A DNA stretch of 64,000 nt from Bifidobacterium sp. ESL0790 (GTDB lineage Bacteria; Actinomycetota; Actinomycetes; Actinomycetales; Bifidobacteriaceae), in the NCBI RefSeq assembly GCF_029395435.1, contig NZ_CP113915.1, positions 868,001 to 932,000 of the forward strand. The letters are read 5' to 3'. Both the position numbers and the translations under genes were made by a program. A model generated the notes under the pieces. The model was not told the DNA's origin. It ran no database searches and was given only the letters and a program-made list of their open reading frames with translations. Numbering within the stretch: the first letter of the stretch is position 1; each line of letters begins with the position of its first letter. Shown one piece after another: positions 1 through 64,000 of this stretch.

Positions 1-1106
1 ACGACGCCGCCATCGCCTGCTGCGTCTCCCCGATGCGCGTGGGCAAGCAGATGCAGTTCTTCGGCGCCCGTGTGAACTCCGCCAAGGCGCTGCTCTACGC
101 GATCAACGGCGGCCGCGACGAGATGACCGGCATGCAGGTCATCGACAAGGGCGTCATCGATCCGATCAAGCCCGAGGCCGACGGCACGCTTGACTATCAG
201 AAGGTCAAGGACAACTACGAGAAGGCCCTTGAGTGGCTCTCGGAGACCTACGTCGAAGCGCTGAACATCATCCATTACATGCATGACAAGTATGCGTATG
301 AGTCCATCGAGATGGCCCTGCACGACAAGGAAGTCTACCGCACCCTCGGTTGCGGCATGTCCGGCCTGTCGATCGCGGCCGACTCCCTGAGCGCGCTGAA
401 GTATGCCAAGGTCTACCCGGTCTACAACAAGGACGCGAAGAACCTCGAAGGCCATGAGGACGAGTACGTCGAAGGCGCTGATGACGACCTGGTGGTCGGC
501 TATCGCACCGTTGGCGACTTCCCGATCTATGGCAACGACGACGATCGCGCCGACGACCTCGCCAAGTGGACCGTCTCCACCGTGATGTCGCAGATCAAGG
601 CCCTGCCGATCTACCGCAACGCGGTTCCGACGCAGTCCATCCTGACCATCACCTCCAACGTGGTCTATGGCAAGGCGACCGGCTCCTTCCCGAGCGGACA
701 CAAGAAGGGCGAGCCTTACGCCCCCGGTGCCAACCCGGAGAACGGCATGGATTCGCACGGCATGCTGCCCTCGATGTTCTCGGTCGGCAAGATCGACTAC
801 AACGACGCGCTCGACGGCATCAGCCTCACCAACACGATCACCCCCGACGGCCTCGGCCGCGACGAGGAGGAGCGTATCGGCAACCTGGTCGGCATCCTCG
901 ACGCCGGCAACGGCCATGGCCTCTATCACGCCAACATCAACGTGCTGCGCAAGGAGCAGCTTGAGGACGCCGTCGCGCATCCCGAGAAGTACCCGCACCT
1001 CACCGTGCGTGTCTCGGGCTACGCGGTGAACTTTGTCAAGCTGACCCGCGAGCAGCAGCTCGATGTGATCTCGCGTACGTTCCACCAGGGTGCCGTCACC
1101 GAGTAA
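1..1106 (+). CDS. pflB: Pyruvate formate-lyase (formate C-acetyltransferase), C-terminal part
   Basis: The gene is open at the left window edge; the reading frame begins at base 3, so the N-terminal half lies outside. The enzyme splits pyruvate with CoA into acetyl-CoA and formate in the cytosol by a glycyl-radical mechanism. The two adjacent catalytic cysteines (codons at 18-23, context IACCVSPM) and the radical glycine (codon 1017-1019, context RVSGYAV) are both visible and intact. The C-terminus ends in the usual glycyl-radical domain followed by a short tail. Its activase follows on the same strand about 210 bases downstream. In bifidobacteria this route yields extra ATP and formate from pyruvate made in the fructose-6-phosphate shunt. 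Identification is essentially certain; only the 5' end is missing. Confidence 0.98.
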
Positions 1107-1135
1107 GGTGCGGTCCCGCGTGAGGCGGTAGACGA

Positions 1136-1182
1136 ATGAAAACGAGGGGGTGGAGCGTGAAGTTCCATCCCCTCGATTCATT
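1136..1182 (+). terminator. Hairpin after pflB
   Basis: Arms GAGGGGGTGGA and TCCATCCCCTC pair around a 9-base loop, with one G-U, and outer bases AATGAA/TTCATT extend the stem. It starts 30 bases after the pflB stop. There is no clear U-run, so it may be a partial terminator or a 3' stabiliser that sets the ratio of pflB to pflA message. Confidence 0.55.
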
Positions 1183-1189
1183 GCGTTTC

Positions 1190-1222
1190 CCGTTTGATGA
1201 AATCAGTCTGGCCATCAAACGG
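1190..1222. promoter_or_regulatory. 10-bp inverted repeat upstream of pflA
   Basis: Perfect arms CCGTTTGATG and CATCAAACGG are separated by 13 bases, roughly 95 bases before the pflA start. This could be a second hairpin or a protein-binding site. It does not match the Rex/NADH-sensor or CRP-type consensus I know, so no regulator is named. Confidence 0.4.
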
Positions 1223-1317
1223 GCTCGCGCCTGGGTCGCAGCGGATCGACGGGGTGAGACCCCAAAGACGGTAGAATGAAGCCAGAGCACGACGAGCTTA
1301 TCCAAAGGAGGGCAAGG

Positions 1318-2199
1318 ATGTCCGACACCACTCAATTCAGAACCACGACACAGCACATGCTCAAGGAGTCGAAGGTATATGCCAAGCACACGCTGATGGG
1401 CGGTCTTTCAGGATTCCAATCCCCAATCGGGCTCGACCGGCACGACCGCATCGACGCGCTGCGCACCGGCGACATCGGCTTCGTGCACTCCTGGGACATC
1501 AACACCTCGGTGGACGGGCCGGGCACCAGGATGACCGTGTTCATGAGTGGATGCCCCCTGCGCTGCCAGTTCTGCCAGAATCCCGACACCTGGAAGATGC
1601 GTGACGGCCAGCCGGTCTACCTCGACGACATGATCGAGCGCGTGACCCGTTACAAGGACGTCTTCCAGAACACCGGCGGGGGAGTCACCTTCTCCGGCGG
1701 CGAGTCGATGATGCAGGGCAAATTCGTCTCCCGCGTCTTCCACGCCGTGCGCAAGGAGGGCATCCAGACCTGCCTCGACACCTCCGGGTTCCTCAACAAG
1801 GACTGGACCGACGAGATGATCGACGACATCGACCTGTGCCTGCTCGACGTCAAATCCGGCGACGAGAAGACCTACCGTGAGGTCACCGGCGCCACGTTGG
1901 CCCCCACCATCGAGTTCGGCCAGCGCCTGGCCAAGGCCGGCAAGAAGATCTGGGTGCGTTTCGTCCTCGTCCCTGGGCTTACCGACAGCGTGGAGAACGT
2001 GGAGAACGTCGCCAAGATCGTCGAGAGCTTCGGCGACGCCGTGGAGCATATCGACGTGCTGCCCTTCCACCAGCTGGGCCGCCCGAAGTGGCACGAGCTC
2101 AACATCCCCTATCCGCTGGAGAAGAAGGAGGGGCCGAGCAAGGAGCTCAAGAAGCGCGTGCGCGACCAGTTCAAGGCCCACGGCTTCGTGGTCTACTAA
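1318..2199 (+). CDS. pflA: Pyruvate formate-lyase activating enzyme (radical SAM)
   Basis: Product of 293 residues that installs the glycyl radical on PflB using S-adenosylmethionine and a [4Fe-4S] cluster. The radical-SAM signature CxxxCxxC is seen at about residues 79-86 (SGCPLRCQFC), followed by the GGE-type SAM-binding region (TFSGGES). The chosen ATG at 1318 has an AAAGGAGGG ribosome site just upstream. An in-frame ATG at 1276 exists but has no ribosome site and would add residues unlike the family. It lies downstream of pflB in the usual order, and a strong hairpin follows its stop. Confidence 0.96.
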   Translation: MSDTTQFRTTTQHMLKESKVYAKHTLMGGLSGFQSPIGLDRHDRIDALRTGDIGFVHSWDINTSVDGPGTRMTVFMSGCPLRCQFCQNPDTWKMRDGQPVYLDDMIERVTRYKDVFQNTGGGVTFSGGESMMQGKFVSRVFHAVRKEGIQTCLDTSGFLNKDWTDEMIDDIDLCLLDVKSGDEKTYREVTGATLAPTIEFGQRLAKAGKKIWVRFVLVPGLTDSVENVENVAKIVESFGDAVEHIDVLPFHQLGRPKWHELNIPYPLEKKEGPSKELKKRVRDQFKAHGFVVY

Positions 2200-2247
2200 A
2201 GCGAGGTCTGCTAAGGCGTCTTCGGCGTCTTTGCATAGTTCTTATCA

Positions 2248-2311
2248 ACGGCGTCCACCATTCCGGGATTGGCCCTGCCCAAGGCTTGGAGTATGGTGGA
2301 CGCCGTATTTT
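2248..2311 (+). terminator. Terminator after pflA
   Basis: Fourteen-base perfect arms (ACGGCGTCCACCAT and its complement at 2293-2306) enclose a 31-base loop and are followed by ATTTTGT. It lies between pflA and the next gene and probably ends the pfl transcript. Confidence 0.7.
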
Positions 2312-2420
2312 GTAGGAGCGCCACAGGGCGGGCCGTCGTACGCGCGTTCGCGCGATTCCCCAATATCGGGAGGCGGCCTGGCGGCGTGTGTGAACATCAT
2401 GATGAAACGGGAGCGTGCGG

Positions 2421-3704
2421 TTGAGCGACGAGCCTAGGTTGCAGTCAGAACCGAGGGGAGGGGTCCCCGAGGTCACCGATACGCTCGAGGGCTTCCACGA
2501 GGCGTGCGAACGGCTCGCGCAGGGCACGGGCTCGCTGGCCGCCGACGCCGAGCGTGCCTCCGGATACCGCTATGGTCATGAGGACTGGCTCGTGCAGTTC
2601 AAGCGTACCGGTTCCGGCATCGTGCTGCTCGACCCGATCGCGCTCGGCAGGGCCGGGGCCGACTGGGGCGAGTTCAACCGGGCGGTGGGCGACGCCACCT
2701 GGATCATCCACGATTCGCTGCAGGACCTGCCCGGATTCACCGATATCGGCATGACGCCGCAACGCCTGTTCGACACCGAAATCGCCGCTCGTTTGCTCGG
2801 CCTGAGGCGCTTCGGCCTCGCCGCCGTCACTGCGCATTATCTGGGTATCACGCTGGCCAAGGAGCATTCCGCAGCGGATTGGTCGTATCGTCCCTTGCCC
2901 CGCGACTGGCGCAACTACGCCGCGCTCGACGTGGAGCTGCTGATTGAGCTTGAGCAGAAAATGCGCTCGGAGCTGAAAGCCCAAGGTAAAAGCGCATGGG
3001 CCGACGAGGAGTTCGCCCACGCGCTCGCCAAAGGCACCGGCCCGCAACCCGTGCACCCCACCCCGTGGATGCGCATCTCGCATTTCACCGTGCTGGGCCA
3101 TGACCGCCGGGGGCAGGCCGTCGCCAAGGCCCTCTGGGAGAAGCGCGACGAGCTGGCGCGTAAAGATGACATCGCCCCGAGCCTGCTGCTCTCCGACGCC
3201 GCGATCATCGAGGCGGCGCGCAAAAAGCCGCACAACGCCCGTGAATTCCGTGCCATACGAAGCCTCAACGAGCGTGTGCGCATCCACACCGGCAGCGAGC
3301 AGGACAAGATGTTCGAACGCTACGCGCCCATCCAACGCAGCGTGAAGCCGAAGGTGTGGAAAGAGACCATCCAGCGGGCCCTCGCGCTCAAGCCGAGCCA
3401 ATGGCCCGAGCCCCAAGCGCCTCGGCAGGAGCCAACCGCCAACGCCCCGCGTTCGATGAAATACTGGGTGCAGCACCATCCCGACCGCTTCGCCAGGCTC
3501 AAACGCGTGCGTGAGGCGATCGCCTCCATCGCGTCCGACACCAGGACGCCTCCCGACATCATCATCAGGCCGCAGATCATCCGCAACCTGTGCTGGCGCG
3601 ACGACCCCGAGGCCATCGACATACCCGCTTTCCTGCGCGAACAAGGGGCCCGCGAATGGCAGATAGCCCTTGTCGCAGAGTCCGTAAGTCGAGTTATCAT
3701 ATAA
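2421..3704 (+). CDS. rnd: Ribonuclease D (3'-5' exoribonuclease with HRDC domain)
   Basis: Product of about 427 residues that trims 3' ends of structured RNAs such as tRNA precursors. The N-terminal DEDD exonuclease domain shows Exo I (DAERASGYRY), Exo II (FDTEIAARLLGL) and Exo III (YAALDVELLIEL) regions. A helical HRDC-type nucleic-acid-binding domain follows around residues 215-290, and then a second HRDC-like segment typical of actinobacterial RNase D. The TTG at 2421 is preferred because GGGAG lies 7 bases upstream; a GTG at 2415 would sit directly on that site. The gene ends about 50 bases before trigger factor and could share its transcript. Confidence 0.9.
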   Translation: MSDEPRLQSEPRGGVPEVTDTLEGFHEACERLAQGTGSLAADAERASGYRYGHEDWLVQFKRTGSGIVLLDPIALGRAGADWGEFNRAVGDATWIIHDSLQDLPGFTDIGMTPQRLFDTEIAARLLGLRRFGLAAVTAHYLGITLAKEHSAADWSYRPLPRDWRNYAALDVELLIELEQKMRSELKAQGKSAWADEEFAHALAKGTGPQPVHPTPWMRISHFTVLGHDRRGQAVAKALWEKRDELARKDDIAPSLLLSDAAIIEAARKKPHNAREFRAIRSLNERVRIHTGSEQDKMFERYAPIQRSVKPKVWKETIQRALALKPSQWPEPQAPRQEPTANAPRSMKYWVQHHPDRFARLKRVREAIASIASDTRTPPDIIIRPQIIRNLCWRDDPEAIDIPAFLREQGAREWQIALVAESVSRVII

Positions 3705-3754
3705 CGGTTGCCTTAAGGGCAGAAGTAGTCGAAATAACCGTCAGGAGCACTAGC

Positions 3755-5134
3755 GTGAAAATCAGCGTGAGGAATCTCGAGCCCACCAAGGTGAAGCTCA
3801 CCGTCACTGTCGACCCGGAAGAGTTCGACCCCTATCTTGACGAGGCCCGCAAGGATATCGCCAAGCAGATCAGCGTCCCGGGCTTCCGCAAGGGCCACGT
3901 GCCCGGCCCGATCATCGACCAGCGCGTCGGTTTCGGCGCCGTGGCGGGCGAGGCCGCCAACCGTGGCGTGCCGGCCCTCTATTCCCAGGCTTTGGAAGAG
4001 AAGAAGATCCGCCCGATGGGCCAGCCCGAGCTGGACGTCAAGGAGCTTCCGGAAAGCGCCAAGGACGACACCAAGGTGAAGTTCATCGCCACCGTCGAGC
4101 GTCGCCCCGACATCGAGCTGCCGGCCTTGGAGGGCATGGAGCTCGACGTGCCGAAGGCCGAGGTCACCGATGAGGACGTCGACAAGCGCCTCGAGAACCT
4201 GCGCCAGCGTTTCGGCACCCTGGTCGGCGTCGACCGCCCCGCCAAGAAGGGCGACTTCGTCAACATCGACCTTGACGCCGAGATTGACGGCGAGTCCGTC
4301 GATTCCCAGGAAGGCGTGAGCTACGAGCTCGGCAGCGGCAAGCTGCTCGACGGCATCGACGAGGCGCTCGACAGCCTCTCCGCCGGCGAGGAGACCACCT
4401 TCGAGGGCACCCTCGAGAGCGGCGAGCACGAGGGCGAGAAGGCCCAGATCAAGGTCAAGGTCAACTCCGTCAAGGCCGAGGACCTGCCGAAGCTCGACGA
4501 TGATTTCGCCCAGGAAGCCTCCGAGTTCGACACGCTTGACGAGCTCAAGGCCGATATCCGCAAGGCTTGCGAGAAGGACGGCGAGGGTCGCCAGGCCAAC
4601 GACGCGCGCGACGCGTTCATCGCCAAGCTCGAGGACGGCGTCGATATCCCGCTGCCCAAGGGCGTGCTGGACGAGTTGACCAACGAGCGCCTGAAGCAGG
4701 TCACCGCCGATCCCGAGAAGGCCACCAAGGACCAGAAGAAGGAAGCCGGCGAGGCCGCCGAGAAGGAACTGCGCGACCAGATCGTGCTCGACACCCTGGC
4801 CGAGCAGCTCGACGTCAAGGTCTCCCAGATGGACGTCACCAACTTCCTCGCCTCCATCGCCCAGCAGTACGGCATGGACCCGAGCGCCTTCATCAACGCG
4901 ATCGTCAACAACGGCCAGCTCGGCTCCGCCGTGCAGGAGGTGGGCCGTTCCAAGGGCCTGCTCGCCGGCATGCGCGCCGTCAAGTTCACCTGCGATGGCA
5001 AGGAGCTCGACCTGAGCGCCTTCCTCGGCGATGACGAGGCCGTTGAAGAGGCCGAGGAGAGCGAGAGCGTGGAGGCGGCCTCCGCCGCTGCCGCCGTCGC
5101 CGACGAGGTCTCCAAGTCCGAAGAGGACAAGTGA
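3755..5134 (+). CDS. tig: Trigger factor, ribosome-associated chaperone and PPIase
   Basis: Product of 459 residues that binds the ribosome near the exit tunnel and folds nascent chains. The N-terminal ribosome-docking signature GFRKGHVP is visible about 45 residues in. The FKBP-type peptidyl-prolyl isomerase domain follows (roughly 155-240, with the KKGDFVNIDLDAEIDG segment), and then the helical C-terminal arms. The tail is strongly acidic and alanine-rich, as often seen in actinobacteria. The start is GTG 3755 with AGGAG 7 bases upstream; a longer frame upstream overlaps rnd and is not conserved-looking. A classic terminator follows. Confidence 0.97.
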   Translation: MKISVRNLEPTKVKLTVTVDPEEFDPYLDEARKDIAKQISVPGFRKGHVPGPIIDQRVGFGAVAGEAANRGVPALYSQALEEKKIRPMGQPELDVKELPESAKDDTKVKFIATVERRPDIELPALEGMELDVPKAEVTDEDVDKRLENLRQRFGTLVGVDRPAKKGDFVNIDLDAEIDGESVDSQEGVSYELGSGKLLDGIDEALDSLSAGEETTFEGTLESGEHEGEKAQIKVKVNSVKAEDLPKLDDDFAQEASEFDTLDELKADIRKACEKDGEGRQANDARDAFIAKLEDGVDIPLPKGVLDELTNERLKQVTADPEKATKDQKKEAGEAAEKELRDQIVLDTLAEQLDVKVSQMDVTNFLASIAQQYGMDPSAFINAIVNNGQLGSAVQEVGRSKGLLAGMRAVKFTCDGKELDLSAFLGDDEAVEEAEESESVEAASAAAAVADEVSKSEEDK

Positions 5135-5169
5135 TCTTCCGGTCAGGAATTGATTACTGACTGAACGTC

Positions 5170-5209
5170 AAAAGGGAGCACGGGGTTCGCCTCGGCTCCC
5201 TTTTGTTTT
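5170..5209 (+). terminator. Rho-independent terminator of tig
   Basis: Stem AAAAGGGAGC / GCTCCCTTTT followed by TTTTGTTTTG, 36 bases after the tig stop. Confidence 0.9.
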
Positions 5210-5420
5210 GCATGGCATGGGTTCATGGCGCATGTCTCGTTCTCTCGTTACTGTTTGCGCCGGCATGCATCGCCGCAGGTGCGTTGACGGTTTCCACGCG
5301 AATCGGTGGAATCGACCCGTTCCGTCCCTGACGTCGGGCGACATGAGGTGGTTTTTCGCCGGCGCGGTTATATTGGTCTCAGAGATGGTGTCGGGAGCGC
5401 CGGGACGTTCCTGGAACCGC

Positions 5421-6752
5421 ATGGATTGTCATGGAAAGCCGGAAACGCTGGTGCGAGATAAGAACGATAGCGGATGGAAGCGATGGGGCGTCATCGCCGC
5501 CGTCATATTCCTGCTTGGCGGGGTCGTCGGCGTGAGCTCCGGGCTGCTCGGCCTGATGCTGAGCGGTGTCGAACGGCTGATGCTGGGCTATGTGGAGAAT
5601 CCGCAGGACCCGAGCCCCTATAAGGTGGCGGCGTGGCGGCGTATCGCATCGATTGTCGGTGGTTCCGTGTTCGCGGCCGTCGTGTGGTGGCTGCTTCGCA
5701 CCAAAACCACCAAGGTGCCGTCGGTGAAGATTGCCGTGGCGGGGGAGCGCATGCCGGTCTGGCAGACCACCGTCCACGTGCTGCTGCAGATTTTCATCGT
5801 GGGTTCCGGCTCGTCCATCGGCCGCGAGGTGGCCCCGCGCGAGTTCGGCGCGATGCTGGGCCAGCGCTTCTCGCAGCTGTTCCGCTTAAACGACGAAAAA
5901 GACCGCAGAACCGTGGTCGCCGTGGCCGCGGCGGCAGGTCTTGCCGGCGTCTACAACGCCCCGCTCGCCGGCACGTTCTTCGCCCTCGAGATCCTGCTGG
6001 CCGACATCAGCATGGAAACCGTTACCATGGCGCTCGGCACCTCGGCGGTATCGGCGTATATCGCTTCGATGATCCGCGGGCGCGGAACCTTCTATGGCAT
6101 GGCCGCCATGGGCAACTCTGCGATTCCGACGCTGAGCCTCACGTTGTTCGCCATCCTCGCTGGCATCATCTGCGGCGTCTCAGGCGCGCTGTTCCGCAAA
6201 GGTTCGCAATGGGCCGAAGGCAACAAGCCCAAAGGCGCGGGCATCCTCTGGATGATGCCGCTGGCGGCGCTGGCGACCGGCGTCGTGGCGATATGGCTGC
6301 CACAGGTCATGGGCAACGGCCGTTCCGTGGCGCAATACGCCTTCTCCTCCACTGCCCGCGAGGCCCATGCCCTGGTGCCGGTGCTGCTGGCTCTGCTGGT
6401 GGCCAAGGTCGTGCTGACGCTCGGCACCATCCGTTCCGGCGCTTCCGGCGGCGTGCTCCAACCTGGCATCTCGATCGGTGCGACGGTTGGCGCGCTGCTC
6501 GGCTTCGCATGGGTCATCGTCAGCCCCGGCGACACCGTCACCGCATGCGCGCTGGTCGGGGCCTCCGCCCTGCTCGCCGCCTCGCAGCAGGCGCCGCTGA
6601 TGGCGATGTGCCTGGTGATGGAGCTGACGGGCGCCCCGATGGCCTTCTTCGTGCCGGTCGGCGTCGGCGTGGCCGTGTCGGCGCTGGTTTCGCGCGGTTT
6701 CAACGTTCTTGTTTCTCGTTCTGAGCGCAAAAGCGCCGGGCCTGTCGTATAA
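5421..6752 (+). CDS. CLC-family chloride channel/transporter
   Basis: Integral membrane protein of about 443 residues with many hydrophobic spans, the CLC fold. Visible motifs are GSGSSIGREVAPREFGA (the GREGP-like loop carrying the gating glutamate), YNAPLAGTFFALEIL, and SGGVLQPGISIGA (the GxFxP-like loop). The second glutamate of the EE pair that serves as the internal proton glutamate in the E. coli exchanger is replaced by isoleucine (ALEIL). This may point to a channel-like rather than proton-coupled mechanism. The start is uncertain: ATG 5421 directly precedes the first well-behaved segment, while ATG 5385 lies about 10 bases after a TATATT box and could be almost leaderless. Confidence 0.85.
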   Translation: MDCHGKPETLVRDKNDSGWKRWGVIAAVIFLLGGVVGVSSGLLGLMLSGVERLMLGYVENPQDPSPYKVAAWRRIASIVGGSVFAAVVWWLLRTKTTKVPSVKIAVAGERMPVWQTTVHVLLQIFIVGSGSSIGREVAPREFGAMLGQRFSQLFRLNDEKDRRTVVAVAAAAGLAGVYNAPLAGTFFALEILLADISMETVTMALGTSAVSAYIASMIRGRGTFYGMAAMGNSAIPTLSLTLFAILAGIICGVSGALFRKGSQWAEGNKPKGAGILWMMPLAALATGVVAIWLPQVMGNGRSVAQYAFSSTAREAHALVPVLLALLVAKVVLTLGTIRSGASGGVLQPGISIGATVGALLGFAWVIVSPGDTVTACALVGASALLAASQQAPLMAMCLVMELTGAPMAFFVPVGVGVAVSALVSRGFNVLVSRSERKSAGPVV

Positions 6753-6798
6753 GACGGGGTAGAATTACAAGCTGTAACTATCGTGAATGCAAGGAGAT

Positions 6799-7428
6799 AT
6801 GGTGGCAGGATTGCTGACATCAACGCCGTCGATGGATGAGGGGGAGGATTCGGCCCCCACCATCACGGATCCGATTTTCAACAGGCTCCTCAAGGAGCGC
6901 ATCATCTGGCTCGGCGACGAGGTCAAGGACGCCAACGCGAACGTCATCTGCGCGCAGATGCTCATGCTCGCGGCCGAGGATCCGAAGAAAGACATCTGGC
7001 TCTACATCAACTCGCCCGGCGGCTCCATCACCGCGGGCATGGCGATCTACGACACCATGCAGCTCATCGAGCCCGACGTGGCCACCGTCGCGGTCGGCAT
7101 GGCGGCCTCCATGGGCCAGTTCCTGCTTTCCAGCGGCACCAAGGGCAAGCGTTTCGCCACTTCCCACGCGCGTATCCTGATGCACCAGCCCTCCGGAGGC
7201 ATCGGCGGCACCGCCACCGACGTGCGCATCAACGCCGAGCTGATCATGGACATGAAGCAGACCCTCTCGCAGCTCACGGCCGAACAGACCGGGCACACGA
7301 TCGAGGAGATCTACCGCGACAACGAGTACGACCATTGGTTCACCGCGCAGCAGGCGCTGGAATACGGTTTCTTCGATAAGATCGTGACCACGCCGGGCAC
7401 TATGAGCACCAAGAAGGACGGGGAGTGA
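6799..7428 (+). CDS. clpP1: ATP-dependent Clp protease proteolytic subunit 1
   Basis: Serine protease of about 209 residues that forms the tetradecameric Clp chamber. The nucleophile serine is in [11 protein letters not shown] and the catalytic histidine in [11 protein letters not shown]; the conserved [16 protein letters not shown] segment is also present. The start is ATG 6799, or GTG 6802 which follows AAGGAG at better spacing; ATG 6787 lies upstream of the ribosome site and is unlikely. Stop and the next start are 2 bases apart, so it is co-translated with clpP2. Actinobacteria usually need both ClpP paralogues for an active mixed complex. A TAGAAT -10-like box lies near 6761. Confidence 0.96.
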
Positions 7429-7430
7429 AC

Positions 7431-8102
7431 ATGGCAAGTGAAGAAGCGAAGTTTGTAGCTCGCGCCGAGCGTCTCGCAGGTCCGCGCGGCGTGGCCGGTT
7501 TTGCGCCCCAGAACCGTTACGTGATGCCGCAGTTTAGCGAGAAGACGCCTTACGGCATCAAGACGCAGGACGCCTACAGCCGTCTGTTCGAGGACCGCAT
7601 CATCTTCATGGGCGTGCAGGTGGACGACACCTCCGCCGACGACATTATGGCCCAGCTGCTCGTGCTCGAAAGCCAGGATCCGAACCGCGACGTGATGATG
7701 TACATCAACTCGCCCGGTGGCTCCATGACCGCCATGACCGCCATCTACGACACGATGCAATACATCAAGCCCGACGTGCAGACCGTCTGCCTCGGCCAGG
7801 CCGCCTCGGCCGCCGCGGTGATCCTCGCCGCCGGCACCAAGGGCAAGCGCCTCATGCTCCCGAACGCCCGCGTGCTGATTCATCAGCCGGCCATCGACCA
7901 GGGCTTCGGCAAGGCCACCGAGATCGAGATCCAGGCCAAGGAGATGCTGCGCATGCGCGAATGGCTCGAAGAGACGCTCTCCAAGCACACCGGCCAGTCG
8001 GTCGAGCGCGTCCGCAAGGACATCGAGGTCGACACCTTCCTGACGGCCGAGGAGGCCAAGGACTACGGCATGGTCGACGAGGTGCTCGCCAACCGCAAGT
8101 AG
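7431..8102 (+). CDS. clpP2: ATP-dependent Clp protease proteolytic subunit 2
   Basis: Second ClpP paralogue, 223 residues, with the serine in LGQAASAAAVILAAG and the histidine in ARVLIHQPAI. Its N-terminal extension (about 35 residues, ending NRYVMPQF) is longer than in ClpP1, as commonly seen for actinobacterial ClpP2. The start at ATG 7431 has GGGAG 5 bases upstream. It forms an operon with clpP1 (2-base gap) and clpX (96-base gap containing a hairpin). Confidence 0.96.
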   Translation: MASEEAKFVARAERLAGPRGVAGFAPQNRYVMPQFSEKTPYGIKTQDAYSRLFEDRIIFMGVQVDDTSADDIMAQLLVLESQDPNRDVMMYINSPGGSMTAMTAIYDTMQYIKPDVQTVCLGQAASAAAVILAAGTKGKRLMLPNARVLIHQPAIDQGFGKATEIEIQAKEMLRMREWLEETLSKHTGQSVERVRKDIEVDTFLTAEEAKDYGMVDEVLANRK

Positions 8103-8129
8103 TCGCCTTCAGGCACATTGATTTGCCAA

Positions 8130-8161
8130 GATACCCCTTTCGTTCGCGCGTGAGGGGTATC
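8130..8161 (+). promoter_or_regulatory. Hairpin between clpP2 and clpX
   Basis: GATACCCCT and AGGGGTATC form a perfect 9-base stem around 14 bases. With no U-run after it, it looks like an attenuation or RNA-processing element that could lower clpX message relative to clpP1P2. Confidence 0.45.
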
Positions 8162-8198
8162 GTCGTAACAGGAAACGAACGAGTGAAGAGGAGGCGGT

Positions 8199-9575
<1,377 letters not shown>

Positions 9576-9632
9576 GCTCTGCGCGGGCTTGTGCCGCTGG
9601 CGACTGCCATAACTTAATGCGACACGCCACGG

Positions 9633-9661
9633 TTGCGCGTTCCTGCGGATTGGGTTATATT
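9633..9661 (+). promoter_or_regulatory. Promoter of the tRNA-Arg gene
   Basis: TTGCGC and TATATT are spaced by 17 bases and end 35 bases before the mature tRNA, a good sigma-70-type match. Confidence 0.65.
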
Positions 9662-9696
9662 AGACGAGTTGTCAGGAACGCATGTTCTTGACGATT

Positions 9697-9770
9697 GCGC
9701 CCGTAGCCCAATGGATTAGAGCAGCTGACTACGGATCAGCAGGTTACAGGTTCGAATCCTGCCGGGCGCA
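9697..9770 (+). tRNA. tRNA-Arg (anticodon ACG)
   Basis: A 74-base cloverleaf: acceptor GCGCCCG pairs with CGGGCGC plus discriminator A. The anticodon stem GCTGA/TCAGC holds loop CTACGGA, giving anticodon ACG (read as ICG for CGN Arg codons). The T arm carries GGTTCGAATCC. The 3' CCA is not encoded. A T-rich stretch from 9771 onward probably ends transcription. Confidence 0.97.
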
Positions 9771-9891
9771 CTTTCCTTCTTCTTTTAATTTTTATTTCTA
9801 ATTAATTCTGGTTTTTTTATTTTCTTCAAAACAGCTTGTATTTCTTTAACCAGTATCGTATTTGGCTGAAATGATGTAAAACAGTGAGCTT

Positions 9892-9945
9892 TATCCAATC
9901 GCCGACATTGCGGTATGGAACATATCGAGTGTCGGCGATTGGATA
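9892..9945 (-). terminator. Large inverted repeat after the 848-residue surface protein gene
   Basis: Perfect 16-base arms (TATCCAATCGCCGACA and complement) enclose 22 bases. It lies 26 bases beyond the stop of the minus-strand gene ending at 9971 and faces the T-rich end of the tRNA unit, so it can serve as a terminator for the minus-strand gene. Confidence 0.6.
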
Positions 9946-9970
9946 GAGTCAATAGTGCATCTTCGCTGGC

Positions 9971-12517
9971 CTACTGCTTGTAGAAGGCCCATTCGGCCGG
10001 ATCGCGTGGGGTCTGGGCGCCGATGCCGTGGGCGATGGTGAATATTCTGTCCTTGCTGGTGTCGCTGTCGTCCGATGAGGCTTGGAAGTTCCTGAGCGCG
10101 AAGGCGGGCATGGATTGCCCGGCCGGAACGAACACCCTGTCTTCCGCGCCACCCGAGGTGTCACTGGTGTTGGCCTGCTCGGCGTAGCCATCGTGCAGCA
10201 CGGGGCGCTGCCATTGCGTGGGGTGCCCGGATCCGTCGGTATAGCTGCCGGAGGGGCAGGAATCATGGAGATCGATCGACGTCCCGTCGGCGTTGACCCA
10301 GTGGCCGGCGATCGAGGAGCAATCGTTCTGGCCGATCTGCTTGATGTTCATGCCTTTGCTGCTCTTCGAGGACTTCTTGCCTTGGTCGCCGCCCACGAAG
10401 TAGTAAGTATCCGCCATGGTCGGCCGCGGGTTCATGTGGCGTGCCATGAGTTCCATGTGGGGACGGGAGATGTCGATGTCGTCGGGGTCGTTCTCGGTGC
10501 CCTCGTAGGCCTTGGTGCAGATGTCGGCGTTGGGGCAGACAGGGACGTTCTTGGGATAGTAGACGAAATCGGTGGGCCACATGACTTCGGCCATGGTGCA
10601 GTTGGGATAGGTGACGTTCGGGTCGACGCAGATGGGCCCGCGGGTGTCCATCAGCTCCACGATGCCCGTGCCGCCCACGCCGCCGGTGACCCAATTGTTC
10701 TCCGTGGCGATGGCGAGCTTGGCCTGCGTCGCGCCGCCGTCTCCGTTGCTGTAGGAGCCGTCCTTGCCGATGGTCACGCAGTCATTGCCGGATGTGCACC
10801 ACTGGCCGGAGATCGACGAGAAATCGCCACGCCGCAGCTGCTCGACGTTGGCGGTGCCGTCATGGCCCGAGGAGCCGCTGGTGCTCTCGCAGGTCTTGTT
10901 GGCCCCGTTGACCACGTCGATGCGGCATTGGAAGTTCGTCTTGGCACCTTGCTGCCACTTCTGGTCGAGCCCGGCCATGAGCTTGTTGGCCTGGTCCACC
11001 TTGTCTTTGAGCTTCTGCTGCGAGGCCGCTGACACGCTGCCGCCGTCACGATAGTAGGCGCATGAGGCGCTGGCGCAGAACGGCGTCTGGCCTTGGTTCG
11101 CCGAGGCGTTGGCCGGGATGATGCGGTCTCGGCTCGAGTCGGTGGGGTCGTCGCCGACGTAGGACTGCGGGGAGAAGCTCGGGGAGGCGTTGTAGAGCTT
11201 GGCGCCGCGCTGCACGGTGACGAGGAAGTAGATGTCGGGCGCCTCGCTGGGGCGATCCACCCGCGCCCCGTCCTGCAGCAGGGTGTGCTGGGTCTTGGGA
11301 ATCTCGCTGAGATGCTCGGGGTTGAAGAGGGTGTTGTTGGCGGTGGGCTCCTTGAGACGGTAGGGCGGTGTGGTGCCCTGCACCGGATTCTGCGGGGTCA
11401 GGTTGCCATTGGAGATCTTCATCCACGCGCCATCGGGATTCGTCCATGTGCCGTTGAGGCTGGAATAGTCGCCGCTGGCGATGGCCTTGAGATCGAGGCC
11501 GTTCTTCTTGGCTTCCGCATCGTTCTGCTTCTTCTGCTGCTCGGCCGCCGCGATCGCGTGCTCCACCGGGGAGAGCGCCTTGTCCGCGTCGGCCTTGGCG
11601 TCCATGACCTGCTGGGCGGAATCGTTCACCTTGCCGCTCGAGGCGGAATAGTGGGCCGCCGCCTGTTCGAGTTCGTTGCAGATCTTGTTGATTTGTTCCA
11701 CATCGAGGGACTGAAGTTGGGTTTTGGTCAGCGTCCTCACCTTGACGGTTTTCCGGCTCTCGCGCACCGTCGTCGTGTAGGTGGTGACGACCGTCGGCCG
11801 TTTGACGTCGCTTTCGTTGACGGAGCCGGCCGTCTTGTCGGTTTTGGCAATCGTGGCGTCGAGCTGCTTTTGCGAGTCCTTGAGGCGCTGGGTGGCCTTC
11901 TCGTAGCGGGAGATGGCGTAGGAGCGGGAATGCGTGGTGTAGTAGTGGTAGCCGAACGCGCCGATGGCGGCGATGACGATCAGGGCCACAGCCGCGATGA
12001 TGGCGGCCCGGATGATGTTCTTCTTGGATTTGGCCGGCTGGTCTTGGTCGTCCGGATTGTCTTGGTTGCCTGTGGCCGAGGCGGTATCGGCGGGCTTGTC
12101 GCTTGGCCTGGGAGGCAGCGCGACCGTGATGGTGGGCGCGGCGTCTTGCGTGGAATCGTCTTGCGCGGAATCGTCTTTCGTCGGCGGTACCGGTTTGGTC
12201 TGATCAGATTTGTCGGTTTCTTCGGCTGTATCGGTCTTGTCGGACTTATCAACCTGTTTGGCTGTAGCTGCTTGCTCGGTCTGGTTAGCCTTGTCGGCTT
12301 GGCGAGTTTGCTTCGACTTATCGGCCTTCTTGGATTTCTTGGCCTTGGCTGTCCGCTTGGTCTTGTCGGCCTTGCCGGCTTGGTGAGCCTGTTCGGGTTT
12401 ATTGGGTCGTTTGGCTGTATTGGCTTTATCTACCTGATTGGCCGTATCGGTGTGATTGTCCCGCTTCGCCGTGGTCTGCGTGTCTTTGGCCTTCTCTTGC
12501 CTCTCGTCGTCTGCCAA
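9971..12517 (-). CDS. Modular single-span surface protein, 848 residues, paralogue of the next gene
   Basis: I cannot assign a function. Residues 1-165 are very hydrophilic with a degenerate Lys-Ala-Asp/Thr repeat (patterns such as KADK, TAKQVDKS). A single membrane span is at about 168-190, then an alpha-helical, probably coiled-coil stretch to about 340. Three copies of a small module start near 349, 564 and 731. Each begins with a GDYSSLNGTW-like motif, continues with N-x-DG, and the first and third units end in S-x-(R/K)DRI. Paired cysteines suggest extracellular disulfides. There is no N-terminal signal peptide, so topology is type II (N-in). Start is TTG 12517 with AGAGG upstream. The modules resemble DUF6287-like wall-exposed repeats, a tentative match. 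It lies 92 bases downstream of its 435-residue paralogue. Confidence 0.75.
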   Translation of the reverse strand: MADDERQEKAKDTQTTAKRDNHTDTANQVDKANTAKRPNKPEQAHQAGKADKTKRTAKAKKSKKADKSKQTRQADKANQTEQAATAKQVDKSDKTDTAEETDKSDQTKPVPPTKDDSAQDDSTQDAAPTITVALPPRPSDKPADTASATGNQDNPDDQDQPAKSKKNIIRAAIIAAVALIVIAAIGAFGYHYYTTHSRSYAISRYEKATQRLKDSQKQLDATIAKTDKTAGSVNESDVKRPTVVTTYTTTVRESRKTVKVRTLTKTQLQSLDVEQINKICNELEQAAAHYSASSGKVNDSAQQVMDAKADADKALSPVEHAIAAAEQQKKQNDAEAKKNGLDLKAIASGDYSSLNGTWTNPDGAWMKISNGNLTPQNPVQGTTPPYRLKEPTANNTLFNPEHLSEIPKTQHTLLQDGARVDRPSEAPDIYFLVTVQRGAKLYNASPSFSPQSYVGDDPTDSSRDRIIPANASANQGQTPFCASASCAYYRDGGSVSAASQQKLKDKVDQANKLMAGLDQKWQQGAKTNFQCRIDVVNGANKTCESTSGSSGHDGTANVEQLRRGDFSSISGQWCTSGNDCVTIGKDGSYSNGDGGATQAKLAIATENNWVTGGVGGTGIVELMDTRGPICVDPNVTYPNCTMAEVMWPTDFVYYPKNVPVCPNADICTKAYEGTENDPDDIDISRPHMELMARHMNPRPTMADTYYFVGGDQGKKSSKSSKGMNIKQIGQNDCSSIAGHWVNADGTSIDLHDSCPSGSYTDGSGHPTQWQRPVLHDGYAEQANTSDTSGGAEDRVFVPAGQSMPAFALRNFQASSDDSDTSKDRIFTIAHGIGAQTPRDPAEWAFYKQ

Positions 12518-12542
12518 TTTTCCTCTTTCGACATTGAATGGC

Positions 12543-12577
12543 TACGCTACGAATGTAATACTAACATTCGTAGCGTA
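12543..12577. promoter_or_regulatory. 14-bp perfect inverted repeat between the two surface-protein genes
   Basis: TACGCTACGAATGT and its complement flank 7 bases, about 26 bases upstream of the 848-residue gene start. No U-run follows on either strand, so an operator or translational hairpin is as likely as a terminator. Confidence 0.5.
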
Positions 12578-12609
12578 AGAGGATTGGTGAGAAACCGCCA
12601 TTCGAGGCG

Positions 12610-13917
12610 TCAGTTGTCGTCGCTCGTGGCGGGGCAGGAGGATTGCGCGCCGGTGACCACGCTGATGCGGCACTGGAAGTTGGCCTTGGCCTTCTGCTGC
12701 CACTTCTTGTCGAGCGTGGCGATGCTCTTGTTGGCTTTGTCCACCTTGTCGTTGAGCCGCTGCTGGGAGGCGTCGGAGACCGTGCCGCCGTCGCGGTAGT
12801 AGGCGCAGGATGTCGGGTTCGGGTCTCCCGTGGTGTAGTCGGTGCATAATGGCGCCTGGCCTTGGTCGATGACGGGTCCACCCGAGACGATGATGCGGTC
12901 GCGTGAGGAGTCGGTGGGGTCGCCGCTCAGCTCATGCGAGGAGTACGAGACGTTGTAAAGGCTGACGTTCCTGGGCACCACGACGATGCTGAATTGGATG
13001 TCGGGGGTCTCGTCATGCCGTTCCACCGCGCCGGTCTGCACCAGCTGGATTTGGTTGCTGGGCAGTTCGCCCTCCTCGAGGCAACCCTCGTCGAGACCGC
13101 CGTAGCACTGGCTCAGACGGTATGGGGGAGTGCTGCCCTGCACCGCGTATTCCGGGGTCAGGATGCCATGCGAGATGCGTATCCACGCGCCGTTGGGGTT
13201 GGTCCAGGTGCCGTCGAGGCTGGAATAACGGCTTTCGGAGATGTCGCTGACGTCAACGCCGTTGCGTGCGGCCTCGCGGTCGTTCGACTTCTTCTGCTCC
13301 TCGGCGGCGGAGACCGCGTCCTCGGTGGGCTGCAGGGCCTCGTCAGCCGCGGTTTTGGAGTCGACGACGTTCTGCGCGGCCTTGGTGAGGTTCGCCGCGC
13401 TGTTCTCGCAGTCCGTGGCGAGGTCGTTCGCCGACTGCGTCGCGTTCCTCAGCTCGGAGGCACTGGCCGCGCTGGTGTCCTTGACATTCACCGACGGCTT
13501 GGCGTTCGTCAGTTTCTTGGTCTTGGCGAGCGTGGAGGTGTAGTCGTCGATGAGCCTGGCGTCCTCCACCTGGCTCTCGTCGATGTTGCCGGCCACCGAT
13601 TTCGCCTTGCTGATTGACGCGTCGAGGTCGTTCCTGGCGCCGTCGAGGCGGTGGGAGGCCTTCTGGTATTGCGAGATGGCATATGAGTGCGAGTTTTGCG
13701 TGTAAAGGTGGAAGCCGACGCCGCCGCAGACCGCCACCAGGGCCACCGCGGCGATCGCGGCGATGATGATCGTGGTCGTCTTCTTGCGGTTTCCGGGGGT
13801 TCCGCCGTTATTGGACGAGGGCAGGGGCACCGCGTCGGGGATTGGCAGGTCGGATGCGCCGGAAGGCATCGGCGGAATGTTGGGGTCCTGTTGCGGCCAT
13901 GCGTTGTTCTTCTGCAA
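12610..13917 (-). CDS. Single-span surface protein, 435 residues, paralogue of the 848-residue protein
   Basis: Function unknown. It has a proline-rich cytosolic N-terminus of about 45 residues, one membrane span (KKTTTIIIAAIAAVALVAV region) and then HSYAISQYQKASHRLDGAR, which closely matches the paralogue's SRSYAISRYEKATQRL. A helical stretch leads to a single GTWTNPNGAWIRI module, SSRDRII, and a C-terminus KANFQCRISVVTGAQSSC that aligns with residues 525-543 of the longer paralogue. It therefore corresponds to the first two-thirds of the larger protein without the last two modules. The start is TTG 13917 with GGGAGGG upstream. The pair reads as a tandem duplication followed by module gain or loss. 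Confidence 0.75.
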   Translation of the reverse strand: MQKNNAWPQQDPNIPPMPSGASDLPIPDAVPLPSSNNGGTPGNRKKTTTIIIAAIAAVALVAVCGGVGFHLYTQNSHSYAISQYQKASHRLDGARNDLDASISKAKSVAGNIDESQVEDARLIDDYTSTLAKTKKLTNAKPSVNVKDTSAASASELRNATQSANDLATDCENSAANLTKAAQNVVDSKTAADEALQPTEDAVSAAEEQKKSNDREAARNGVDVSDISESRYSSLDGTWTNPNGAWIRISHGILTPEYAVQGSTPPYRLSQCYGGLDEGCLEEGELPSNQIQLVQTGAVERHDETPDIQFSIVVVPRNVSLYNVSYSSHELSGDPTDSSRDRIIVSGGPVIDQGQAPLCTDYTTGDPNPTSCAYYRDGGTVSDASQQRLNDKVDKANKSIATLDKKWQQKAKANFQCRISVVTGAQSSCPATSDDN

Positions 13918-14168
13918 TTTGGCATCCCTCCCTGCTTCAATGACAGTGGTGACATTGACGGCCTTGCCGATGTCTCTGATTAGGACGATACCATGTGGCC
14001 GGAATCACGCGTAAAACTTTGACGGGGCGTCGGATGGCGGTTCGTGGCCTTTTGACGGTCGGTTTGCGTTTGATGTGGGCGCTCGCCGATGCGATGAAGG
14101 TGGATATCGGCGGGTGATAATCTTGCGATGCGAGGGTTGCATGGCGAAGACGCGAGCGGGAAGGGAGA

Positions 14169-15143
14169 ATGAAAGGTATGAATGGAAACGAGGGCGATAC
14201 GATGAGCGGAAATGGTGATGGGACCATGGACGAAAACGTGAATATGAGTGTGGACGCCGAAACGGACGAGACGGCGATGGTCTCGGGGCCGGACACGCAT
14301 GGGGAGGCTCCGGAATGGGAGACCCACCGCAGCGGGTCCGTGCTCATGCGCGGCTCGATGATTCCACGCCACACCGCCGACAGAAACCTGCTGGGCACCG
14401 ATATGGACCGTGCCGCCGATGGTGACGGTGAGGGTGCTTGCGATAGTGGCGCGAATGGAACCGTCGACACCGAGGGCCAGGCTGGCGGCTCGGGGAGGAC
14501 CGGGCTGCGCGACCCGGCCTGGCGGCATGGCGACCCGTGGCGCGTGCTGCGCATCCAGTCTGAGTTCGTGGAGGGCTTCGACGCCCTGGCGGGGCTGGGC
14601 ACGGCGCTGAGCGTCTTCGGCTCGGCGCGTGTGCAACCCGAGGAACCCGAGTACCACGCGGCGATGCGTATGGGCGAGGCCGCGGCGAGGGCGGGCGTCA
14701 CCGTCATCACCGGCGGCGGGCCCGGCATCATGGAGGCGGCCAATCGCGGTGCGTCGTCGGCCGGCGGCACCTCGGTGGGCCTCGGCATCGAGCTGCCGCA
14801 TGAGGAGGGGCTCAACAAGTGGGTCAACCTCGGGATGAACTTCCGCTACTTCTTCGTGCGCAAGATGATGTTCGTGAAATACTCCTCGGCCGTCATCATC
14901 TGCCCCGGCGGCTTCGGCACGCTCGACGAGATGTTCGAGATCCTCACCCTCGTGCAGACCAACAAGACCTCGCCCAAGCCCGTCGTGCTCTACGACACGG
15001 CGTATTGGAAGGGGCTGTTCGACTGGCTTTCCAGCACCGTGCGCGAACGTGGGCTCATCGTCCAGGCCGACATCGACCGCATCCATTTCGTCGACGACCC
15101 GGACGAGGCCGTGCGCATCGCCATCGAGGGAATGGTCAAATAA
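14169..15143 (+). CDS. LOG-family (TIGR00730) nucleotide phosphoribohydrolase-like protein
   Basis: Product of 324 residues with the Rossmann-like LOG/lysine-decarboxylase-like fold. Motifs GGGPGIMEAANRGA and PGGFGTLDEMFEILTLVQT match the active-site signature of cytokinin-riboside 5'-monophosphate phosphoribohydrolases. Bacterial members hydrolyse nucleoside monophosphates to base plus ribose phosphate. The first 110 residues are a low-complexity Asp/Met/Asn/Gly-rich extension not expected in the family. The core begins near residue 115 (WRVLRIQSEFVEGFDAL). The start at ATG 14169 has GGGAGA close upstream; later in-frame ATGs (14178, 14202) are possible. A long hairpin separates it from a convergent methyltransferase gene. 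Confidence 0.85.
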   Translation: MKGMNGNEGDTMSGNGDGTMDENVNMSVDAETDETAMVSGPDTHGEAPEWETHRSGSVLMRGSMIPRHTADRNLLGTDMDRAADGDGEGACDSGANGTVDTEGQAGGSGRTGLRDPAWRHGDPWRVLRIQSEFVEGFDALAGLGTALSVFGSARVQPEEPEYHAAMRMGEAAARAGVTVITGGGPGIMEAANRGASSAGGTSVGLGIELPHEEGLNKWVNLGMNFRYFFVRKMMFVKYSSAVIICPGGFGTLDEMFEILTLVQTNKTSPKPVVLYDTAYWKGLFDWLSSTVRERGLIVQADIDRIHFVDDPDEAVRIAIEGMVK

Positions 15144-15175
15144 GCAAATTGGGCGGGAACGTAGCTCAGACCGAC

Positions 15176-15241
15176 TCAACGCGAAACGCCATCTCAGTGA
15201 CATGGCAAGAAAGCTGTCACCAAGATAGCGTTTCGCGTTGA
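15176..15241. terminator. Bidirectional terminator-like long hairpin
   Basis: Twenty-seven-base arms (TCAACGCGAAACGC... with 3 mismatches) lie between the convergent LOG-family and methyltransferase genes, 33 and 45 bases from their stops. There is no good U-run on either side. Confidence 0.65.
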
Positions 15242-15285
15242 ATGTTGTATTGGTATTAGTGCCGTTCCTGATTATCGGTTCAGGA

Positions 15286-15930
15286 TCAGCGTTTGCACGC
15301 GACCATCAGGCCGGTGCCGACGGAGGTGAGGATGGTCTCGAAACGCTCGTCGTCCTCCACCTCGGCGATCAGCGCCCGCATGGCCTCGGGCTTGCCCTTC
15401 TCGCCGGACGCCAGGCCCGCCATGTCGGCCATGACGATGCGGCCGCCTTGCTTCAGCAGATGATGGGCCTGCGCGAAGGTCGGCTCGTAGTTGGACGTGA
15501 TGCCGGAGACGACGATGAGGTCGTAGCTCTCCGCGTTGAGGCGCGGCAGGAACGTGGCGGGAGAGGTGTTGACCGCACGCAGCGTGGTGCGTGAGCTTTC
15601 CTGGTCGGAGATGTCGGCGAAGAGGCGGCGGATGATGGTGATGCCGCGAGCCGAGGAATCCACGGCGGTGAGCTGGCCAGCCCCATCGAGGCCCGAGACC
15701 AGCTGCAGCGCCTCGACGATCGCGCCGGTGCCGATGCTGATGATCGAATCGGCCTTCTGCGTGCGCACCAGGTAGCGCAACAGACGCGCCTGGGCCGCCG
15801 AACCCTGCCTGAGCCCCGAACGCTCCGCCTCATCGCGGGCCTTCGCAAGCGTGTCGCCTTCGAGCTCGAGGGCATGCGCCTCGGCGAGCTGCCAGGCCTT
15901 GGCCATATCGGTGTATGTAGTGTTATCCAT
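15286..15930 (-). CDS. O-methyltransferase-like SAM-dependent methyltransferase
   Basis: Product of 214 residues of class I methyltransferase fold. The SAM-binding motif I appears as SIISIGTGAIVEALQLV, motif II as LTAVDSSARGI, and the post-II strand as YDLIVVSG. The small size and N-terminal helical part resemble actinobacterial O-methyltransferases (catechol-OMT group), where motif I usually reads ExGxGxG; here it is the weaker SIGTGA. Substrate unknown. ATG 15930 is the clear start. It is transcribed away from LOG and in the same direction as sdhBA, whose end is 80 bases upstream. Confidence 0.8.
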   Translation of the reverse strand: MDNTTYTDMAKAWQLAEAHALELEGDTLAKARDEAERSGLRQGSAAQARLLRYLVRTQKADSIISIGTGAIVEALQLVSGLDGAGQLTAVDSSARGITIIRRLFADISDQESSRTTLRAVNTSPATFLPRLNAESYDLIVVSGITSNYEPTFAQAHHLLKQGGRIVMADMAGLASGEKGKPEAMRALIAEVEDDERFETILTSVGTGLMVACKR

Positions 15931-16010
15931 GGTTCCCTACTGTACTATCACTGCGGTAATGGCTTGTTTTCGGGGTTGCTGGCATATATTCGCAGCCTGG
16001 TGATGAAGGG

Positions 16011-17048
16011 TTACTTTTCGCCGACCTTGGTGGTCAGCTGCCACATCTCCTCGCCCACGTCGATGCCGCGTGGGCATTGGCGCGAGCAGGCGCGCACCGA
16101 CTGGCAGGCGGTGATGCCGTCCTCCGTGGCGATGGCGTCCAGGCGCTCGCCGGTGGCGGTGTCGCGCGAATCGTTGATGAACCGGGCCTGGGCGATGAGC
16201 GCGGCCGGGCCGACGAACGCCTCGCCGCCCGCGTAGACCGGGCAGCTGCCCTCGCACACCCCGCAGGAGATGCAGTTGCTCAGGAGCTCATAGCGTTTGA
16301 GCTGCTGCGGGCTTTGCAGGTATTCGAACATGTCGATCTTGCCGTCGCTGGTCGTGGCCAGCTTGCCGTCGGCCTTGAGGTAGGGCGCGAGTTTTTTGAT
16401 CTGGGCCATCATCTGGTCGATGTCGGCGATGAGGTCGCGCTGGACGGGGAAGCCGGGGAGCGGGGCCAGCTCGATGACGCCGAGGTGAGTTGGCGCTGGG
16501 GTTGCATTGGGTGAGCCGGTTTCGGAAGCGTTCGGAGGAGCTGTTGCTGTGGAATCAATGGTGGCGTCGACATTGGTGTCACTATCGGTGTTGGCATCAG
16601 CGGCTTGGTCTGGCGAACCGGTGTGCCTGAATCCCGCGCTGGTTTCGGCTTGGACATCGTCTGACTGCCCGGGTTTCGCGTATTGCTCGACCTTGGCCGT
16701 GCACAGCAGGGTTGGGGTGCCGTTGATGGCCACCGCATCGGAGCCGCAGACGCCATGGCCGCACGAATAGCGGAAGGCCAGCGTCGGGTCGATGGTGCGT
16801 TTGATGGTCAGCAGGCAGTCGAGCACGGTGTCGCCGGTGTGCACGGCGACGGTGTAGTCCTGCGTCCAGCGCTTGCCGCGGGCGCGACGACGGGCCGTGG
16901 GGGCGGACGATGACGCGGCGAACGGACTGGAACCGTGCCGTTTGAATGGGCTTGACGAGCCACGGGGCGCGCGGTCCGGTTTCGCCGTGAACCTATGCAC
17001 CCGTATGGTCACCGTCGTGGCCTTGCCGTCAAGATTGCTCATGGTCAT
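16011..17048 (-). CDS. sdhB: Succinate dehydrogenase/fumarate reductase iron-sulfur subunit
   Basis: Product of 345 residues. The N-terminal ferredoxin-like [2Fe-2S] site is seen as CGHGVCGSDAVAINGTPTLLC (first Cys of the set in YSCGHG), followed by the [4Fe-4S]/[3Fe-4S] sites CISCGVCEGSCPVY and CQSVRACSRQCPRGIDV. It passes electrons between the flavoprotein and an unknown partner. An insertion of about 45 Asp/Asn/Thr/Ala/Pro-rich residues (bases about 16490-16640) lies between the two domains and is not part of the family. Starts ATG 17048 and 17042 are both possible. No SdhC/SdhD-type membrane anchor is encoded nearby. The pair probably acts as fumarate reductase in the reductive branch to succinate. 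Confidence 0.9.
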   Translation of the reverse strand: MTMSNLDGKATTVTIRVHRFTAKPDRAPRGSSSPFKRHGSSPFAASSSAPTARRRARGKRWTQDYTVAVHTGDTVLDCLLTIKRTIDPTLAFRYSCGHGVCGSDAVAINGTPTLLCTAKVEQYAKPGQSDDVQAETSAGFRHTGSPDQAADANTDSDTNVDATIDSTATAPPNASETGSPNATPAPTHLGVIELAPLPGFPVQRDLIADIDQMMAQIKKLAPYLKADGKLATTSDGKIDMFEYLQSPQQLKRYELLSNCISCGVCEGSCPVYAGGEAFVGPAALIAQARFINDSRDTATGERLDAIATEDGITACQSVRACSRQCPRGIDVGEEMWQLTTKVGEK

Positions 17049-17121
17049 CGCCCTCGTCGCCTCTGTTGTCGCTTCGCGCTTGCAAATCTTCCCTCAGCCA
17101 GTCTGCCACCAGCCGTGCCCG

Positions 17122-19098
17122 TCAGTAGTCGCGGGACTGGGGCGGCATATCCATGATATGGACAGGCTGCCAGGAGACCTCGCCGGCGGCGTCACTCATC
17201 GAATGGACCAGGAACCGCCCATCGTCGCGCTTGGGGAAATCGGTGCGGGCGAAGGAGCCTCGCGACTCGTGGCGTGCGTCGGACGCCTCGAGCACCGCCA
17301 TGCCCAGCTCCAGCAGGTTGTTGACCTCCCAGATGGCCGTCAACTCCTGGTTGAAGGCCGGAGTGGCGGAATGTGGGCGCAGCGCCTGGGCACGGGGAAG
17401 CAGCGTCTCCTTGATGGTCTTGAGCGCCTTGCCGATGCTCTCGGCATCGCAGCGCACCGCCACCGCGCGCTCCATGGTCACGCCCAATTCGGCGAGCAGC
17501 TGGTAGGGGTTGTCGTCGGGTTGCTGGATTTGATTGTCTTCGTCGTTTTCGTTGGTTTCCGCGGGATTGGCGGGGCCGTCTGGAGCGTCGGCAAGCAGGG
17601 CGGAGACGTTGCGCTTGCGCTCGTCGGCGGCCTGCTTGACCGGCTCATATCCTTCGGGGAGGCCGTCGGCGTGACTTTCGGAATCCTGTTGAGCGTCATC
17701 GGCTGCTTGATTGGGCGTTGAGACTGTATCGCCTAAGCGCTTTGCGATGGACTCGCCCGCGCGATTGCCGAAGAGGCAGGCGTCGAGCAGGCTGTTGCCA
17801 CCGAGCCTGTTGGCCCCATGCACGCCGACGCACGAGCATTCACCGGCCGCGAAAAGCCCGTCGACCAACTCCTGCTCGCCGTCGCGCCACTGGTAGACCT
17901 GGCCATCGGTGGTGATGGGGATGCCGCCCATCGTGTAGTGCGCTGTGGGTTTGACGGGCACCCAATCCTTCGAGGGGTCGAGCCCCGCGTAGTCGCGAAT
18001 GGTCTCCACCACCTGGGGCAGCGCCTCATCCATACGTGCCTTGTCGATGCCGGTCATGTCGAGCCACACGCAGTCCTTGGGGCCATCCGGGTCCTTCGGA
18101 TCGGCGACGCCGCGCCCCGCGTCCACTTCGGCCATGATCGAGCGACTGACCACGTCACGGGCGGCCAGGTCCTTGTGCTCCGGGGCGTAGCGCTCCATGA
18201 AGGGCTCGCCCTCCGCGTTGCGCAGCACGCCGCCCTCGCCGCGGGAGGCCTCCGAAAGCAGGATGCCGGTGTGGGCCAGGCCGGTGGGGTGGAACTGCAC
18301 GAACTCGCAGTCCTCGAGCTGCAGGCCGGCCTTGAGCGCCAGGGCCATGCCGTCGCCGGTCAGGTCGTGGCTGTTGGAGGTGGTGTGGAAGAGACGGCCC
18401 GCGCCACCGGTGGCGATGAGCACGTTGCGGGCCCCTATCGCGTGGGTCTTGCCGGTGTGGGTGTCGAACGCCACGATGCCATAGGCCTTGCGCGGGGCAT
18501 TGGTCTCGTCGCTTGTGCCATTGTCGGATTCGTCTTGGGATGAGGGTGCGACCACCAGATCGGTGACGTACCATTCCTCCGCGAACTTCACGCCCTCGGC
18601 CACGCACTGCTGCCAGAGCGCGTAGAGGATCTGATGGCCGATGCGGTCGGCGGCGTAGGCGGCGCGCCGCACCGGGGCCTTGCCGTAATCGGCCGTGTGG
18701 CCGCCGAACTTGCGCTGGGCGATATGCCCGTCCTCGGTGCGCGAGAAGGCGACGCCACTGCGTTCCAGATTCACCACGGTCTGTGGGGCGTATTCGGCGA
18801 GAATCTTCGCCGCGTCCTGGTCGACCAGCCAATCGCCACCCTTGACCGTGTCGTAATAGTGCCAATGCCAGTCGTCGTGCTCCACATTGCCGAGGCTCGC
18901 GGCGATGCCGCCCTCGGCCGAACCGGTGTGGCTGCGCAACGGTTGCAGCTTCGAGACCACCAGAAGCTTGGGTGCTTGCCCCTGCTCTTTCAGAGCCTTG
19001 AACTCGTCGCTTCTCACGATTCCCAGCGCCGCCGAAAGCCCGGCCGCGCCCGCGCCGATGATGACCGCATCGTACATTTGCTCACACTCAGAACCCAT
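17122..19098 (-). CDS. sdhA: Succinate dehydrogenase/fumarate reductase flavoprotein subunit
   Basis: Product of about 658 residues. An FAD-binding Rossmann motif (IIGAGAAGLSAALG) is at the N-terminus, then HTGSAEGGIAASLGN with the histidine expected for covalent FAD attachment. Substrate-site residues appear in FVQFHPTGL and PTAHYTMGGI, followed by GECSCVGVHGANRLGGNSLLDA. An acidic, low-complexity stretch of about 75 residues (bases 17490-17720) separates the flavin domain from the C-terminal helical domain (NPYQLLAELG). ATG 19098 and ATG 19077 are both plausible; 19077 begins directly at the flavin motif. It precedes sdhB by 73 bases and forms a two-gene unit with it. Confidence 0.9.
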   Translation of the reverse strand: MGSECEQMYDAVIIGAGAAGLSAALGIVRSDEFKALKEQGQAPKLLVVSKLQPLRSHTGSAEGGIAASLGNVEHDDWHWHYYDTVKGGDWLVDQDAAKILAEYAPQTVVNLERSGVAFSRTEDGHIAQRKFGGHTADYGKAPVRRAAYAADRIGHQILYALWQQCVAEGVKFAEEWYVTDLVVAPSSQDESDNGTSDETNAPRKAYGIVAFDTHTGKTHAIGARNVLIATGGAGRLFHTTSNSHDLTGDGMALALKAGLQLEDCEFVQFHPTGLAHTGILLSEASRGEGGVLRNAEGEPFMERYAPEHKDLAARDVVSRSIMAEVDAGRGVADPKDPDGPKDCVWLDMTGIDKARMDEALPQVVETIRDYAGLDPSKDWVPVKPTAHYTMGGIPITTDGQVYQWRDGEQELVDGLFAAGECSCVGVHGANRLGGNSLLDACLFGNRAGESIAKRLGDTVSTPNQAADDAQQDSESHADGLPEGYEPVKQAADERKRNVSALLADAPDGPANPAETNENDEDNQIQQPDDNPYQLLAELGVTMERAVAVRCDAESIGKALKTIKETLLPRAQALRPHSATPAFNQELTAIWEVNNLLELGMAVLEASDARHESRGSFARTDFPKRDDGRFLVHSMSDAAGEVSWQPVHIMDMPPQSRDY

Positions 19099-19184
19099 AC
19101 CCCCGATTCTTGCACAGGGGGTGAAAGAGCTCATGGCCCGTGTTCCACGCAAGGTGGTTCGTCGGCCGGGCCATAATGGTGGCT

Positions 19185-19529
19185 ATGAGTGGAACATTCA
19201 ACGCGAAGGTCTATGAGGTCGTCAAGTGCATCCCCGAAGGCAAGGTGGCCACCTACGGGCAGGTGGCGGCGCTCGCCGGCGCCCCGCGCAACGCGAGGTT
19301 CGTGGGCTACGCGCTGCATGTGAACCCCGAGCCGGGCGTGATTCCCTGCCATCGCGTCGTCTTCCGCGACGGCTCGCTCGCCCCGGGTTTCGCCTTCGGT
19401 GGCCCCGATGAGCAGCGTGCCTTGCTTGAGGACGAGGGTGTGCGTTTCATCCCGCCCGCGCCCCACCACGACAACGCCGGGGACGAGGGCTGGGTCGTCG
19501 ACCTCAAGCGCTGCCAGTGGCAATGCTGA
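19185..19529 (+). CDS. Small MGMT-family (O6-alkylguanine transferase C-domain) protein
   Basis: Product of 114 residues equal to the DNA-binding and active-site domain of Ogt/MGMT with no N-terminal domain. The motif GVIPCHRVVF keeps the acceptor cysteine (residue 55). In true alkyltransferase-like proteins this position is usually Trp or Ala, so this protein could still accept alkyl groups or act as a damage flag for excision repair. The helix-turn-helix part (GQVAALAGAPRNARFVGYAL) has the usual arginine finger. It starts at ATG 19185, divergent from sdhA. Its 3' end overlaps the convergent dprA by 26 bases. Confidence 0.85.
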   Translation: MSGTFNAKVYEVVKCIPEGKVATYGQVAALAGAPRNARFVGYALHVNPEPGVIPCHRVVFRDGSLAPGFAFGGPDEQRALLEDEGVRFIPPAPHHDNAGDEGWVVDLKRCQWQC

Positions 19530-21297
19530 CCACCCCCGATCTCAGGCGCACCATGCCCATGAGTTCCATCTCACCCAGCGTGCCCTCCAGTCTGGTGATG
19601 TCCCACGCTTCCGCGCTTGGCTGATGGTTGTTCGTCATTGACGCCGAGCCCGATGTTGGCGCAGAGTCCGATGGTTGAGGTGCTGTTGACGCTGATGTCG
19701 TTGCCGACACTGGTGACAAAGCAGGAGCCGTCTCATGGAGCATGGCGAGGATGGCGTCGTGCGAGGCGGGAATGCCCCGTCGGCGGCAGCGTCGTATCGC
19801 CGTGAGCACCTCGCGTTGTGGTGGTGAGGCGGTTGGCGGACTGGTCTTGAAAACCTTGCTTTTGCTATGAGTTGCCAGATTGCTTCGGCACATCGTCGTG
19901 TAAGCACGGTCTGGGTTACTGGCGTGGCTTATGTCGTGAGTACGGTCTGCATGTTGTCGACTGTCGTTCGCCGAACCATAGGTATTCCGGCGTCGTGGCA
20001 GGGCGATGGTCATCTGGGTGGCTTGTTTTCCTGTGTTCTCCTGACTGTTTGAGCCGTCGTTATCGGCGTTGTTTGCCAAGGCAGCCTCATCGTTGGTCGT
20101 TCCGGCCTTCCCGACTTCTGTGGTTTCGGTGGTCGGTGGATGCGGGGCATGGCAGATCTCCTCGATGGCGTTGACCGAGTAGAGGATGGAGGCGCGATGG
20201 TCGCGGATGAGCCAGTTGCAGCCGGTGTTGCTTGGCCGGTTGATGTTGCCCGGTGCGGCGTAGACCTCGCGGCCGAGGTCGGCGGCCCAATTGGCGGTGT
20301 TGAGCGCCCCGGAGCGGCTGCGGGCCTGGGCGACCACGACGGTGGAGGCCAAGGCCGCGATGATGCGGTTGCGCAACAGGAAGCGCCGCGCTTCGGGGAT
20401 GGTGTCGGGGCACAGTTCGCTGATGAGCGCGCCATGGTTGGCGACGATGCGTTCGAAGAGCTTGCGGTTGCGCTCCGGGCCGATGTGGTTGAGCCCTCCC
20501 GCGAACACCGCCACCGTTCGTCCGCTCTCCTCGGGCCCCAGCATCGACATGGTGTCCAGGGCGCCCCAGTGGGCCGCGGCGTCCGCGCCGAACGCGCCTC
20601 CCGAGACCACCAGATGCCCTTGCTCCGAGGCTTTCTTGGCGACGGTGCGGGCCACGTATCGCCCATACTCGTCGATGCCGCGCGAGCCGACCACCGCGAT
20701 GGGGCTTTCGCAGCTGACCAGCGCCTGCGGCTCGCCGATGCCCCAGATGCATAGCGGCGAGGCCCAATCCTTGCGGATTGACAGGTCGTCGAGCTGCCTG
20801 GGCCAATACGGGCTGGTGGGACCGATGATCCATTGTGAGCCGTTCATCGTGATCCACGCCCTCAACTCGTTCGGATCGCGTGAGGGCAGCTGCGCGAGAC
20901 GGCTGCGCCAACGGTCGAGCGCATGGTGGAAGGCGTCCATGCCCCGGGCGTTGACCGAACGTCCCCATTTGGCCGTGCCGGTGGCGAACGCCTCGTCGAG
21001 CCGGTTGCGGGCCTTGGCCGTCTGGCTGCCCGCGATGATGAGCCGCAGGGCCTCGACGGCGCTTCCCGCGCCTTTGATGGTGGCGAAGAGCAGGGCGTCG
21101 GCCCCATCGATGCAGAAGGTGAGGATGGCGCGGGCGAGGGTCTCGTCATCCAATTCGGGGTGGAATGTCCCAGTGCCGTCGTGCGCGGTTTCTCCGATGT
21201 CGCCGTTGTTGTTTACGACGTCGCGGGTTTCGCCGATTCCCATGTTGCCGGTCCCGCTGTTGCCAGTGCCGTCAATGGTGTTCTGGGTGATATCCAT
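19504..21297 (-). CDS. dprA: DNA processing protein DprA/Smf with low-complexity additions
   Basis: DprA loads RecA onto incoming single-stranded DNA in transformation. The Rossmann-fold core is complete: IAVVGSRGIDEYGR, VVSGGAFGADAAAHWGAL, RTVAVFAGGLNHIGPERN, RFLLRNRIIAALAS and EVYAAPGNINRPSNTGCNWLI. About 598 residues is much longer than the usual 300-400. It has an Asn/Gly/Thr-rich N-terminal stretch and a 150-residue Ser/Thr/Asn-rich stretch between the core and a C-terminal winged-helix-like tail (SPPQREVLTAIRRCRRRGIPAS). The start is ATG 21297 or 21300, overlapping the comM stop, with AGGGAGG upstream. It is the last gene of the yraN-comM-dprA unit. Confidence 0.93.
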   Translation of the reverse strand: MDITQNTIDGTGNSGTGNMGIGETRDVVNNNGDIGETAHDGTGTFHPELDDETLARAILTFCIDGADALLFATIKGAGSAVEALRLIIAGSQTAKARNRLDEAFATGTAKWGRSVNARGMDAFHHALDRWRSRLAQLPSRDPNELRAWITMNGSQWIIGPTSPYWPRQLDDLSIRKDWASPLCIWGIGEPQALVSCESPIAVVGSRGIDEYGRYVARTVAKKASEQGHLVVSGGAFGADAAAHWGALDTMSMLGPEESGRTVAVFAGGLNHIGPERNRKLFERIVANHGALISELCPDTIPEARRFLLRNRIIAALASTVVVAQARSRSGALNTANWAADLGREVYAAPGNINRPSNTGCNWLIRDHRASILYSVNAIEEICHAPHPPTTETTEVGKAGTTNDEAALANNADNDGSNSQENTGKQATQMTIALPRRRNTYGSANDSRQHADRTHDISHASNPDRAYTTMCRSNLATHSKSKVFKTSPPTASPPQREVLTAIRRCRRRGIPASHDAILAMLHETAPALSPVSATTSASTAPQPSDSAPTSGSASMTNNHQPSAEAWDITRLEGTLGEMELMGMVRLRSGVVSIATGSA

Positions 21298-22829
21298 CAT
21301 GCCTCCCTTGTTCTCAAGGCGATGCCCTGCATCATCTCGTCGTGGCCCGGCGAGGTCTTGCCATTGAGGTCGGCCAACGTCCACGCCAGTCGCATGGCCC
21401 GGTCCGCGCCTCGCAAACTCAGTCTTGAGTCCTCAAGCGCCAGGTCGATGAGCTGAAGCGCGGATTTCGAGGTGTTGGCACGCATCCACGATCCGCTGGC
21501 CTCGGCGTTGCAAGTCCACTGCTGGGCCGCGTAACGGTTGCGTGCCACTTTGCGGGCGTTGATGACCTTGGCCCTCATCTCGGCGCTGGTGGTCTGGTGG
21601 GCGCTCGGCCCTTGGATAATGTGCTCGATTGGCGGCACCTCCACCTGGATATCGATGCGGTCGAGGATGGGGCCCGAAAGCCTTGAGAAATAACGGATTC
21701 GGTCTTTCTCCCGGCAAGTGCAGCGCTCGCCGTCGCCGTAACCGTAGCCGCACGGGCAGGGGTTGGCGGCCATCACCAGCTGGAAGCGCGCAGGATAATA
21801 AGTGGTGCCCTTGGCGCGGGAGAGGGAGATATAGCCGGATTCCAACGGTTCGCGCAGGGTCTGCAAGGCGCGTGGCGAGAATTCAGGGGCCTCGTCCATG
21901 AAAAGCACCCCGCGGTGGGCGCGTGTGATGGCGCCGGGCTTGGCCACCCCGGAGCCACCACCGACCAGCGAGGCCGTGGACGCGGTGTGGTGCGGGGCCT
22001 CGAACGGCGGCACGTCGCTGATGCCATAGGCGGGCAATGTGCCGCACAGCGAGCGGATCGAGGCCACCTCAAGCTGCTCGCGCTCGTCAAGCGGACACAT
22101 GATGCCGGGCATGCGCGAGGCCAGCATCGTCTTGCCCGATCCGGGAGGCCCGGTCATCAGCAGGTGGTGCCCGCCGGCGGCCGCCACTTCCAGCGCCCAT
22201 TTCGTGCGCTCCTGGCCCAGGACCTCGGCCATGTCGCCGATGGCGGGCAGGTGAGCCTCGCCGCCTTCCTCGCTCGGGGAGGCTGGCGCGCGGGTGTCGT
22301 TCAGATGGTATTTGGCCTTGCCGCCCATCAGTTCGATGAGCTCGCCCAGGTGCCGCACGCCGGTGATATGCAGGCCTTCGACGAGCTTGGCCTCCTCCAC
22401 GTTGGCCTGCGGCACGATCATCCGCTCGATGCCATGCTCGCGGGCGTAGAGGCCGATGGGCAACACACCGTTGACCGGCAACACGGAGCCGTCAAGGTTG
22501 AGCTCGCCAAGCACGATGGCGTCGGCCAAACAATCGTGGGGTATGTGGTTGCCCGCGCTCAAGACGCTCGCCGCGATGGCCAGGTCGTGCGACGAGCCGC
22601 GTTTGGGCATCGAGGCGGGGGAGAGGTTCACCGTCACGCGTGTCTCGGGCCATTTGTAGCCGCTGGCCTGGCACGCCGATTTCACCCGCTCGCGCGCCTC
22701 GCTCAACGACGCGTCGGGCAGACCGATGATGGAGAAATAGGGTAGGCCGGGCGAGATGAAGGCCTGCATCTGGATGGCGAAGGCTCGAAGCCCGATCAGG
22801 CCGACGGAAAGCGCGCTGCCGATGGTCAT
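21297..22829 (-). CDS. comM: ComM/YifB-family AAA+ ATPase (Mg-chelatase-like helicase)
   Basis: Product of 510 residues. The N-terminal lon-protease-like domain (VGLIGLRAFAIQMQAFISPGLP, here shown in part) precedes Walker A GPPGSGKTMLASRMPG and Walker B GVLFMDEAPEF, followed by the NPCPCGYGYGD zinc-like loop and the C-terminal lid with LRGADRAMRLAWTLAD. ComM is a hexameric branch-migration helicase that extends heteroduplex during transformation. ATG 22829 overlaps the yraN stop (TGATG) and is strongly preferred over longer frames. The stop overlaps the start of dprA, so the three genes are translationally coupled. Confidence 0.95.
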   Translation of the reverse strand: MTIGSALSVGLIGLRAFAIQMQAFISPGLPYFSIIGLPDASLSEARERVKSACQASGYKWPETRVTVNLSPASMPKRGSSHDLAIAASVLSAGNHIPHDCLADAIVLGELNLDGSVLPVNGVLPIGLYAREHGIERMIVPQANVEEAKLVEGLHITGVRHLGELIELMGGKAKYHLNDTRAPASPSEEGGEAHLPAIGDMAEVLGQERTKWALEVAAAGGHHLLMTGPPGSGKTMLASRMPGIMCPLDEREQLEVASIRSLCGTLPAYGISDVPPFEAPHHTASTASLVGGGSGVAKPGAITRAHRGVLFMDEAPEFSPRALQTLREPLESGYISLSRAKGTTYYPARFQLVMAANPCPCGYGYGDGERCTCREKDRIRYFSRLSGPILDRIDIQVEVPPIEHIIQGPSAHQTTSAEMRAKVINARKVARNRYAAQQWTCNAEASGSWMRANTSKSALQLIDLALEDSRLSLRGADRAMRLAWTLADLNGKTSPGHDEMMQGIALRTREA

Positions 22830-23539
22830 CAGAACGCCCCCGGTATGTGCTTGACGTGGGGCGCTCCGCCCTGCACGAGGATGGAGAGGGCGTCGAAGCG
22901 GATGCCTGTGCGCGGCACCGACTTGCCTGGCCCCGCCAGCCACAGCGCGGCGGCGTGGTGCAGGTTCGCCTGCTTGTGCGGGGTGATGGCCGCCTGGGGC
23001 ACCCCGTAGCGTTGGGTGCGCCGGGTCTTCACCTCCACGAAGACGACGATCCGCTCGGGAGTGAACATGATGATGTCGAGCTCGCCGAACCGGGTGTTCC
23101 AGTTCGTCGCCAACGGCCTCCACCCCAGGCGTGCCAGCCAGAGCGCCGCGTAGCACTCGCCGGCGACGCCCAGCTGCTTGGAACTCAGCTCGGGGGACGT
23201 GAGCAGGGCCTCCATCTCGGCCAGATCATCGTCGGTCGGCGGTTCGAAGGAATCATCGGGTTCGAAATCCTCACGGTTCTCGGTTTCGGTGGTGGCTCCG
23301 ACCTCCTCGTAGGGTTCGGCCTCGTTGGCTTCGGCGTTCTCATCCGAATCATCAGGGGAGTTCCGGTATTCCGTTTCCGGAGGTGTGCCACTTTCGTTTC
23401 GCAGCGGTTCCTCGGCGTCAATAAGCTCGTTCGACTCGTTGACGTCGATTGCTTCGTCGGGCTCGTCGGAATCGTCGGTATGGCCGCCGAAATAGTTCGT
23501 GTGGGCGTATGCCGCCCTGCTTGTCGTGTTTGTGCTCAT
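22829..23539 (-). CDS. YraN/UPF0102-family nuclease-fold protein with acidic N-terminal extension
   Basis: Product of 236 residues. The C-terminal 120 residues are the UPF0102 domain with the restriction-endonuclease-like core: GVAGECYAALWLARLGW, FGELDIIMF and VFVEVKTRR (the D...ExK metal site is intact). About 110 residues before it are an acidic Asp/Glu/Asn/Ser-rich low-complexity stretch not found in the family. An internal ATG at 23215 would give a normal-sized protein but has only a weak ribosome site. UPF0102 genes often stand beside comM and dprA and are thought to aid DNA handling. A DnaA-box cluster lies upstream. Confidence 0.85.
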   Translation of the reverse strand: MSTNTTSRAAYAHTNYFGGHTDDSDEPDEAIDVNESNELIDAEEPLRNESGTPPETEYRNSPDDSDENAEANEAEPYEEVGATTETENREDFEPDDSFEPPTDDDLAEMEALLTSPELSSKQLGVAGECYAALWLARLGWRPLATNWNTRFGELDIIMFTPERIVVFVEVKTRRTQRYGVPQAAITPHKQANLHHAAALWLAGPGKSVPRTGIRFDALSILVQGGAPHVKHIPGAF

Positions 23540-23926
23540 GCTTCGAGTACAGCACGATTATCTGTTTCAGAAGGCGATTCTCAGGTGGTGTGGATAAGTG
23601 GTTGGCCAAAACGCGTTTTTCGGGCGTGTCTGTGGATAACTTGATATCAAGTAATACAAAATGTGAACAACGCTGTGGAAAATAGCGTTGTATAGCAGAA
23701 CGGGAAAGCAATGCTGGATAAAGACGAATCAGATAAAGAAAACCGTTGGGGAACGCTACTGCCATTTGCGTTTCCCAACGGTTTAATCCGAGGTTTGAGG
23801 GGTTGATAAAACCTTCAATCAACCAGCTAACCCTCGCGAAAGAATCATGCGCGCCAACTGGACACATCACCAAGCCAGCGTGCACAATCCATCAATCAAA
23901 AGGCCTATCAATCAAAAGGCCCGAAA
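23540..23926. promoter_or_regulatory. Intergenic region with DnaA boxes and a terminator
   Basis: This 387-base region separates the yraN start from the pyridoxal kinase stop, both on the minus strand. On the minus strand it contains TTATCCACA twice (23589-23597, 23631-23639) and TTTTCCACA once (23674-23682), plus a weaker TTGTTCACA (23662-23670). The palindrome CTTGATATCAAG (23640-23651) directly abuts the second box. The boxes begin 50 bases upstream of yraN, so the region is probably its promoter. The terminator at 23740-23784 belongs to the kinase gene. Confidence 0.6.
23740..23784 (-). terminator. Rho-independent terminator of the pyridoxal kinase gene
   Basis: Seventeen-base arms (AAACCGTTGGGGAACGC and GCGTTTCCCAACGGTTT, one mismatch), followed on the minus strand by TTTTCTTTAT. 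Confidence 0.75.
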
Positions 23927-24802
23927 CTAGCCGGCCAACCCGGTCAGTTCGCCCAGGTTGAGCTCAAAGCTCACGCCACGATCCTCGAAGTGGGGCTGGT
24001 TGCGGGTGCTCTCCATCGCGTGACGCACGAATTCGCCGGCCACCTGCGCCGACTCGCCGAGCGTCTTGCCGGCCATCACCGCGCCACACAGCGCCGAAGC
24101 GAACGCGTCGCCGGTGCCATGAATCATGTAGGGCAGCTTGTCGTGCACCAGCTCGCGACGCGCGGCGGCCCCGGTGGAGGCGCTGCCCACGAAGTTGCGC
24201 AGTTTGCCGTCATTGCGGTCGATGCCCTTCAACACGACGTTCTTGGCCCCGAGATCGAGCAGCGCGCCGACCCAGTCGGTCGCTTCCTCATCGCTCAGGT
24301 TCTGGCCCGGGTAGTCACGCCCAGTGAGGATGCTCGCCTCGGTGAGGTTCGGCATCAGCACGTCCGCGCCGTCCACCAGTGTCTTGACCGCGTCGCACAT
24401 CTCCTGGGAATAGGTCGGGTACATCTGCCCGCCATCGCCCATCACCGGGTCGACCAGCCGCAGCGCCTTCGGGTATTCGCGGTACATGCGCTTGATGATG
24501 TCCACCTGCTCGGCCGAGCCAAGGAAGCCGGAATAGATGCCGTCGAGGTCGACGTCGATCTTCTGCCACGCGTCGAGATAGCCGGAGAGGATATCGGTGG
24601 TGTCGTGGAAGGTGTAGACGGGGAACTTCGTGTGCGCGCTGAACAACGCGGTGGGCACCGGGCACACGTCGCAGCCGCACGCCGAAAGAATCGGGATCGC
24701 GGCGGTCAGCGAGCATTTGCCGTAGCCGCACATGTCGTGCACTGCCGCAACGCGGGGGATGTATTTGGGGTCGCGCTCATAGAGCGTCGTATCTTCTTGC
24801 AT
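23927..24802 (-). CDS. pdxY: Pyridoxal/pyridoxamine kinase (ribokinase fold)
   Basis: Product of 291 residues that phosphorylates vitamin B6 vitamers to PLP precursors. The ribokinase-like features are VHDMCGYGKCSLTAAIPIL at the N-terminus, VDPVMGDGGQMYPTY in the middle and the catalytic-base region IHGTGDAFASALCGAVMAGK at the C-terminus. The specific substrate within the PdxY/PdxK/ThiD-like group is inferred from VMGDGG rather than proven. The start is ATG 24802, with AAAGGT about 7 bases upstream. It is adjacent and divergent to a PLP-dependent metY gene, a sensible but not necessarily functional pairing. Confidence 0.88.
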   Translation of the reverse strand: MQEDTTLYERDPKYIPRVAAVHDMCGYGKCSLTAAIPILSACGCDVCPVPTALFSAHTKFPVYTFHDTTDILSGYLDAWQKIDVDLDGIYSGFLGSAEQVDIIKRMYREYPKALRLVDPVMGDGGQMYPTYSQEMCDAVKTLVDGADVLMPNLTEASILTGRDYPGQNLSDEEATDWVGALLDLGAKNVVLKGIDRNDGKLRNFVGSASTGAAARRELVHDKLPYMIHGTGDAFASALCGAVMAGKTLGESAQVAGEFVRHAMESTRNQPHFEDRGVSFELNLGELTGLAG

Positions 24803-25109
24803 TTCATGACCTTTCAGAAAGTCTATGAATCCTATATTGTCGCGTCCGCCTTCCCGCCTGGCTGGCGGGGACGTCGCTGACTCGACTCTAGACCCATTGG
24901 CTGGGCAAACCGCCCGAAACGTCACGCAGTGGTCGCGTTTTCGGGATTTTGGGCAAAGCGCGCGAGCTGTCTAATTCCTTGTGGCGCCAACGGTTTGCAA
25001 TCCGTTATAGCTAACCTCGATAGCGTGCGGCTTGCGGGTGGATTCATCGCGGATTTAAGCTCGGAGGGAGCTAAAAACGAACGTCCATTTTCCACCGAAG
25101 GAGCCGGCA
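24803..25109. other. Intergenic region before metY
   Basis: A divergent 307-base region between the kinase and metY. The only clear element is the AAGGAG ribosome site of metY near 25098. No recognisable SAM, T-box or other riboswitch was found. TTGCAATCC followed by TATAGC could be promoter parts but the spacing is poor. Confidence 0.4.
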
Positions 25110-26429
25110 ATGACCGAGAACGAGCACAAACCATACCATTTCGAGACCCTGCAGCTGCATGTGGGCCAGGAGGAGGCCGACCCCGCCACCGACGCGCGTG
25201 CCGTGCCGATCTACGCCACCACCAGCTACGTCTTCCATGACTTCGACCATGCCGAAGCGCGTTTTGCCCTGCAGGATCCGGGCAACATCTATGGCCGTCT
25301 GACCAACTCGACCGAGGACGTCTTCGAAAGGCGCATGGCCGCGCTCGAAGGTGGCACCGCGGCGCTCGCTCTGGCCAGCGGCGCGGCGGCGGTCGAAGCA
25401 GCGTTGCGTAACATCACCCAGACCGGCGACCACATCGTTTCCTCCTCGCACATCTACGGTGGCACCTTCAACCTGATGCGCCATACCCTGCCGCGCGACG
25501 GCATCACCACCACGTTCGTCGATCCCGCTGACCCGCAGAACTTCGAAGACGCGATTCAGGAGAACACGAAGCTCGTCTACTTCGAGACCTTCGGCAACCC
25601 GAACGCCGACCTGCCCGATTTCGAGGCCATCTCGAAGATTGCGCACAAGCACAACCTGCCGGTGTTCGTCGACAACACCTTCGCCACCCCGTATCTCTTC
25701 CGTCCGCTGGAAAATGGTGCGGACATTGTCGTGGAATCGGCCACCAAGTTCATCGGCGGCCACGGCACGACGCTCGGCGGCATCATCGTCGAAGGTGGCC
25801 ACTTCAACTGGGCCGCGGTGCCGGGCAAGTTCCCGACCCTGACCGAGCCGGATCCGTCCTACCACGGCATGAACTTCTACGAGGCGCTGGGCGAGACGGC
25901 CTTCGTCACCCGCGCCCGCGCCATCTTCCTGCGCGACACCGGTGCCTGCATCAGCCCCTTCGCCGCGTGGCTGCTCCTGCAAGGCACCGAAACCCTGTCG
26001 CTGCGCGTCGAGCGCCACGTCCAGAACGCGCTCAAGGTGGTCGAATACCTGCAGACCGTGCCCGAGGTCGAGTCCGTCTCGCACCCTTCGATTCCTGGCC
26101 GCATCGACCATGACCTCTACGAGAAGTACTTCCCGAACGGCGCCGGCTCGATCTTCACCTTCGACATCAAGGGCGGCAAGGACGCGGCGCGCGTGTTCAT
26201 CAACAACCTGCACCTCTTCAGCCTGCTCGCCAATGTCGCGGACGTGAAGAGCCTCGTCGTCCACCCGGCCTCCACCACCCACGCCCAGGAGACCCGTGAG
26301 GAGCTGGAAAGCCAGGGCATCCACCAGGGCACCATCCGTCTGTCGATCGGCACCGAATATATCGACGACATCCTGGACGACCTGAAGGGCAGTTTCGAGG
26401 CCCTGCGCGCCTCCGGCCTCGCCAAGTAA
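25110..26429 (+). CDS. metY: O-acetylhomoserine sulfhydrylase-type PLP enzyme
   Basis: Product of 439 residues in the Cys/Met metabolism PLP family; the length favours O-acetylhomoserine sulfhydrylase over cystathionine gamma-synthase/lyase (about 380). The PLP lysine is in [18 protein letters not shown], the phosphate-binding loop in [13 protein letters not shown], and the substrate arginine region in [10 protein letters not shown]. It makes homocysteine from O-acetylhomoserine and sulfide, or handles related thiols. ATG 25110 follows GAAGGAG. It stands alone with the 61-bp repeats downstream. Confidence 0.92.
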
Positions 26430-26484
26430 CATGTCCGGCTGAAGGGGACCAGCCTCGTCAGCCGCCATCCTTCGTAATTGCGCT

Positions 26485-26655
26485 ATAAATAAGCCACTGA
26501 GTAAGTCTCACAGGCCCATTTATGGCGAGATTGAATTTTCCCGCCATTTTTGAGCCGTTGACGGCTGTTCAGTGGCTTATTTATGGTGCAACTTAAATTT
26601 CCCGCCATATTTAGGCCACTAGGCATGCGTCAGCGGCTTGTTTATGGCGCAATCG
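26485..26655. repeat. Tandem 61-bp imperfect repeat with nested inverted repeats
   Basis: ATTTATGG recurs at 26518 and 26579, and GTTTATGG at 26640, a constant step of 61. The first two units share TTTCCCGCCAT about 20-25 bases after ATTTATGG, which pairs with ATGGCG in the first unit; the third is partial. In addition ATAAATAAGCCACTGA (26485-26500) is an exact inverted match to 26569-26584. There is no open frame across it. It fills most of the gap between metY and the next minus-strand gene. Confidence 0.8.
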
Positions 26656-26716
26656 CGGTACGGTTCCGGTTGCGCAAAAGATGGTCACGAGCATTGGTAT
26701 GCGGATAGGTTGCCCG

Positions 26717-27589
26717 TCAGCGTCTTTTGTCGCGCTCGAGCAGGAGATGCTCGGCGTGATAAAACATGATGCCCAGCAGCACCCGGTCGTCGATGGCCTC
26801 GGGATCAAGTCCCAATTTCCAGATGTGGTTCTGTGCCGCCTGCAGACGCCATACCCCCTGCACGAACCACCAGATCGCCCTGCGGTAATCGTCTTCATGC
26901 CGGCGATACGCCTTGCCGTGAGGCGCGACATATTCCAAGGTGTAGCCGCCGCCTTTCCGGAAGACGCTCACCTTGCCCCGCACCCGCCGGCCCACGCTAT
27001 AGAGCGAGGGACTCACGTTGCGGGTGATGATTACCGGCAGTTGCCAAGGCTGGCCGTATCCCCGGTAGCCTGGGTCCTCGGTGCAGAAGTCATAGAGATC
27101 ATCAAGCTCCCTGTTGCGTTCGGACGAGAATCGGTATCGCGCACCCAATAGCCGGCTGGTCTCGTCGAATTCCTGGGCGAGCCACAGCGCCGCCTCCTGC
27201 GGGGTGGAGAGGCGCGCCTTAAATTCGAGCACATAGCTGCGGTCGAGGACGTTGGAATATACGGAATAGCCGCCGCGTGTAGCCACGAAGCCGAAGTGCG
27301 CATCTTGCTGCCTCCAACATACGATACCTTTGAGCCATGGGGCGTCTTGGGGATATTCGTGGTCTTCGACGCCGGGGACGTGGAGGTAGACCACGTCCTT
27401 GCACCCCTTGTCGACCCACAGCCGCGCGCCATATTGGTCGCAGACGAGTTGCAGGAGCTTTTGCAGATTCCGAAGCCTACCCAGTCCGCTGTCGTCGATC
27501 TGATCCAGGCCTTCGGAATCTTTCAACGTCTCTTCGGTCACCCCGTAGCCAAGATGGGTCGTGATGTGGAGTCCGTATTCCTCGGGCAT
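26717..27589 (-). CDS. Conserved-looking protein of unknown function, 290 residues
   Basis: I do not recognise the family. The protein is soluble with no signal peptide or membrane span, rich in Tyr, Trp, Arg and His. The C-terminal third contains WWFVQGVWRLQAAQN and HLLLERDKRR. The N-terminal half has many aromatic and acidic residues (VCDQYGARLWVDKGCKD, VYLHVPGVEDHEYPQ). GC content and codon use match neighbours, which argues that the frame is a real gene. ATG 27589 has AAAAGAGA upstream; an extended frame from TTG 27649 is also possible. It is a single gene, converging on the 61-bp repeats. Confidence 0.65.
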   Translation of the reverse strand: MPEEYGLHITTHLGYGVTEETLKDSEGLDQIDDSGLGRLRNLQKLLQLVCDQYGARLWVDKGCKDVVYLHVPGVEDHEYPQDAPWLKGIVCWRQQDAHFGFVATRGGYSVYSNVLDRSYVLEFKARLSTPQEAALWLAQEFDETSRLLGARYRFSSERNRELDDLYDFCTEDPGYRGYGQPWQLPVIITRNVSPSLYSVGRRVRGKVSVFRKGGGYTLEYVAPHGKAYRRHEDDYRRAIWWFVQGVWRLQAAQNHIWKLGLDPEAIDDRVLLGIMFYHAEHLLLERDKRR

Positions 27590-27803
27590 TTCTCTCTTTT
27601 CACCGTCATTGTGTATGCGTTTGTCAAACCATTCTATCCGTTTTGTCAATGTCTATGGCGTGAATCATCCCCGAGGATGACATGGCGGGCTCAGGCCGCG
27701 CGGCGAAGGTGATAATTCGTCCCCAAGCACGATGGAAAGGCGTGATTCCGGGCCATATATTAAGAGGCATCCCAAGGGTACCGACCTCAACAAAGGAGTC
27801 CAG

Positions 27804-28793
27804 ATGAACCTCACCCACCCCAATGATTTCAACGCCATCATCAACCCCGGAAGTGGCACGGGCACAAGCCCCGACACTGGGTTTGGCATTGCGCCGGGCG
27901 CGCCGGCTTTCATTCCCTCCGACGGCAATCGACAGCCGGCTATGGCCTCGGCCATGGCCCAACCTGTCGTAGGCCAGCAGACGCGCCAGCCCCTCGCAGT
28001 CGAGGCCATCAACCTCGTCAAGGACTATGGCAAGGGCGAGAACGCCGTGCACGCTTTGCGCGACGTCAACGTAGGCTTCGAACAGGGCCGTTTCACCGCC
28101 ATCATGGGCCCATCCGGCTCCGGCAAATCCACGTTGATGCACACGCTCGCCGGCCTGGATTCGGCGACCGGCGGCCACATCATGCTCGGCGGCGAGGACG
28201 TCACCGCGATGAACGACAACCAGCTGACGATGCTGCGCCGCCACAAGATCGGCTTCATTTTCCAGAGCTTCAACCTCCTGCCGATGTTCACCGCCGAGCA
28301 GAACATCCTCATGCCCTTGACGCTGGCCGGGCAGAAGGCCGACCGGCAATGGTTCGACATGCTGGTCGGCACCCTCGGGCTCGGCGACAGGTTGAGGCAC
28401 CGGCCCACCGAGCTCTCCGGCGGCCAGCAACAGCGCGTCGCCATCGCCCGCGCGCTCATCACCAAGCCGCAGGTCGTCTTCGCCGACGAGCCCACCGGCA
28501 ACCTCGATTCGGTCTCCAGCGCCGAGGTGCTGGGCTTCCTGCGTGACTCGGTGCGCGAGCTGGGGCAGACGGTGGTGATGGTCACTCACGACGCGGTTGC
28601 CGCCTCCTACGCCGACCGCGCCATCGTCTTCGCCGATGGCCGCATCGTCTCCGACGTGAGCGAGCCCAAGGCCGAGCAGATGAGCGAACTGTTGATGCGG
28701 GAGAGCGAGCGGGCCGCGCGCCAGGCGGCGCAGATGCCGAGCATGGACCAGCTGATGGCGGCCAATCCCCAGCACGCGCGGGCCTCGCGCTGA
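27804..28793 (+). CDS. ABC transporter ATP-binding protein (MacB/LolD type)
   Basis: ATPase of 329 residues. Walker A is GPSGSGKSTLMHTLAG, the Q-loop region FIFQSFNLLPMFTAEQNI, signature LSGGQQQRVAIARAL, Walker B VVFADEPTGNLD, and the H-loop VTHDAVAA. The subfamily is that of FtsX-partner exporters. The first 60 residues are a low-complexity Gly/Ala/Pro/Asn stretch before the fold begins at AVEAINLVKDYG. Start ATG 27804 has AAAGGAG 5 bases upstream. The permease starts 32 bases after the stop. In Gram-positives this type often exports antimicrobial peptides or lipids, or senses them with a neighbouring two-component system. Confidence 0.94.
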   Translation: MNLTHPNDFNAIINPGSGTGTSPDTGFGIAPGAPAFIPSDGNRQPAMASAMAQPVVGQQTRQPLAVEAINLVKDYGKGENAVHALRDVNVGFEQGRFTAIMGPSGSGKSTLMHTLAGLDSATGGHIMLGGEDVTAMNDNQLTMLRRHKIGFIFQSFNLLPMFTAEQNILMPLTLAGQKADRQWFDMLVGTLGLGDRLRHRPTELSGGQQQRVAIARALITKPQVVFADEPTGNLDSVSSAEVLGFLRDSVRELGQTVVMVTHDAVAASYADRAIVFADGRIVSDVSEPKAEQMSELLMRESERAARQAAQMPSMDQLMAANPQHARASR

Positions 28794-28825
28794 ACCGGCC
28801 GCAGGATATAGGAAAAGGAACCAAG

Positions 28826-31474
28826 ATGTTCTCGATAACACTGAAACTTATGAAAAAGAGCGGGAAGATGCTCATTCCCGCCGGCATCGCCATCCTTATC
28901 GGCACGGCCTTCATCGCCGCGACCTTCCTCTTCGGCAACTCCATGGACAGCGCCCTGCGCACCCAGCTCACGGCCGAATACGGGAGCGCCGACTACGTCG
29001 CCCAGATGGAGGGCGCGTATAGCAACAACGGCAACGGCGAGCCCACCACCATCGCGGACATGAAACTCGACCAAGTGCGCGACGTCGATGGTGTGACCGG
29101 CACCCAGGTCATCGTCAACGAGGAGGGCCACGTCGGCAAGGGCGGGCAGTCCGCCGCCACTTTCTTCGGATTGGGCACCACCGACACCAAGTTGCAGAGC
29201 GTGCGCGTGACCTCCGGGCACCTGCCGTCGGCCAACGGCGAGGAGACCGCGATTCCGGAGGCGCTCGCCTCCAGGATCCACGCGAAGGTGGGGGAGACGA
29301 TCAAGGTCTCGTCCTCCGATTCCGGGTCGACGCTGACGACCAAGGCGAAACTGGTGGGCCTGACCAAGGACGACACCGGTGCGTACGCGACGTACGACGG
29401 CATGACGCTGGTCTCCAAGCCGGTGCTCGCCAAGATCGTGGGCGCGAGCTCGCCCGACCAGGTGACGGCCATCACGCTGTTGATGAACGTGGATTCGGCG
29501 AAGGCGGGCCAGGCCGTGCCGCAGGTCAAGCGGATCCTCGGCCACCGCTTCAGCGTCGACACCCGCCAGCATATCGCCGACGAATCCATGAAAGACCTGA
29601 GCGCTGGCGGCACCACGCCGGTCAAGACCTTCCTGATGGCCTTCGGCATCCTCGCGATGTTCGTCGCGGCCCTCGTCATCGCCAACACCTTCCAGGTCAT
29701 GGTCGCCCAGCGCCGCCGCACCCTGGCCCTGCTGCGCACCATCGGCGCCACGAAGGGCCAGCTCTACCGTTCGGTGCTTTTCGAGGCCAGTGTGCTGGGC
29801 CTGGTCTCCTCGCTGCTCGGCATCCTCGTGGCTATCGGACTGATGGCGCTGCTGGGCGCCACGAAGGCTGGAAGCATCAACGGACAGGCGATGCACGTCA
29901 TCATCACCCGGCCGGTGATCGCTGTCCCGCTCGCCTTCGGCATCGTGATGACGGTACTCGCCTCTATTTCCTCGGCTCGTTCGGCCACTTCGGTGACCCC
30001 GCTCGAGGCGCTGCGTCCCATGGAGGTCAGTGACAACCGCAAGGCCAGCGTGGTGCGCGCGGTGATCGGTGTGCTGCTGTTGGTCGTCGGTCTGGCGTTG
30101 TGCGTCTTCGGCGCCAGCCAGATGCCCGGGGTCCTCTCCCGCAACATCACCGATGGCAGTGACAGCAGGTACGTTTTCGCGCTGTTCGCCGCGGTTGGCG
30201 GATGCGCCTTCGCGTTCCTCGGTTTGGCGTTGACCGCCGTCTTCTGGATGCCGGTGCTGATGCGGGGTGTCGGCGCGCTGGTCGCGCATATCGGGCCCGC
30301 GGCCAAGATCGCCGACGCGAACATCCAGAAGAATCCGCGTCGTGTGGCCGCCACCGGCGTCGCGCTCCTGATCGGCGTGACCCTCGTCTCGACCATCGCC
30401 ACCGGGGCCGCCTCCGCCAAGCAGACCATGAGCGCCACACTCGACGCGCACTACAGCGTCGACTTGGTGGCCCAAGGCGGCGACCTCACGCAGCGGCAGG
30501 CGCGGAAAGTCGCCAAGGTTGACGGCGTGCAGGATTCGCTCTACCTGTCCACCGCCACCGCCGAGGTCAATGCGAACGGGAACGACGGCAATACCAAAAA
30601 CGACGGCAAGAAGTTGACCGCGTTGCTGGTGGGCGTGCCCTCGCAAAAGGCTTTGCAGAAGGTGATGCGCACCGATATCTCTGCCGCGCCAATCAGCGGA
30701 GACCACGCGTTGGCCCCGAAGCTCAACGGGCAGGACAGCAATAAGAAGCTCGACTTCGCCAACAACCAAGCCGATTTCGACAACGTCGGCGCGGACGGTT
30801 CGCAGCGTCACGTCTCCCTGCCACTCAAGACCTCGCAGGTCGATTACCGACAGCTCACGGGTGCGTACTCGATGGTCGTCTTCGTCGACCAGGCCCGGCT
30901 CGACAGCGCCCAGGTCAAGCCCAACGGGCATATCCTGCTGGTCAAGCTCGACACGTCCTCGTCCTCGCTGGGCCAGATTTTCGGCGACGTGCAAGCGGCG
31001 CTCGGCGGCGAGCAAGGCGTCACCATCACCGGCCCGATCGCCCAGCGCGTGCAGTGGAACAATCTCGTCGACCAGCTGATGAAGCTGCTGGTTGGTCTGC
31101 TCGCCGTCGCGGTGCTCATCGCGCTCATCGGCGTGGCCAACACTCTCAGCCTCTCGGTGATCGAACGCACCCGTGAATCGGCCACGTTGCGCGCCATCGG
31201 CATGACGCGTGGGCAGCTGCGCCGCTCGTTGGCCTGCGAGGCGTTGCTGATCTCGTTGGTCAGCGGTGTGGTCGGCGTGGCGCTCGGCACCGGGTTCGGC
31301 TGGTTGGGATCGTACATGTACTGCAGCCTCATCGGAACCCCTGTCTATTCGTTCGACTGGAAGTTCAACGGCGCGGTGCTGCTCATCGCCGCCGTGGCCG
31401 CCCTGCTCGCCAGTGTCTTCCCGGCCCGGCGCGCGGTGCGGACCTCGCCGGTCGAGGCGCTCGCCGAGGCGTAG
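28826..31474 (+). CDS. FtsX-type ABC transporter permease with two FtsX domains
   Basis: Product of 882 residues, partner of the preceding ATPase. It has a membrane span at the N-terminus, a large extracytoplasmic domain, three spans around residues 265-375 with the FtsX signature (RRRTLALLRTIGATKGQLYR), a central pair of spans, a second extracytoplasmic domain, and a C-terminal FtsX block (IERTRESATLRAIGMTRGQL, then a final span). The duplicated FtsX layout is that of the BceB/MacB-like exporters of peptides or lipids. Start ATG 28826 follows GGAAAAGGAA. A U-rich terminator comes after it. Confidence 0.92.
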   Translation: MFSITLKLMKKSGKMLIPAGIAILIGTAFIAATFLFGNSMDSALRTQLTAEYGSADYVAQMEGAYSNNGNGEPTTIADMKLDQVRDVDGVTGTQVIVNEEGHVGKGGQSAATFFGLGTTDTKLQSVRVTSGHLPSANGEETAIPEALASRIHAKVGETIKVSSSDSGSTLTTKAKLVGLTKDDTGAYATYDGMTLVSKPVLAKIVGASSPDQVTAITLLMNVDSAKAGQAVPQVKRILGHRFSVDTRQHIADESMKDLSAGGTTPVKTFLMAFGILAMFVAALVIANTFQVMVAQRRRTLALLRTIGATKGQLYRSVLFEASVLGLVSSLLGILVAIGLMALLGATKAGSINGQAMHVIITRPVIAVPLAFGIVMTVLASISSARSATSVTPLEALRPMEVSDNRKASVVRAVIGVLLLVVGLALCVFGASQMPGVLSRNITDGSDSRYVFALFAAVGGCAFAFLGLALTAVFWMPVLMRGVGALVAHIGPAAKIADANIQKNPRRVAATGVALLIGVTLVSTIATGAASAKQTMSATLDAHYSVDLVAQGGDLTQRQARKVAKVDGVQDSLYLSTATAEVNANGNDGNTKNDGKKLTALLVGVPSQKALQKVMRTDISAAPISGDHALAPKLNGQDSNKKLDFANNQADFDNVGADGSQRHVSLPLKTSQVDYRQLTGAYSMVVFVDQARLDSAQVKPNGHILLVKLDTSSSSLGQIFGDVQAALGGEQGVTITGPIAQRVQWNNLVDQLMKLLVGLLAVAVLIALIGVANTLSLSVIERTRESATLRAIGMTRGQLRRSLACEALLISLVSGVVGVALGTGFGWLGSYMYCSLIGTPVYSFDWKFNGAVLLIAAVAALLASVFPARRAVRTSPVEALAEA

Positions 31475-32096
31475 GAATCCAGCGGATTTAAGTGATATCC
31501 GCTTCGGCACAACTGTGGTCCGTTCAATACCGGTAATGCCGGTGTCGGACGGACCATTTTTTCACGGAGAAGAGTTATGGACTGATATTGCCAAAATATG
31601 CGGGTGCAGCACGAAAGGGTAAATATCGTCGGATTGGTGTGTGAGTGCTGTGTTTGCGTAGCACTGAACCGGATTTAGTGGTTGAACAGACATTCCGTGC
31701 TTCGATTTCAATCCAATCAAATAGAAGGAATGGCGGAACTCCGGCTTTCTGTAATGTGGAGTTTGCGATCGCAACAGCACGGAAACTTTATTTCTAGGAA
31801 TGATGTCTTCCGTGCTGTAGCGGTTACGCCAGCTGGTTGCCATCGACGAAAATGACGCGACTTCTGCGACGTGGAACCTGTGATAGACGAGTCACACGGG
31901 CTGGTTGTCGTAGACGAACAAGCCGTGACTATTATGATGCGGAATCCGTGATAAGTGAGTCATACCAGCTTGTTGTCGTATATGGAAGTGATGCGACTTC
32001 CATGATGTGGAATCCGTGATAGACGAGTCACACGGGCTGGTTGTCGTAGACGAAAGCGATGCGATTTCTGCGACGTGGAATCCGTGATAGGCGGGG
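31475..32096. other. Gene-free stretch with terminators and 68-bp repeats
   Basis: A 622-base gap between convergent units. It contains the exporter terminator, an 11-bp inverted repeat (31774-31784 with 31808-31818, ACAGCACGGAA) and four 68-bp repeat copies. No credible protein frame was found in it. Confidence 0.7.
31516..31562 (+). terminator. Terminator of the FtsX exporter operon
   Basis: TGGTCCGT pairs with ACGGACCA, an inner CCGG...CCGG pair extends it, and TTTTTTC follows. Confidence 0.85.
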
Positions 32097-32105
32097 TCAC
32101 ACGAG
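31826..32105. repeat. 68-bp tandem repeat made from the 3' end of the response regulator gene
   Basis: The block contains CTGGTTG or a close variant at 31833, 31901, 31969 and 32037, spaced exactly 68 bases, and again at 32106 (69 bases) inside the regulator's coding sequence. On the minus strand three of the four downstream copies carry YDNQPV or YDNKLV followed by TGA, and the outermost copy has a decayed FVDGNQLA ending in TAA. The tail of the true gene is FAYDNQLV and TGA. Copies differ by 10-25% and have no spacers. Confidence 0.9.
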
Positions 32106-32960
32106 CTGGTTGTCATAGGCGAAGACGACGGCCTGCACGCGGTCGCGGGCGTGGATTTTGGCGAGTATGTGGGCCACATGCGTCTTGACGGTCGGCAGGC
32201 TGATGAACAGCTTGTCGGCGATTTCCTGGTTAGAGAGCCCGTGCGCCACCTCGATGAGCACCTCGCGCTCGCGGTCGGTCAGCTCATCCAACTCAGGGTC
32301 GTGATAAACAGTGGCGTTGGCCGCTGCTAAATCGTCGGATGAAGCATTCCCATCGTTCGCGCTCGCCGAGGTAGTTGGTTGTGAACCGGCACCAGCGGAG
32401 CCATTCGCGGCACCCATGCGATTTGCGCCATTGCCTTTGCCGTCACTATTTCCAGACGCAGCCTGCCCGGACTTGGTGAATCCGTCCTCCACCATCTTCT
32501 CGATGAGTCGCTTCGTGGCCGTGGGCGCGATGATCGCGTTGCCCTGGTGCACCGTGCGAATCGAGGAGAGCAGCGTCTCAGGCTCCGTGTCCTTCAAGAG
32601 GAACCCGGAAGCCCCGGCGTTGATGGCGCTCATCACGTACTCGTCGAGGTCGAAGGTCGTGAGGATGATGACGCGCGTTTTGTGCATTGTGGAGCCGTTT
32701 CCGTCGCGGTTTTTCTCGAGGAAGGCCTCGGCGTCGGTGATGCGTTTGGTCGCCTCGATGCCGTCCATGCCGGGCATACGCACATCCATCAGCACCACGT
32801 CGGGGTGCAGGTCGAGGCTCAGCGACACCGCCTGGTCGCCATTGGCCGCCTGACCAATCACCTCCATGTCGGGCTGCGAGTCGATGACCATGGCGAACCC
32901 GGCCCTCACCAGCTCCTGATCGTCGGCGATAAGGACTGTGATCGGCTGCGTTTCACTCAT
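32097..32960 (-). CDS. NarL/LuxR-type response regulator
   Basis: Product of 287 residues. The receiver domain (residues 1-125) has DD at positions 13-14, phospho-acceptor Asp in VVLMDVRMPGMDGIEAT and Lys in GFLLKDTEPE. The C-terminal LuxR helix-turn-helix (TDREREVLIEVAHGLSNQEIADKL) is complete. Between them sits a linker of about 65 residues with Gly/Ala/Asn/Ser-rich low complexity, longer than normal. ATG 32960 is the start. Its partner kinase is upstream on the same strand (131-base gap); the stop and last codons fall inside the 68-bp repeat block. Confidence 0.94.
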   Translation of the reverse strand: MSETQPITVLIADDQELVRAGFAMVIDSQPDMEVIGQAANGDQAVSLSLDLHPDVVLMDVRMPGMDGIEATKRITDAEAFLEKNRDGNGSTMHKTRVIILTTFDLDEYVMSAINAGASGFLLKDTEPETLLSSIRTVHQGNAIIAPTATKRLIEKMVEDGFTKSGQAASGNSDGKGNGANRMGAANGSAGAGSQPTTSASANDGNASSDDLAAANATVYHDPELDELTDREREVLIEVAHGLSNQEIADKLFISLPTVKTHVAHILAKIHARDRVQAVVFAYDNQLV

Positions 32961-33091
32961 GGTTCCACTCTAACAACACGCGGCGGCAAGCCGGTTTCCA
33001 AAGGCGCAATCGTGAGTTTGATAGTACTAACGATTTGATTTTTGCCTGGCAAGTGACGATAACGTTGCATACTGATATTAATCATAAAATA

Positions 33092-35794
33092 CTATCTATT
33101 ATCATCGTTCATGCTTCCGACAGGATGCAGCAGCGGTTGTTGGACGCCCTGCCTGTCGTCGCTATCGCCGGTCTCGCGCAGCACCCGCAGCAGCTGGCGC
33201 ATATGGTGCAGCGCCTCGCGCCCTTGCGCTCCAATTGCCTCGAACGCCTTGACGATTTCCTCGGGCTTCGGCTCCGCGCCCTCGCGTTCTGCCTCATCCA
33301 GCAGCGCCAGCCCCGCGTCGGCCTCCGCGATGACGGTGTTGAGCGTCGCGCTCACCTCACCCTGCATCTGCGAGCCGATGCGCTCGCGCTCGAGATTCGC
33401 CGCCATCACGTTCTGCTTCTCCGCTTCGGCCTGCAGCGCCTCCTGCCGGGTACGCAGCACCAGCGCGTTGGTGCCGTTGGCCCGTGTCCACAGCGCCGCC
33501 GCGATCACGATCACGCACGAAGTCAAAGCCATGCCGCCCACCATCAACGCCACAATCGCGTAGTTGATTTGCTTGTCCCATGTCGCGGGGAATGAGCGGA
33601 TGCCAAGCAGCCAGCGGATGGGCGTTTCGAAGCCCAGGAAGAGACAAATCACTTTCCATGTAAAGAGCGACGAGTCGATGAGCGCCAGCAGCGACGCCCA
33701 CAGCGGTGCCAGGCCTTTGCCATAGAGGCAGACAGAATACAGGGAAATCAGCGCAAAGAGCGTGGCGAGCGGGATGTTGGTGAGCAACAGGCAGCTGACG
33801 GTCGCGCCAAAGGCGACACACAGCGCGCTCGCTCTGGGGAACTTTCTCCGGAAGGCCAATGGCACGATGAACAGCAGCGTCACGATGGCGAAGCCGATAT
33901 AGCTTGCTGAAAGGGTAGGCTGAACATATTCGGCCGAGATCTCCAGGTTCGTGGATTTGAAGTGGCCCACGAACGCGACCAGTGGGCTGCCGATAAGCAG
34001 CAGGATGAGCGTGGTGACGACATCGACCAGCAGATAATGGCGTTCGAACCAGTTCGAGGTGCGTTCCACCCAATTCGTTTCCGAGACGGCGGGATAGGTG
34101 GTTGAAGACGTGACGGCGGAGACGGGGGAGTTGCCGGCATCGTCGTTGTCACTGTTCGAGTTGCCAGTCCCGTTTGCGGTATTGGCGTTCTCTGTGGTGT
34201 CCCGTTTCAGCGCATTGTTCCGCCGTCGCCAGATGCTCCAGACATGTTGCGCTTTGCCGAGCAGCGAGAACATCAGGCCTTTGACTCGCGTGATGGGTGA
34301 GATCGAAGGCAGTTCGGTGAGATCGGGATTTGACGCTGCCGCTGGTTGAGAATCGGGCGCCGACGATGAAGAAACTTCTGTGTGCTCCCTATCATTCAAA
34401 TCTTCGCCATTCCGCGTTGATTCGCTATCCAAAACAGGTTTGGATGATTTCGCGGTATTGGAGGATTTGGCGGCAGCGTCTTGTGCCATCTCCAGCGGCA
34501 CGTCGAACGCGACCTCAAAACCAGTTCCCAAGCTCCTTGGCCCATAAGCGAGATGACCTCCAGCCGCCTCGATCCGCTCGTGCATGCCAATCAGGCCATA
34601 TCTGCCGCGATGGCCATCCGCTGCGGCCGTGGCCCCACGTCCGTCGTCGCGTATAGCAACATGAAGTTCGTCGTCCGTCCAACGTTCGTCAACCGAGACG
34701 TGCGCGCCCGGCCCCGCATACTTGCGGCTGTTGGTCAACGCCTCCTGAACCGCGCGATAGACCGCGAAACCAGTCTGCTCACCGAGCCCATCCGGCCGTG
34801 CCTCGCCCGTCACTTGCCTCGTAACGTCTCCACCCTCTTGCCGTGCGGTGGTGTCGGCCTGTGAGACAAGCGCGGCAATATCGCGGTATCCCGGGCGTCC
34901 TCCATCCGAAGCCGAGACGAACACGTCGAGCAGATCGTTCATATCGTCCAGCGCCCGCCGCGATTCGTGCCGAATGGTCATCATGGTCTTGCGCGCGACC
35001 TCAGGATCATGCGCCCCGGCATAGCGCCCGCCGTCGGACTGCACGATGACGGTGGAGAGCGTATGCGCCACCACGTCGTGCATGTCACGCGCGATCCGGG
35101 CGCGCTCGGCCGTGCGGGCGATGCGCCGTTCCTCTTCCTCGCGGGCGGCGATGGCTTGGTTGCGTTCGCGCAACAGCCGTGCCGTGGCGTGCCGCGCCCG
35201 TGTCCAATAGGCGATGAAGCAGGCGGCGAGCAACGCGATGAGGATGGGAACCATCACGACCATCGTCGCCCCGGCGAACTTCCAGCCGCAATTGACGCTC
35301 ATCCCGGATTTATAAACGACTTGGCAGGCCTGGTATGTGCTGCTTGCCTGGTCCATGCCGAGGCTGACATGCGAGCCGAGCAGCGGCCCGATCTCCAGCC
35401 CCCAGGCGATGATTGGCGCCGCCGCCACGGCGATCACCAGCGCGAGCAGGATGAACAGGCGGCTCTGCTTCGGCTCGCCATAGACGATGACGGAATAGAG
35501 CATCACCACGGCCATCACGTCGGGCAGCGCGAACACCGGTCCCGTTAGCAGTTGCAGTACCACCAGCGCCGCGAAGCCGAGCGTTGAGGCGCGTGGGAAG
35601 GTCCGACGGAATATCAGCGGGATGACCAGCGCGCAAGACCACGCGAACTGCCACTGCCGGCTGTAGCCGATCAAGAGCCCTGGCTCATAACCCCACGAGA
35701 GAAAAGCGAAATAAAGGGTGAGGGCCGCGAGCAGCGCGTCGCCGACCACGGGATGGTGCCGTAGCCATGCTGTCGTTTGCGCGAGTCTGCCCAT
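33092..35794 (-). CDS. Tandem fused sensor kinase: complete NarX-like kinase plus degenerate second sensor
   Basis: Product of 900 residues, about twice the usual size. Part 1 (1-430) has five or six membrane spans, HisKA_3 dimerisation box ARIARDMHDVVAHTLS with His at about 239, and an ATPase domain (IRDDGRGATA, GLIGMHERIEAAGG). A Ser/Asn-rich linker (440-585) follows. Part 2 has another five or six spans and a second dimerisation box (ERIGSQMQGEVSATLNTVI, about residues 804-822). There the histidine is Gln and the next Asp is Gly, and no ATPase domain follows. It may be a pseudo-sensor that modulates the active half. The regulator gene is directly downstream, and the FtsX exporter is convergent beyond it. 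Confidence 0.9.
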   Translation of the reverse strand: MGRLAQTTAWLRHHPVVGDALLAALTLYFAFLSWGYEPGLLIGYSRQWQFAWSCALVIPLIFRRTFPRASTLGFAALVVLQLLTGPVFALPDVMAVVMLYSVIVYGEPKQSRLFILLALVIAVAAAPIIAWGLEIGPLLGSHVSLGMDQASSTYQACQVVYKSGMSVNCGWKFAGATMVVMVPILIALLAACFIAYWTRARHATARLLRERNQAIAAREEEERRIARTAERARIARDMHDVVAHTLSTVIVQSDGGRYAGAHDPEVARKTMMTIRHESRRALDDMNDLLDVFVSASDGGRPGYRDIAALVSQADTTARQEGGDVTRQVTGEARPDGLGEQTGFAVYRAVQEALTNSRKYAGPGAHVSVDERWTDDELHVAIRDDGRGATAAADGHRGRYGLIGMHERIEAAGGHLAYGPRSLGTGFEVAFDVPLEMAQDAAAKSSNTAKSSKPVLDSESTRNGEDLNDREHTEVSSSSAPDSQPAAASNPDLTELPSISPITRVKGLMFSLLGKAQHVWSIWRRRNNALKRDTTENANTANGTGNSNSDNDDAGNSPVSAVTSSTTYPAVSETNWVERTSNWFERHYLLVDVVTTLILLLIGSPLVAFVGHFKSTNLEISAEYVQPTLSASYIGFAIVTLLFIVPLAFRRKFPRASALCVAFGATVSCLLLTNIPLATLFALISLYSVCLYGKGLAPLWASLLALIDSSLFTWKVICLFLGFETPIRWLLGIRSFPATWDKQINYAIVALMVGGMALTSCVIVIAAALWTRANGTNALVLRTRQEALQAEAEKQNVMAANLERERIGSQMQGEVSATLNTVIAEADAGLALLDEAEREGAEPKPEEIVKAFEAIGAQGREALHHMRQLLRVLRETGDSDDRQGVQQPLLHPVGSMNDDNR

Positions 35795-35945
35795 ACCCCA
35801 AGGCTAGCGCGAAGCCGGTCGAAGTGTCATCGTGCTTGGGGATGAATCTTGCGGTTGTGTTTCGGGATGAAGGGAAGTGTGTCGGCGTTGCTAGAGTGGG
35901 TTAGACGATATATACGGCAAAGCAAGACATACGAAGGGGAGAGCG

Positions 35946-37346
35946 ATGACGTTACTCGCGAAATACTATGTGCCGGGCCTCGCGGTGGAGGACCATTCGA
36001 TCCAGGTGCCGCTCGACTGGCGCGGCCACAAGCCGGGCGAAGGGTTCGCGGGCGAGTCACTGAGCCTCTTTTACCGCGTCGTCGCGGCCCCCGAACACGT
36101 CCACGACGACCTGCCGCTGCTTATCTTCCTACAAGGTGGCCCTGGTGGCGCCGGCCCGCGTCCGTTGAACCCGTCGAGCGACGGCTGGATCGCCGAGGCC
36201 ATCAAGCATTTCCGCGTCGTCCTGCCCGACCAGCGAGGCACCGGCCGCTCCTCGTGCGTCGATTCCAATACGATGGCGCGCATCGAAGGCGCGCAGGCCC
36301 AGGCCGACTATCTCAAGCGCTTCCTCGCCGGGTCGATCGTGCGCGACTTCGAGCACCTGCGCCGCACCGAGTTCGGCGGCCGCCGCTGGGTGACCATGGG
36401 CCAGAGCTACGGCGGCTTCCTTACGCTGGCCTATCTTTCCATCTTCCCCGAAGGCGTCGCCGCGAGTTTCACCACCGGCGGCATCCCGCACGTTCCGGCC
36501 GATGCCACCGAGGTTTATGAGCACACCTTCCCGCGTATGGTCAAGAAGACGGATCAGTATTACCAGCGCTATCCCCAGGACGTCGCGCGCGTCGCCATGG
36601 TCGCCGACAAACTGCCGAAAGCCGCTGATTTGCAGGATTACGAAGGTGGCAAAGCAACGAATGGCAACGCGGCGGCCTCCGGCATTCCCACCCTGCCCAA
36701 TGGCGACCCGCTGACCGTCGAGCGCCTGCAGACCCTTGGCGGCGATTTCGGCATGAAACCCAGCTTCGAGCGCGTGCACTGGATCATGGACTCGGCCTTC
36801 GCTGATGGTGACGGCTCGGCCAGCGCCAAGTCCCCGCTCGCCGACTCGTTCCTCGCCTCGGTGATGAACGCCACCGCCTCGAACCCGCTCTACTGGCCGC
36901 TCCAGGAGTTCATCTACGCCGACGGCGAGCTCGACAAGCCGATCGCTTGGGCGGCGCAGCGCGTGTGCGACACCCACCCCGAGTTCGGTGCCGGCCAGCG
37001 CCCGCTCATGTTCACCGGCGAGGCGATGTTCCCCTGGATGTTCCAGCAGGAGAAGGCCTTGCGCCCCTTCCGCGCAGCCATGGACGTGCTCATGGCCGAC
37101 ACGAGATTCGACAAGGTCTACGACGCCGAGCAGCTGGCGCGCAACGAGGTCCCGCTCCAGGCCGGCGTCTACTTCGACGACATGTACGTCGACTCGGGCA
37201 TGCAGCTCGACACCCTCTCGCGCGTCGGCAACTCGCACTATTGGACCACCAACGAGTTCGAGCATGACGGCCTGCACGGCGACAAGGTCTTCGGCCACCT
37301 CTACCGCGAGGCGCTCGACAGGGGCGATTTGGAGGGGCTGTTCTAA
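35946..37346 (+). CDS. pip: Alpha/beta-hydrolase peptidase (prolyl aminopeptidase-like, S33)
   Basis: Product of 466 residues. The oxyanion-hole segment FLQGGPGGAGPRP and the nucleophile motif TMGQSYGGFLTLAY (Ser of GQSYG) are typical of family S33. Asp/His partners are expected in the C-terminal half (for example YFDDMYVD and TTNEFEHDG). It cleaves N-terminal proline or proline-containing peptides in the cytosol; no signal peptide is seen. ATG 35946 follows AAGGGGAGAG. Immediately downstream is proC, so the product proline metabolism may be linked. Confidence 0.85.
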   Translation: MTLLAKYYVPGLAVEDHSIQVPLDWRGHKPGEGFAGESLSLFYRVVAAPEHVHDDLPLLIFLQGGPGGAGPRPLNPSSDGWIAEAIKHFRVVLPDQRGTGRSSCVDSNTMARIEGAQAQADYLKRFLAGSIVRDFEHLRRTEFGGRRWVTMGQSYGGFLTLAYLSIFPEGVAASFTTGGIPHVPADATEVYEHTFPRMVKKTDQYYQRYPQDVARVAMVADKLPKAADLQDYEGGKATNGNAAASGIPTLPNGDPLTVERLQTLGGDFGMKPSFERVHWIMDSAFADGDGSASAKSPLADSFLASVMNATASNPLYWPLQEFIYADGELDKPIAWAAQRVCDTHPEFGAGQRPLMFTGEAMFPWMFQQEKALRPFRAAMDVLMADTRFDKVYDAEQLARNEVPLQAGVYFDDMYVDSGMQLDTLSRVGNSHYWTTNEFEHDGLHGDKVFGHLYREALDRGDLEGLF

Positions 37347-37438
37347 AACCCGAGTTACAAAAGTCGACGATAGGAGAGGGCGTTTGTTGCAATTCCAACG
37401 TTTTCGATTTCGTATCTTCGGGTTTTGTAACCGAGGTT
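37347..37438. other. Imperfect 16-bp inverted repeat between pip and proC
   Basis: AACCCGAGTTACAAAA (37347-37362) pairs with TTTTGTAACCGAGGTT (37423-37438) over 14 of 16 bases, with a 60-base loop. It starts at the pip stop and ends 35 bases before proC. It could be a large stem-loop terminator or an attenuator. Confidence 0.4.
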
Positions 37439-37472
37439 TGCCGTAAGATAGTGATTCCAACAAGGAGTTTTC

Positions 37473-38285
37473 ATGACACAAGACACTGATATCAAGAACG
37501 TGACCGTCGGATTCATCGGATTCGGCAACATGGCACAGGGCATCGCCAAGGGCCTGGTCAACGGGGGAGTGCTCGACGGCGCGCACATCGTCGCCAACTC
37601 CGGCCACTTCGACAAGGCCCAGAAAGCCGCGGGGCAGATTGGCGCCCGTGCCACCCACGACGCCCAAGAGACCGTCGATGCCGCCGATGTGGTGGTCATC
37701 GCCGTCAAGCCCAACCAGATCGAGACCGCGCTCGCCGAGGTCACCGAGGCGCTGGCCGACGATGCCAAGCTCGTCGTCTCCATCGCCGCCGGTCGCAATC
37801 TCGACTACTACCAAAGCCTTCTTGGCGGCAAGGCCCATGTGCAGTGCGTCATTCCCAACACGCCCATCGAGGTGGGCCAGGGCATCCTCGTCACCGAAAA
37901 CGCCAACACGCTCACCGACACCCAGCGTGCCGTTTTCGAGGCTCTGTTTTCGCCGATCGCGTTGATCGAGCGCGTGGACACCCCGTTGATGGATATCGGC
38001 TCGTCGGTGGCCGGCTGTGCTCCCGCCTTCACCGCCATCTATATCGAGGCGCTCGCCGACGCCGGCGTGAAATACGGGCTGAAGCGTGAGACCGCCTACC
38101 GCCTTGCCGCCAAGATGACCGAGGGCGTCGGCGCGCTTTACATGGCCACTGGCACCAATCCCGGCGCGATGAAGGACGCCGTCTGCTCGCCCGGCGGCAC
38201 CACCATCAAGGGCGTCACCGAGCTGGAGAAGCAGGGCTTCCGCGGCGCGGTGATCTCCGGGGTCGACGCCATCCAGAACGGCTGA
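37473..38285 (+). CDS. proC: Pyrroline-5-carboxylate reductase
   Basis: Product of 270 residues, last step of proline synthesis (P5C plus NAD(P)H to proline). The Rossmann motif is GFIGFGNMAQGIAKGL and the C-terminal signature is SPGGTTIKGVTELEKQGFRGAVISGV. The middle region (SPIALIERVDTPLMDIGSSVAGCAPAF) matches the dimer domain. ATG 37473 has CAAGGAG 6 bases upstream. Confidence 0.95.
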   Translation: MTQDTDIKNVTVGFIGFGNMAQGIAKGLVNGGVLDGAHIVANSGHFDKAQKAAGQIGARATHDAQETVDAADVVVIAVKPNQIETALAEVTEALADDAKLVVSIAAGRNLDYYQSLLGGKAHVQCVIPNTPIEVGQGILVTENANTLTDTQRAVFEALFSPIALIERVDTPLMDIGSSVAGCAPAFTAIYIEALADAGVKYGLKRETAYRLAAKMTEGVGALYMATGTNPGAMKDAVCSPGGTTIKGVTELEKQGFRGAVISGVDAIQNG

Positions 38286-38510
38286 GGATATCATTCAAAC
38301 GTATTGAAGGTCATAGGCTCAGCGCGCCATCCCGGCGTTCAGGTTGGCTGCCTATAATTTTCGGTATGCAACGGTGAACGCGATATTTGTGGATTCGCAG
38401 GTTCGTGGGTTCGTAAGTTTGCCGGCAGTCTGCCGGTTCCTGCCTGTCAGAGCAGATGGGCGGGAACCGACGGACGTCGTGGCGCGAGGACGGAAAGGAA
38501 TGGAAAGCGT

Positions 38511-39134
38511 ATGCCGAGATTGGTGTTGGCGTCGAGCCCAAGCGGCGCGGTGGCCGCGATCGTGCGCAATCGCATCCATGTCTCCGGCCTCAAGCTCGCC
38601 TACATCCCCACCGCCGACAACCACCACTATTCCAAGGTCATCCGCCCCTTCGTCCGTTTCCTCTTGCGCCAGGCCGGTTTCCGCGTCCATCAGCTCGATA
38701 TCTCCAGCGCCAGCCGGCGGGAGACCGAGTGGATACTCGGCCATTGCGACGCCATCTACGTCGGCGGCGGCAACAGTTTCTTCCTTCTGCAGGAGCTGAG
38801 ACGCACCGGCGCCGACAGGCTGCTCGTCAAAGCGGTCGACGATGGCAAGCTCTATATCGGCGTCTCCGCCGGGGCGGTGGTCATCGCCCCCGACATCAGC
38901 TATATCGCGCCGATGGACGACCGCACGGCCGCCTCGCAACTGCGCAGCACCAAGGGCTTGCATCTGGTCGATTTCCATATCGTTCCTCATCTCGGCGAGT
39001 CGACCATGGGCAAGGCCGCCAAGGAGATCGCCCGCCGTTTCGGCGACACCTTGCGCCTTCACCTGCTCGACGACGACCACGCCATCGTCATCGACACCGA
39101 GGACGGCGGCGTTCATATTCCCAGCGAGGTCTAG
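38511..39134 (+). CDS. S51-family peptidase / type 1 glutamine amidotransferase-like protein
   Basis: Product of 207 residues with the PepE (dipeptidase E) fold. The nucleophile-elbow motif is IGVSAGAVVIAPD with the catalytic serine, preceded by YVGGGNSFFLLQELR and followed by HLVDFHIVPHLGES containing the His. The substrate is probably aspartyl dipeptides; this is inferred from the fold only. ATG 38511 has a GGAAAGG-type ribosome site upstream. The 225 bases before it hold no other gene. Confidence 0.83.
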   Translation: MPRLVLASSPSGAVAAIVRNRIHVSGLKLAYIPTADNHHYSKVIRPFVRFLLRQAGFRVHQLDISSASRRETEWILGHCDAIYVGGGNSFFLLQELRRTGADRLLVKAVDDGKLYIGVSAGAVVIAPDISYIAPMDDRTAASQLRSTKGLHLVDFHIVPHLGESTMGKAAKEIARRFGDTLRLHLLDDDHAIVIDTEDGGVHIPSEV

Positions 39135-39325
39135 GACAGGGGACAAGCAGTTTCTGTCGTCGTTCTGTAATCCTGAAAGCTATAGATTTGCTTACATATC
39201 GCGCTAGTTGTTTATACCAATAATTCCTAATACCTGCAATAGCGTATAAGCAATATGCCAAAGTCATATCCCTGACTAGATTCAGGCATTGGCTCGAAGA
39301 ATCATAAAGCCACATAGACAAAACA

Positions 39326-39371
39326 AATGGCCCGCCCGGCAGCTCTGAATTGAGCAACCAGACGGGCCATT
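39326..39371 (-). terminator. Terminator of the amino acid permease
   Basis: AATGGCCCG/CGGGCCATT arms followed on the minus strand by TGTTTTGTC, about 60 bases beyond the permease stop. Confidence 0.8.
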
Positions 39372-39430
39372 CGAAGGGACCGAACCAACTATTCCCCCCC
39401 CCTCGCAACCACGAAGTAATCACGAAGCAA

Positions 39431-40948
39431 TCACGGACGGTGCGGGCTCACGTCGATATCCTCCAACGGAATGATGTGGGTGTGGTTCTTGATCTTGTAG
39501 CCGAAGTAGAGGATGAGCACCAGCGGCACGCTCAGGTAGGTGATGCCGATCTGCTGCCAATCGAAGTGGACGATGGCGTCGATGTTCTGCCCGCAGATGA
39601 TGGCGATGCATAGCACGAGCGCGAGGATCGGCCCGAGCGGGAAGAGCTTGGCGTGGTACTTGAGCTCCGAGAGCTTGTGGCCCTGCTTGATGAAGGCCCT
39701 GCGGAAGCGGAAGTGGCTCAGCGCGATGCCGACCCATGCGATGAAGCCGGTCAGGCCGGAGGCGGCGACCAGCCACATGTAGATCTTCTGCCCGTAGATG
39801 GAGGTCGAGAAGGCGAGCAGCGCGATGATCGTGGTGACGGCCAGCGAAGCCAGCGGGATGCCGTGCTTGGTGGTCCTCGAGAAGATCTTCGGCGCGTAGT
39901 GTTCCTCGGCCAGCGAGTAGAGCATCCTGGTGGAGGCGTACATGCCGGAGTTCGCCGAGGAGATCACGGCGGTGAGCACCACCGCGTTCATCAGGCTGGC
40001 GGCGAAGGCGAGGCCCGCGCGCTTGAAGACCAGGGTGAAGGGCGACATGGCGATGTTGCCGTCGGCCGCGGAAAGCAGGTTCGGGCTGGTATAGGGGATC
40101 AGCGCCGCGATGACGAAGATCGAGAGCATGTAGAAGATCAGGATTCGCCAGAAGACGCTGTTGATCGCCTTCGGCACCGCGTGCTCCGGGTCCTCGGACT
40201 CGCCCGCGGTCACGCCCACGAGCTCGGTGCCCTGGAACGAGAAGCCGGCGATGAGGAAGACGCTCAGGATGGCCGGGATGCCGCCGACGAACGGGGCGTC
40301 CTTATACGTGAAGTTGCTGAATCCGACGGCGGGCTTGAACATGATGCCGAAAATCATGCAGAAACCGAGGATCAGGAAGACCACGACGGTGATGATCTTG
40401 ATCAGCGAGAGCCAGTATTCCGTCTCGCCGAACGCGGAGACGGTCAGCGCGTTGATGACCAGAATGAAGGCGAGGACCGCCACGCTCCAGACCCAGCCGG
40501 GTACGTTCGGCAGCCAGTATTGCATGAGGATGGCGGCCGTGGAGATGTCGACGGCGATGGTGATGGCCCAGTTGAGCCAGTAGTTCCAACCCATCGCGAA
40601 GCCGAGCGCGGGGTCGACGTACTTGGCGTTGTAGGTGGCGAAGGAGCCCGAGACCGGCTGGTTGGTCGCCAGCTCGCCGAGGCTGGTCATCAGGAAGTAG
40701 ACCATGATGCCCATGGCGATGTAGGCCACGAGGCCGCCGCCGGGGCCGGCCTTGGAGATGGTGGAGCCGGAGGTCATGAACAGGCCTGTGCCGATGCAGC
40801 CACCCAAGGCGATCATGGAGACATGGCGCGTCTTCAGGTTGCGCTGGACTCCGTTGTCGCCCTTGTTTCTTTTCGGCGCTTCCTTGGCGCCTTGCGCTCC
40901 TCCTGCAGGGGAGGGGGCCTCATCCGTATGTGCGGTTGGTGCCGACAT
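39431..40948 (-). CDS. APC-superfamily amino acid permease
   Basis: Product of 505 residues with about 12 membrane spans, in the AAT group (lysine/aromatic/GABA-type permeases). The signature of the first span is MIALGGCIGTGLFMTSGSTI, then AGPGGGLVAYIAMGIMVYFL. After a 40-residue Pro/Ala/Lys-rich N-tail the first span begins. The substrate cannot be told from sequence. Start ATG 40948 follows GAGAGGA. Confidence 0.88.
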   Translation of the reverse strand: MSAPTAHTDEAPSPAGGAQGAKEAPKRNKGDNGVQRNLKTRHVSMIALGGCIGTGLFMTSGSTISKAGPGGGLVAYIAMGIMVYFLMTSLGELATNQPVSGSFATYNAKYVDPALGFAMGWNYWLNWAITIAVDISTAAILMQYWLPNVPGWVWSVAVLAFILVINALTVSAFGETEYWLSLIKIITVVVFLILGFCMIFGIMFKPAVGFSNFTYKDAPFVGGIPAILSVFLIAGFSFQGTELVGVTAGESEDPEHAVPKAINSVFWRILIFYMLSIFVIAALIPYTSPNLLSAADGNIAMSPFTLVFKRAGLAFAASLMNAVVLTAVISSANSGMYASTRMLYSLAEEHYAPKIFSRTTKHGIPLASLAVTTIIALLAFSTSIYGQKIYMWLVAASGLTGFIAWVGIALSHFRFRRAFIKQGHKLSELKYHAKLFPLGPILALVLCIAIICGQNIDAIVHFDWQQIGITYLSVPLVLILYFGYKIKNHTHIIPLEDIDVSPHRP

Positions 40949-41766
40949 ACCATTCCTCTCTCGTTTAAAGAGGTATACGGTCGAACCTTTCGCGGGAACA
41001 CATCAGTCGTCTGGTGCCTGATGACGCATCCTCGCGAAGATTCCACCAACGATATTTCATCAATAGCGCTTCACGGCCGCGGCCGTGACAGTTCCGTGCC
41101 TATTGAGCCCGGACCCAACCATCAACGCGGAACGGCGCCAACAATTTCGGCTGGACATCTTTTCCTCCGCGATCAAAGACGCAATCCCGTCTCACGCGGC
41201 CTACTCGTAGGCCCAGCGACCTCTTCTGTGATTATTGGATACGTGACACTATAGGTGATTTTGGGGACAAAATATACGAACTCCTGCATATTCGTATAGC
41301 GCGTGTTGCGTCGCGGGACTGTGTTGCATATGTGACGCCGACGGGGCGCGGCGTTTTGTCTATGCAGTATTTTGTTGCATATACAGTGAGAAATTGCATA
41401 GGAATTGCGATGGGATAAAATTTTACGTTTTGTGGTCCGGGTCACAGTTGCATACTTTGCATGTGCGTTTTCGGGGCTGGGTTCGGCGTTGTGTTCGTGG
41501 GGATGTGGCGATGTCGATATTGTTTTTGCGATGGTGATTGTCGTATGGGTCTCACGTTTGCCGTGCCACTCATTGCATATGTGACGATACGTGTCAGATA
41601 AGCGTCGCATATGCAATGTTTCGGAGCGCGCGGAGCCGTCGGGGTGGACCACGATGAATGGATGTTATAGGAATGAACCAGCTTGCCGTGATAACTGTTC
41701 AATGGGGTGGAATCGCGGGCCGAATCCCGCGCCGTGCTTCGTCCAGCTTGCCCTTAGACTTGAGGT
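40949..41766. other. 818-base gene-free region with clustered TTGCAT motifs
   Basis: Divergent intergenic region between the permease and ychF with no recognised gene. TTGCAT occurs at 41324, 41375, 41394, 41448, 41457 and 41573, and inverted (ATGCAA) at 41611, all within about 295 bases; TTGCATATGTGACG is repeated exactly at 41324-41337 and 41573-41586. GC is locally lower than in surrounding genes. Function unknown. Confidence 0.7.
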
Positions 41767-42855
41767 ATGTCTCTAACTATCGGAATCGTCGGTCTGCCGA
41801 ATGTCGGCAAGTCCACCATGTTCAATGCCCTTACCCGCAACAACGTGCTTGCGGAGAACTACCCGTTCGCCACCATCGAGCCCAACACCGGCATCGTGCC
41901 GCTGCCCGACAAGCGCCTGCCCGTGCTCGCCGACCTCGTGCACACCGAGAAGATCGTGCCCGCCACTGTCACCTTCGTCGACATCGCCGGCATCGTCAAG
42001 GGCGCCTCCGAGGGCGAGGGCCTGGGCAACAAGTTCCTGGCCAACATCCGCGAGGCCGACGCGATCTGCGAGGTCGTGCGCGCCTTCAAGGACGACGACA
42101 TCGTCCACGTCAACGGCAAGGTCGACCCGTCCGACGACGTCGAGACCATCAACACCGAGCTCATGCTCGCCGATCTGCAGACCATCGAGAACGCGCTGCC
42201 GAGGCTCGAGAAGGACCTGCGCGGCAAGAAGATCACGCAGGAATACCTCAACGCGGTCAAGAAGGCGCAGTCGATTCTCGAGGCGGGGGAGACCATCGAC
42301 CACGCCGCGTCCGCCGGCAAGATCGACAAGGCCGACGTCTACGACCTGCACCTGATGACCGCCAAGCCGTTCATCTACGTATTCAACGTCGACGACGACG
42401 AGCTGGGCGACAAGGACCTGCAGAAGCGGCTCGCCGCCTCCGTTGCGCCCGCACAGTCGATCTTCCTCAACGCGCAGTTCGAGTCGGACCTCACCGAACT
42501 CGACGAGGATGACGCCCGCGAGATGCTCGCCGACGCCGGGTTGAAGGAATCTGGCCTCGACCAGCTGGCCCGCGTCGGTTTCGACGTGCTCGGTCTGCAG
42601 ACCTTCCTCACCGCCGGCGTCAAGGAGGTGCGCGCCTGGCAGATTCATCAAGGCTGGACCGCCCCGCAGGCCGCTGGCGTCATCCACAGCGATTTCGAGC
42701 GTGGCTTCATCAAGGCCGACATCGTCTCCTACGATGATTTCGTCGCCGCCAAGGGCAGCATGAACGAGATCAAGGAGGAGGGCAAGCTCCGCCAGGAAGG
42801 CCGCGACTACGTGATGCAGGACGGCGACATCGTAGACTTCAAGTTCAACGTGTGA
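41767..42855 (+). CDS. ychF: Ribosome-binding ATPase YchF (Obg-like)
   Basis: Product of 362 residues. G1 is [14 protein letters not shown], then [22 protein letters not shown] (G3 region), FNVDDDELG (in place of the GTP-type NKxD, the reason YchF prefers ATP), a coiled-coil hairpin at about 130-200, and the C-terminal TGS domain ([21 protein letters not shown]). It acts on ribosomes in stress responses. ATG 41767 is the start. A strong terminator follows. Confidence 0.96.
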
Positions 42856-42883
42856 GGTTGTTGCGGTTCGTAGTTATATCTTC

Positions 42884-42925
42884 AAGGCGGTTCATTGCAT
42901 TCGGGCAATGAACCGCCTTTGTATA
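42884..42925 (+). terminator. Rho-independent terminator of ychF
   Basis: Fourteen-base perfect arms (AAGGCGGTTCATTG and complement) with an 8-base loop and TTTGTAT after it. It marks the left edge of the AT-rich cassette. Confidence 0.88.
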
Positions 42926-43081
42926 GGATTTTAAATTTATGAATGTTTTATTTTTTTGGATCGAAAATTTCTTTTTTCTAAGCTTCCTTATGCGGTTAAA
43001 TATTTTCTGAATTACTGAAGAGAAAGCTTATTTATGTTATCAATGTTTTGTCTTAGCTAATGTTCTTTATATCATGTAGAC

Positions 43082-43954
43082 ATGGATATTAATGATAGTA
43101 TCGGCGGCATTGCAAAGGGAATTGGTGAAGGACTAGAAGCTGCGGGGAGAGGTGATGAATCAAGAGCCAAGGCGATTGATCGTTTAGCTGAAACCTTTGG
43201 TATTGAGCATTATCGGCAAGCCCATGCAGCTAAACGAGATTTAAAGGATAGCATTAATGCATGGGAAGAACTTGAAAAGCGTAATTTACCGGAATCGCTA
43301 AAGTCTAGACTGTTTTCAGAATATCAGAATCAATTGCATAAGGGAGAGAATCTTAAAACTGTTTTTGAAATATTTGCTACAATCCCGAGTAATGATTCTT
43401 CTTATTGTGATCCTGACGAAATAGACCCCGATTGGTTGGACAAATTCAGAGAGATAGCTGAACGTACTAATACGAAGGCAAAACAGTTATTGCTGGCAAA
43501 AGTAATCAATGGTGAATTAGAATCTCCAAATTCTCTTTCGAAAAGAACTTTAACAGTACTTGATAATTTATCTGTAGAGGAAGCAGAAATATTTGAAGAT
43601 TTTTGTTCTCACTGCATTAGGCTTCGGCAAATTCCAGACAATTGGGATTGTGTTGTTTTCTTGAGTGGACATCTGGTAGAAGAGCTTCCTGAATACTCAG
43701 AAACGATTTTGCAAGAAGCCGATATCATTTATCCGTCAATTGAAAGTAGATATACAGTTCCTAAAGAAGGCATAGATTATTTTGCTAATGGATGTTGGAA
43801 TCATTTTAGATCAAAGCGTGATTCCGATATGCAATTTATTGAAGATTTTCCCATGACTCATGCTGGGCAAGAATTGGCTCTGCTTTGTGATTTAGGTATA
43901 GCTAATAGTGATTGGACGACGATTTTTGAGCAGCGATTGAGTCCATTAAATTGA
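43082..43954 (+). CDS. DUF2806-like protein in an AT-rich cassette
   Basis: Product of 290 residues, no signal peptide or membrane span. The segment at about 117-180 (DPDWLDKFREIAERT, AKVINGELESPNSLSKRTL, LSVEEAEIFEDF) matches the pattern I know as DUF2806, a helical family of unknown role. Codon use is AT-rich (many ATT, GAA, TTA) and sharply unlike the GC-rich genes around it, a sign of lateral transfer. The spacing to the next gene is 146 bases. Start ATG 43082 is the first in frame; no strong ribosome site is seen. Confidence 0.65.
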   Translation: MDINDSIGGIAKGIGEGLEAAGRGDESRAKAIDRLAETFGIEHYRQAHAAKRDLKDSINAWEELEKRNLPESLKSRLFSEYQNQLHKGENLKTVFEIFATIPSNDSSYCDPDEIDPDWLDKFREIAERTNTKAKQLLLAKVINGELESPNSLSKRTLTVLDNLSVEEAEIFEDFCSHCIRLRQIPDNWDCVVFLSGHLVEELPEYSETILQEADIIYPSIESRYTVPKEGIDYFANGCWNHFRSKRDSDMQFIEDFPMTHAGQELALLCDLGIANSDWTTIFEQRLSPLN

Positions 43955-44100
43955 GAATGTGGATATAACAAGACAAAGTTAAATCAGATTCGCAGATTTC
44001 AATTTTATAGTTCTTTAATTAACTGCCTATTAAGTGCTATAGCTGATTTTAAAAATTATTCGTCTATGTTGTTTAGGATTGTTTCGAGGAAGGCTTTGAT

Positions 44101-44982
44101 GTGACTGCCGAGACGATGAATCACAAGAGTATTAAATTGAGTGATATTTTGAAGTTTTCTGATGAGGAACTTCGTGAGGTCAAAATTAGACTTTGTTCGC
44201 CACCAACTGTTAACAAAGCAAATGATCCGATAGAAGCATTCAAAGAAAATCCAGATAATGTTGCGATAGGTTGGGTACTTTGGCGATTTACAAAATATGA
44301 GATGTATCATCCAGGCAATATAACCATTGGGCTTTGCAGACTAGCTGATGATCCGGATCGATGGCTGTTGACAACAGTAAAAACTATTACCAAAGATCTT
44401 GGTGTGTTGAATGGTGTTGGCTATGAGGGCGAAGAATGGTCAAAATACGTCCAGTATTATGGTCGTGTCATTGTTCATTATCATAGGAAAAATCAGTACT
44501 TGATTTTAAATGGCGTTAGAAATGGAATCAATAGACTAGATGGTATTACGGTTGAGCAGATTCTTCCTGATATATTCGAAGATGACCATTTCCCTGGTTA
44601 TGACCATATTTCGTTGACGTATTCAAAATTGAAACGTATTGTTGATTGTCATTTGGATGATTGGTTTAATGCTTTAGCTAATCAAAAAGGTGTTTATGTC
44701 ATCACTGATCTGAATACCGGAAAATTATATGTGGGTTCCGCTACATCTGAAAAAGGCATGCTGTTGAAGCGGTGGACTGATTATGTCGACACATTACATG
44801 GTGGTGACGTAGGACTCAAAAAGCTTATCAAAGAAAAAGGTAAAGATTACATACCTCAATATTTCCAGTACACGCTTTTGGAGAATTTTAATCAGCGCGA
44901 GCCAGATGAAAATATTTATAAAAGAGAAAATTGGTGGAAAGATGTATTAGCGAGCCGCGATTTTGGGTACAACGGCAATTAA
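44101..44982 (+). CDS. GIY-YIG domain nuclease, AT-rich cassette
   Basis: Product of 293 residues. The C-terminal 110 residues are a GIY-YIG nuclease fold: GVYVITDLNTGKLYVGSA gives the paired GVY and YVG strands, followed by LLKRWTDYV (Arg) and YKRENWWKDVL (the metal-binding Glu). The N-terminal 180 residues (KLSDILKFSDEELREVKI and a predicted beta-rich region) are conserved in a poorly described nuclease group but have no assigned role; substrate binding is likely. Start is GTG 44101 with GAGGAAGG upstream; ATG 44116 is an alternative. It lies with the DUF2806 gene as the second AT-rich gene. A defence or mobile-DNA role is possible but only inferred. Confidence 0.8.
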   Translation: MTAETMNHKSIKLSDILKFSDEELREVKIRLCSPPTVNKANDPIEAFKENPDNVAIGWVLWRFTKYEMYHPGNITIGLCRLADDPDRWLLTTVKTITKDLGVLNGVGYEGEEWSKYVQYYGRVIVHYHRKNQYLILNGVRNGINRLDGITVEQILPDIFEDDHFPGYDHISLTYSKLKRIVDCHLDDWFNALANQKGVYVITDLNTGKLYVGSATSEKGMLLKRWTDYVDTLHGGDVGLKKLIKEKGKDYIPQYFQYTLLENFNQREPDENIYKRENWWKDVLASRDFGYNGN

Positions 44983-45113
44983 GTCGATGTCAAGAGAAGT
45001 TTACTTAACTTCTAGAGTTGATAGGTGCTGAAAACTAATGCGTTGAACTGAGTATTGGAAATCTTTGTCCTTCATTGAGAACCGTTTAGAGGAGCGTAAG
45101 GTATCGGTATCAA

Positions 45114-45833
45114 TTATTCGATTAGATATTTTTGATTCCAATCCGCAAGCCAGCCGATGACAGATGGGTCATTATCCAGATACCAAGCGCTTAATTTGTT
45201 GTTAAACGTTTCTCGATCGGGTGGTTCCACTGGAACGGCGAGCACGTCGGATGAGCCTAGTTTGAGCAACAAGCCATTGGCGGCGAGCAGGGCGGTGCGC
45301 TTGTTCCCGTCGCCGAATGGTTGCATTTTGGCCAAGGTCGAGAACAAATGCGCAGCACGGTTAAGGGGTTGTACAGATTGCGCGGAAATTGCTGAATCGG
45401 CCGCGTCCTGTGAAGACTTGTTGCCGAAATTCGTGACCTGATTCAGCTCTTGTTCGATAGCGGCTGTAGACGGCACAGGCGGTGTATAAGTGCCTCGACG
45501 AGTGGAGACAATGACGTTTTCCGCAGTTCTCAGCACCCCGGGTTCTATCGCGGCCGTGCGAGTCATCTTCGCGTTGATACCGGTGAGCCAGTCAAGATTC
45601 ATAGGACGAGTTGAGTAATCGTATTCAATGACATACGACGAGGCGTCTTTCAAGTCACACAGCAGCGCATAATCGTTGCGTGATCCCACAACCTTGGGAT
45701 TCCCAGTACGCAGAAAATCCTCAGTCGCCATGCGCGAGGTATTGAGCCCGTCAAAGGTGCGTCCCATCCGGTAGAGCAAATCGGCGCGTCCCTTAATGGT
45801 CATTAGGGGAGAGGCGTTGTGCTGAGTTGCCAT
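45114..45833 (-). CDS. Fic-domain protein with Gln in place of the motif histidine
   Basis: Product of 239 residues. The Fic core motif is AKMQPFGDGNKRTALLAANG (about 169-188). The canonical HPFxDGN(G/K)R has His first, and here it is Gln at residue 171; the phosphate-binding DGNKR part is intact. The family usually adds AMP or another NMP to proteins; loss of His predicts a weak, altered or absent transferase. Residues 1-90 may hold a regulatory region. Start ATG 45833 has AAGGAAAG upstream. It is divergent to a DUF4160/DUF2442 pair, and the 161 bases between likely hold both promoters. Confidence 0.83.
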   Translation of the reverse strand: MATQHNASPLMTIKGRADLLYRMGRTFDGLNTSRMATEDFLRTGNPKVVGSRNDYALLCDLKDASSYVIEYDYSTRPMNLDWLTGINAKMTRTAAIEPGVLRTAENVIVSTRRGTYTPPVPSTAAIEQELNQVTNFGNKSSQDAADSAISAQSVQPLNRAAHLFSTLAKMQPFGDGNKRTALLAANGLLLKLGSSDVLAVPVEPPDRETFNNKLSAWYLDNDPSVIGWLADWNQKYLIE

Positions 45834-45994
45834 ATTTGCTTTCCTTATTGACGCGCCGAATCGAGACTGTATTCTGAAACCGTATGATTCATAGTGACTC
45901 TTCGAGTATAGAAAAATACAGGCAAAGATTTCTTCAAGGCTATAGCTTTCCTTTACAATGAGAGTTAGAGCAAGGCTAAAAAAGAGGTGATTAG

Positions 45995-46261
45995 ATGCCA
46001 GAGGTGAGTAGGTTTTTCGGAATCGTGATACGAATGATGTATCAGGATGAAAAAGAGCACCATCGTCCGCATGTCCATGTCTATTATGGTGATTTTGAAG
46101 CATCTATTGCCCTCGATGGGCGGCTTTTGGCTGGTTCTCTGCCCGCCAAACAGTATAAGTTGGTGACAGCTTGGCTAGTATTGCATGAAGATGAGTTGTA
46201 TGAAGCGTGGAACAAAGCGGCGGCCGGGCATCCGTTTGAACGGATTAAGCCCCTCTCATAA
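45995..46261 (+). CDS. DUF4160 small protein
   Basis: Product of 88 residues, DUF4160 family. Characteristic features are PEVSRFFGIVIRMMYQDEKEHHRPHVHVYYGD and the late LVTAWLVLHEDELYEAW segment (each given in part). Genes of this type are often paired with DUF2442 and have been suggested to be toxin-antitoxin-like modules; this is not shown here. The DUF2442 gene begins 11 bases after the stop. Start at ATG 45995 has AAGAGGTG upstream. Confidence 0.8.
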   Translation: MPEVSRFFGIVIRMMYQDEKEHHRPHVHVYYGDFEASIALDGRLLAGSLPAKQYKLVTAWLVLHEDELYEAWNKAAAGHPFERIKPLS

Positions 46262-46272
46262 GGAGGTTCCAG

Positions 46273-46584
46273 ATGTTTGAAGTAAATGGCGTTGTGTATG
46301 CGGATGCTCCTACCAAGGAGCTGAAGGTCGAGTCCGTGCGCGTGACTGATGACCACATCATGCTCGTCGTCTTTTCCACTGGGGAAACGAGGCTATGCGA
46401 TTTCACGGAGCTGTTTGATAAGGTTCCCGCTTTTGAGCCGTTGCGCGATGAGAAAGTGTTTGAAGACGCCAAGGTTGTGCATGGCATCCCGATGTGGCAG
46501 AACGGCACCGTCGATATTTCTCCGATTTACCTATACGATCACTCCTATGAATATGACCCGCACGGAGAGTTGGTTTCAGCCTAA
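46273..46584 (+). CDS. DUF2442 protein, partner of DUF4160
   Basis: Product of 103 residues. The DUF2442 pattern is visible as VESVRVTDDHIMLVVFSTGE, TRLCDFTELF and VVHGIPMWQNGTVDISPIYLYDHS (each short). The ribosome site AAGGAGG overlaps the end of the DUF4160 gene region, so the two are likely translated together. The usual hypothesis is that DUF2442 is the antitoxin or chaperone of the pair; I infer it from context only. Confidence 0.8.
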   Translation: MFEVNGVVYADAPTKELKVESVRVTDDHIMLVVFSTGETRLCDFTELFDKVPAFEPLRDEKVFEDAKVVHGIPMWQNGTVDISPIYLYDHSYEYDPHGELVSA

Positions 46585-46626
46585 GTAAGACATGTCTCTG
46601 TGTTGTTTTATGGAGAGGTGTTTTTG

Positions 46627-46687
46627 ATTTAAGCATTAGTTTTCTGTAGTATAATTGACTTAAACAGTAGAAAACTAATGCTTAAAT
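46627..46687 (+). promoter_or_regulatory. hipBA operator and promoter
   Basis: Perfect 19-base inverted repeat: ATTTAAGCATTAGTTTTCT (46627-46645) and its complement (46669-46687), with 23 bases between. The spacer contains TATAAT (46650-46655), and hipB begins 13 bases after the right arm. The arrangement is that expected for HipB autoregulation, with a repressor on each arm flanking the -10 box. Confidence 0.85.
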
Positions 46688-46700
46688 TGGTTGGTGAACG

Positions 46701-46991
46701 ATGAAATACACCCCTACTACCACGAAACGGGACTTGCGGATTATTGGGGAGCATTTTGCGGCGCAACGCAAGTTGCTCGGGTTGAGGGTCAGCGACGTGG
46801 CGAAGCGAGCGGGGATTAGCGAGACCACGGTGACCAATCTCGAGCACGGCCGACCAGTGCGCTCCGATGCGTTGATTACCGTGGCGCGGGTGCTTCAACT
46901 CGCCGATTACATGGTCAAGGCCGCCGACCCGTATTCGCACGACCTGGGCATGGTTCGCGCCGCCCAGATCCTGCCCAAGCGGGTGAGATAG
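46701..46991 (+). CDS. hipB: HipB-like XRE helix-turn-helix antitoxin/repressor
   Basis: Product of 96 residues. An XRE-type HTH is at about 24-55 (LLGLRVSDVAKRAGISETTV, then NLEHGRP). The short tail fits an antitoxin that binds HipA. The upstream palindrome and its own TATAAT support autorepression. It precedes hipA by 145 bases, more than in E. coli, where the genes overlap. Confidence 0.83.
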   Translation: MKYTPTTTKRDLRIIGEHFAAQRKLLGLRVSDVAKRAGISETTVTNLEHGRPVRSDALITVARVLQLADYMVKAADPYSHDLGMVRAAQILPKRVR

Positions 46992-47136
46992 CCCCGCAAT
47001 CCATGTTCCGAATCGAGGCAATTTGTCTACTAGACTGGTGGTGGTCTCGTTGCCAAGCTAAACAAGTAGCTAGAATGGCGAGACGACGGAATAACGCAAA
47101 AGAAGTGACGCAAAACGAGAACGGGAGGTGAAAGCC

Positions 47137-48366
47137 ATGAGTCAACAACAGGTCGAGGTCCGCATCACGGTCGGCGACGGCCAAGAGCGGATTGCCGGGA
47201 CCCTGTATTTTAACGGCCCGAGCTCCACCTTTAGATATACGTCCGAATATGTCAATGCTCCTGACTCGTTCGATCTCGCCCCCACGTTGCCCCGATCGCT
47301 TTCGCCGTTCGTCTTTGATGGTCTTGGCCCGTTTTCCGACTCGGCGCCCGACCGCTGGGGCCGAAAGCTGCTCGAGCGGAATCTGAAACGACGTAATTTG
47401 CCTGAATCCGAGTATCTACTGGGCGTCAACGATGTCACACGCCAGGGCGTGGTCAGGTTTTTTACCGATGGAACGGCGCTCGCAGGCGATGAAGGTGTGC
47501 CGGCGCTGACGGATTTGGCGGAGCTGCTGAACACCGCGGATGCCGTGGAGGAGCGTCGCGAGATTGACGATACCGCCTTGCGCAGGCTCTACCGCGCGAC
47601 GGGTTCCTTGGGTGGCGCCCGTCCCAAGGCGTCCGTGTTCGATCGCAATGCGTTGTGGCTGGCGAAGTTCCCCAAGCCGAACGGCGACGATTGGGACGTC
47701 ATCGGTTGGGAGGCGGTTACTCTGGAGTTGGCCGCGCAGGCTGAAATCGACGTGCCCGAGCATCGGGTCATCAAGATCAAGGATGTTGACGGCCGTCAAC
47801 GTAGCGTACTGCTGACGAAGCGTTTTGACAGGGGAGAAGGCGGTTCCGCCGAAATCTTACGGCGTATTCCCTATATTTCTGCCATGACGGCGTTGGACGC
47901 GAAGGACGGCGATGGTGGGGATTGGCTGGATTTGGTCGAGTTCGCACGTGGATGCGGCATTAACGTTCATGAGCTTTGGCGCCGCGCCATGTTCGGCGCG
48001 GCCATTGGCAATCTGGACGATCATCTGCGCAATCATGGATTCCTGCGCTCGGTCAAGGGTTGGGAGCTTTCGCCGGCCTTTGATCTTAATCCTGAGCCGT
48101 ATCAAAACGCGGAGGACGATCGGCATCAACTCGCTTTGTTTGGCGACGGCCACGTAGACGTTGCCGCGTTGATGGATTCCGAATCATTGGAATTGTTCGA
48201 TGTTGCCGAAGCGGATGCTGACGATTATTTGAAAACGCTGCAATCCGTGGTCAAGCAGGCTGCGCCTAGGGCACGGCTCCGGCAGATCGACAGTCGTTCT
48301 GTCGCGGTGATGGAGTCGCGGTTCGGGCGGACGTTGGATGAGCTGGAACGTTTGTGGAAACGATAA
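47137..48366 (+). CDS. hipA: HipA-family Ser/Thr kinase toxin
   Basis: Product of 409 residues, of normal length. The N-subdomain covers about 1-130. The nucleotide-binding segment is GSLGGARPKA (156-165), the catalytic loop NLDDHLRNHGF (292-302) with Asp 294 and Asn 299, and the metal-binding Asp in SPAFDLNPEP (Asp 316). E. coli HipA phosphorylates glutamyl-tRNA synthetase, causing growth arrest and persistence; the substrate here is untested. All catalytic residues are intact. ATG 47137 has GGGAGG 8 bases upstream. Confidence 0.92.
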   Translation: MSQQQVEVRITVGDGQERIAGTLYFNGPSSTFRYTSEYVNAPDSFDLAPTLPRSLSPFVFDGLGPFSDSAPDRWGRKLLERNLKRRNLPESEYLLGVNDVTRQGVVRFFTDGTALAGDEGVPALTDLAELLNTADAVEERREIDDTALRRLYRATGSLGGARPKASVFDRNALWLAKFPKPNGDDWDVIGWEAVTLELAAQAEIDVPEHRVIKIKDVDGRQRSVLLTKRFDRGEGGSAEILRRIPYISAMTALDAKDGDGGDWLDLVEFARGCGINVHELWRRAMFGAAIGNLDDHLRNHGFLRSVKGWELSPAFDLNPEPYQNAEDDRHQLALFGDGHVDVAALMDSESLELFDVAEADADDYLKTLQSVVKQAAPRARLRQIDSRSVAVMESRFGRTLDELERLWKR

Positions 48367-48536
48367 AGAATAATAGAAAACGATACGAAGCAATAGAGAA
48401 ATTGCCGAAAACAATGATAGCTAGGCTCGCGGGGTTGAGTCTATTCGCGTAATCGCGGTTTTGGCAGCATAATGAGTATGTACGTTTCGTCAGCAACGAT
48501 GGACGGAGCGATGAGTATTTTGCGAAAGGAATCGAT

Positions 48537-49223
48537 ATGGTAGATCAGCGACGAGTGGTGATTCTGGGCGGGCATGGCAAGGTGGCGCTGCTGGCCGAGC
48601 CGAAACTGGTGGACGCGGGCTTCGACGTCGACGCTGTGATTCGCAATCCCGGGCAGTCCGAGGATGTGCGCAAGGCCGGCGCGAATCCGGTCGTCTTCGA
48701 CATGGAGCACGCCAACGTCGATTCCTTCGTGGGGCTTTTCGAGGGCGCCGTGGCCGTCGTGTTCTCCGCCGGGGCCGGTGGCGATGACGCTGTGCGCACC
48801 CACGCCGTGGACTACCAGGCCGCCGTCAACGCGATGGACGCCGCCGAGAAGGCCGGTGTGCGCCGCTTCGTGATGGTCTCCTACGACACCGCCAGCCGCG
48901 ACCCGAAGTCGATGGGCTGGCCCGAGTCGTTCGTGCCCTACGCCCAGGCCAAGCACGACGCCGACGCCCACCTGCGCGAAAGCTCGCTGGACTATACGAT
49001 TCTCGGCCCCGGCCTGCTCACGCTCGAGCCTGAGACCGACAAGATCGTGTTGAGCGACGACCACACGATGATCGACGGCAAGCCGGCCACCGCGGAGCAG
49101 CGCGCCACCTCGCGTGGCAACGTCGCGGCCGTCATCGCCCGCGTGTTGGGCGCCGACGTGGTCAAGCGCAAGACCATCGCCTTCTACGACGGCCAGACGC
49201 CGATCGATGAGGCGCTCATGTGA
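48537..49223 (+). CDS. NAD(P)-binding atypical SDR (NmrA/YwnB-like)
   Basis: Product of 228 residues with the Rossmann motif VVILGGHGKVALLAEPKL at the N-terminus and the second strand AVIRNPGQ. The catalytic YxxxK motif appears as YAQAKHDAD (Tyr, Lys at spacing 4). The group (SDR a5) includes flavin reductase-like and NAD(P)-binding sensors. Start ATG 48537 follows GAAAGGAA. It stands alone. Confidence 0.85.
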   Translation: MVDQRRVVILGGHGKVALLAEPKLVDAGFDVDAVIRNPGQSEDVRKAGANPVVFDMEHANVDSFVGLFEGAVAVVFSAGAGGDDAVRTHAVDYQAAVNAMDAAEKAGVRRFVMVSYDTASRDPKSMGWPESFVPYAQAKHDADAHLRESSLDYTILGPGLLTLEPETDKIVLSDDHTMIDGKPATAEQRATSRGNVAAVIARVLGADVVKRKTIAFYDGQTPIDEALM

Positions 49224-49493
49224 GTGTCGGCTGGGTGCGTTCGCTGAGGTGAACGTCGACTGTAGCTTTTGATGTCACTGTTCCTGATGGCATCGTCCGT
49301 TGGGGACAGTGATTTTTTATGCCGGTTTGGCTTCGGTTTTGTCTCGCTGATTTTGCTGGTCAATTCGTATTGGAATTCGCCAGTCAACTTTCGACTCGAT
49401 GATAATTCAGAGCCAATCTCAAACGCCGCCCTGCCAACGCCGTGTGGTTAGATGGATTACCAAGAGATGCCCAAATTACGCGAAAGGCCAGTG

Positions 49494-49703
49494 ATGCAAC
49501 AGAAACAGTACGTGTGCGAGAAGTGCGGTTGCCAGCGCTACACCTCCGACCAGTTCCAGGCCACCGGCGGCGAGTTCGCCAAGCTCTTCAACGTGCAGAA
49601 CAAGAAGTTCATCACCATCAGCTGCGCACAATGCGGCTACACCGAGCTCTACCGCGCCGAGACCGACGCCGGCATGAACGTCCTCGATTTCCTGATGAAC
49701 TGA
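49494..49703 (+). CDS. Small zinc-ribbon protein (COG3478-like)
   Basis: Product of 69 residues. Two CxxC knuckles are visible, CEKCGCQRYTS and ISCAQCGYTELY, about 35 residues apart. Likely a nucleic-acid-binding zinc ribbon; nothing more specific can be said. ATG 49494 has AAAGG 6 bases upstream; in-frame ATGs at 49452 and 49467 would add 14 or 9 residues and are not supported by ribosome sites. Confidence 0.7.
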   Translation: MQQKQYVCEKCGCQRYTSDQFQATGGEFAKLFNVQNKKFITISCAQCGYTELYRAETDAGMNVLDFLMN

Positions 49704-49928
49704 CGCCGCGCTGTGTCGCGGTGGGGGAGTGGTGCTGTTTCGCGGCGGTGCAGTGACGCGACGCGACGTGACACAGACTTCGAGGTGGCGGCATGTCGTG
49801 GTTTGAACGTCATGGCTTTCATTGATTGGCTGGCTATGGCGTTTTCGTATATTTTTGATTTCGTGTCACCCCTGTCATTCCCGGGCCCGGCGCGCTAGGC
49901 TGAACCGTAGGACTCAAAGGAGCGGCGT

Positions 49929-50288
49929 ATGGAAATCGCGTTGAAACGGGTGTATGAGGCGGCAAGTGATTCGGACGGCTATCGCGTGCTGGTCGATCGC
50001 CTCTGGCCGCGCGGCATCTCGAAGGCGAAGGCCAAGCTCGATTTGTGGCTCAAGGATGTCGGCCCCAGCACGGAGCTGCGCAAGTGGTTCGGTCACGATC
50101 CCGCGAAATTCGATGAGTTCGCCGAGCGCTACCGCAAGGAGCTCGAGGCCAACCAGACGGTGGTCGATCAGCTCGCCGATATCTGCCTCGGCAATCCACG
50201 CGTCACGTTCCTTTATGGCGCCAAGGACCCCGAGCACAACCAGGCCGTGGTGCTGCGCGACTATATGCGGGGGCATCTGCGTCGCTGA
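49929..50288 (+). CDS. DUF488 family protein
   Basis: Product of 119 residues. The DUF488 hallmark RVYEAASDSDGYRVLVDR, LWPRGISK and YGAKDPEHNQAVVLRDYM are seen. It is a small soluble protein of unknown role, probably a metal- or nucleotide-binding enzyme. ATG 49929 has AAAGGAGC 6 bases upstream. Confidence 0.87.
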   Translation: MEIALKRVYEAASDSDGYRVLVDRLWPRGISKAKAKLDLWLKDVGPSTELRKWFGHDPAKFDEFAERYRKELEANQTVVDQLADICLGNPRVTFLYGAKDPEHNQAVVLRDYMRGHLRR

Positions 50289-50407
50289 ATCCATGCGCTC
50301 GCGCGACAGTCAGGTCGTCCGTCAAAGGTCAAAAAATACCGGATTGTTGACGTCAAAAAATGGCGGTTACGCCACATAGATACCTTTTGATGGAGTATGA
50401 TGGACGT

Positions 50408-50833
50408 ATGGCAACAGTGACGTTATCGATCCCGCGGGCACGGCGGCGTGAGCGTGCCATCTCCGATTATTTCCGCATGTGGGTCACGCGCGATTTCGAC
50501 CGGTTGGACTCGTATTTCGCGCCCGATTGCGTCTATGAGCAGTGCACCGGCCACATCTACGAGAACCGCAACCAGATTCATCTGTGGGTCGAGGACGAGC
50601 TGGACCACCTCTCCGTGCTCAACTGGAAGGCGCTCAACTTCACACACGCGCGCGGCCGCGAGGGCCAGCCATCGATCACCGTTTCCTGGACGTTCTGCGG
50701 CCAGCTGGACGGCGGCGAGGCGCACGACGCCGACGGGGTCTCAGTCGTGGAATTCAATCGCCAGAACAAGATCAAGCGCTTCCGCGATTTCGAGGCCAAG
50801 CATCGCCGCAACTACCCCTACAAAGGCGAGTAG
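50408..50833 (+). CDS. NTF2/SnoaL-like protein
   Basis: Product of 141 residues of the SnoaL-like alpha+beta fold. The segment RAISDYFRMWVTRDFDRLDS leads to YFAPDCVYEQCTG, and the C-terminus FNRQNKIKRFRDFEAKHRRN closes the barrel. Such proteins may bind small ligands; function unknown. ATG 50408 and ATG 50390 are alternatives. A hairpin with TTTAT follows the stop. Confidence 0.75.
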   Translation: MATVTLSIPRARRRERAISDYFRMWVTRDFDRLDSYFAPDCVYEQCTGHIYENRNQIHLWVEDELDHLSVLNWKALNFTHARGREGQPSITVSWTFCGQLDGGEAHDADGVSVVEFNRQNKIKRFRDFEAKHRRNYPYKGE

Positions 50834-50858
50834 AGTGGCAGGTTTATTGCAAGTTGCA

Positions 50859-50898
50859 GAAACGGGTCGTCGTTCATCAATAACGATGGGCTCGTTTC
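50859..50898 (+). terminator. Terminator of the NTF2-like gene
   Basis: GAAACGGGTCGTCGTT pairs imperfectly with AACGATGGGCTCGTTTC, followed by TTTATCTG. Confidence 0.6.
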
Positions 50899-51146
50899 TT
50901 TATCTGTAGCGGGTAGTCTGGAATAGTTGGCTTTGGAATCCGTTTTCAGCACGGATCAAAGGGGATGCGCGAAAGCGTTCATTAAGAATCTCGTATTGAC
51001 CGTTTTTCGGCACGAGGCTTTCGGGATGCTGGAGACCGTTCATTTGGCAGCCGGTAGTGATTGTTTTTCTGCATGGGCGAATCAAGATGCTGAAAATCAT
51101 TCAGGTAAGCGGAATTTTGTCTGATGGAGTCGCTGTTGCTTCAAAA

Positions 51147-51167
51147 GTTGAGTCGAGAAGACTCAAG
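51147..51167. promoter_or_regulatory. HspR-type HAIR operator of hsp20
   Basis: GTTGAGT-N7-ACTCAAG differs in one base from the HAIR consensus CTTGAGT-N7-ACTCAAG used by the actinobacterial HspR repressor. It lies 169 bases before the hsp20 start, in the right place for a regulated promoter. Confidence 0.75.
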
Positions 51168-51335
51168 TTTTGTTCTCCGTGGGTAAAATTCGGGAAGCGC
51201 GGGCGGGAATAACGGTTGAACTAAGTGACAAGATAAAGACTTGGAGCCGCAAGGTTCCCGAGCCCGGGGCGTCAAGGCGACCAGATGGCCGCCGCCAACG
51301 CGAGGGCTTTCCTCCTTAGTCAAGGAGTATTGATT

Positions 51336-51791
51336 ATGGCTATGTTTCCGGCTTTGATGCATGATGCGTTCTCTGATATGTTCGACGATCCGTTCTTCGC
51401 GGGCTGGGGCGATTCCAGCAGCCGCATGGGCAACCCGATCTCTTCGGCCAACATGATGAAGACCGACGTTCGCGAGACCGACAAGGCCTACGACGTCTCC
51501 ATCGACATGCCTGGTTTCAACAAGGACGACATCGCCCTCGAGCTGCACGACGGCTATCTGACCGTCTCCGCCGAGCGCGACGAGAACCATGACGAGAAGA
51601 ACGATGAGGGCAAGTGGCTGCGCCGCGAACGTTACGCCGGCACCTGCTCGCGTAGCTTCTACGTCGGCGACGAGGTCAAGGAATCCGACATTCACGCGGC
51701 CTATAAGGATGGCACGCTGAGCCTGGAGATTGCCAAGGTTCAGCCGCAGCCCAAGGTCGAGGCCAAGCACCAGATCGCCATCGAAGGCTGA
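51336..51791 (+). CDS. hsp20: Hsp20 small heat-shock protein (alpha-crystallin domain)
   Basis: Product of 151 residues. The alpha-crystallin domain runs from about 42 to 140, with DVRETDKAYDVSIDMPGFNK at the start and SLEIAKVQPQP at the C-terminus; no IxI motif is obvious, but AKHQIAIEG may act as one. It holds unfolded proteins for refolding during stress. ATG 51336 is 8 bases after AAGGAG. A HAIR site upstream points to HspR control. Confidence 0.94.
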   Translation: MAMFPALMHDAFSDMFDDPFFAGWGDSSSRMGNPISSANMMKTDVRETDKAYDVSIDMPGFNKDDIALELHDGYLTVSAERDENHDEKNDEGKWLRRERYAGTCSRSFYVGDEVKESDIHAAYKDGTLSLEIAKVQPQPKVEAKHQIAIEG

Positions 51792-52418
51792 TAGGGCTGG
51801 TTCGCTGGTCTGATTTCAGGCTGATATTCGATAAAGACCCGAGTCGGGTAGTGATTCCGTAATCCAACTGCCCGACCCAGGCCGAACTCTCAGATTAGGT
51901 CGGCCAAGACCGAACTTCTGATTCATTGAAGGTGGGCCATCGCACGATATACGTGGCTGTGAGTGAACGCCATCGCGCCGGCCGTTACGAGCAAGGGTAC
52001 AAAGGGGAAGTGCCCGGATTCGTAGCGACCGACGCGATGGCGTTTTTTGATTTGGTTTGACCCAGATATGTCGTCCATTATCGTCTGGCATGTCTGGCAC
52101 GGCAGGGTTTTCGCGGTCCTGGTAGTTTTCAATAGTTTGCGACTAGCGTTTTAAGTAGTTCGGTTGTGAGATGATTCCAGATAGCTAGCGCTCCCTATGG
52201 CCGCTAGCTATCCATTGCAGCTTTTGGCGATTCCGGGCGATTCTACGGATTCCCTCGATTCAGAGTAGTTCCGCTGAACCGAAGTGGTCTTCGTTTGCCA
52301 TCAGTGCCGATTTGCGTTTTAGTCATTGCAGCTCAGTCCTTAGTAGTCTCTGCCAACTTCTATTAGAGGAACTTCATCCGTCAGCTGCTCGCACTCCGCC
52401 AACTTTCGCCAGAAAAAC
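51792..52418. other. 627-base gene-free region between hsp20 and the oligopeptide-binding protein
   Basis: Convergent intergenic stretch. Contains hairpins at 51843-51876 (GTCGGGTAGT, hsp20 terminator), 51880-51905 (GGCCGA/TCGGCC) and 52180-52212. No credible coding frame was found. Confidence 0.6.
52180..52212. repeat. Perfect 11-bp inverted repeat
   Basis: GATAGCTAGCG and CGCTAGCTATC enclose 11 bases. No U-run, no neighbouring gene within 200 bases; function unknown. Confidence 0.55.
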
Positions 52419-54068
52419 TTACTTCGTGAGCTTCTCATACTCCGGCAGACCCATGTAGTTGAACGAGACATGCCCGACGCCCTTGGCGCTGCCTGCCGCC
52501 ACATTGGCGTACCACAGCGGAATCACGGGCAGATCGCGCAGCAGCGTCTCCTCGGCCTGGTGGTAGGTGGCCACCGAGGTCTTGAGCGAGGGCTGGGCCG
52601 CGGCCTGGTCGATGAGCGCGTCGAACTCCTGGCTCTTGTAATCGCCGTTGTTGAGCCCCTTGCCGTCGGCCGCCGACGAGTCGTAGGCCTGCACCAGGTA
52701 GCCTTCGGGGTGCGGATAGTCGGATTGCAGCCCCTGGACGAACGCCGCGTTGATGGTGCGGTTGTGGATGGCCCCGCTGAACTCCTTCTGCGTGGGCATC
52801 GCATAGGCCGAGGCGTTGATCGAAAGCGTGTTCTTGATCGAGTTGACCACGGCCTCCACCCACGGCTTGAACCCGCTGTCGGCGCTGTAGGCCAGGCGGA
52901 AGCTGCCATCGAATGGCGCGATCGCGTCCGCCTGCTCCCATAGTTCCTTGGCGCGTTGCGGGTCGTAGCCGATGGCCGAGGCGCCCTTGAGCGACTTGGT
53001 GTGCCCGGTGATGGTGGGCGCGGTGAAATCGGTGGCCACGCTGGCGGTGCCGTGCAGCACCTTGGTGGTGATGTCTTTGCGGTCGATCGACAACGAGATG
53101 GCCTCGCGGCGCAAGCGCCCCTCCTCGCCGGTGAAATGCTTGAGGTTCTGCGGGATTGTGAACGACTTGAACGCCGGGCCTGGCTCGTCGTAGGCCTTGA
53201 TGGCGTTGTCGGTGCGGAAGCTGGTGAGCGCCGAGTTGGGGATGGCGTCGAGCACGTCGAGGTTGCCGCCCTCCAGATCGGCGTAGGCCGTGTCGACGTT
53301 GGTGTAGAGCTTGAAGGTCACGCCCTTGTTCGCGGGCTTGCGCGGGCCGTTGTAGCTCGGGTTCGGGGTGAGCCTGATCTCGCGGTCGTGGGTCCAGCCG
53401 GCCAGCTTGTAGGGTCCGTTGCCCACCGGGTGCTCACCGAACGCCTTGATGTCGCCATAGGCGCTCGAGGGCATGGGCAGGAACGCCACGTCGCCCACCT
53501 TGTAGCCGAAGGACGAGTCGTGGCCGTTGATGTCGACCTGCAGCGTGTTGTCGTCGAGGGCGTGCAGGCCCGAAAGCTGGGCGTGCGGGTCGCCCTTCTC
53601 GTTCTGCAGCGCGTCGTAGCCGGCGATGGTGGAGAAGATCGAGGCGCCCATCATCCCGTTGGCCGCGTTGGCCGCGAACGACCACGATTTCGCGTAGGTG
53701 TCGGCGGTGATGCGCTCGCCGTTGGAGAATTTGAGGCCCGGACGCAGCTTGATGGTGTATTGCGAGGCGTCGTCGTTCGGCGTGATGGATTGCGCCCCGG
53801 CGTCGACCACCTTGCCGCCCTTGCCGAAGGTCACCAGCCCCTCGAAGATCTGCGTGACCACCTTCCAGCCGGCGGTGTCGTTGGTGTCGGAGGGGATGAG
53901 GCCCGAGGCCGGTTCCACGTTGTTGACCATGATCGGCTGGTCGGATTGGCCCGACGCGGATGATCCGCCGCTCCCGTTGGACGCTCCGCAGCCGCTGACG
54001 ACCAAGGCGACGCTGAGTGTGAGCGCCAGGCCCGCGAGGGCGGCTTTGACGGTTTTTCGTGCGGACAT
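52419..54068 (-). CDS. Oligopeptide/dipeptide ABC substrate-binding lipoprotein (SBP family 5)
   Basis: Product of 549 residues with a lipoprotein signal peptide: hydrophobic core ALAGLALTLSVALV and lipobox VSGC, the lipidated Cys at about 27. Features of SBP family 5 include VTQIFEGLVTF, KFSNGERITADTYAKSW and LPVIPLWYANVA. Substrates are typically oligopeptides or possibly other solutes. No permease or ATPase gene lies beside it, so it must use a transporter encoded elsewhere. ATG 54068 follows GAAGAGG. Confidence 0.91.
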   Translation of the reverse strand: MSARKTVKAALAGLALTLSVALVVSGCGASNGSGGSSASGQSDQPIMVNNVEPASGLIPSDTNDTAGWKVVTQIFEGLVTFGKGGKVVDAGAQSITPNDDASQYTIKLRPGLKFSNGERITADTYAKSWSFAANAANGMMGASIFSTIAGYDALQNEKGDPHAQLSGLHALDDNTLQVDINGHDSSFGYKVGDVAFLPMPSSAYGDIKAFGEHPVGNGPYKLAGWTHDREIRLTPNPSYNGPRKPANKGVTFKLYTNVDTAYADLEGGNLDVLDAIPNSALTSFRTDNAIKAYDEPGPAFKSFTIPQNLKHFTGEEGRLRREAISLSIDRKDITTKVLHGTASVATDFTAPTITGHTKSLKGASAIGYDPQRAKELWEQADAIAPFDGSFRLAYSADSGFKPWVEAVVNSIKNTLSINASAYAMPTQKEFSGAIHNRTINAAFVQGLQSDYPHPEGYLVQAYDSSAADGKGLNNGDYKSQEFDALIDQAAAQPSLKTSVATYHQAEETLLRDLPVIPLWYANVAAGSAKGVGHVSFNYMGLPEYEKLTK

Positions 54069-54369
54069 GCGACGACCTCTTCTCGTTGGGTCACGTGGGT
54101 TTGGCGCGACCATTTACTGCGTTCTTTCAACACTATCGGAACAAACGTCTGTCATACGCCGAACCGATAGCGTCTTAAGCGAAGAGTGAACGCAGGGCTA
54201 TCGACGTTGCCTATGACGTCTTATCGGCACCATGCCGCCATTATGGGCTATGATGAGGGCATATGGGGCGGTGCGCGGTGCCGGCGTCGTGATTTTGACG
54301 CATGTTTTGGATGTATCGGGTGCGCGGCCGCGGTCGACGAGGATATCAGGAATACGAGGTTGGATATAT
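54069..54369. other. Divergent region before the phosphatase gene
   Basis: This 301-base gap holds a short inverted repeat (CTATCGG with CCGATAG, about 54133-54172) near the lipoprotein promoter and the GAGG ribosome site of the downstream gene. No further signal was found. Confidence 0.4.
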
Positions 54370-55182
54370 ATGGGAATGCCACTGGATCTCTATGTGATAC
54401 GACATGGCGAGTCTGAGGCGAACGTCATCGTCAAGGCGGGGGAGAAGGGCGACGATTCCCTCTTCAAGCAAGACAATGTGACCGTGCCCGACCGCTCGTG
54501 GCGTCTGACGGCCACGGGCCGCAAGCAGGCCTATTGCATCGGCCGCTGGCTCGTCTCGCAGCAGCAGCTCTTCGACCGCTACCTCGTCTCGCCGTATGTG
54601 CGCACGCGCGAGACGGCCGCCACGATGGCCCTACCCAAGGCCAAATGGGAGGAGACCCGCGTGCTGCGCGAGCGCTCGTGGGGCGAGATCAGCACGGTGA
54701 CGCAGAAGGAGTTCAAGACCAATTACGCGCGCAACTGGATCTTCAAGAAGACCGACCCGCTCTACTGGCGTCCGCCGGCCGGCGAGTCCATCGCCGACGT
54801 GGCCGAGAACCGCGCGCACAATCTGCTCACCTCGCTCAACCGCCGTGCCGAGGCGCAGTCGGTCATCGCGGTGAGCCACGGCGATTTCATGCTCTCGCTG
54901 ATGCTGACGCTCGAGGACCTCTCCGACGAGGAGTTCCTGCGCCGTTCCGACAGCGAGGAATGGACGATCACCAACTGCACCTGCCTGCATTATTCACGGC
55001 GCGATCCCCACACCGGGCGCACCGACGAGCGCGTGCGTTGGGAGCAGACCGCCCGTCCCGTGCTCGACAAGGCCACCGGCAAGTGGGAGGTGGAGGTCCG
55101 GCCCTGGCGCGAATTCCAGCGGCCCATCCTCTCCAACGGCGACTTGGTCGACGTGGTGCAGGCGGTCGACCCGCATCTGTAG
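54370..55182 (+). CDS. Histidine phosphatase superfamily protein (phosphoglycerate mutase-like)
   Basis: Product of 270 residues. The catalytic RHG motif is in YVIRHGESEANVIV, and the second His in VIAVSHGDFMLSL. The substrate is not known; the size fits broad-specificity phosphatases. The start is ATG 54370 with GAGG about 10 bases upstream; ATG 54376 is possible. Twin palindromes follow the stop. Confidence 0.88.
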   Translation: MGMPLDLYVIRHGESEANVIVKAGEKGDDSLFKQDNVTVPDRSWRLTATGRKQAYCIGRWLVSQQQLFDRYLVSPYVRTRETAATMALPKAKWEETRVLRERSWGEISTVTQKEFKTNYARNWIFKKTDPLYWRPPAGESIADVAENRAHNLLTSLNRRAEAQSVIAVSHGDFMLSLMLTLEDLSDEEFLRRSDSEEWTITNCTCLHYSRRDPHTGRTDERVRWEQTARPVLDKATGKWEVEVRPWREFQRPILSNGDLVDVVQAVDPHL

Positions 55183-55189
55183 AGATTCG

Positions 55190-55227
55190 CGTGGACACTT
55201 TTTGGGAGCCTTTAAAAAGTGTCCACG
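55190..55227. repeat. First of two matching palindromes
   Basis: Perfect 14-base arms CGTGGACACTTTTT/AAAAAGTGTCCACG with a 10-base loop, 7 bases after the phosphatase stop. A smaller GGGG...CCCC hairpin lies between it and the second palindrome. Confidence 0.85.
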
Positions 55228-55272
55228 AAAAGGGGCGTTTTCACCCCGAAAAGTAACAAAATCGCACAGTTT

Positions 55273-55310
55273 CGTGGCCACTTTTTAAAATCCTCAAAAA
55301 AGTGGCCACG
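55273..55310. repeat. Second palindrome, covarying with the first
   Basis: Perfect 14-base arms CGTGGCCACTTTTT/AAAAAGTGGCCACG with a 10-base loop. It differs from the first only at one arm position and its partner (A-T to C-G), so pairing is retained. The loops differ. Either element could terminate transcription. Confidence 0.85.
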
Positions 55311-55446
55311 CCTTGTTCATTGCCGACACGCCGTGTTGTCCACGCCGCCGCTAAAATCATTCAAGGCGCGCGACGAAGTGAAGGCCGCGCGGTGAATCCC
55401 CTATTTTCAATTAGTGGACGAAGTATGCCCAAAAGGAGAGCGAAGG

Positions 55447-56766
55447 ATGAGCAACATATTCACCTGGAAACTGCATGGCGACGGCAAGACCCTGAATCCT
55501 GGTGAGGTGGTCGACCCCGACGAGCGCATGACGTGGGGCCGAACGGCGGGCATTGGCGCCCAACACGTGATCGCGATGTTCGGCGCGACGTTCCTGGTGC
55601 CGATACTGACGGGGTTCGACCCGTCCACGACATTGTTCTTCACGGCGATGTCGACGGCGTTGTTCCTGTTGATCAACAAAAATGAGCTACCCAGTTATCT
55701 GGGTAGCTCATTTGGTTTTATAGCCCCGATCGTCGCGGTGAGCACCGCGCACAAGGGCCTGGCGGTGGCGAGCTTCGGCATCATGGTCACCGGTATGCTC
55801 CTGGCGCTGGTCGGCCTTCTGGTGCACTTCGCCGGTGCCAAGTGGATCGACATCATCATGCCGCCGGTGGTCAACGGCGCCATCGTCGCCATCATCGGCT
55901 TCAACCTCGCCCCCTCGGTGTGGAACAATTTCCAGAAGGCGCCCGACACCGCCGTCGTCACCCTGGTCGCCGTCCTGCTCATCGCCGTGCTCTTCAAGGG
56001 CCTCATCGGCCGCCTCAACATCCTGCTCGGTGTGCTGGTCGGCTACGCCTACGCCTGCCTGCGCGGCCAGGTCGACTTCGCCGCCGTTGGCAGGGCCCAG
56101 TGGGTCGGCATCCCGCAATTCCACCTGCCCCAGGTCGACTTCTCCGTGCTGCCCATGTTCATCCCGGTGGTCATGGTCCTCATCGCCGAAAACGTCGGCC
56201 ACGTCAAGTCGGTCGCGCAGATGACCGGCCGCAACTACGACGACCACATCGGCACCGCGCTCTTCGCCGACGGCCTCGGCACCACGATCGCCGGCTTCGG
56301 CGGCGGCTCCGGCACCACCACCTACGGCGAGAACATCGGCGTGATGGCCGCCACCCGCGTCTACTCCACCGCCGCCTACTGGTGCGCGGCCGCCTTCGCC
56401 CTCATCCTCAGCCTCTGCCCGAAGTTCGGCGCGGTCATCAACACCATCCCGGCCGGCGTGCTGGGCGGCGTGACTACCCTGCTCTACGGCATGATCGGCA
56501 TGGTCGGCGTGCGCATCTGGGTCGACAACCAGGTCGACTTCGGCAAGCCCCTCAACAACATGACCGCCGCGGTCACCATGATCATCGGCATCGCCGACTT
56601 CGGTTTCGCCATCAGCGGCGTCAAGTTCAACGGCATCGCCATCGGCACCGTCGCGGTCCTGGTCATGTACCATGGCCTGCGCGCCATCGGCCGCGCCACC
56701 GGAGCCATCGCCAAGGACGATGACGGACTGAAGAAGCCCGAGCCCAGCGAGTCCGAAGGCAAGTGA
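55447..56766 (+). CDS. uraA: Uracil/xanthine permease (NCS2 family)
   Basis: Product of 439 residues with about 14 spans, a uracil-type member of the nucleobase-cation symporters. The conserved motif ELPSYLGSSFGFIAPIV and the helix region IAENVGHVKSVAQMTGRNYD, with AGFGGGSGTTTYGENIGVMA, carry the substrate-binding residues. ATG 55447 has AGGAG 8 bases upstream. A perfect 15-bp hairpin lies within the coding sequence at 55680-55713 and uses rare codons. Confidence 0.93.
   Translation: MSNIFTWKLHGDGKTLNPGEVVDPDERMTWGRTAGIGAQHVIAMFGATFLVPILTGFDPSTTLFFTAMSTALFLLINKNELPSYLGSSFGFIAPIVAVSTAHKGLAVASFGIMVTGMLLALVGLLVHFAGAKWIDIIMPPVVNGAIVAIIGFNLAPSVWNNFQKAPDTAVVTLVAVLLIAVLFKGLIGRLNILLGVLVGYAYACLRGQVDFAAVGRAQWVGIPQFHLPQVDFSVLPMFIPVVMVLIAENVGHVKSVAQMTGRNYDDHIGTALFADGLGTTIAGFGGGSGTTTYGENIGVMAATRVYSTAAYWCAAAFALILSLCPKFGAVINTIPAGVLGGVTTLLYGMIGMVGVRIWVDNQVDFGKPLNNMTAAVTMIIGIADFGFAISGVKFNGIAIGTVAVLVMYHGLRAIGRATGAIAKDDDGLKKPEPSESEGK
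55680..55720 (+). promoter_or_regulatory. Terminator-like hairpin inside the uracil permease gene
   Basis: AAATGAGCTACCCAG (55680-55694) and CTGGGTAGCTCATTT (55699-55713) pair without mismatch around TTAT and are followed by GGTTTTAT. Rare codons CTA, AGT, TCA and ATA are used here in a gene that otherwise prefers C/G-ending codons. It is 78 codons after the start and fits an intragenic attenuator. Confidence 0.75.
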
Positions 56767-57167
56767 GCCAGGTCGGGCGTTGCCTAACATTCGGCGCCCG
56801 AACCGATAACCAAGCAACAAAGATGCCGGATTTTGCCTTCACCGGCGGCAATCGGCCACCACGCGCGTCAGCACAGGCGCGGGGTGGCCGATCGTTGCTT
56901 TGCGCGTGATTGCGGTTTCAGGGATTGATGGCGGCGTGTGCGCAGGGGAGTGGGTGAATCTTACAGCGTGATGGCCAAATCGACGAAATGCCGCAAAACA
57001 ATAGGTCGTAATTTCCCGCAATCAAGCGATAAGTAGGACTTAGGGAATCCTAAAATCCTAGAAAATAATACCTTTTCGCGATGTCGTAATCCCTTTGACA
57101 CCTGGGGAATCGCCGCGATATAGTCTGTGTTGTCAACAGGCCAACAGCGCGTCCGAAGGGGAAGTCA
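56767..57167. other. Intergenic region between uraA and gntK
   Basis: 401 bases with a hairpin at 56851-56892 (ATCGGCCACC/GGTGGCCGAT, no U-run), ATACC at 57068 that may be part of an operator, and the gntK promoter. Confidence 0.6.
57095..57124 (+). promoter_or_regulatory. gntK promoter
   Basis: TTGACA and TATAGT are spaced by 18 bases; the -10 box ends 43 bases before the gntK start. Confidence 0.8.
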
Positions 57168-57689
57168 ATGAGTGTTCACGTCGTCATCATGGGTGTTTCG
57201 GGTTGCGGCAAGACCACCGTCGCGCAGGCGGTGGCCAAGCGGCTCGGCTTCGTGATGGCCGAGGGCGACGACTTCCACCCCAAGGCCAACGTGGAGAAGA
57301 TGAGCCACGGCATCCCGCTCAACGACGACGACCGCTGGCCCTGGCTCAAGACCATCAACGAGTGGATGGTCGGGCAGGACAGGCAGGGCAAGTCGACGGT
57401 CATCTCGTGTTCCGCGCTCAAGAAAGCCTACCGCGACGTGCTGCGCCGGAACCTCGACGTGCTCTTCGTCCATCTGGTCGGCTCCGAGGACTTGATCGGC
57501 TCGCGCATGGCCAAGCGCACCGGCCACTACATGCCCACCTCGCTGCTGCCCAGCCAGTTCGCCGACCTGCAGCCGCTCCAGCCCGGCGAGTGCGGGGTGG
57601 AGGTATCCATCGACGGCACGCCCGATGAGATCGAGCGCCAGGCCATCGAGGCCGTCGAACGCTATCTCAAGGAGCGCAAGGCCGAGTAG
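57168..57689 (+). CDS. gntK: Gluconokinase
   Basis: Product of 173 residues of the bacterial gluconate kinase type. Walker A is VIMGVSGCGKTTVAQAVA, and EGDDFHPKANVEKMSHGIPL and DDDRWPWLKTI bind gluconate. It phosphorylates gluconate to 6-phosphogluconate, feeding gnd. Start ATG 57168 follows AAGGGGAAG. It is convergent with the gntR-like regulator. Confidence 0.95.
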   Translation: MSVHVVIMGVSGCGKTTVAQAVAKRLGFVMAEGDDFHPKANVEKMSHGIPLNDDDRWPWLKTINEWMVGQDRQGKSTVISCSALKKAYRDVLRRNLDVLFVHLVGSEDLIGSRMAKRTGHYMPTSLLPSQFADLQPLQPGECGVEVSIDGTPDEIERQAIEAVERYLKERKAE

Positions 57690-57735
57690 GGCTCATAGGC
57701 TTAACCGGCATGCCTTAAAAAATTCAAGCATCATA

Positions 57736-57780
57736 AAACCGGCCGGTCGAACGGCTTCCGCTTATTCGGCCGGCCGGTTT
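57736..57780. terminator. Shared terminator between gntK and gntR
   Basis: AAACCGGCCGG and CCGGCCGGTTT arms (11 bases) between convergent genes; GTTTGTTG follows on the plus strand. Confidence 0.75.
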
Positions 57781-57836
57781 GTTGTAGGGTTTCAGGCCTT
57801 TATTAATGCGGCCTGTTTTCCTATTCTTGCTGTTTC

Positions 57837-58721
57837 TTATTTCCCGTTTTCATCAGCGTTGTCGCCGTTGTCACCCTCGTCGTCCGTGGGGGTGCTGACC
57901 TCGGTGACGATCTCGGTCATGGCCTTGCGGGCCACATCCGGGTTGCTCTCCCAGATCGCCTCGGCCACATCCTCGTGCGCCAGCAGCAGCTCCTTGGTGG
58001 GCTGCACCTGGTCGCCGCCCTTCTCGGACCTGCCAGTGATGATGATGTCGACCAGCGAGGAGAGCGAGGAGAAGAGGTCGTTGCCGCTGTGCTGCAGAAT
58101 CTCGTTATGGAAGCGCAGGTCGAGTTGCTGGAATTCGTCGAGGTTGCCCGCGTCGCTGTTCTTGTGCATCTCCATGGCGAGCACCGGCATGAGGGCGCGC
58201 GTCTCGACGGGTGCGCGCAGCGCGGCCTGGGCGGCGGCGAAGGGCTCCACGGCCAGCCTCAGCTCGGTGAGCGCGACGAGCTCCTGCTTGCGCTGGTTGG
58301 AGTGCAGCTTCCAAGTGATCACCTTGGTGTCGAGCGAAAGCCATTCGCTCAGGGGCTGGGCGATGAGGCCCACGCGCTTCTTGATGATGATGGCGTGCGC
58401 CGACTCCAATGAATGCGCGGTCTCTCGCGCCACCGTCCTCGAGATCTTGAAACGGTCCTGGATGTCGTTGAGCGTCGTGCTGTCGCCGGGCTTCCAGCGC
58501 CCCTCGATGATGTCGACCGCCAGCTCCTCGGCGATGGCCGAGTGGAGCACGGTGGTGCTCGTCTCCGTCAGGCTCGAGGGCGCGATGGGGACGTTGAGGT
58601 TCGGCATCAATGGGTTGGTGAGGGCGTTCAGGCGATCGCCGGAAGGCATGACATGCCTGAGTTTTCGCGACCTGGGCCTGCGCCTGGTCGTCGTGGTTCT
58701 GGAAGAAGATGACTTACTCAT
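57837..58721 (-). CDS. GntR/FCD-family transcriptional regulator
   Basis: Product of 294 residues. The winged HTH is at about 70-130 (LAVDIIEGRWKPGDSTTLNDIQ, then SRTVARETAHSLE), and the all-helical FCD effector domain follows (ELVALTELRLAVEPFAA, DLRFHNEILQHSGND with the metal-binding Asp/His). The likely effector is gluconate or 6-phosphogluconate, from its place between gntK and gnd. ATG 58721 is preferred: the 33-residue upstream extension lacks a ribosome site and looks like promoter sequence. A Lys/Arg/Ser-rich N-tail is present. Confidence 0.88.
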   Translation of the reverse strand: MSKSSSSRTTTTRRRPRSRKLRHVMPSGDRLNALTNPLMPNLNVPIAPSSLTETSTTVLHSAIAEELAVDIIEGRWKPGDSTTLNDIQDRFKISRTVARETAHSLESAHAIIIKKRVGLIAQPLSEWLSLDTKVITWKLHSNQRKQELVALTELRLAVEPFAAAQAALRAPVETRALMPVLAMEMHKNSDAGNLDEFQQLDLRFHNEILQHSGNDLFSSLSSLVDIIITGRSEKGGDQVQPTKELLLAHEDVAEAIWESNPDVARKAMTEIVTEVSTPTDDEGDNGDNADENGK

Positions 58722-58742
58722 ACGATTAAGAGTATCAAAGGC

Positions 58743-58757
58743 GGTATAAAAAATACC
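58743..58757. promoter_or_regulatory. Possible gntR operator
   Basis: GGTAT-N5-ATACC, 22 bases upstream of the gntR start. GGTAT also occurs at 58828 and 58847 upstream of gnd, and ATACC at 57068 upstream of gntK. A shared operator of the three genes is plausible but unproven. Confidence 0.4.
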
Positions 58758-58875
58758 ATAGAAGTTTAAAATAATAACCTTAAGCGTAAAAGTAATCCTT
58801 TTTAATCTAATAGTATTCAATGAAATCGGTATGATATGCTCTCTGTGGTATCAGCGTTTTCACTGAGGAGGCATT

Positions 58876-59751
58876 ATGCAGTTAGGCATGGTTGGATTGG
58901 GCCGCATGGGCGGCAATATGGTCAAGCGCATCCGCGAGGCGGGCCATGAGGTCATCGGCTACGACCTGAGCCCGGAGTCCGGCCGCGATGTGTCGAGCCT
59001 GGAGGAGCTGGTCTCCAAGCTGGACGCGACGCGCATCGTGTGGATCATGGTGCCTTCGGGCAAGGCGACCGACGAGACGCTCGACGGGCTCATGGGCCTG
59101 CTGGAACCCGGCGACATGGTGATCAACGGCGGCAACTGCCGCTACACCGACGACCAGCTCAACGCCAAGAAGCTCGCCGCCAAGGGCATCAGCTACATCG
59201 ACTGCGGCGTCTCCGGCGGCGTATGGGGCGAGGAACGCGGCTACGCCCTGATGGTGGGCGGCACCGACGAGGAATACCAGCGCGCCCTGCCGATCTTCGA
59301 GGCGCTCAAGCCCGAGGGCAAGGACGGCCTGGTGCACGCCGGGCCCGTGGGCGGCGGCCACTTCGCCAAGATGGTGCACAACGGCATCGAATACGGCATG
59401 ATGCAGGCCTTCGGCGAGGGCTTCGCCATCATGGAGCGCAGCGAATACATCGACGACCCCACCAAGGTGATGGCCTCATGGCGCTCCGGCAGCGTGGTGG
59501 CCTCGTGGCTGCTCGACCTGGTGGTGCGCGCGATGAAGGAGGACCCGGACCTCAAGAGCATGCCGCCCGTGGCCGACGAGACCGGCGAGGCGAAGTGGAC
59601 GATCGAGGCGGCCACCGAGCTCGGCGTGCCCACTCCCGCGATCAGCGCCGGCTTGTTCACCCGCCAAGCCTCGCGCGGCGGCTCCGACGACATTTTGCGT
59701 GCGGTGACCGCCATGCGCAAGCAGTTCGGCGGCCACGTCACCAAGGCGTGA
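58876..59751 (+). CDS. gnd: 6-phosphogluconate dehydrogenase, short NAD-type
   Basis: Product of 291 residues, shorter than the usual 470. Motifs are MVGLGRMGGNMVKRI (Rossmann), INGGNCRYTDD, SGGVWGEERGYALMVGG and FAKMVHNGIEYGMMQAFGEG with the Lys and Asn of the active site. The short form is commonly NAD-dependent (GndA/YqeC). It decarboxylates 6-phosphogluconate to ribulose 5-phosphate. GAGGAGG precedes ATG 58876. With gntK it gives a route from gluconate to pentose phosphates. Confidence 0.95.
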   Translation: MQLGMVGLGRMGGNMVKRIREAGHEVIGYDLSPESGRDVSSLEELVSKLDATRIVWIMVPSGKATDETLDGLMGLLEPGDMVINGGNCRYTDDQLNAKKLAAKGISYIDCGVSGGVWGEERGYALMVGGTDEEYQRALPIFEALKPEGKDGLVHAGPVGGGHFAKMVHNGIEYGMMQAFGEGFAIMERSEYIDDPTKVMASWRSGSVVASWLLDLVVRAMKEDPDLKSMPPVADETGEAKWTIEAATELGVPTPAISAGLFTRQASRGGSDDILRAVTAMRKQFGGHVTKA

Positions 59752-59830
59752 GTGGTTTCGCGGCGATAGTCAGAAAGTTAGATAGTTAGGTAATTAGCTA
59801 CATATGTAATAAGTAATTGCCAGTATTGAA

Positions 59831-59872
59831 AAAGTTGTGGAGCCCGGCCATTTGGTCAGACTCCACAACTTT
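59831..59872. terminator. Terminator between gnd and brnQ
   Basis: AAAGTTGTGGAG and CTCCACAACTTT form a 12-base stem between convergent genes; A/T-rich tails on both sides allow function in both directions. Confidence 0.85.
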
Positions 59873-59915
59873 ATATACAGGTATTTTTTAGATATAACCG
59901 TATTTCCGCAGCCGA

Positions 59916-61415
59916 TCAGCGGCGACGTCGAACCAAACTGTCGACCACGCCGATCACCAGGCCCGCGGCCGCCGGGATGAGCCACGTCAGCTGCGCGCTG
60001 TAGAGCGGCAACGACGCCAGCGCGAGGCTCAGGAAATGAATCGGCAGGCCGAAGACGTCGAGCAGGTTGACGATGCAGTCGAAGATGCTGAAGACGGCCA
60101 CCAGCAGCACCGTCCAGAAATAGACGCGCGGGAAACGCGACGAGAACGGCTTTTCGACGAGGTTCAGCAGCACCAGCACGATGGCGATGGGGTAGAGGGC
60201 GCCGAGCACCGGCAGCGAGACGGTGATGATCGCGCTCAGCCCGGCGTTCGAGACGATGAAGCTGAAGACGGCGAAGACCACGCTCCAGGCACGGTATTTC
60301 ACCGGATGGCCGAGGACGGTGGGGAAGGTCTCCTCGAAATAGGTGGCGCAGGTCGAGATCAGCCCGGTGCACACGTTGAAGCAGGCGAGCACGAAGATCA
60401 GGCCGACGAAGGCGGTGCCGATGGAGCCGAAGGCCGAGGTGGTGAGGTTGGTGAGCACGGTGGCGCCGGTGTCGCTTTTGCCGTTGGCCGGCTTGATCGA
60501 GCCGCTCACCGCGCCGATGAAGGAGAGGGCCGCGTAGATGAGGATGAGCAGGATGCCCGCGCCCGTGCCCGCGATGCCGGTCTCGTGGCGGTTCGCCTTC
60601 TCGTCGGTGACGCCCATCTGCGAGATGTTGGCGGAGATGACGATGCCGAAGTAGAGCGCGGCCAGCAAATCCATGGTCTGGTAGCCGTTGATGAACCCGT
60701 AGATCAAGGAGCCGTGCGCGTAGTCGCCGAACGGCTTGCCCAGCGGGGCGTGGCTGATGAAGATGCAGGCGACGAACATGACGACGATGAGCACCAGCAG
60801 CAGCGGGCCCATGAAGCGGCCCAGCGATTTGGAGAGCTTCTCGGGGTGCTGGCTCAGGATGAACGAGAGGACGAAGAAGACCACCGAATAGATGAGCAGC
60901 GCCATCCGGTTGTTCTCGCCGGCGAACGGGGTGATCGCCATCTCGTAGGAAGTCGTCGCGGTGCGGGGGATGGCGAAGCAGGGGCCGATGGCCATGATGA
61001 TGACGAAGGCCAGGATGGCGGCGAACTTGGGGGAGACGCGCGAGGCGAGGTGCTCGAAGCCGCCCGCCGAGGCGACCGCCAGCACGCCGAGAATTGGCAG
61101 GCCCACGGCCGAGACGATGAAGCCGATGGTGGCGGGCAGCGCGGCGGATTGGGCCTGCGCGCCCATCAGCGGCGGGAAGATGAGGTTGCCCGCGCCGAAG
61201 AACATCGAGAAGAAGGTGAAGGCGACGACGAGGCGCTTGCTGGTGGGCAGCTTTGCCGGCTTTGTCGGCGTTGCGGGTTTCGTCAGCGTCGTGGGCTGTG
61301 TCGATTTTGTCGGCTTCGTGGAGGCGGGGCCCTGCTGTCCTGGCTCGTGTTCCATAGTTACTCCGTCGGCCCGCTTGTCTTGCGTGGCCTGTGTGGAAGG
61401 CGAGCTTTCCGTCAT
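59916..61415 (-). CDS. brnQ: Branched-chain amino acid permease (LIVCS family)
   Basis: Product of 499 residues with about 12 spans. The N-terminal family motif FSMFFGAGNLIFPP is clear, with PILGVLAVA and IGPCFAIPRTATTSYEMAI downstream. It imports Leu, Ile and Val with Na+ or H+. A 55-residue Thr/Pro/Lys-rich N-tail is unusual. ATG 61415 has GAAAGGAAC upstream. It is divergent from azlCD. Confidence 0.94.
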   Translation of the reverse strand: MTESSPSTQATQDKRADGVTMEHEPGQQGPASTKPTKSTQPTTLTKPATPTKPAKLPTSKRLVVAFTFFSMFFGAGNLIFPPLMGAQAQSAALPATIGFIVSAVGLPILGVLAVASAGGFEHLASRVSPKFAAILAFVIIMAIGPCFAIPRTATTSYEMAITPFAGENNRMALLIYSVVFFVLSFILSQHPEKLSKSLGRFMGPLLLVLIVVMFVACIFISHAPLGKPFGDYAHGSLIYGFINGYQTMDLLAALYFGIVISANISQMGVTDEKANRHETGIAGTGAGILLILIYAALSFIGAVSGSIKPANGKSDTGATVLTNLTTSAFGSIGTAFVGLIFVLACFNVCTGLISTCATYFEETFPTVLGHPVKYRAWSVVFAVFSFIVSNAGLSAIITVSLPVLGALYPIAIVLVLLNLVEKPFSSRFPRVYFWTVLLVAVFSIFDCIVNLLDVFGLPIHFLSLALASLPLYSAQLTWLIPAAAGLVIGVVDSLVRRRR

Positions 61416-61648
61416 CGTCGAGTTCCTTTCGTCCGCTGTTCCTTGGTTCCTGTATCGGCCCGCGTGCCCGGGCCATAGCGTCACATGACCACTCCACTAT
61501 AGTCAGTCGGCGCGGCCCTTGCCAACGTTCCGGGCGGCGGCCGGATGTGAGATATTCGTCAGTCGCAAGACGGGGATACGCTAAACTGTCTGTTGTTCGC
61601 AATCATGGCGTGATGATTGCAATCTTGGGGTAAATGGAGGTATTGCTG

Positions 61649-62563
61649 ATGGCGGCAGGGAAGGGCATGCGGCTCAAGGCGTTGAAGTTCGTCTTCCCCA
61701 AAACCCTCCCGATCTGCGTGAGCTTCATGTTCACCGCCATGTCCTATGGCCTGCTGATGTATTCCAAGGGGTTCCCGTTCATCTATCCGGCGCTCATGGC
61801 CGCCTCGATCTTCGCCGGCTCAATGGAGTTCGTGCTGGTCGACCTCTTGGTCAGCGCCTTCAACCCGTTCGCGGCCTTCATCCTGACTTTGATGGTCAAC
61901 GGCCGCCACTTCTTCTACGGGCTTTCGATGCTCGGCCCCTACCGCAACATGGGCTGGAAGAAGCCGTTCCTCATCTTCTGGATGTGCGACGAGACCTTCG
62001 CCATCAACTCCTCGATGAAGGTGCCCAAAGACATCGACCGAGGCTGGGCCTACCTGTGGGTGTCGATGTTCGACTACTCCTATTGGGTCACCGGCGCCAT
62101 GCTCGGCTGGCTCATCGGCGGCATCCTACCCTTCAGCACCAAGGGCGTCGGGTTCGCCATGGTCGCCATGTTCGTCTCGATCCTGCTCGACCAGTGGAAG
62201 GCCTCGCCGCACACGTTCCGCGGGCACATCCCCGTGCTGGTGGGCCTGGCGACCTCCGTGATCGCCCTGGCGATCTTCGGCCCGCAACGCTTCATGTTGC
62301 CGGCGCTCGTGGCCATGTTGGTGATTTTCGAGCTGCTGCGGCCTTATCTGGAGAAGCCGCACGATGAGGGCTCTCTTGACGGCACAGATACAGGCAATAG
62401 TACGGATATCGGCATGAGCGAGAGTACGAATAGCGCGGATAGTACGGATAAAACGGGCAATACAGACAGTACAAAAAATCCAGGAAATACCGATAATTCA
62501 ACCAATCCGGATAATAAGGAAACCACTACGGAAACGGCGACGACGAAGGAGGTGGTGCGATGA
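61649..62563 (+). CDS. azlC: AzlC-family branched-chain amino acid exporter, large subunit
   Basis: Product of 304 residues with about 6-8 spans. Features are LPICVSFMFTAMSYGLLMY, SIFAGSMEFVLVDLL, and MVNGRHFFYGLSML. A C-terminal tail of about 70 residues is Thr/Asn/Ser/Asp-rich and not part of the family. The start ATG 61649 is 8 bases after GGAGG. It overlaps azlD by 4 bases (ATGA). Confidence 0.92.
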   Translation: MAAGKGMRLKALKFVFPKTLPICVSFMFTAMSYGLLMYSKGFPFIYPALMAASIFAGSMEFVLVDLLVSAFNPFAAFILTLMVNGRHFFYGLSMLGPYRNMGWKKPFLIFWMCDETFAINSSMKVPKDIDRGWAYLWVSMFDYSYWVTGAMLGWLIGGILPFSTKGVGFAMVAMFVSILLDQWKASPHTFRGHIPVLVGLATSVIALAIFGPQRFMLPALVAMLVIFELLRPYLEKPHDEGSLDGTDTGNSTDIGMSESTNSADSTDKTGNTDSTKNPGNTDNSTNPDNKETTTETATTKEVVR

Positions 62564-62898
62564 TGACCATGACCGTGCAGCAATCCGTCATCATCATCGC
62601 CATCGTGAGCCTGACGACGATCTTCACGCGATTCGCGATGTTCGTGCTCTTCCCCGAGTCGAAGACCCCGCCGAAGTTCATCCGCTACCTGGGCGACGTG
62701 CTGCCCCTGGCTATCACCGGCATGCTCGTGGTCTATTCGCTCAAGGACGTCACGCCCTTCTCCGGCAACCACGGCATCCCCGAGGCCATCGCGGTGCTGG
62801 CCCTCGTCCTCGTCTACCGTTGGCGCAAGAACAGTCTGCTCGCCATCTTCGTGGGAACGATACTGTATATGGTCCTGGTACAGACCATCTTCGCCTGA
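62560..62898 (+). CDS. azlD: AzlD-family branched-chain amino acid exporter, small subunit
   Basis: Product of 112 residues, 3-4 spans (VIIIAIVSLTTIFTRFAMFV, YLGDVLPLAITGMLVVYSL and a C-terminal span). It pairs with AzlC. The start ATG 62560 overlaps the azlC stop as ATGA; the ribosome site GAAGGAGG lies inside azlC. Confidence 0.92.
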   Translation: MMTMTVQQSVIIIAIVSLTTIFTRFAMFVLFPESKTPPKFIRYLGDVLPLAITGMLVVYSLKDVTPFSGNHGIPEAIAVLALVLVYRWRKNSLLAIFVGTILYMVLVQTIFA

Positions 62899-63012
62899 TT
62901 TCCTGCCATTTCGGCGGCCCGGTATCTCCGCCATATCATTACCTGACGAAGGCCTGAGCTCGCAGCGGACGAAACTGTGGGTGAGGCCACACCTTTCGCT
63001 ACCATGGGGGTC

Positions 63013-64000
63013 ATGTCCTTCTTTGACTTCTTAGGCGGGTTCCCCGACCCGCGAAACGGTTTTGGCGGCTATCGACACAACGAATCGGACGACGATGACG
63101 ATCCGACGATCCTCAACGTCGAGACCAACGGCGACGACGCCCATTCGTCCCACGCCCACGGCGGGCGCAACTGGCCGCCGAGGCAGGGTGGCCCGCGCCT
63201 GACCCGCACGCGCTCGAAAGCTCCACGCCCCGGCATGTCAAGGGGCACCAAGATCTTCATCGGCGTCGTCATCGCGCTGGTCGTCGTGCTGGCGCTCGTC
63301 TTCGGGCTCGACCGCTTCATCACCGACCTGATGTGGTACGGCCAGCTCGGCTTCCAGTCGGTGGTCTGGACCCAGCTGTGGACCAAGATCGGCCTGTGGG
63401 TGGCCTACGCCGTGCTCATGGCGCTGGTCAGCTACCTGGCCGCCACCATGGCGATCCGCACACGCCCCGATTCGGCCGACGGCTCCACCATCCGCATCAA
63501 GGGCGACGTGGTCGAGATCGGCAAATCCGTGAGCTCCAAGACGGCCCGCCGCGTGGCCGTGGTCATCTCGCTGATCGTCGGCCTGCTCTTCGGCTCCCAG
63601 TTCAACTCCAACTGGTCCGAAGTGCTCCTGATGTTCAACGCCCAATCCTTCGGCGTGAAGGACCCGCAGTTCGGCATCGACAACGGCTTCTACGTCTTCG
63701 TGCTGCCGGGCTTGAAGCTCGTGCTCTCGGCGCTGACGATGCTGCTGCTCTTCGGCCTCATCTTCTCCGTCATCACGCATTTCGCCATGGGTGGCATCCG
63801 CGTGACCATGCCGGTCAACGGCCGTGGCATCCTCTCCATGACCAAGCACGCACGCCACCAGATCTCCATCTGGTTCACGCTCAACATGCTCGTCTGGGCC
63901 GTCCGCCAGGCGGTGGGCGCCTTCGACAACCTCACCGAACAGGGCACCCGGTTCACCGGCGCGGACTACACCACCGTGCATGTGGGCATCCCTGTCACCT
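63013..64000 (+). CDS. UPF0182 family membrane protein, N-terminal part
   Basis: Open at the right window edge. The visible 329 residues contain a Gly/His/Asp-rich N-tail, a first span (about 80-100, IFIGVVIALVVVLALVFGLD), LMWYGQLGFQSVVWTQ, which is the hallmark of UPF0182, and at least two further spans with SQFNSNWSEVLLMFNAQSFG. The function is unknown; large actinobacterial membrane proteins of this family have about 900-1000 residues. ATG 63013 is the best start, ATG 63004 an alternative. Confidence 0.9.
   Translation, partial: MSFFDFLGGFPDPRNGFGGYRHNESDDDDDPTILNVETNGDDAHSSHAHGGRNWPPRQGGPRLTRTRSKAPRPGMSRGTKIFIGVVIALVVVLALVFGLDRFITDLMWYGQLGFQSVVWTQLWTKIGLWVAYAVLMALVSYLAATMAIRTRPDSADGSTIRIKGDVVEIGKSVSSKTARRVAVVISLIVGLLFGSQFNSNWSEVLLMFNAQSFGVKDPQFGIDNGFYVFVLPGLKLVLSALTMLLLFGLIFSVITHFAMGGIRVTMPVNGRGILSMTKHARHQISIWFTLNMLVWAVRQAVGAFDNLTEQGTRFTGADYTTVHVGIPVT

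Follow-up and report, generated by a model that had tools for sequence, protein, structure and literature searches.

The pyrBI attenuator of E. coli depends on the coupling of transcription with translation and senses UTP. The hairpin element analyzed here, located within the uraA gene of a Bifidobacterium, resembles the pyrBI attenuator of enterobacteria in that a terminator-like hairpin is overlapped by a translated frame (codons 78-89 of uraA), and both hairpins precede the end of a pyrimidine gene, where a ribosome would block their folding. Unlike pyrBI, the uraA element has no separate leader peptide, the overlapping frame being uraA itself, its tail is interrupted by GG, and its response to UTP is putative. 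Regarding terminators located inside genes, those of E. coli are active if the ribosome falls behind the polymerase and are kept silent by a closely following one (PMC4824070), and some bacteria face premature termination behind a runaway polymerase as a general hazard (PMC13323073). We regard the hairpin as part of a cis-acting RNA element in the uraA frame and, tentatively, the element as most likely an in-gene attenuator that would lower the output of the transporter.

Host Gene and Hairpin

The window, i.e. the whole 64-kb stretch of DNA that was analyzed, is part of a Bifidobacterium chromosome of 2.25 Mb, the near relatives of which in a species-level collection include ESL0784 and ESL0682; B. 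commune is also close. In a profile search, the uraA protein exceeded the cut-off for the NCBIfam NCS2 superfamily, with the best scores for RutG and uracil permease, and Pfam PF00860 was also matched. The nearest solved structures are those of bacterial UraA, with the motif of which NKNELPSYLGSSFGFIAP aligns. The coordinates of the gene and of the parts of the element are collected in Table 1.

Table 1. Location of uraA and of the parts of the hairpin element in the window; holders are the uraA genes that keep the element, as defined in the text.
Feature	Positions	Strand	Description
uraA	55447..56766	+	ORF, ATG at 55447; NCS2-family uracil permease; host gene of the hairpin element
AT-ending/rare codon block, codons 77-92	55675..55722	+	Sharply bounded; third-position profile, holders vs. 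non-holders
Left arm	55680..55694	+	AAATGAGCTACCCAG; core 55685-55694, AGCTACCCAG
Loop TTAT	55695..55698	+	AGT-TAT in most holders, replaced in four distinct family sequences
Right arm	55699..55713	+	CTGGGTAGCTCATTT; core 55699-55708, CTGGGTAGCT
U-rich tail TTTGGTTTTATAGC	55711..55724	+	Ends in the invariant rare codon ATA (55720-55722)

A perfect 15-bp hairpin extends over 55680-55713, starting at the last base of codon 78 and running through codon 89, with GGTTTTATAGC directly on its 3' side; hairpin, TTAT loop and tail, 78 codons into uraA, match the description in the earlier note exactly. In the mRNA, this corresponds to a 15-bp stem, a UUAU loop and then GGUUUUAUAGC. The fold reaches -28.4 kcal/mol (z = -7.9 against dinucleotide shuffles) and ranks first in stability among the 16,017 in-frame 33-nt coding windows of the 64 kb. 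It can be observed that the stem is stable and GC-containing with a short loop, as is expected of an intrinsic terminator, and a terminator scan detected the hairpin as the hit with the largest number of stem pairs in 12 kb. Eight holders were folded with the leader and the first 100 codons included, and the hairpin formed in every one of them. Pattern searches found neither half of the hairpin elsewhere in the genome, where it is unique. ARAGORN placed no tRNA at the site, and mimicry of a tRNA D-arm (GGUAGCUC..UUGGU..AGC being similar to a tRNA 5' half) was rejected, since the positions that match U8 and A14 of tRNA vary.

Other structures were seen upstream of uraA. Tandem palindromes of the form GTGG(C/A)CACTTTTT-N-AAAAAGTGNCCAC are located at 55190-55227 and 55273-55310, just before the gene. 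Eight of them occur in the genome, six as three pairs approximately 80-130 bases apart; their pattern resembles that of a dispersed paired-palindrome repeat, and they were not found upstream of uraA in the relatives read. In the uraA leaders of Gardnerella (L144, L150, L195, L152), a structured stretch is present approximately 60-90 bases before the start, followed by a terminator-like hairpin of the classic type with 6-10 U (GCGCTCAACGAGTGCTTGTTTTTTTTTT), which hints that uraA is attenuated in its leader there. No Rfam match was obtained in the Gardnerella uraA leaders searched.

Contribution of the Protein Motif

Part of the stem comes free with the protein. The codons for LPS-Y-LGS, CUN CCN AG(Y UAY) CUN GGN AG, are already nearly self-complementary and account for most of the stem bases at codon positions one and two, so that a hairpin is cheap at this place; in several relatives one can form although their codons are not special in any visible way. 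All six core pairs are found in 11/75 distinct non-ATA sequences, and among the non-ATA sequences Pro3-Leu3 also covaries weakly. These facts, together with 16-codon GC3 dips of similar depth elsewhere in the window, which make the dip at the element not unique, are what would be expected if the hairpin had no function and merely reflected a self-complementary protein motif combined with codon drift in the region or with a recombination tract passed on by descent. The tests below were confined to the features that the protein leaves free, namely codon choice and third positions. The absence of function is strongly disfavored: rare codons are fixed in two branches whose base compositions are opposite, paired positions changed together several times on the tree, and the borders at codons 77 and 92 are sharp. 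A recent recombination tract, the alternative named in the earlier note, is likewise disfavored, given that the AT-rich block spans codons 77-92 alone, that the element recurs in several genera of the family including the AT-rich Gardnerella, and that it was retained while paired bases changed together.

Covariation of Silent Sites

In the survey of the family, 153/189 genomes carried the motif, and 54, from 6 genera, carried the ATA tail, giving 32 distinct 38-mers. Two pairs of the stem, Leu3-Gly3 and Pro3-Leu3, consist of four-fold synonymous positions. The states of Leu3-Gly3 were A-U (16), G-C (9) and U-A (5), with 2 exceptions, and those of Pro3-Leu3 were C-G (12), U-A (6), A-U (3), G-C (1) and U-G (7), with 3 exceptions. 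Watson-Crick pairs were seen in 30/32 cases at Leu3-Gly3, compared with approximately 12 when partners were shuffled, and in 22 at Pro3-Leu3, compared with approximately 11; cells changed on both sides numbered 24 vs. 5.7 in shuffles, which ignore relatedness. Relatedness is taken into account by the tree count: on a tree of the proteins from which the element had been left out, the pair state of Leu3-Gly3 changed at least 8 times and either side alone 7 times, so the two positions move together.

At the covarying sites, A-C pairs were never found (approximately 7 expected) while G-U pairs were tolerated, which suggests that the structure acts in sense-strand RNA, an asymmetry that is supportive rather than decisive as it arises partly from base composition and is also present in non-holders. 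With the same supportive weight, it speaks against a hairpin acting in minus-strand RNA, which was rejected. The covariation also bears on the idea of a DNA-level site, in which a protein would bind the palindrome inside the gene. The palindrome is indeed near-perfect in several species; however, four different base pairs occupy one stem position, so that structure rather than sequence is kept, G-T mismatches are tolerated where A-C are not, and a second copy was not found in the genome. Such a site is thus very unlikely.

It is strongly supported by these comparisons that silent positions have been selected to hold an RNA stem. The earlier note had proposed such synonymous selection and pointed to stem covariation across related genomes as a check; the proposal is borne out by compensatory changes at the two four-fold pairs in many lineages, and by conserved rare codons being confined to the element.

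Codon Choice in Holders and Non-Holders

For codon choice, 111 uraA genes were read, 109 from the genus and 2 from other Bifidobacteriaceae. Thirty-six of them, termed holders, keep the stem, the AGU-UAU loop and the UUUGGU-YUY-AUA tail. The ten core pairs, AGCUNCCNAG/YUNGGNAGCU, are complete in 35/36 holders, with a single mismatch in the remaining one (1/36). The codons AGT, AGC, TTT, GGT and ATA are each present in 36/36 holders, compared with 2/75, 7/75, 4/75, 13/75 and 0/75 non-holders, respectively. ATA partly defined the group of holders, yet all 35 genes with a complete core stem carry it, so the link between stem and ATA is not circular. When synonymous codons were shuffled, the stability of the window copy was reached in 0.4% of shuffles, and the mean z was -3.1 for the 36 holders vs. 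-0.4 for the 75 non-holders.

All 439 codons of uraA were scanned for positions both conserved and rare. Such positions were observed solely at codons 81, 83, 89, 91, and 92 in the Bifidobacterium holders and solely at 83, 86, and 92 in Gardnerella, and there were none in non-holders. The conserved rare codons are CTA, AGT, TTT (twice) and ATA. The earlier list of unusual codons is therefore correct for CTA, AGT and ATA but not for TCA, which varies among TCA, TCG and TCT. In Gardnerella and in pooled holders, silent sites are most conserved at the element, whereas in the Bifidobacterium holders alone the element ranks second to codons 345-360. This other region, codons ~345-360 (window ~56479-56526), forms a second conservation peak in holders and non-holders. 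Elsewhere, the deepest 16-codon GC3 dip of the window lies in the last 30 codons, at the 3' end of the ORF 61634-62563, the tail of which is repetitive and rich in Thr/Asn/Ser/Asp.

The U-Rich Tail and the Loop

The tail was scored by the U-richness of the 15 bases after AGCUC. The mean score was 4.0 in holders vs. 2.6 in other species, between a random-like floor of 2.45 and the ceiling of 4.8 (4.78) that is allowed by Ser-Phe-Gly-Phe-Ile. The window copy, with the tail UUU-GG-UUUU-AUA, scores 3.15, and others reach up to 4.73. The holder tail is near the maximum U-richness that the protein allows, save for AUA where AUU would be expected. The final A of AUA is unexplained by a terminator and is explained by a pause at rare codons. 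A site of mRNA processing or stability would also leave something aside: a stem-loop cut by a double-strand nuclease, or shielding the upstream fragment, could set the lifetime of uraA mRNA, and the stem, which is stable, stands alone and covaries as sense RNA would, suits such a site, but the near-maximal U-rich tail 3' of the stem and the ATA codon would then have no explanation. This reading is unlikely.

In four distinct family sequences, stem and tail are kept with a different loop, implying that the loop is not essential. A pseudoknot between loop and tail (GUUAU with AUAGC) was rejected for the same reason. Two further candidates, a programmed frameshift and a small +1-frame peptide ending at the UAG of AUAG, were discarded, since no slippery site is conserved and stops break the +1 frame in Gardnerella and B. 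commune.

Proposed Function

The comparison of homologues demonstrates, at the level of sequence, a stem-loop with a U-rich tail kept by silent-site selection in part of the Bifidobacteriaceae. The favored picture of its action is an imperfect intrinsic terminator that would be masked by translating ribosomes. While ribosomes move close behind RNA polymerase, they would cover the hairpin, and full uraA mRNA would be made. If the polymerase ran ahead of the ribosome, because translation is poor or, as with the pyrBI leader, because UTP is abundant, the hairpin would fold behind the polymerase, and the U-rich tail would cause the polymerase to pause and partially terminate, giving less transporter. 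Here we infer termination, coupling to translation and any pyrimidine link, and tuning by UTP is possible by analogy.

A stem, a 4-nt loop and a U-rich stretch directly on the 3' side resemble the anatomy of a terminator, which counts in favor of the attenuator, as does the restriction to a single gene in a family without PyrR. PyrR exceeded the curated cut-off in 1/189 family genomes (G175:C15:41905-42429), which is not that of the window; the remaining genomes gave weak PyrR matches as general phosphoribosyltransferases. With PyrR missing from the family bar this one genome, the uracil permease must be controlled otherwise. A correlation of the element with PyrR loss is uninformative, PyrR being missing in holders and non-holders alike. 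Several facts count against the attenuator: the tail is interrupted by GG and its score in the window copy is moderate, AUA is invariant where AUU would be more U-rich, close-following ribosomes should normally silence a terminator at approximately nt 233-266 of uraA (PMC4824070), and most of the genus lacks the element. It is doubtful that the element goes as far as a leaderless, translation-gated attenuator that senses the race between polymerase and ribosome, and thereby the UTP supply, and replaces PyrR in part of the Bifidobacteriaceae.

A programmed ribosome pause, ranked nearly as good as the attenuator, is possible but uncertain. The hairpin and the slow codons AGT, TAT, TTT, GGT and ATA would brake the ribosome over codons 77-92 while the first membrane helix emerges from the exit tunnel, so that the transporter would gain time to be targeted and inserted. 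Both the GC-rich Bifidobacterium and the AT-rich Gardnerella seldom use ATA and AGT, which are nevertheless fixed at the element; the fixation of ATA, in particular, is left unexplained by the terminator model. By a simple hydropathy scan, the first hydrophobic segment covers approximately residues 34-56, and codon 92 lies about 36 codons past it, so that conserved slow codons (83, 92) are found approximately 35-40 codons after a membrane helix, as a pause of this kind calls for. However, a general aid to insertion would be expected in many membrane proteins, and conserved rare codons and the motif were found at a single site, by the uraA scan and genome pattern searches, respectively. Hairpins are also easily opened by ribosomes, and Gardnerella retains the tail even though it uses TTT, GGT and CTT as ordinary codons.

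Distribution and Significance

The element is present in the bee-associated group of the window and in B. bohemicum, B. bombi, B. commune, B. aemilianum, B. minimum, B. subtile, B. tibiigranuli, and Gardnerella; it is missing, for example, in B. catenulatum subsp. kashiwanohense and B. ruminantium. The trait requires 3 changes on the genus tree and 7 on the wider tree, and it looks old, with several losses. The same protein motif is written with ordinary codons in 75/111 uraA genes; such homologues, which the earlier note held would speak against its proposal, do exist, but the other 36/111 keep the stem and the rare codons, and the element is thus lineage-restricted rather than a property of the protein family.

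The element provides a clear case of bacterial silent sites whose covariation preserves an RNA structure within a conserved protein motif. Should it act as an attenuator, the gene would carry its own regulator in its reading frame, and a control of uracil uptake that can be tested would be at hand for PyrR-less bacteria. Should it pause ribosomes, it would be a well-marked case in nature for studying how codon choice aids the entry of a transporter into the membrane. Under either reading, the covarying pairs and the natural non-holders are ready-made controls.

Comparison with Known Systems

At the gathering score, no Rfam match was obtained, with sub-threshold chance hits for the window region and no hit for nine named relatives, and no description of the uraA hairpin element was found in the literature searched. 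PyrR-dependent attenuation, which acts on pyr and uracil permease genes, has the same kind of target gene; unlike it, the uraA element is inside the gene rather than in the 5' leader, and the genome of the window has no PyrR above the curated cut-off. Intragenic intrinsic terminators share the stem, the short loop and, less clearly, the U-rich 3' tail; unlike them, the uraA element is kept across species by silent-site covariation, and its termination is putative. Rare-codon clusters and translational pause sites (PMC5438181; membrane-protein targeting pauses) are similar in their position-specific conserved rare codons, those of uraA being located approximately 35 codons after a membrane helix, as in membrane-protein pauses. 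Unlike known pause sites, the uraA codons are coupled to a covarying hairpin, and pausing is putative. The element belongs with known kinds, namely terminator-like attenuators and pause sites, and is unusual in lying wholly inside a transporter gene and in being revealed by silent-site covariation.
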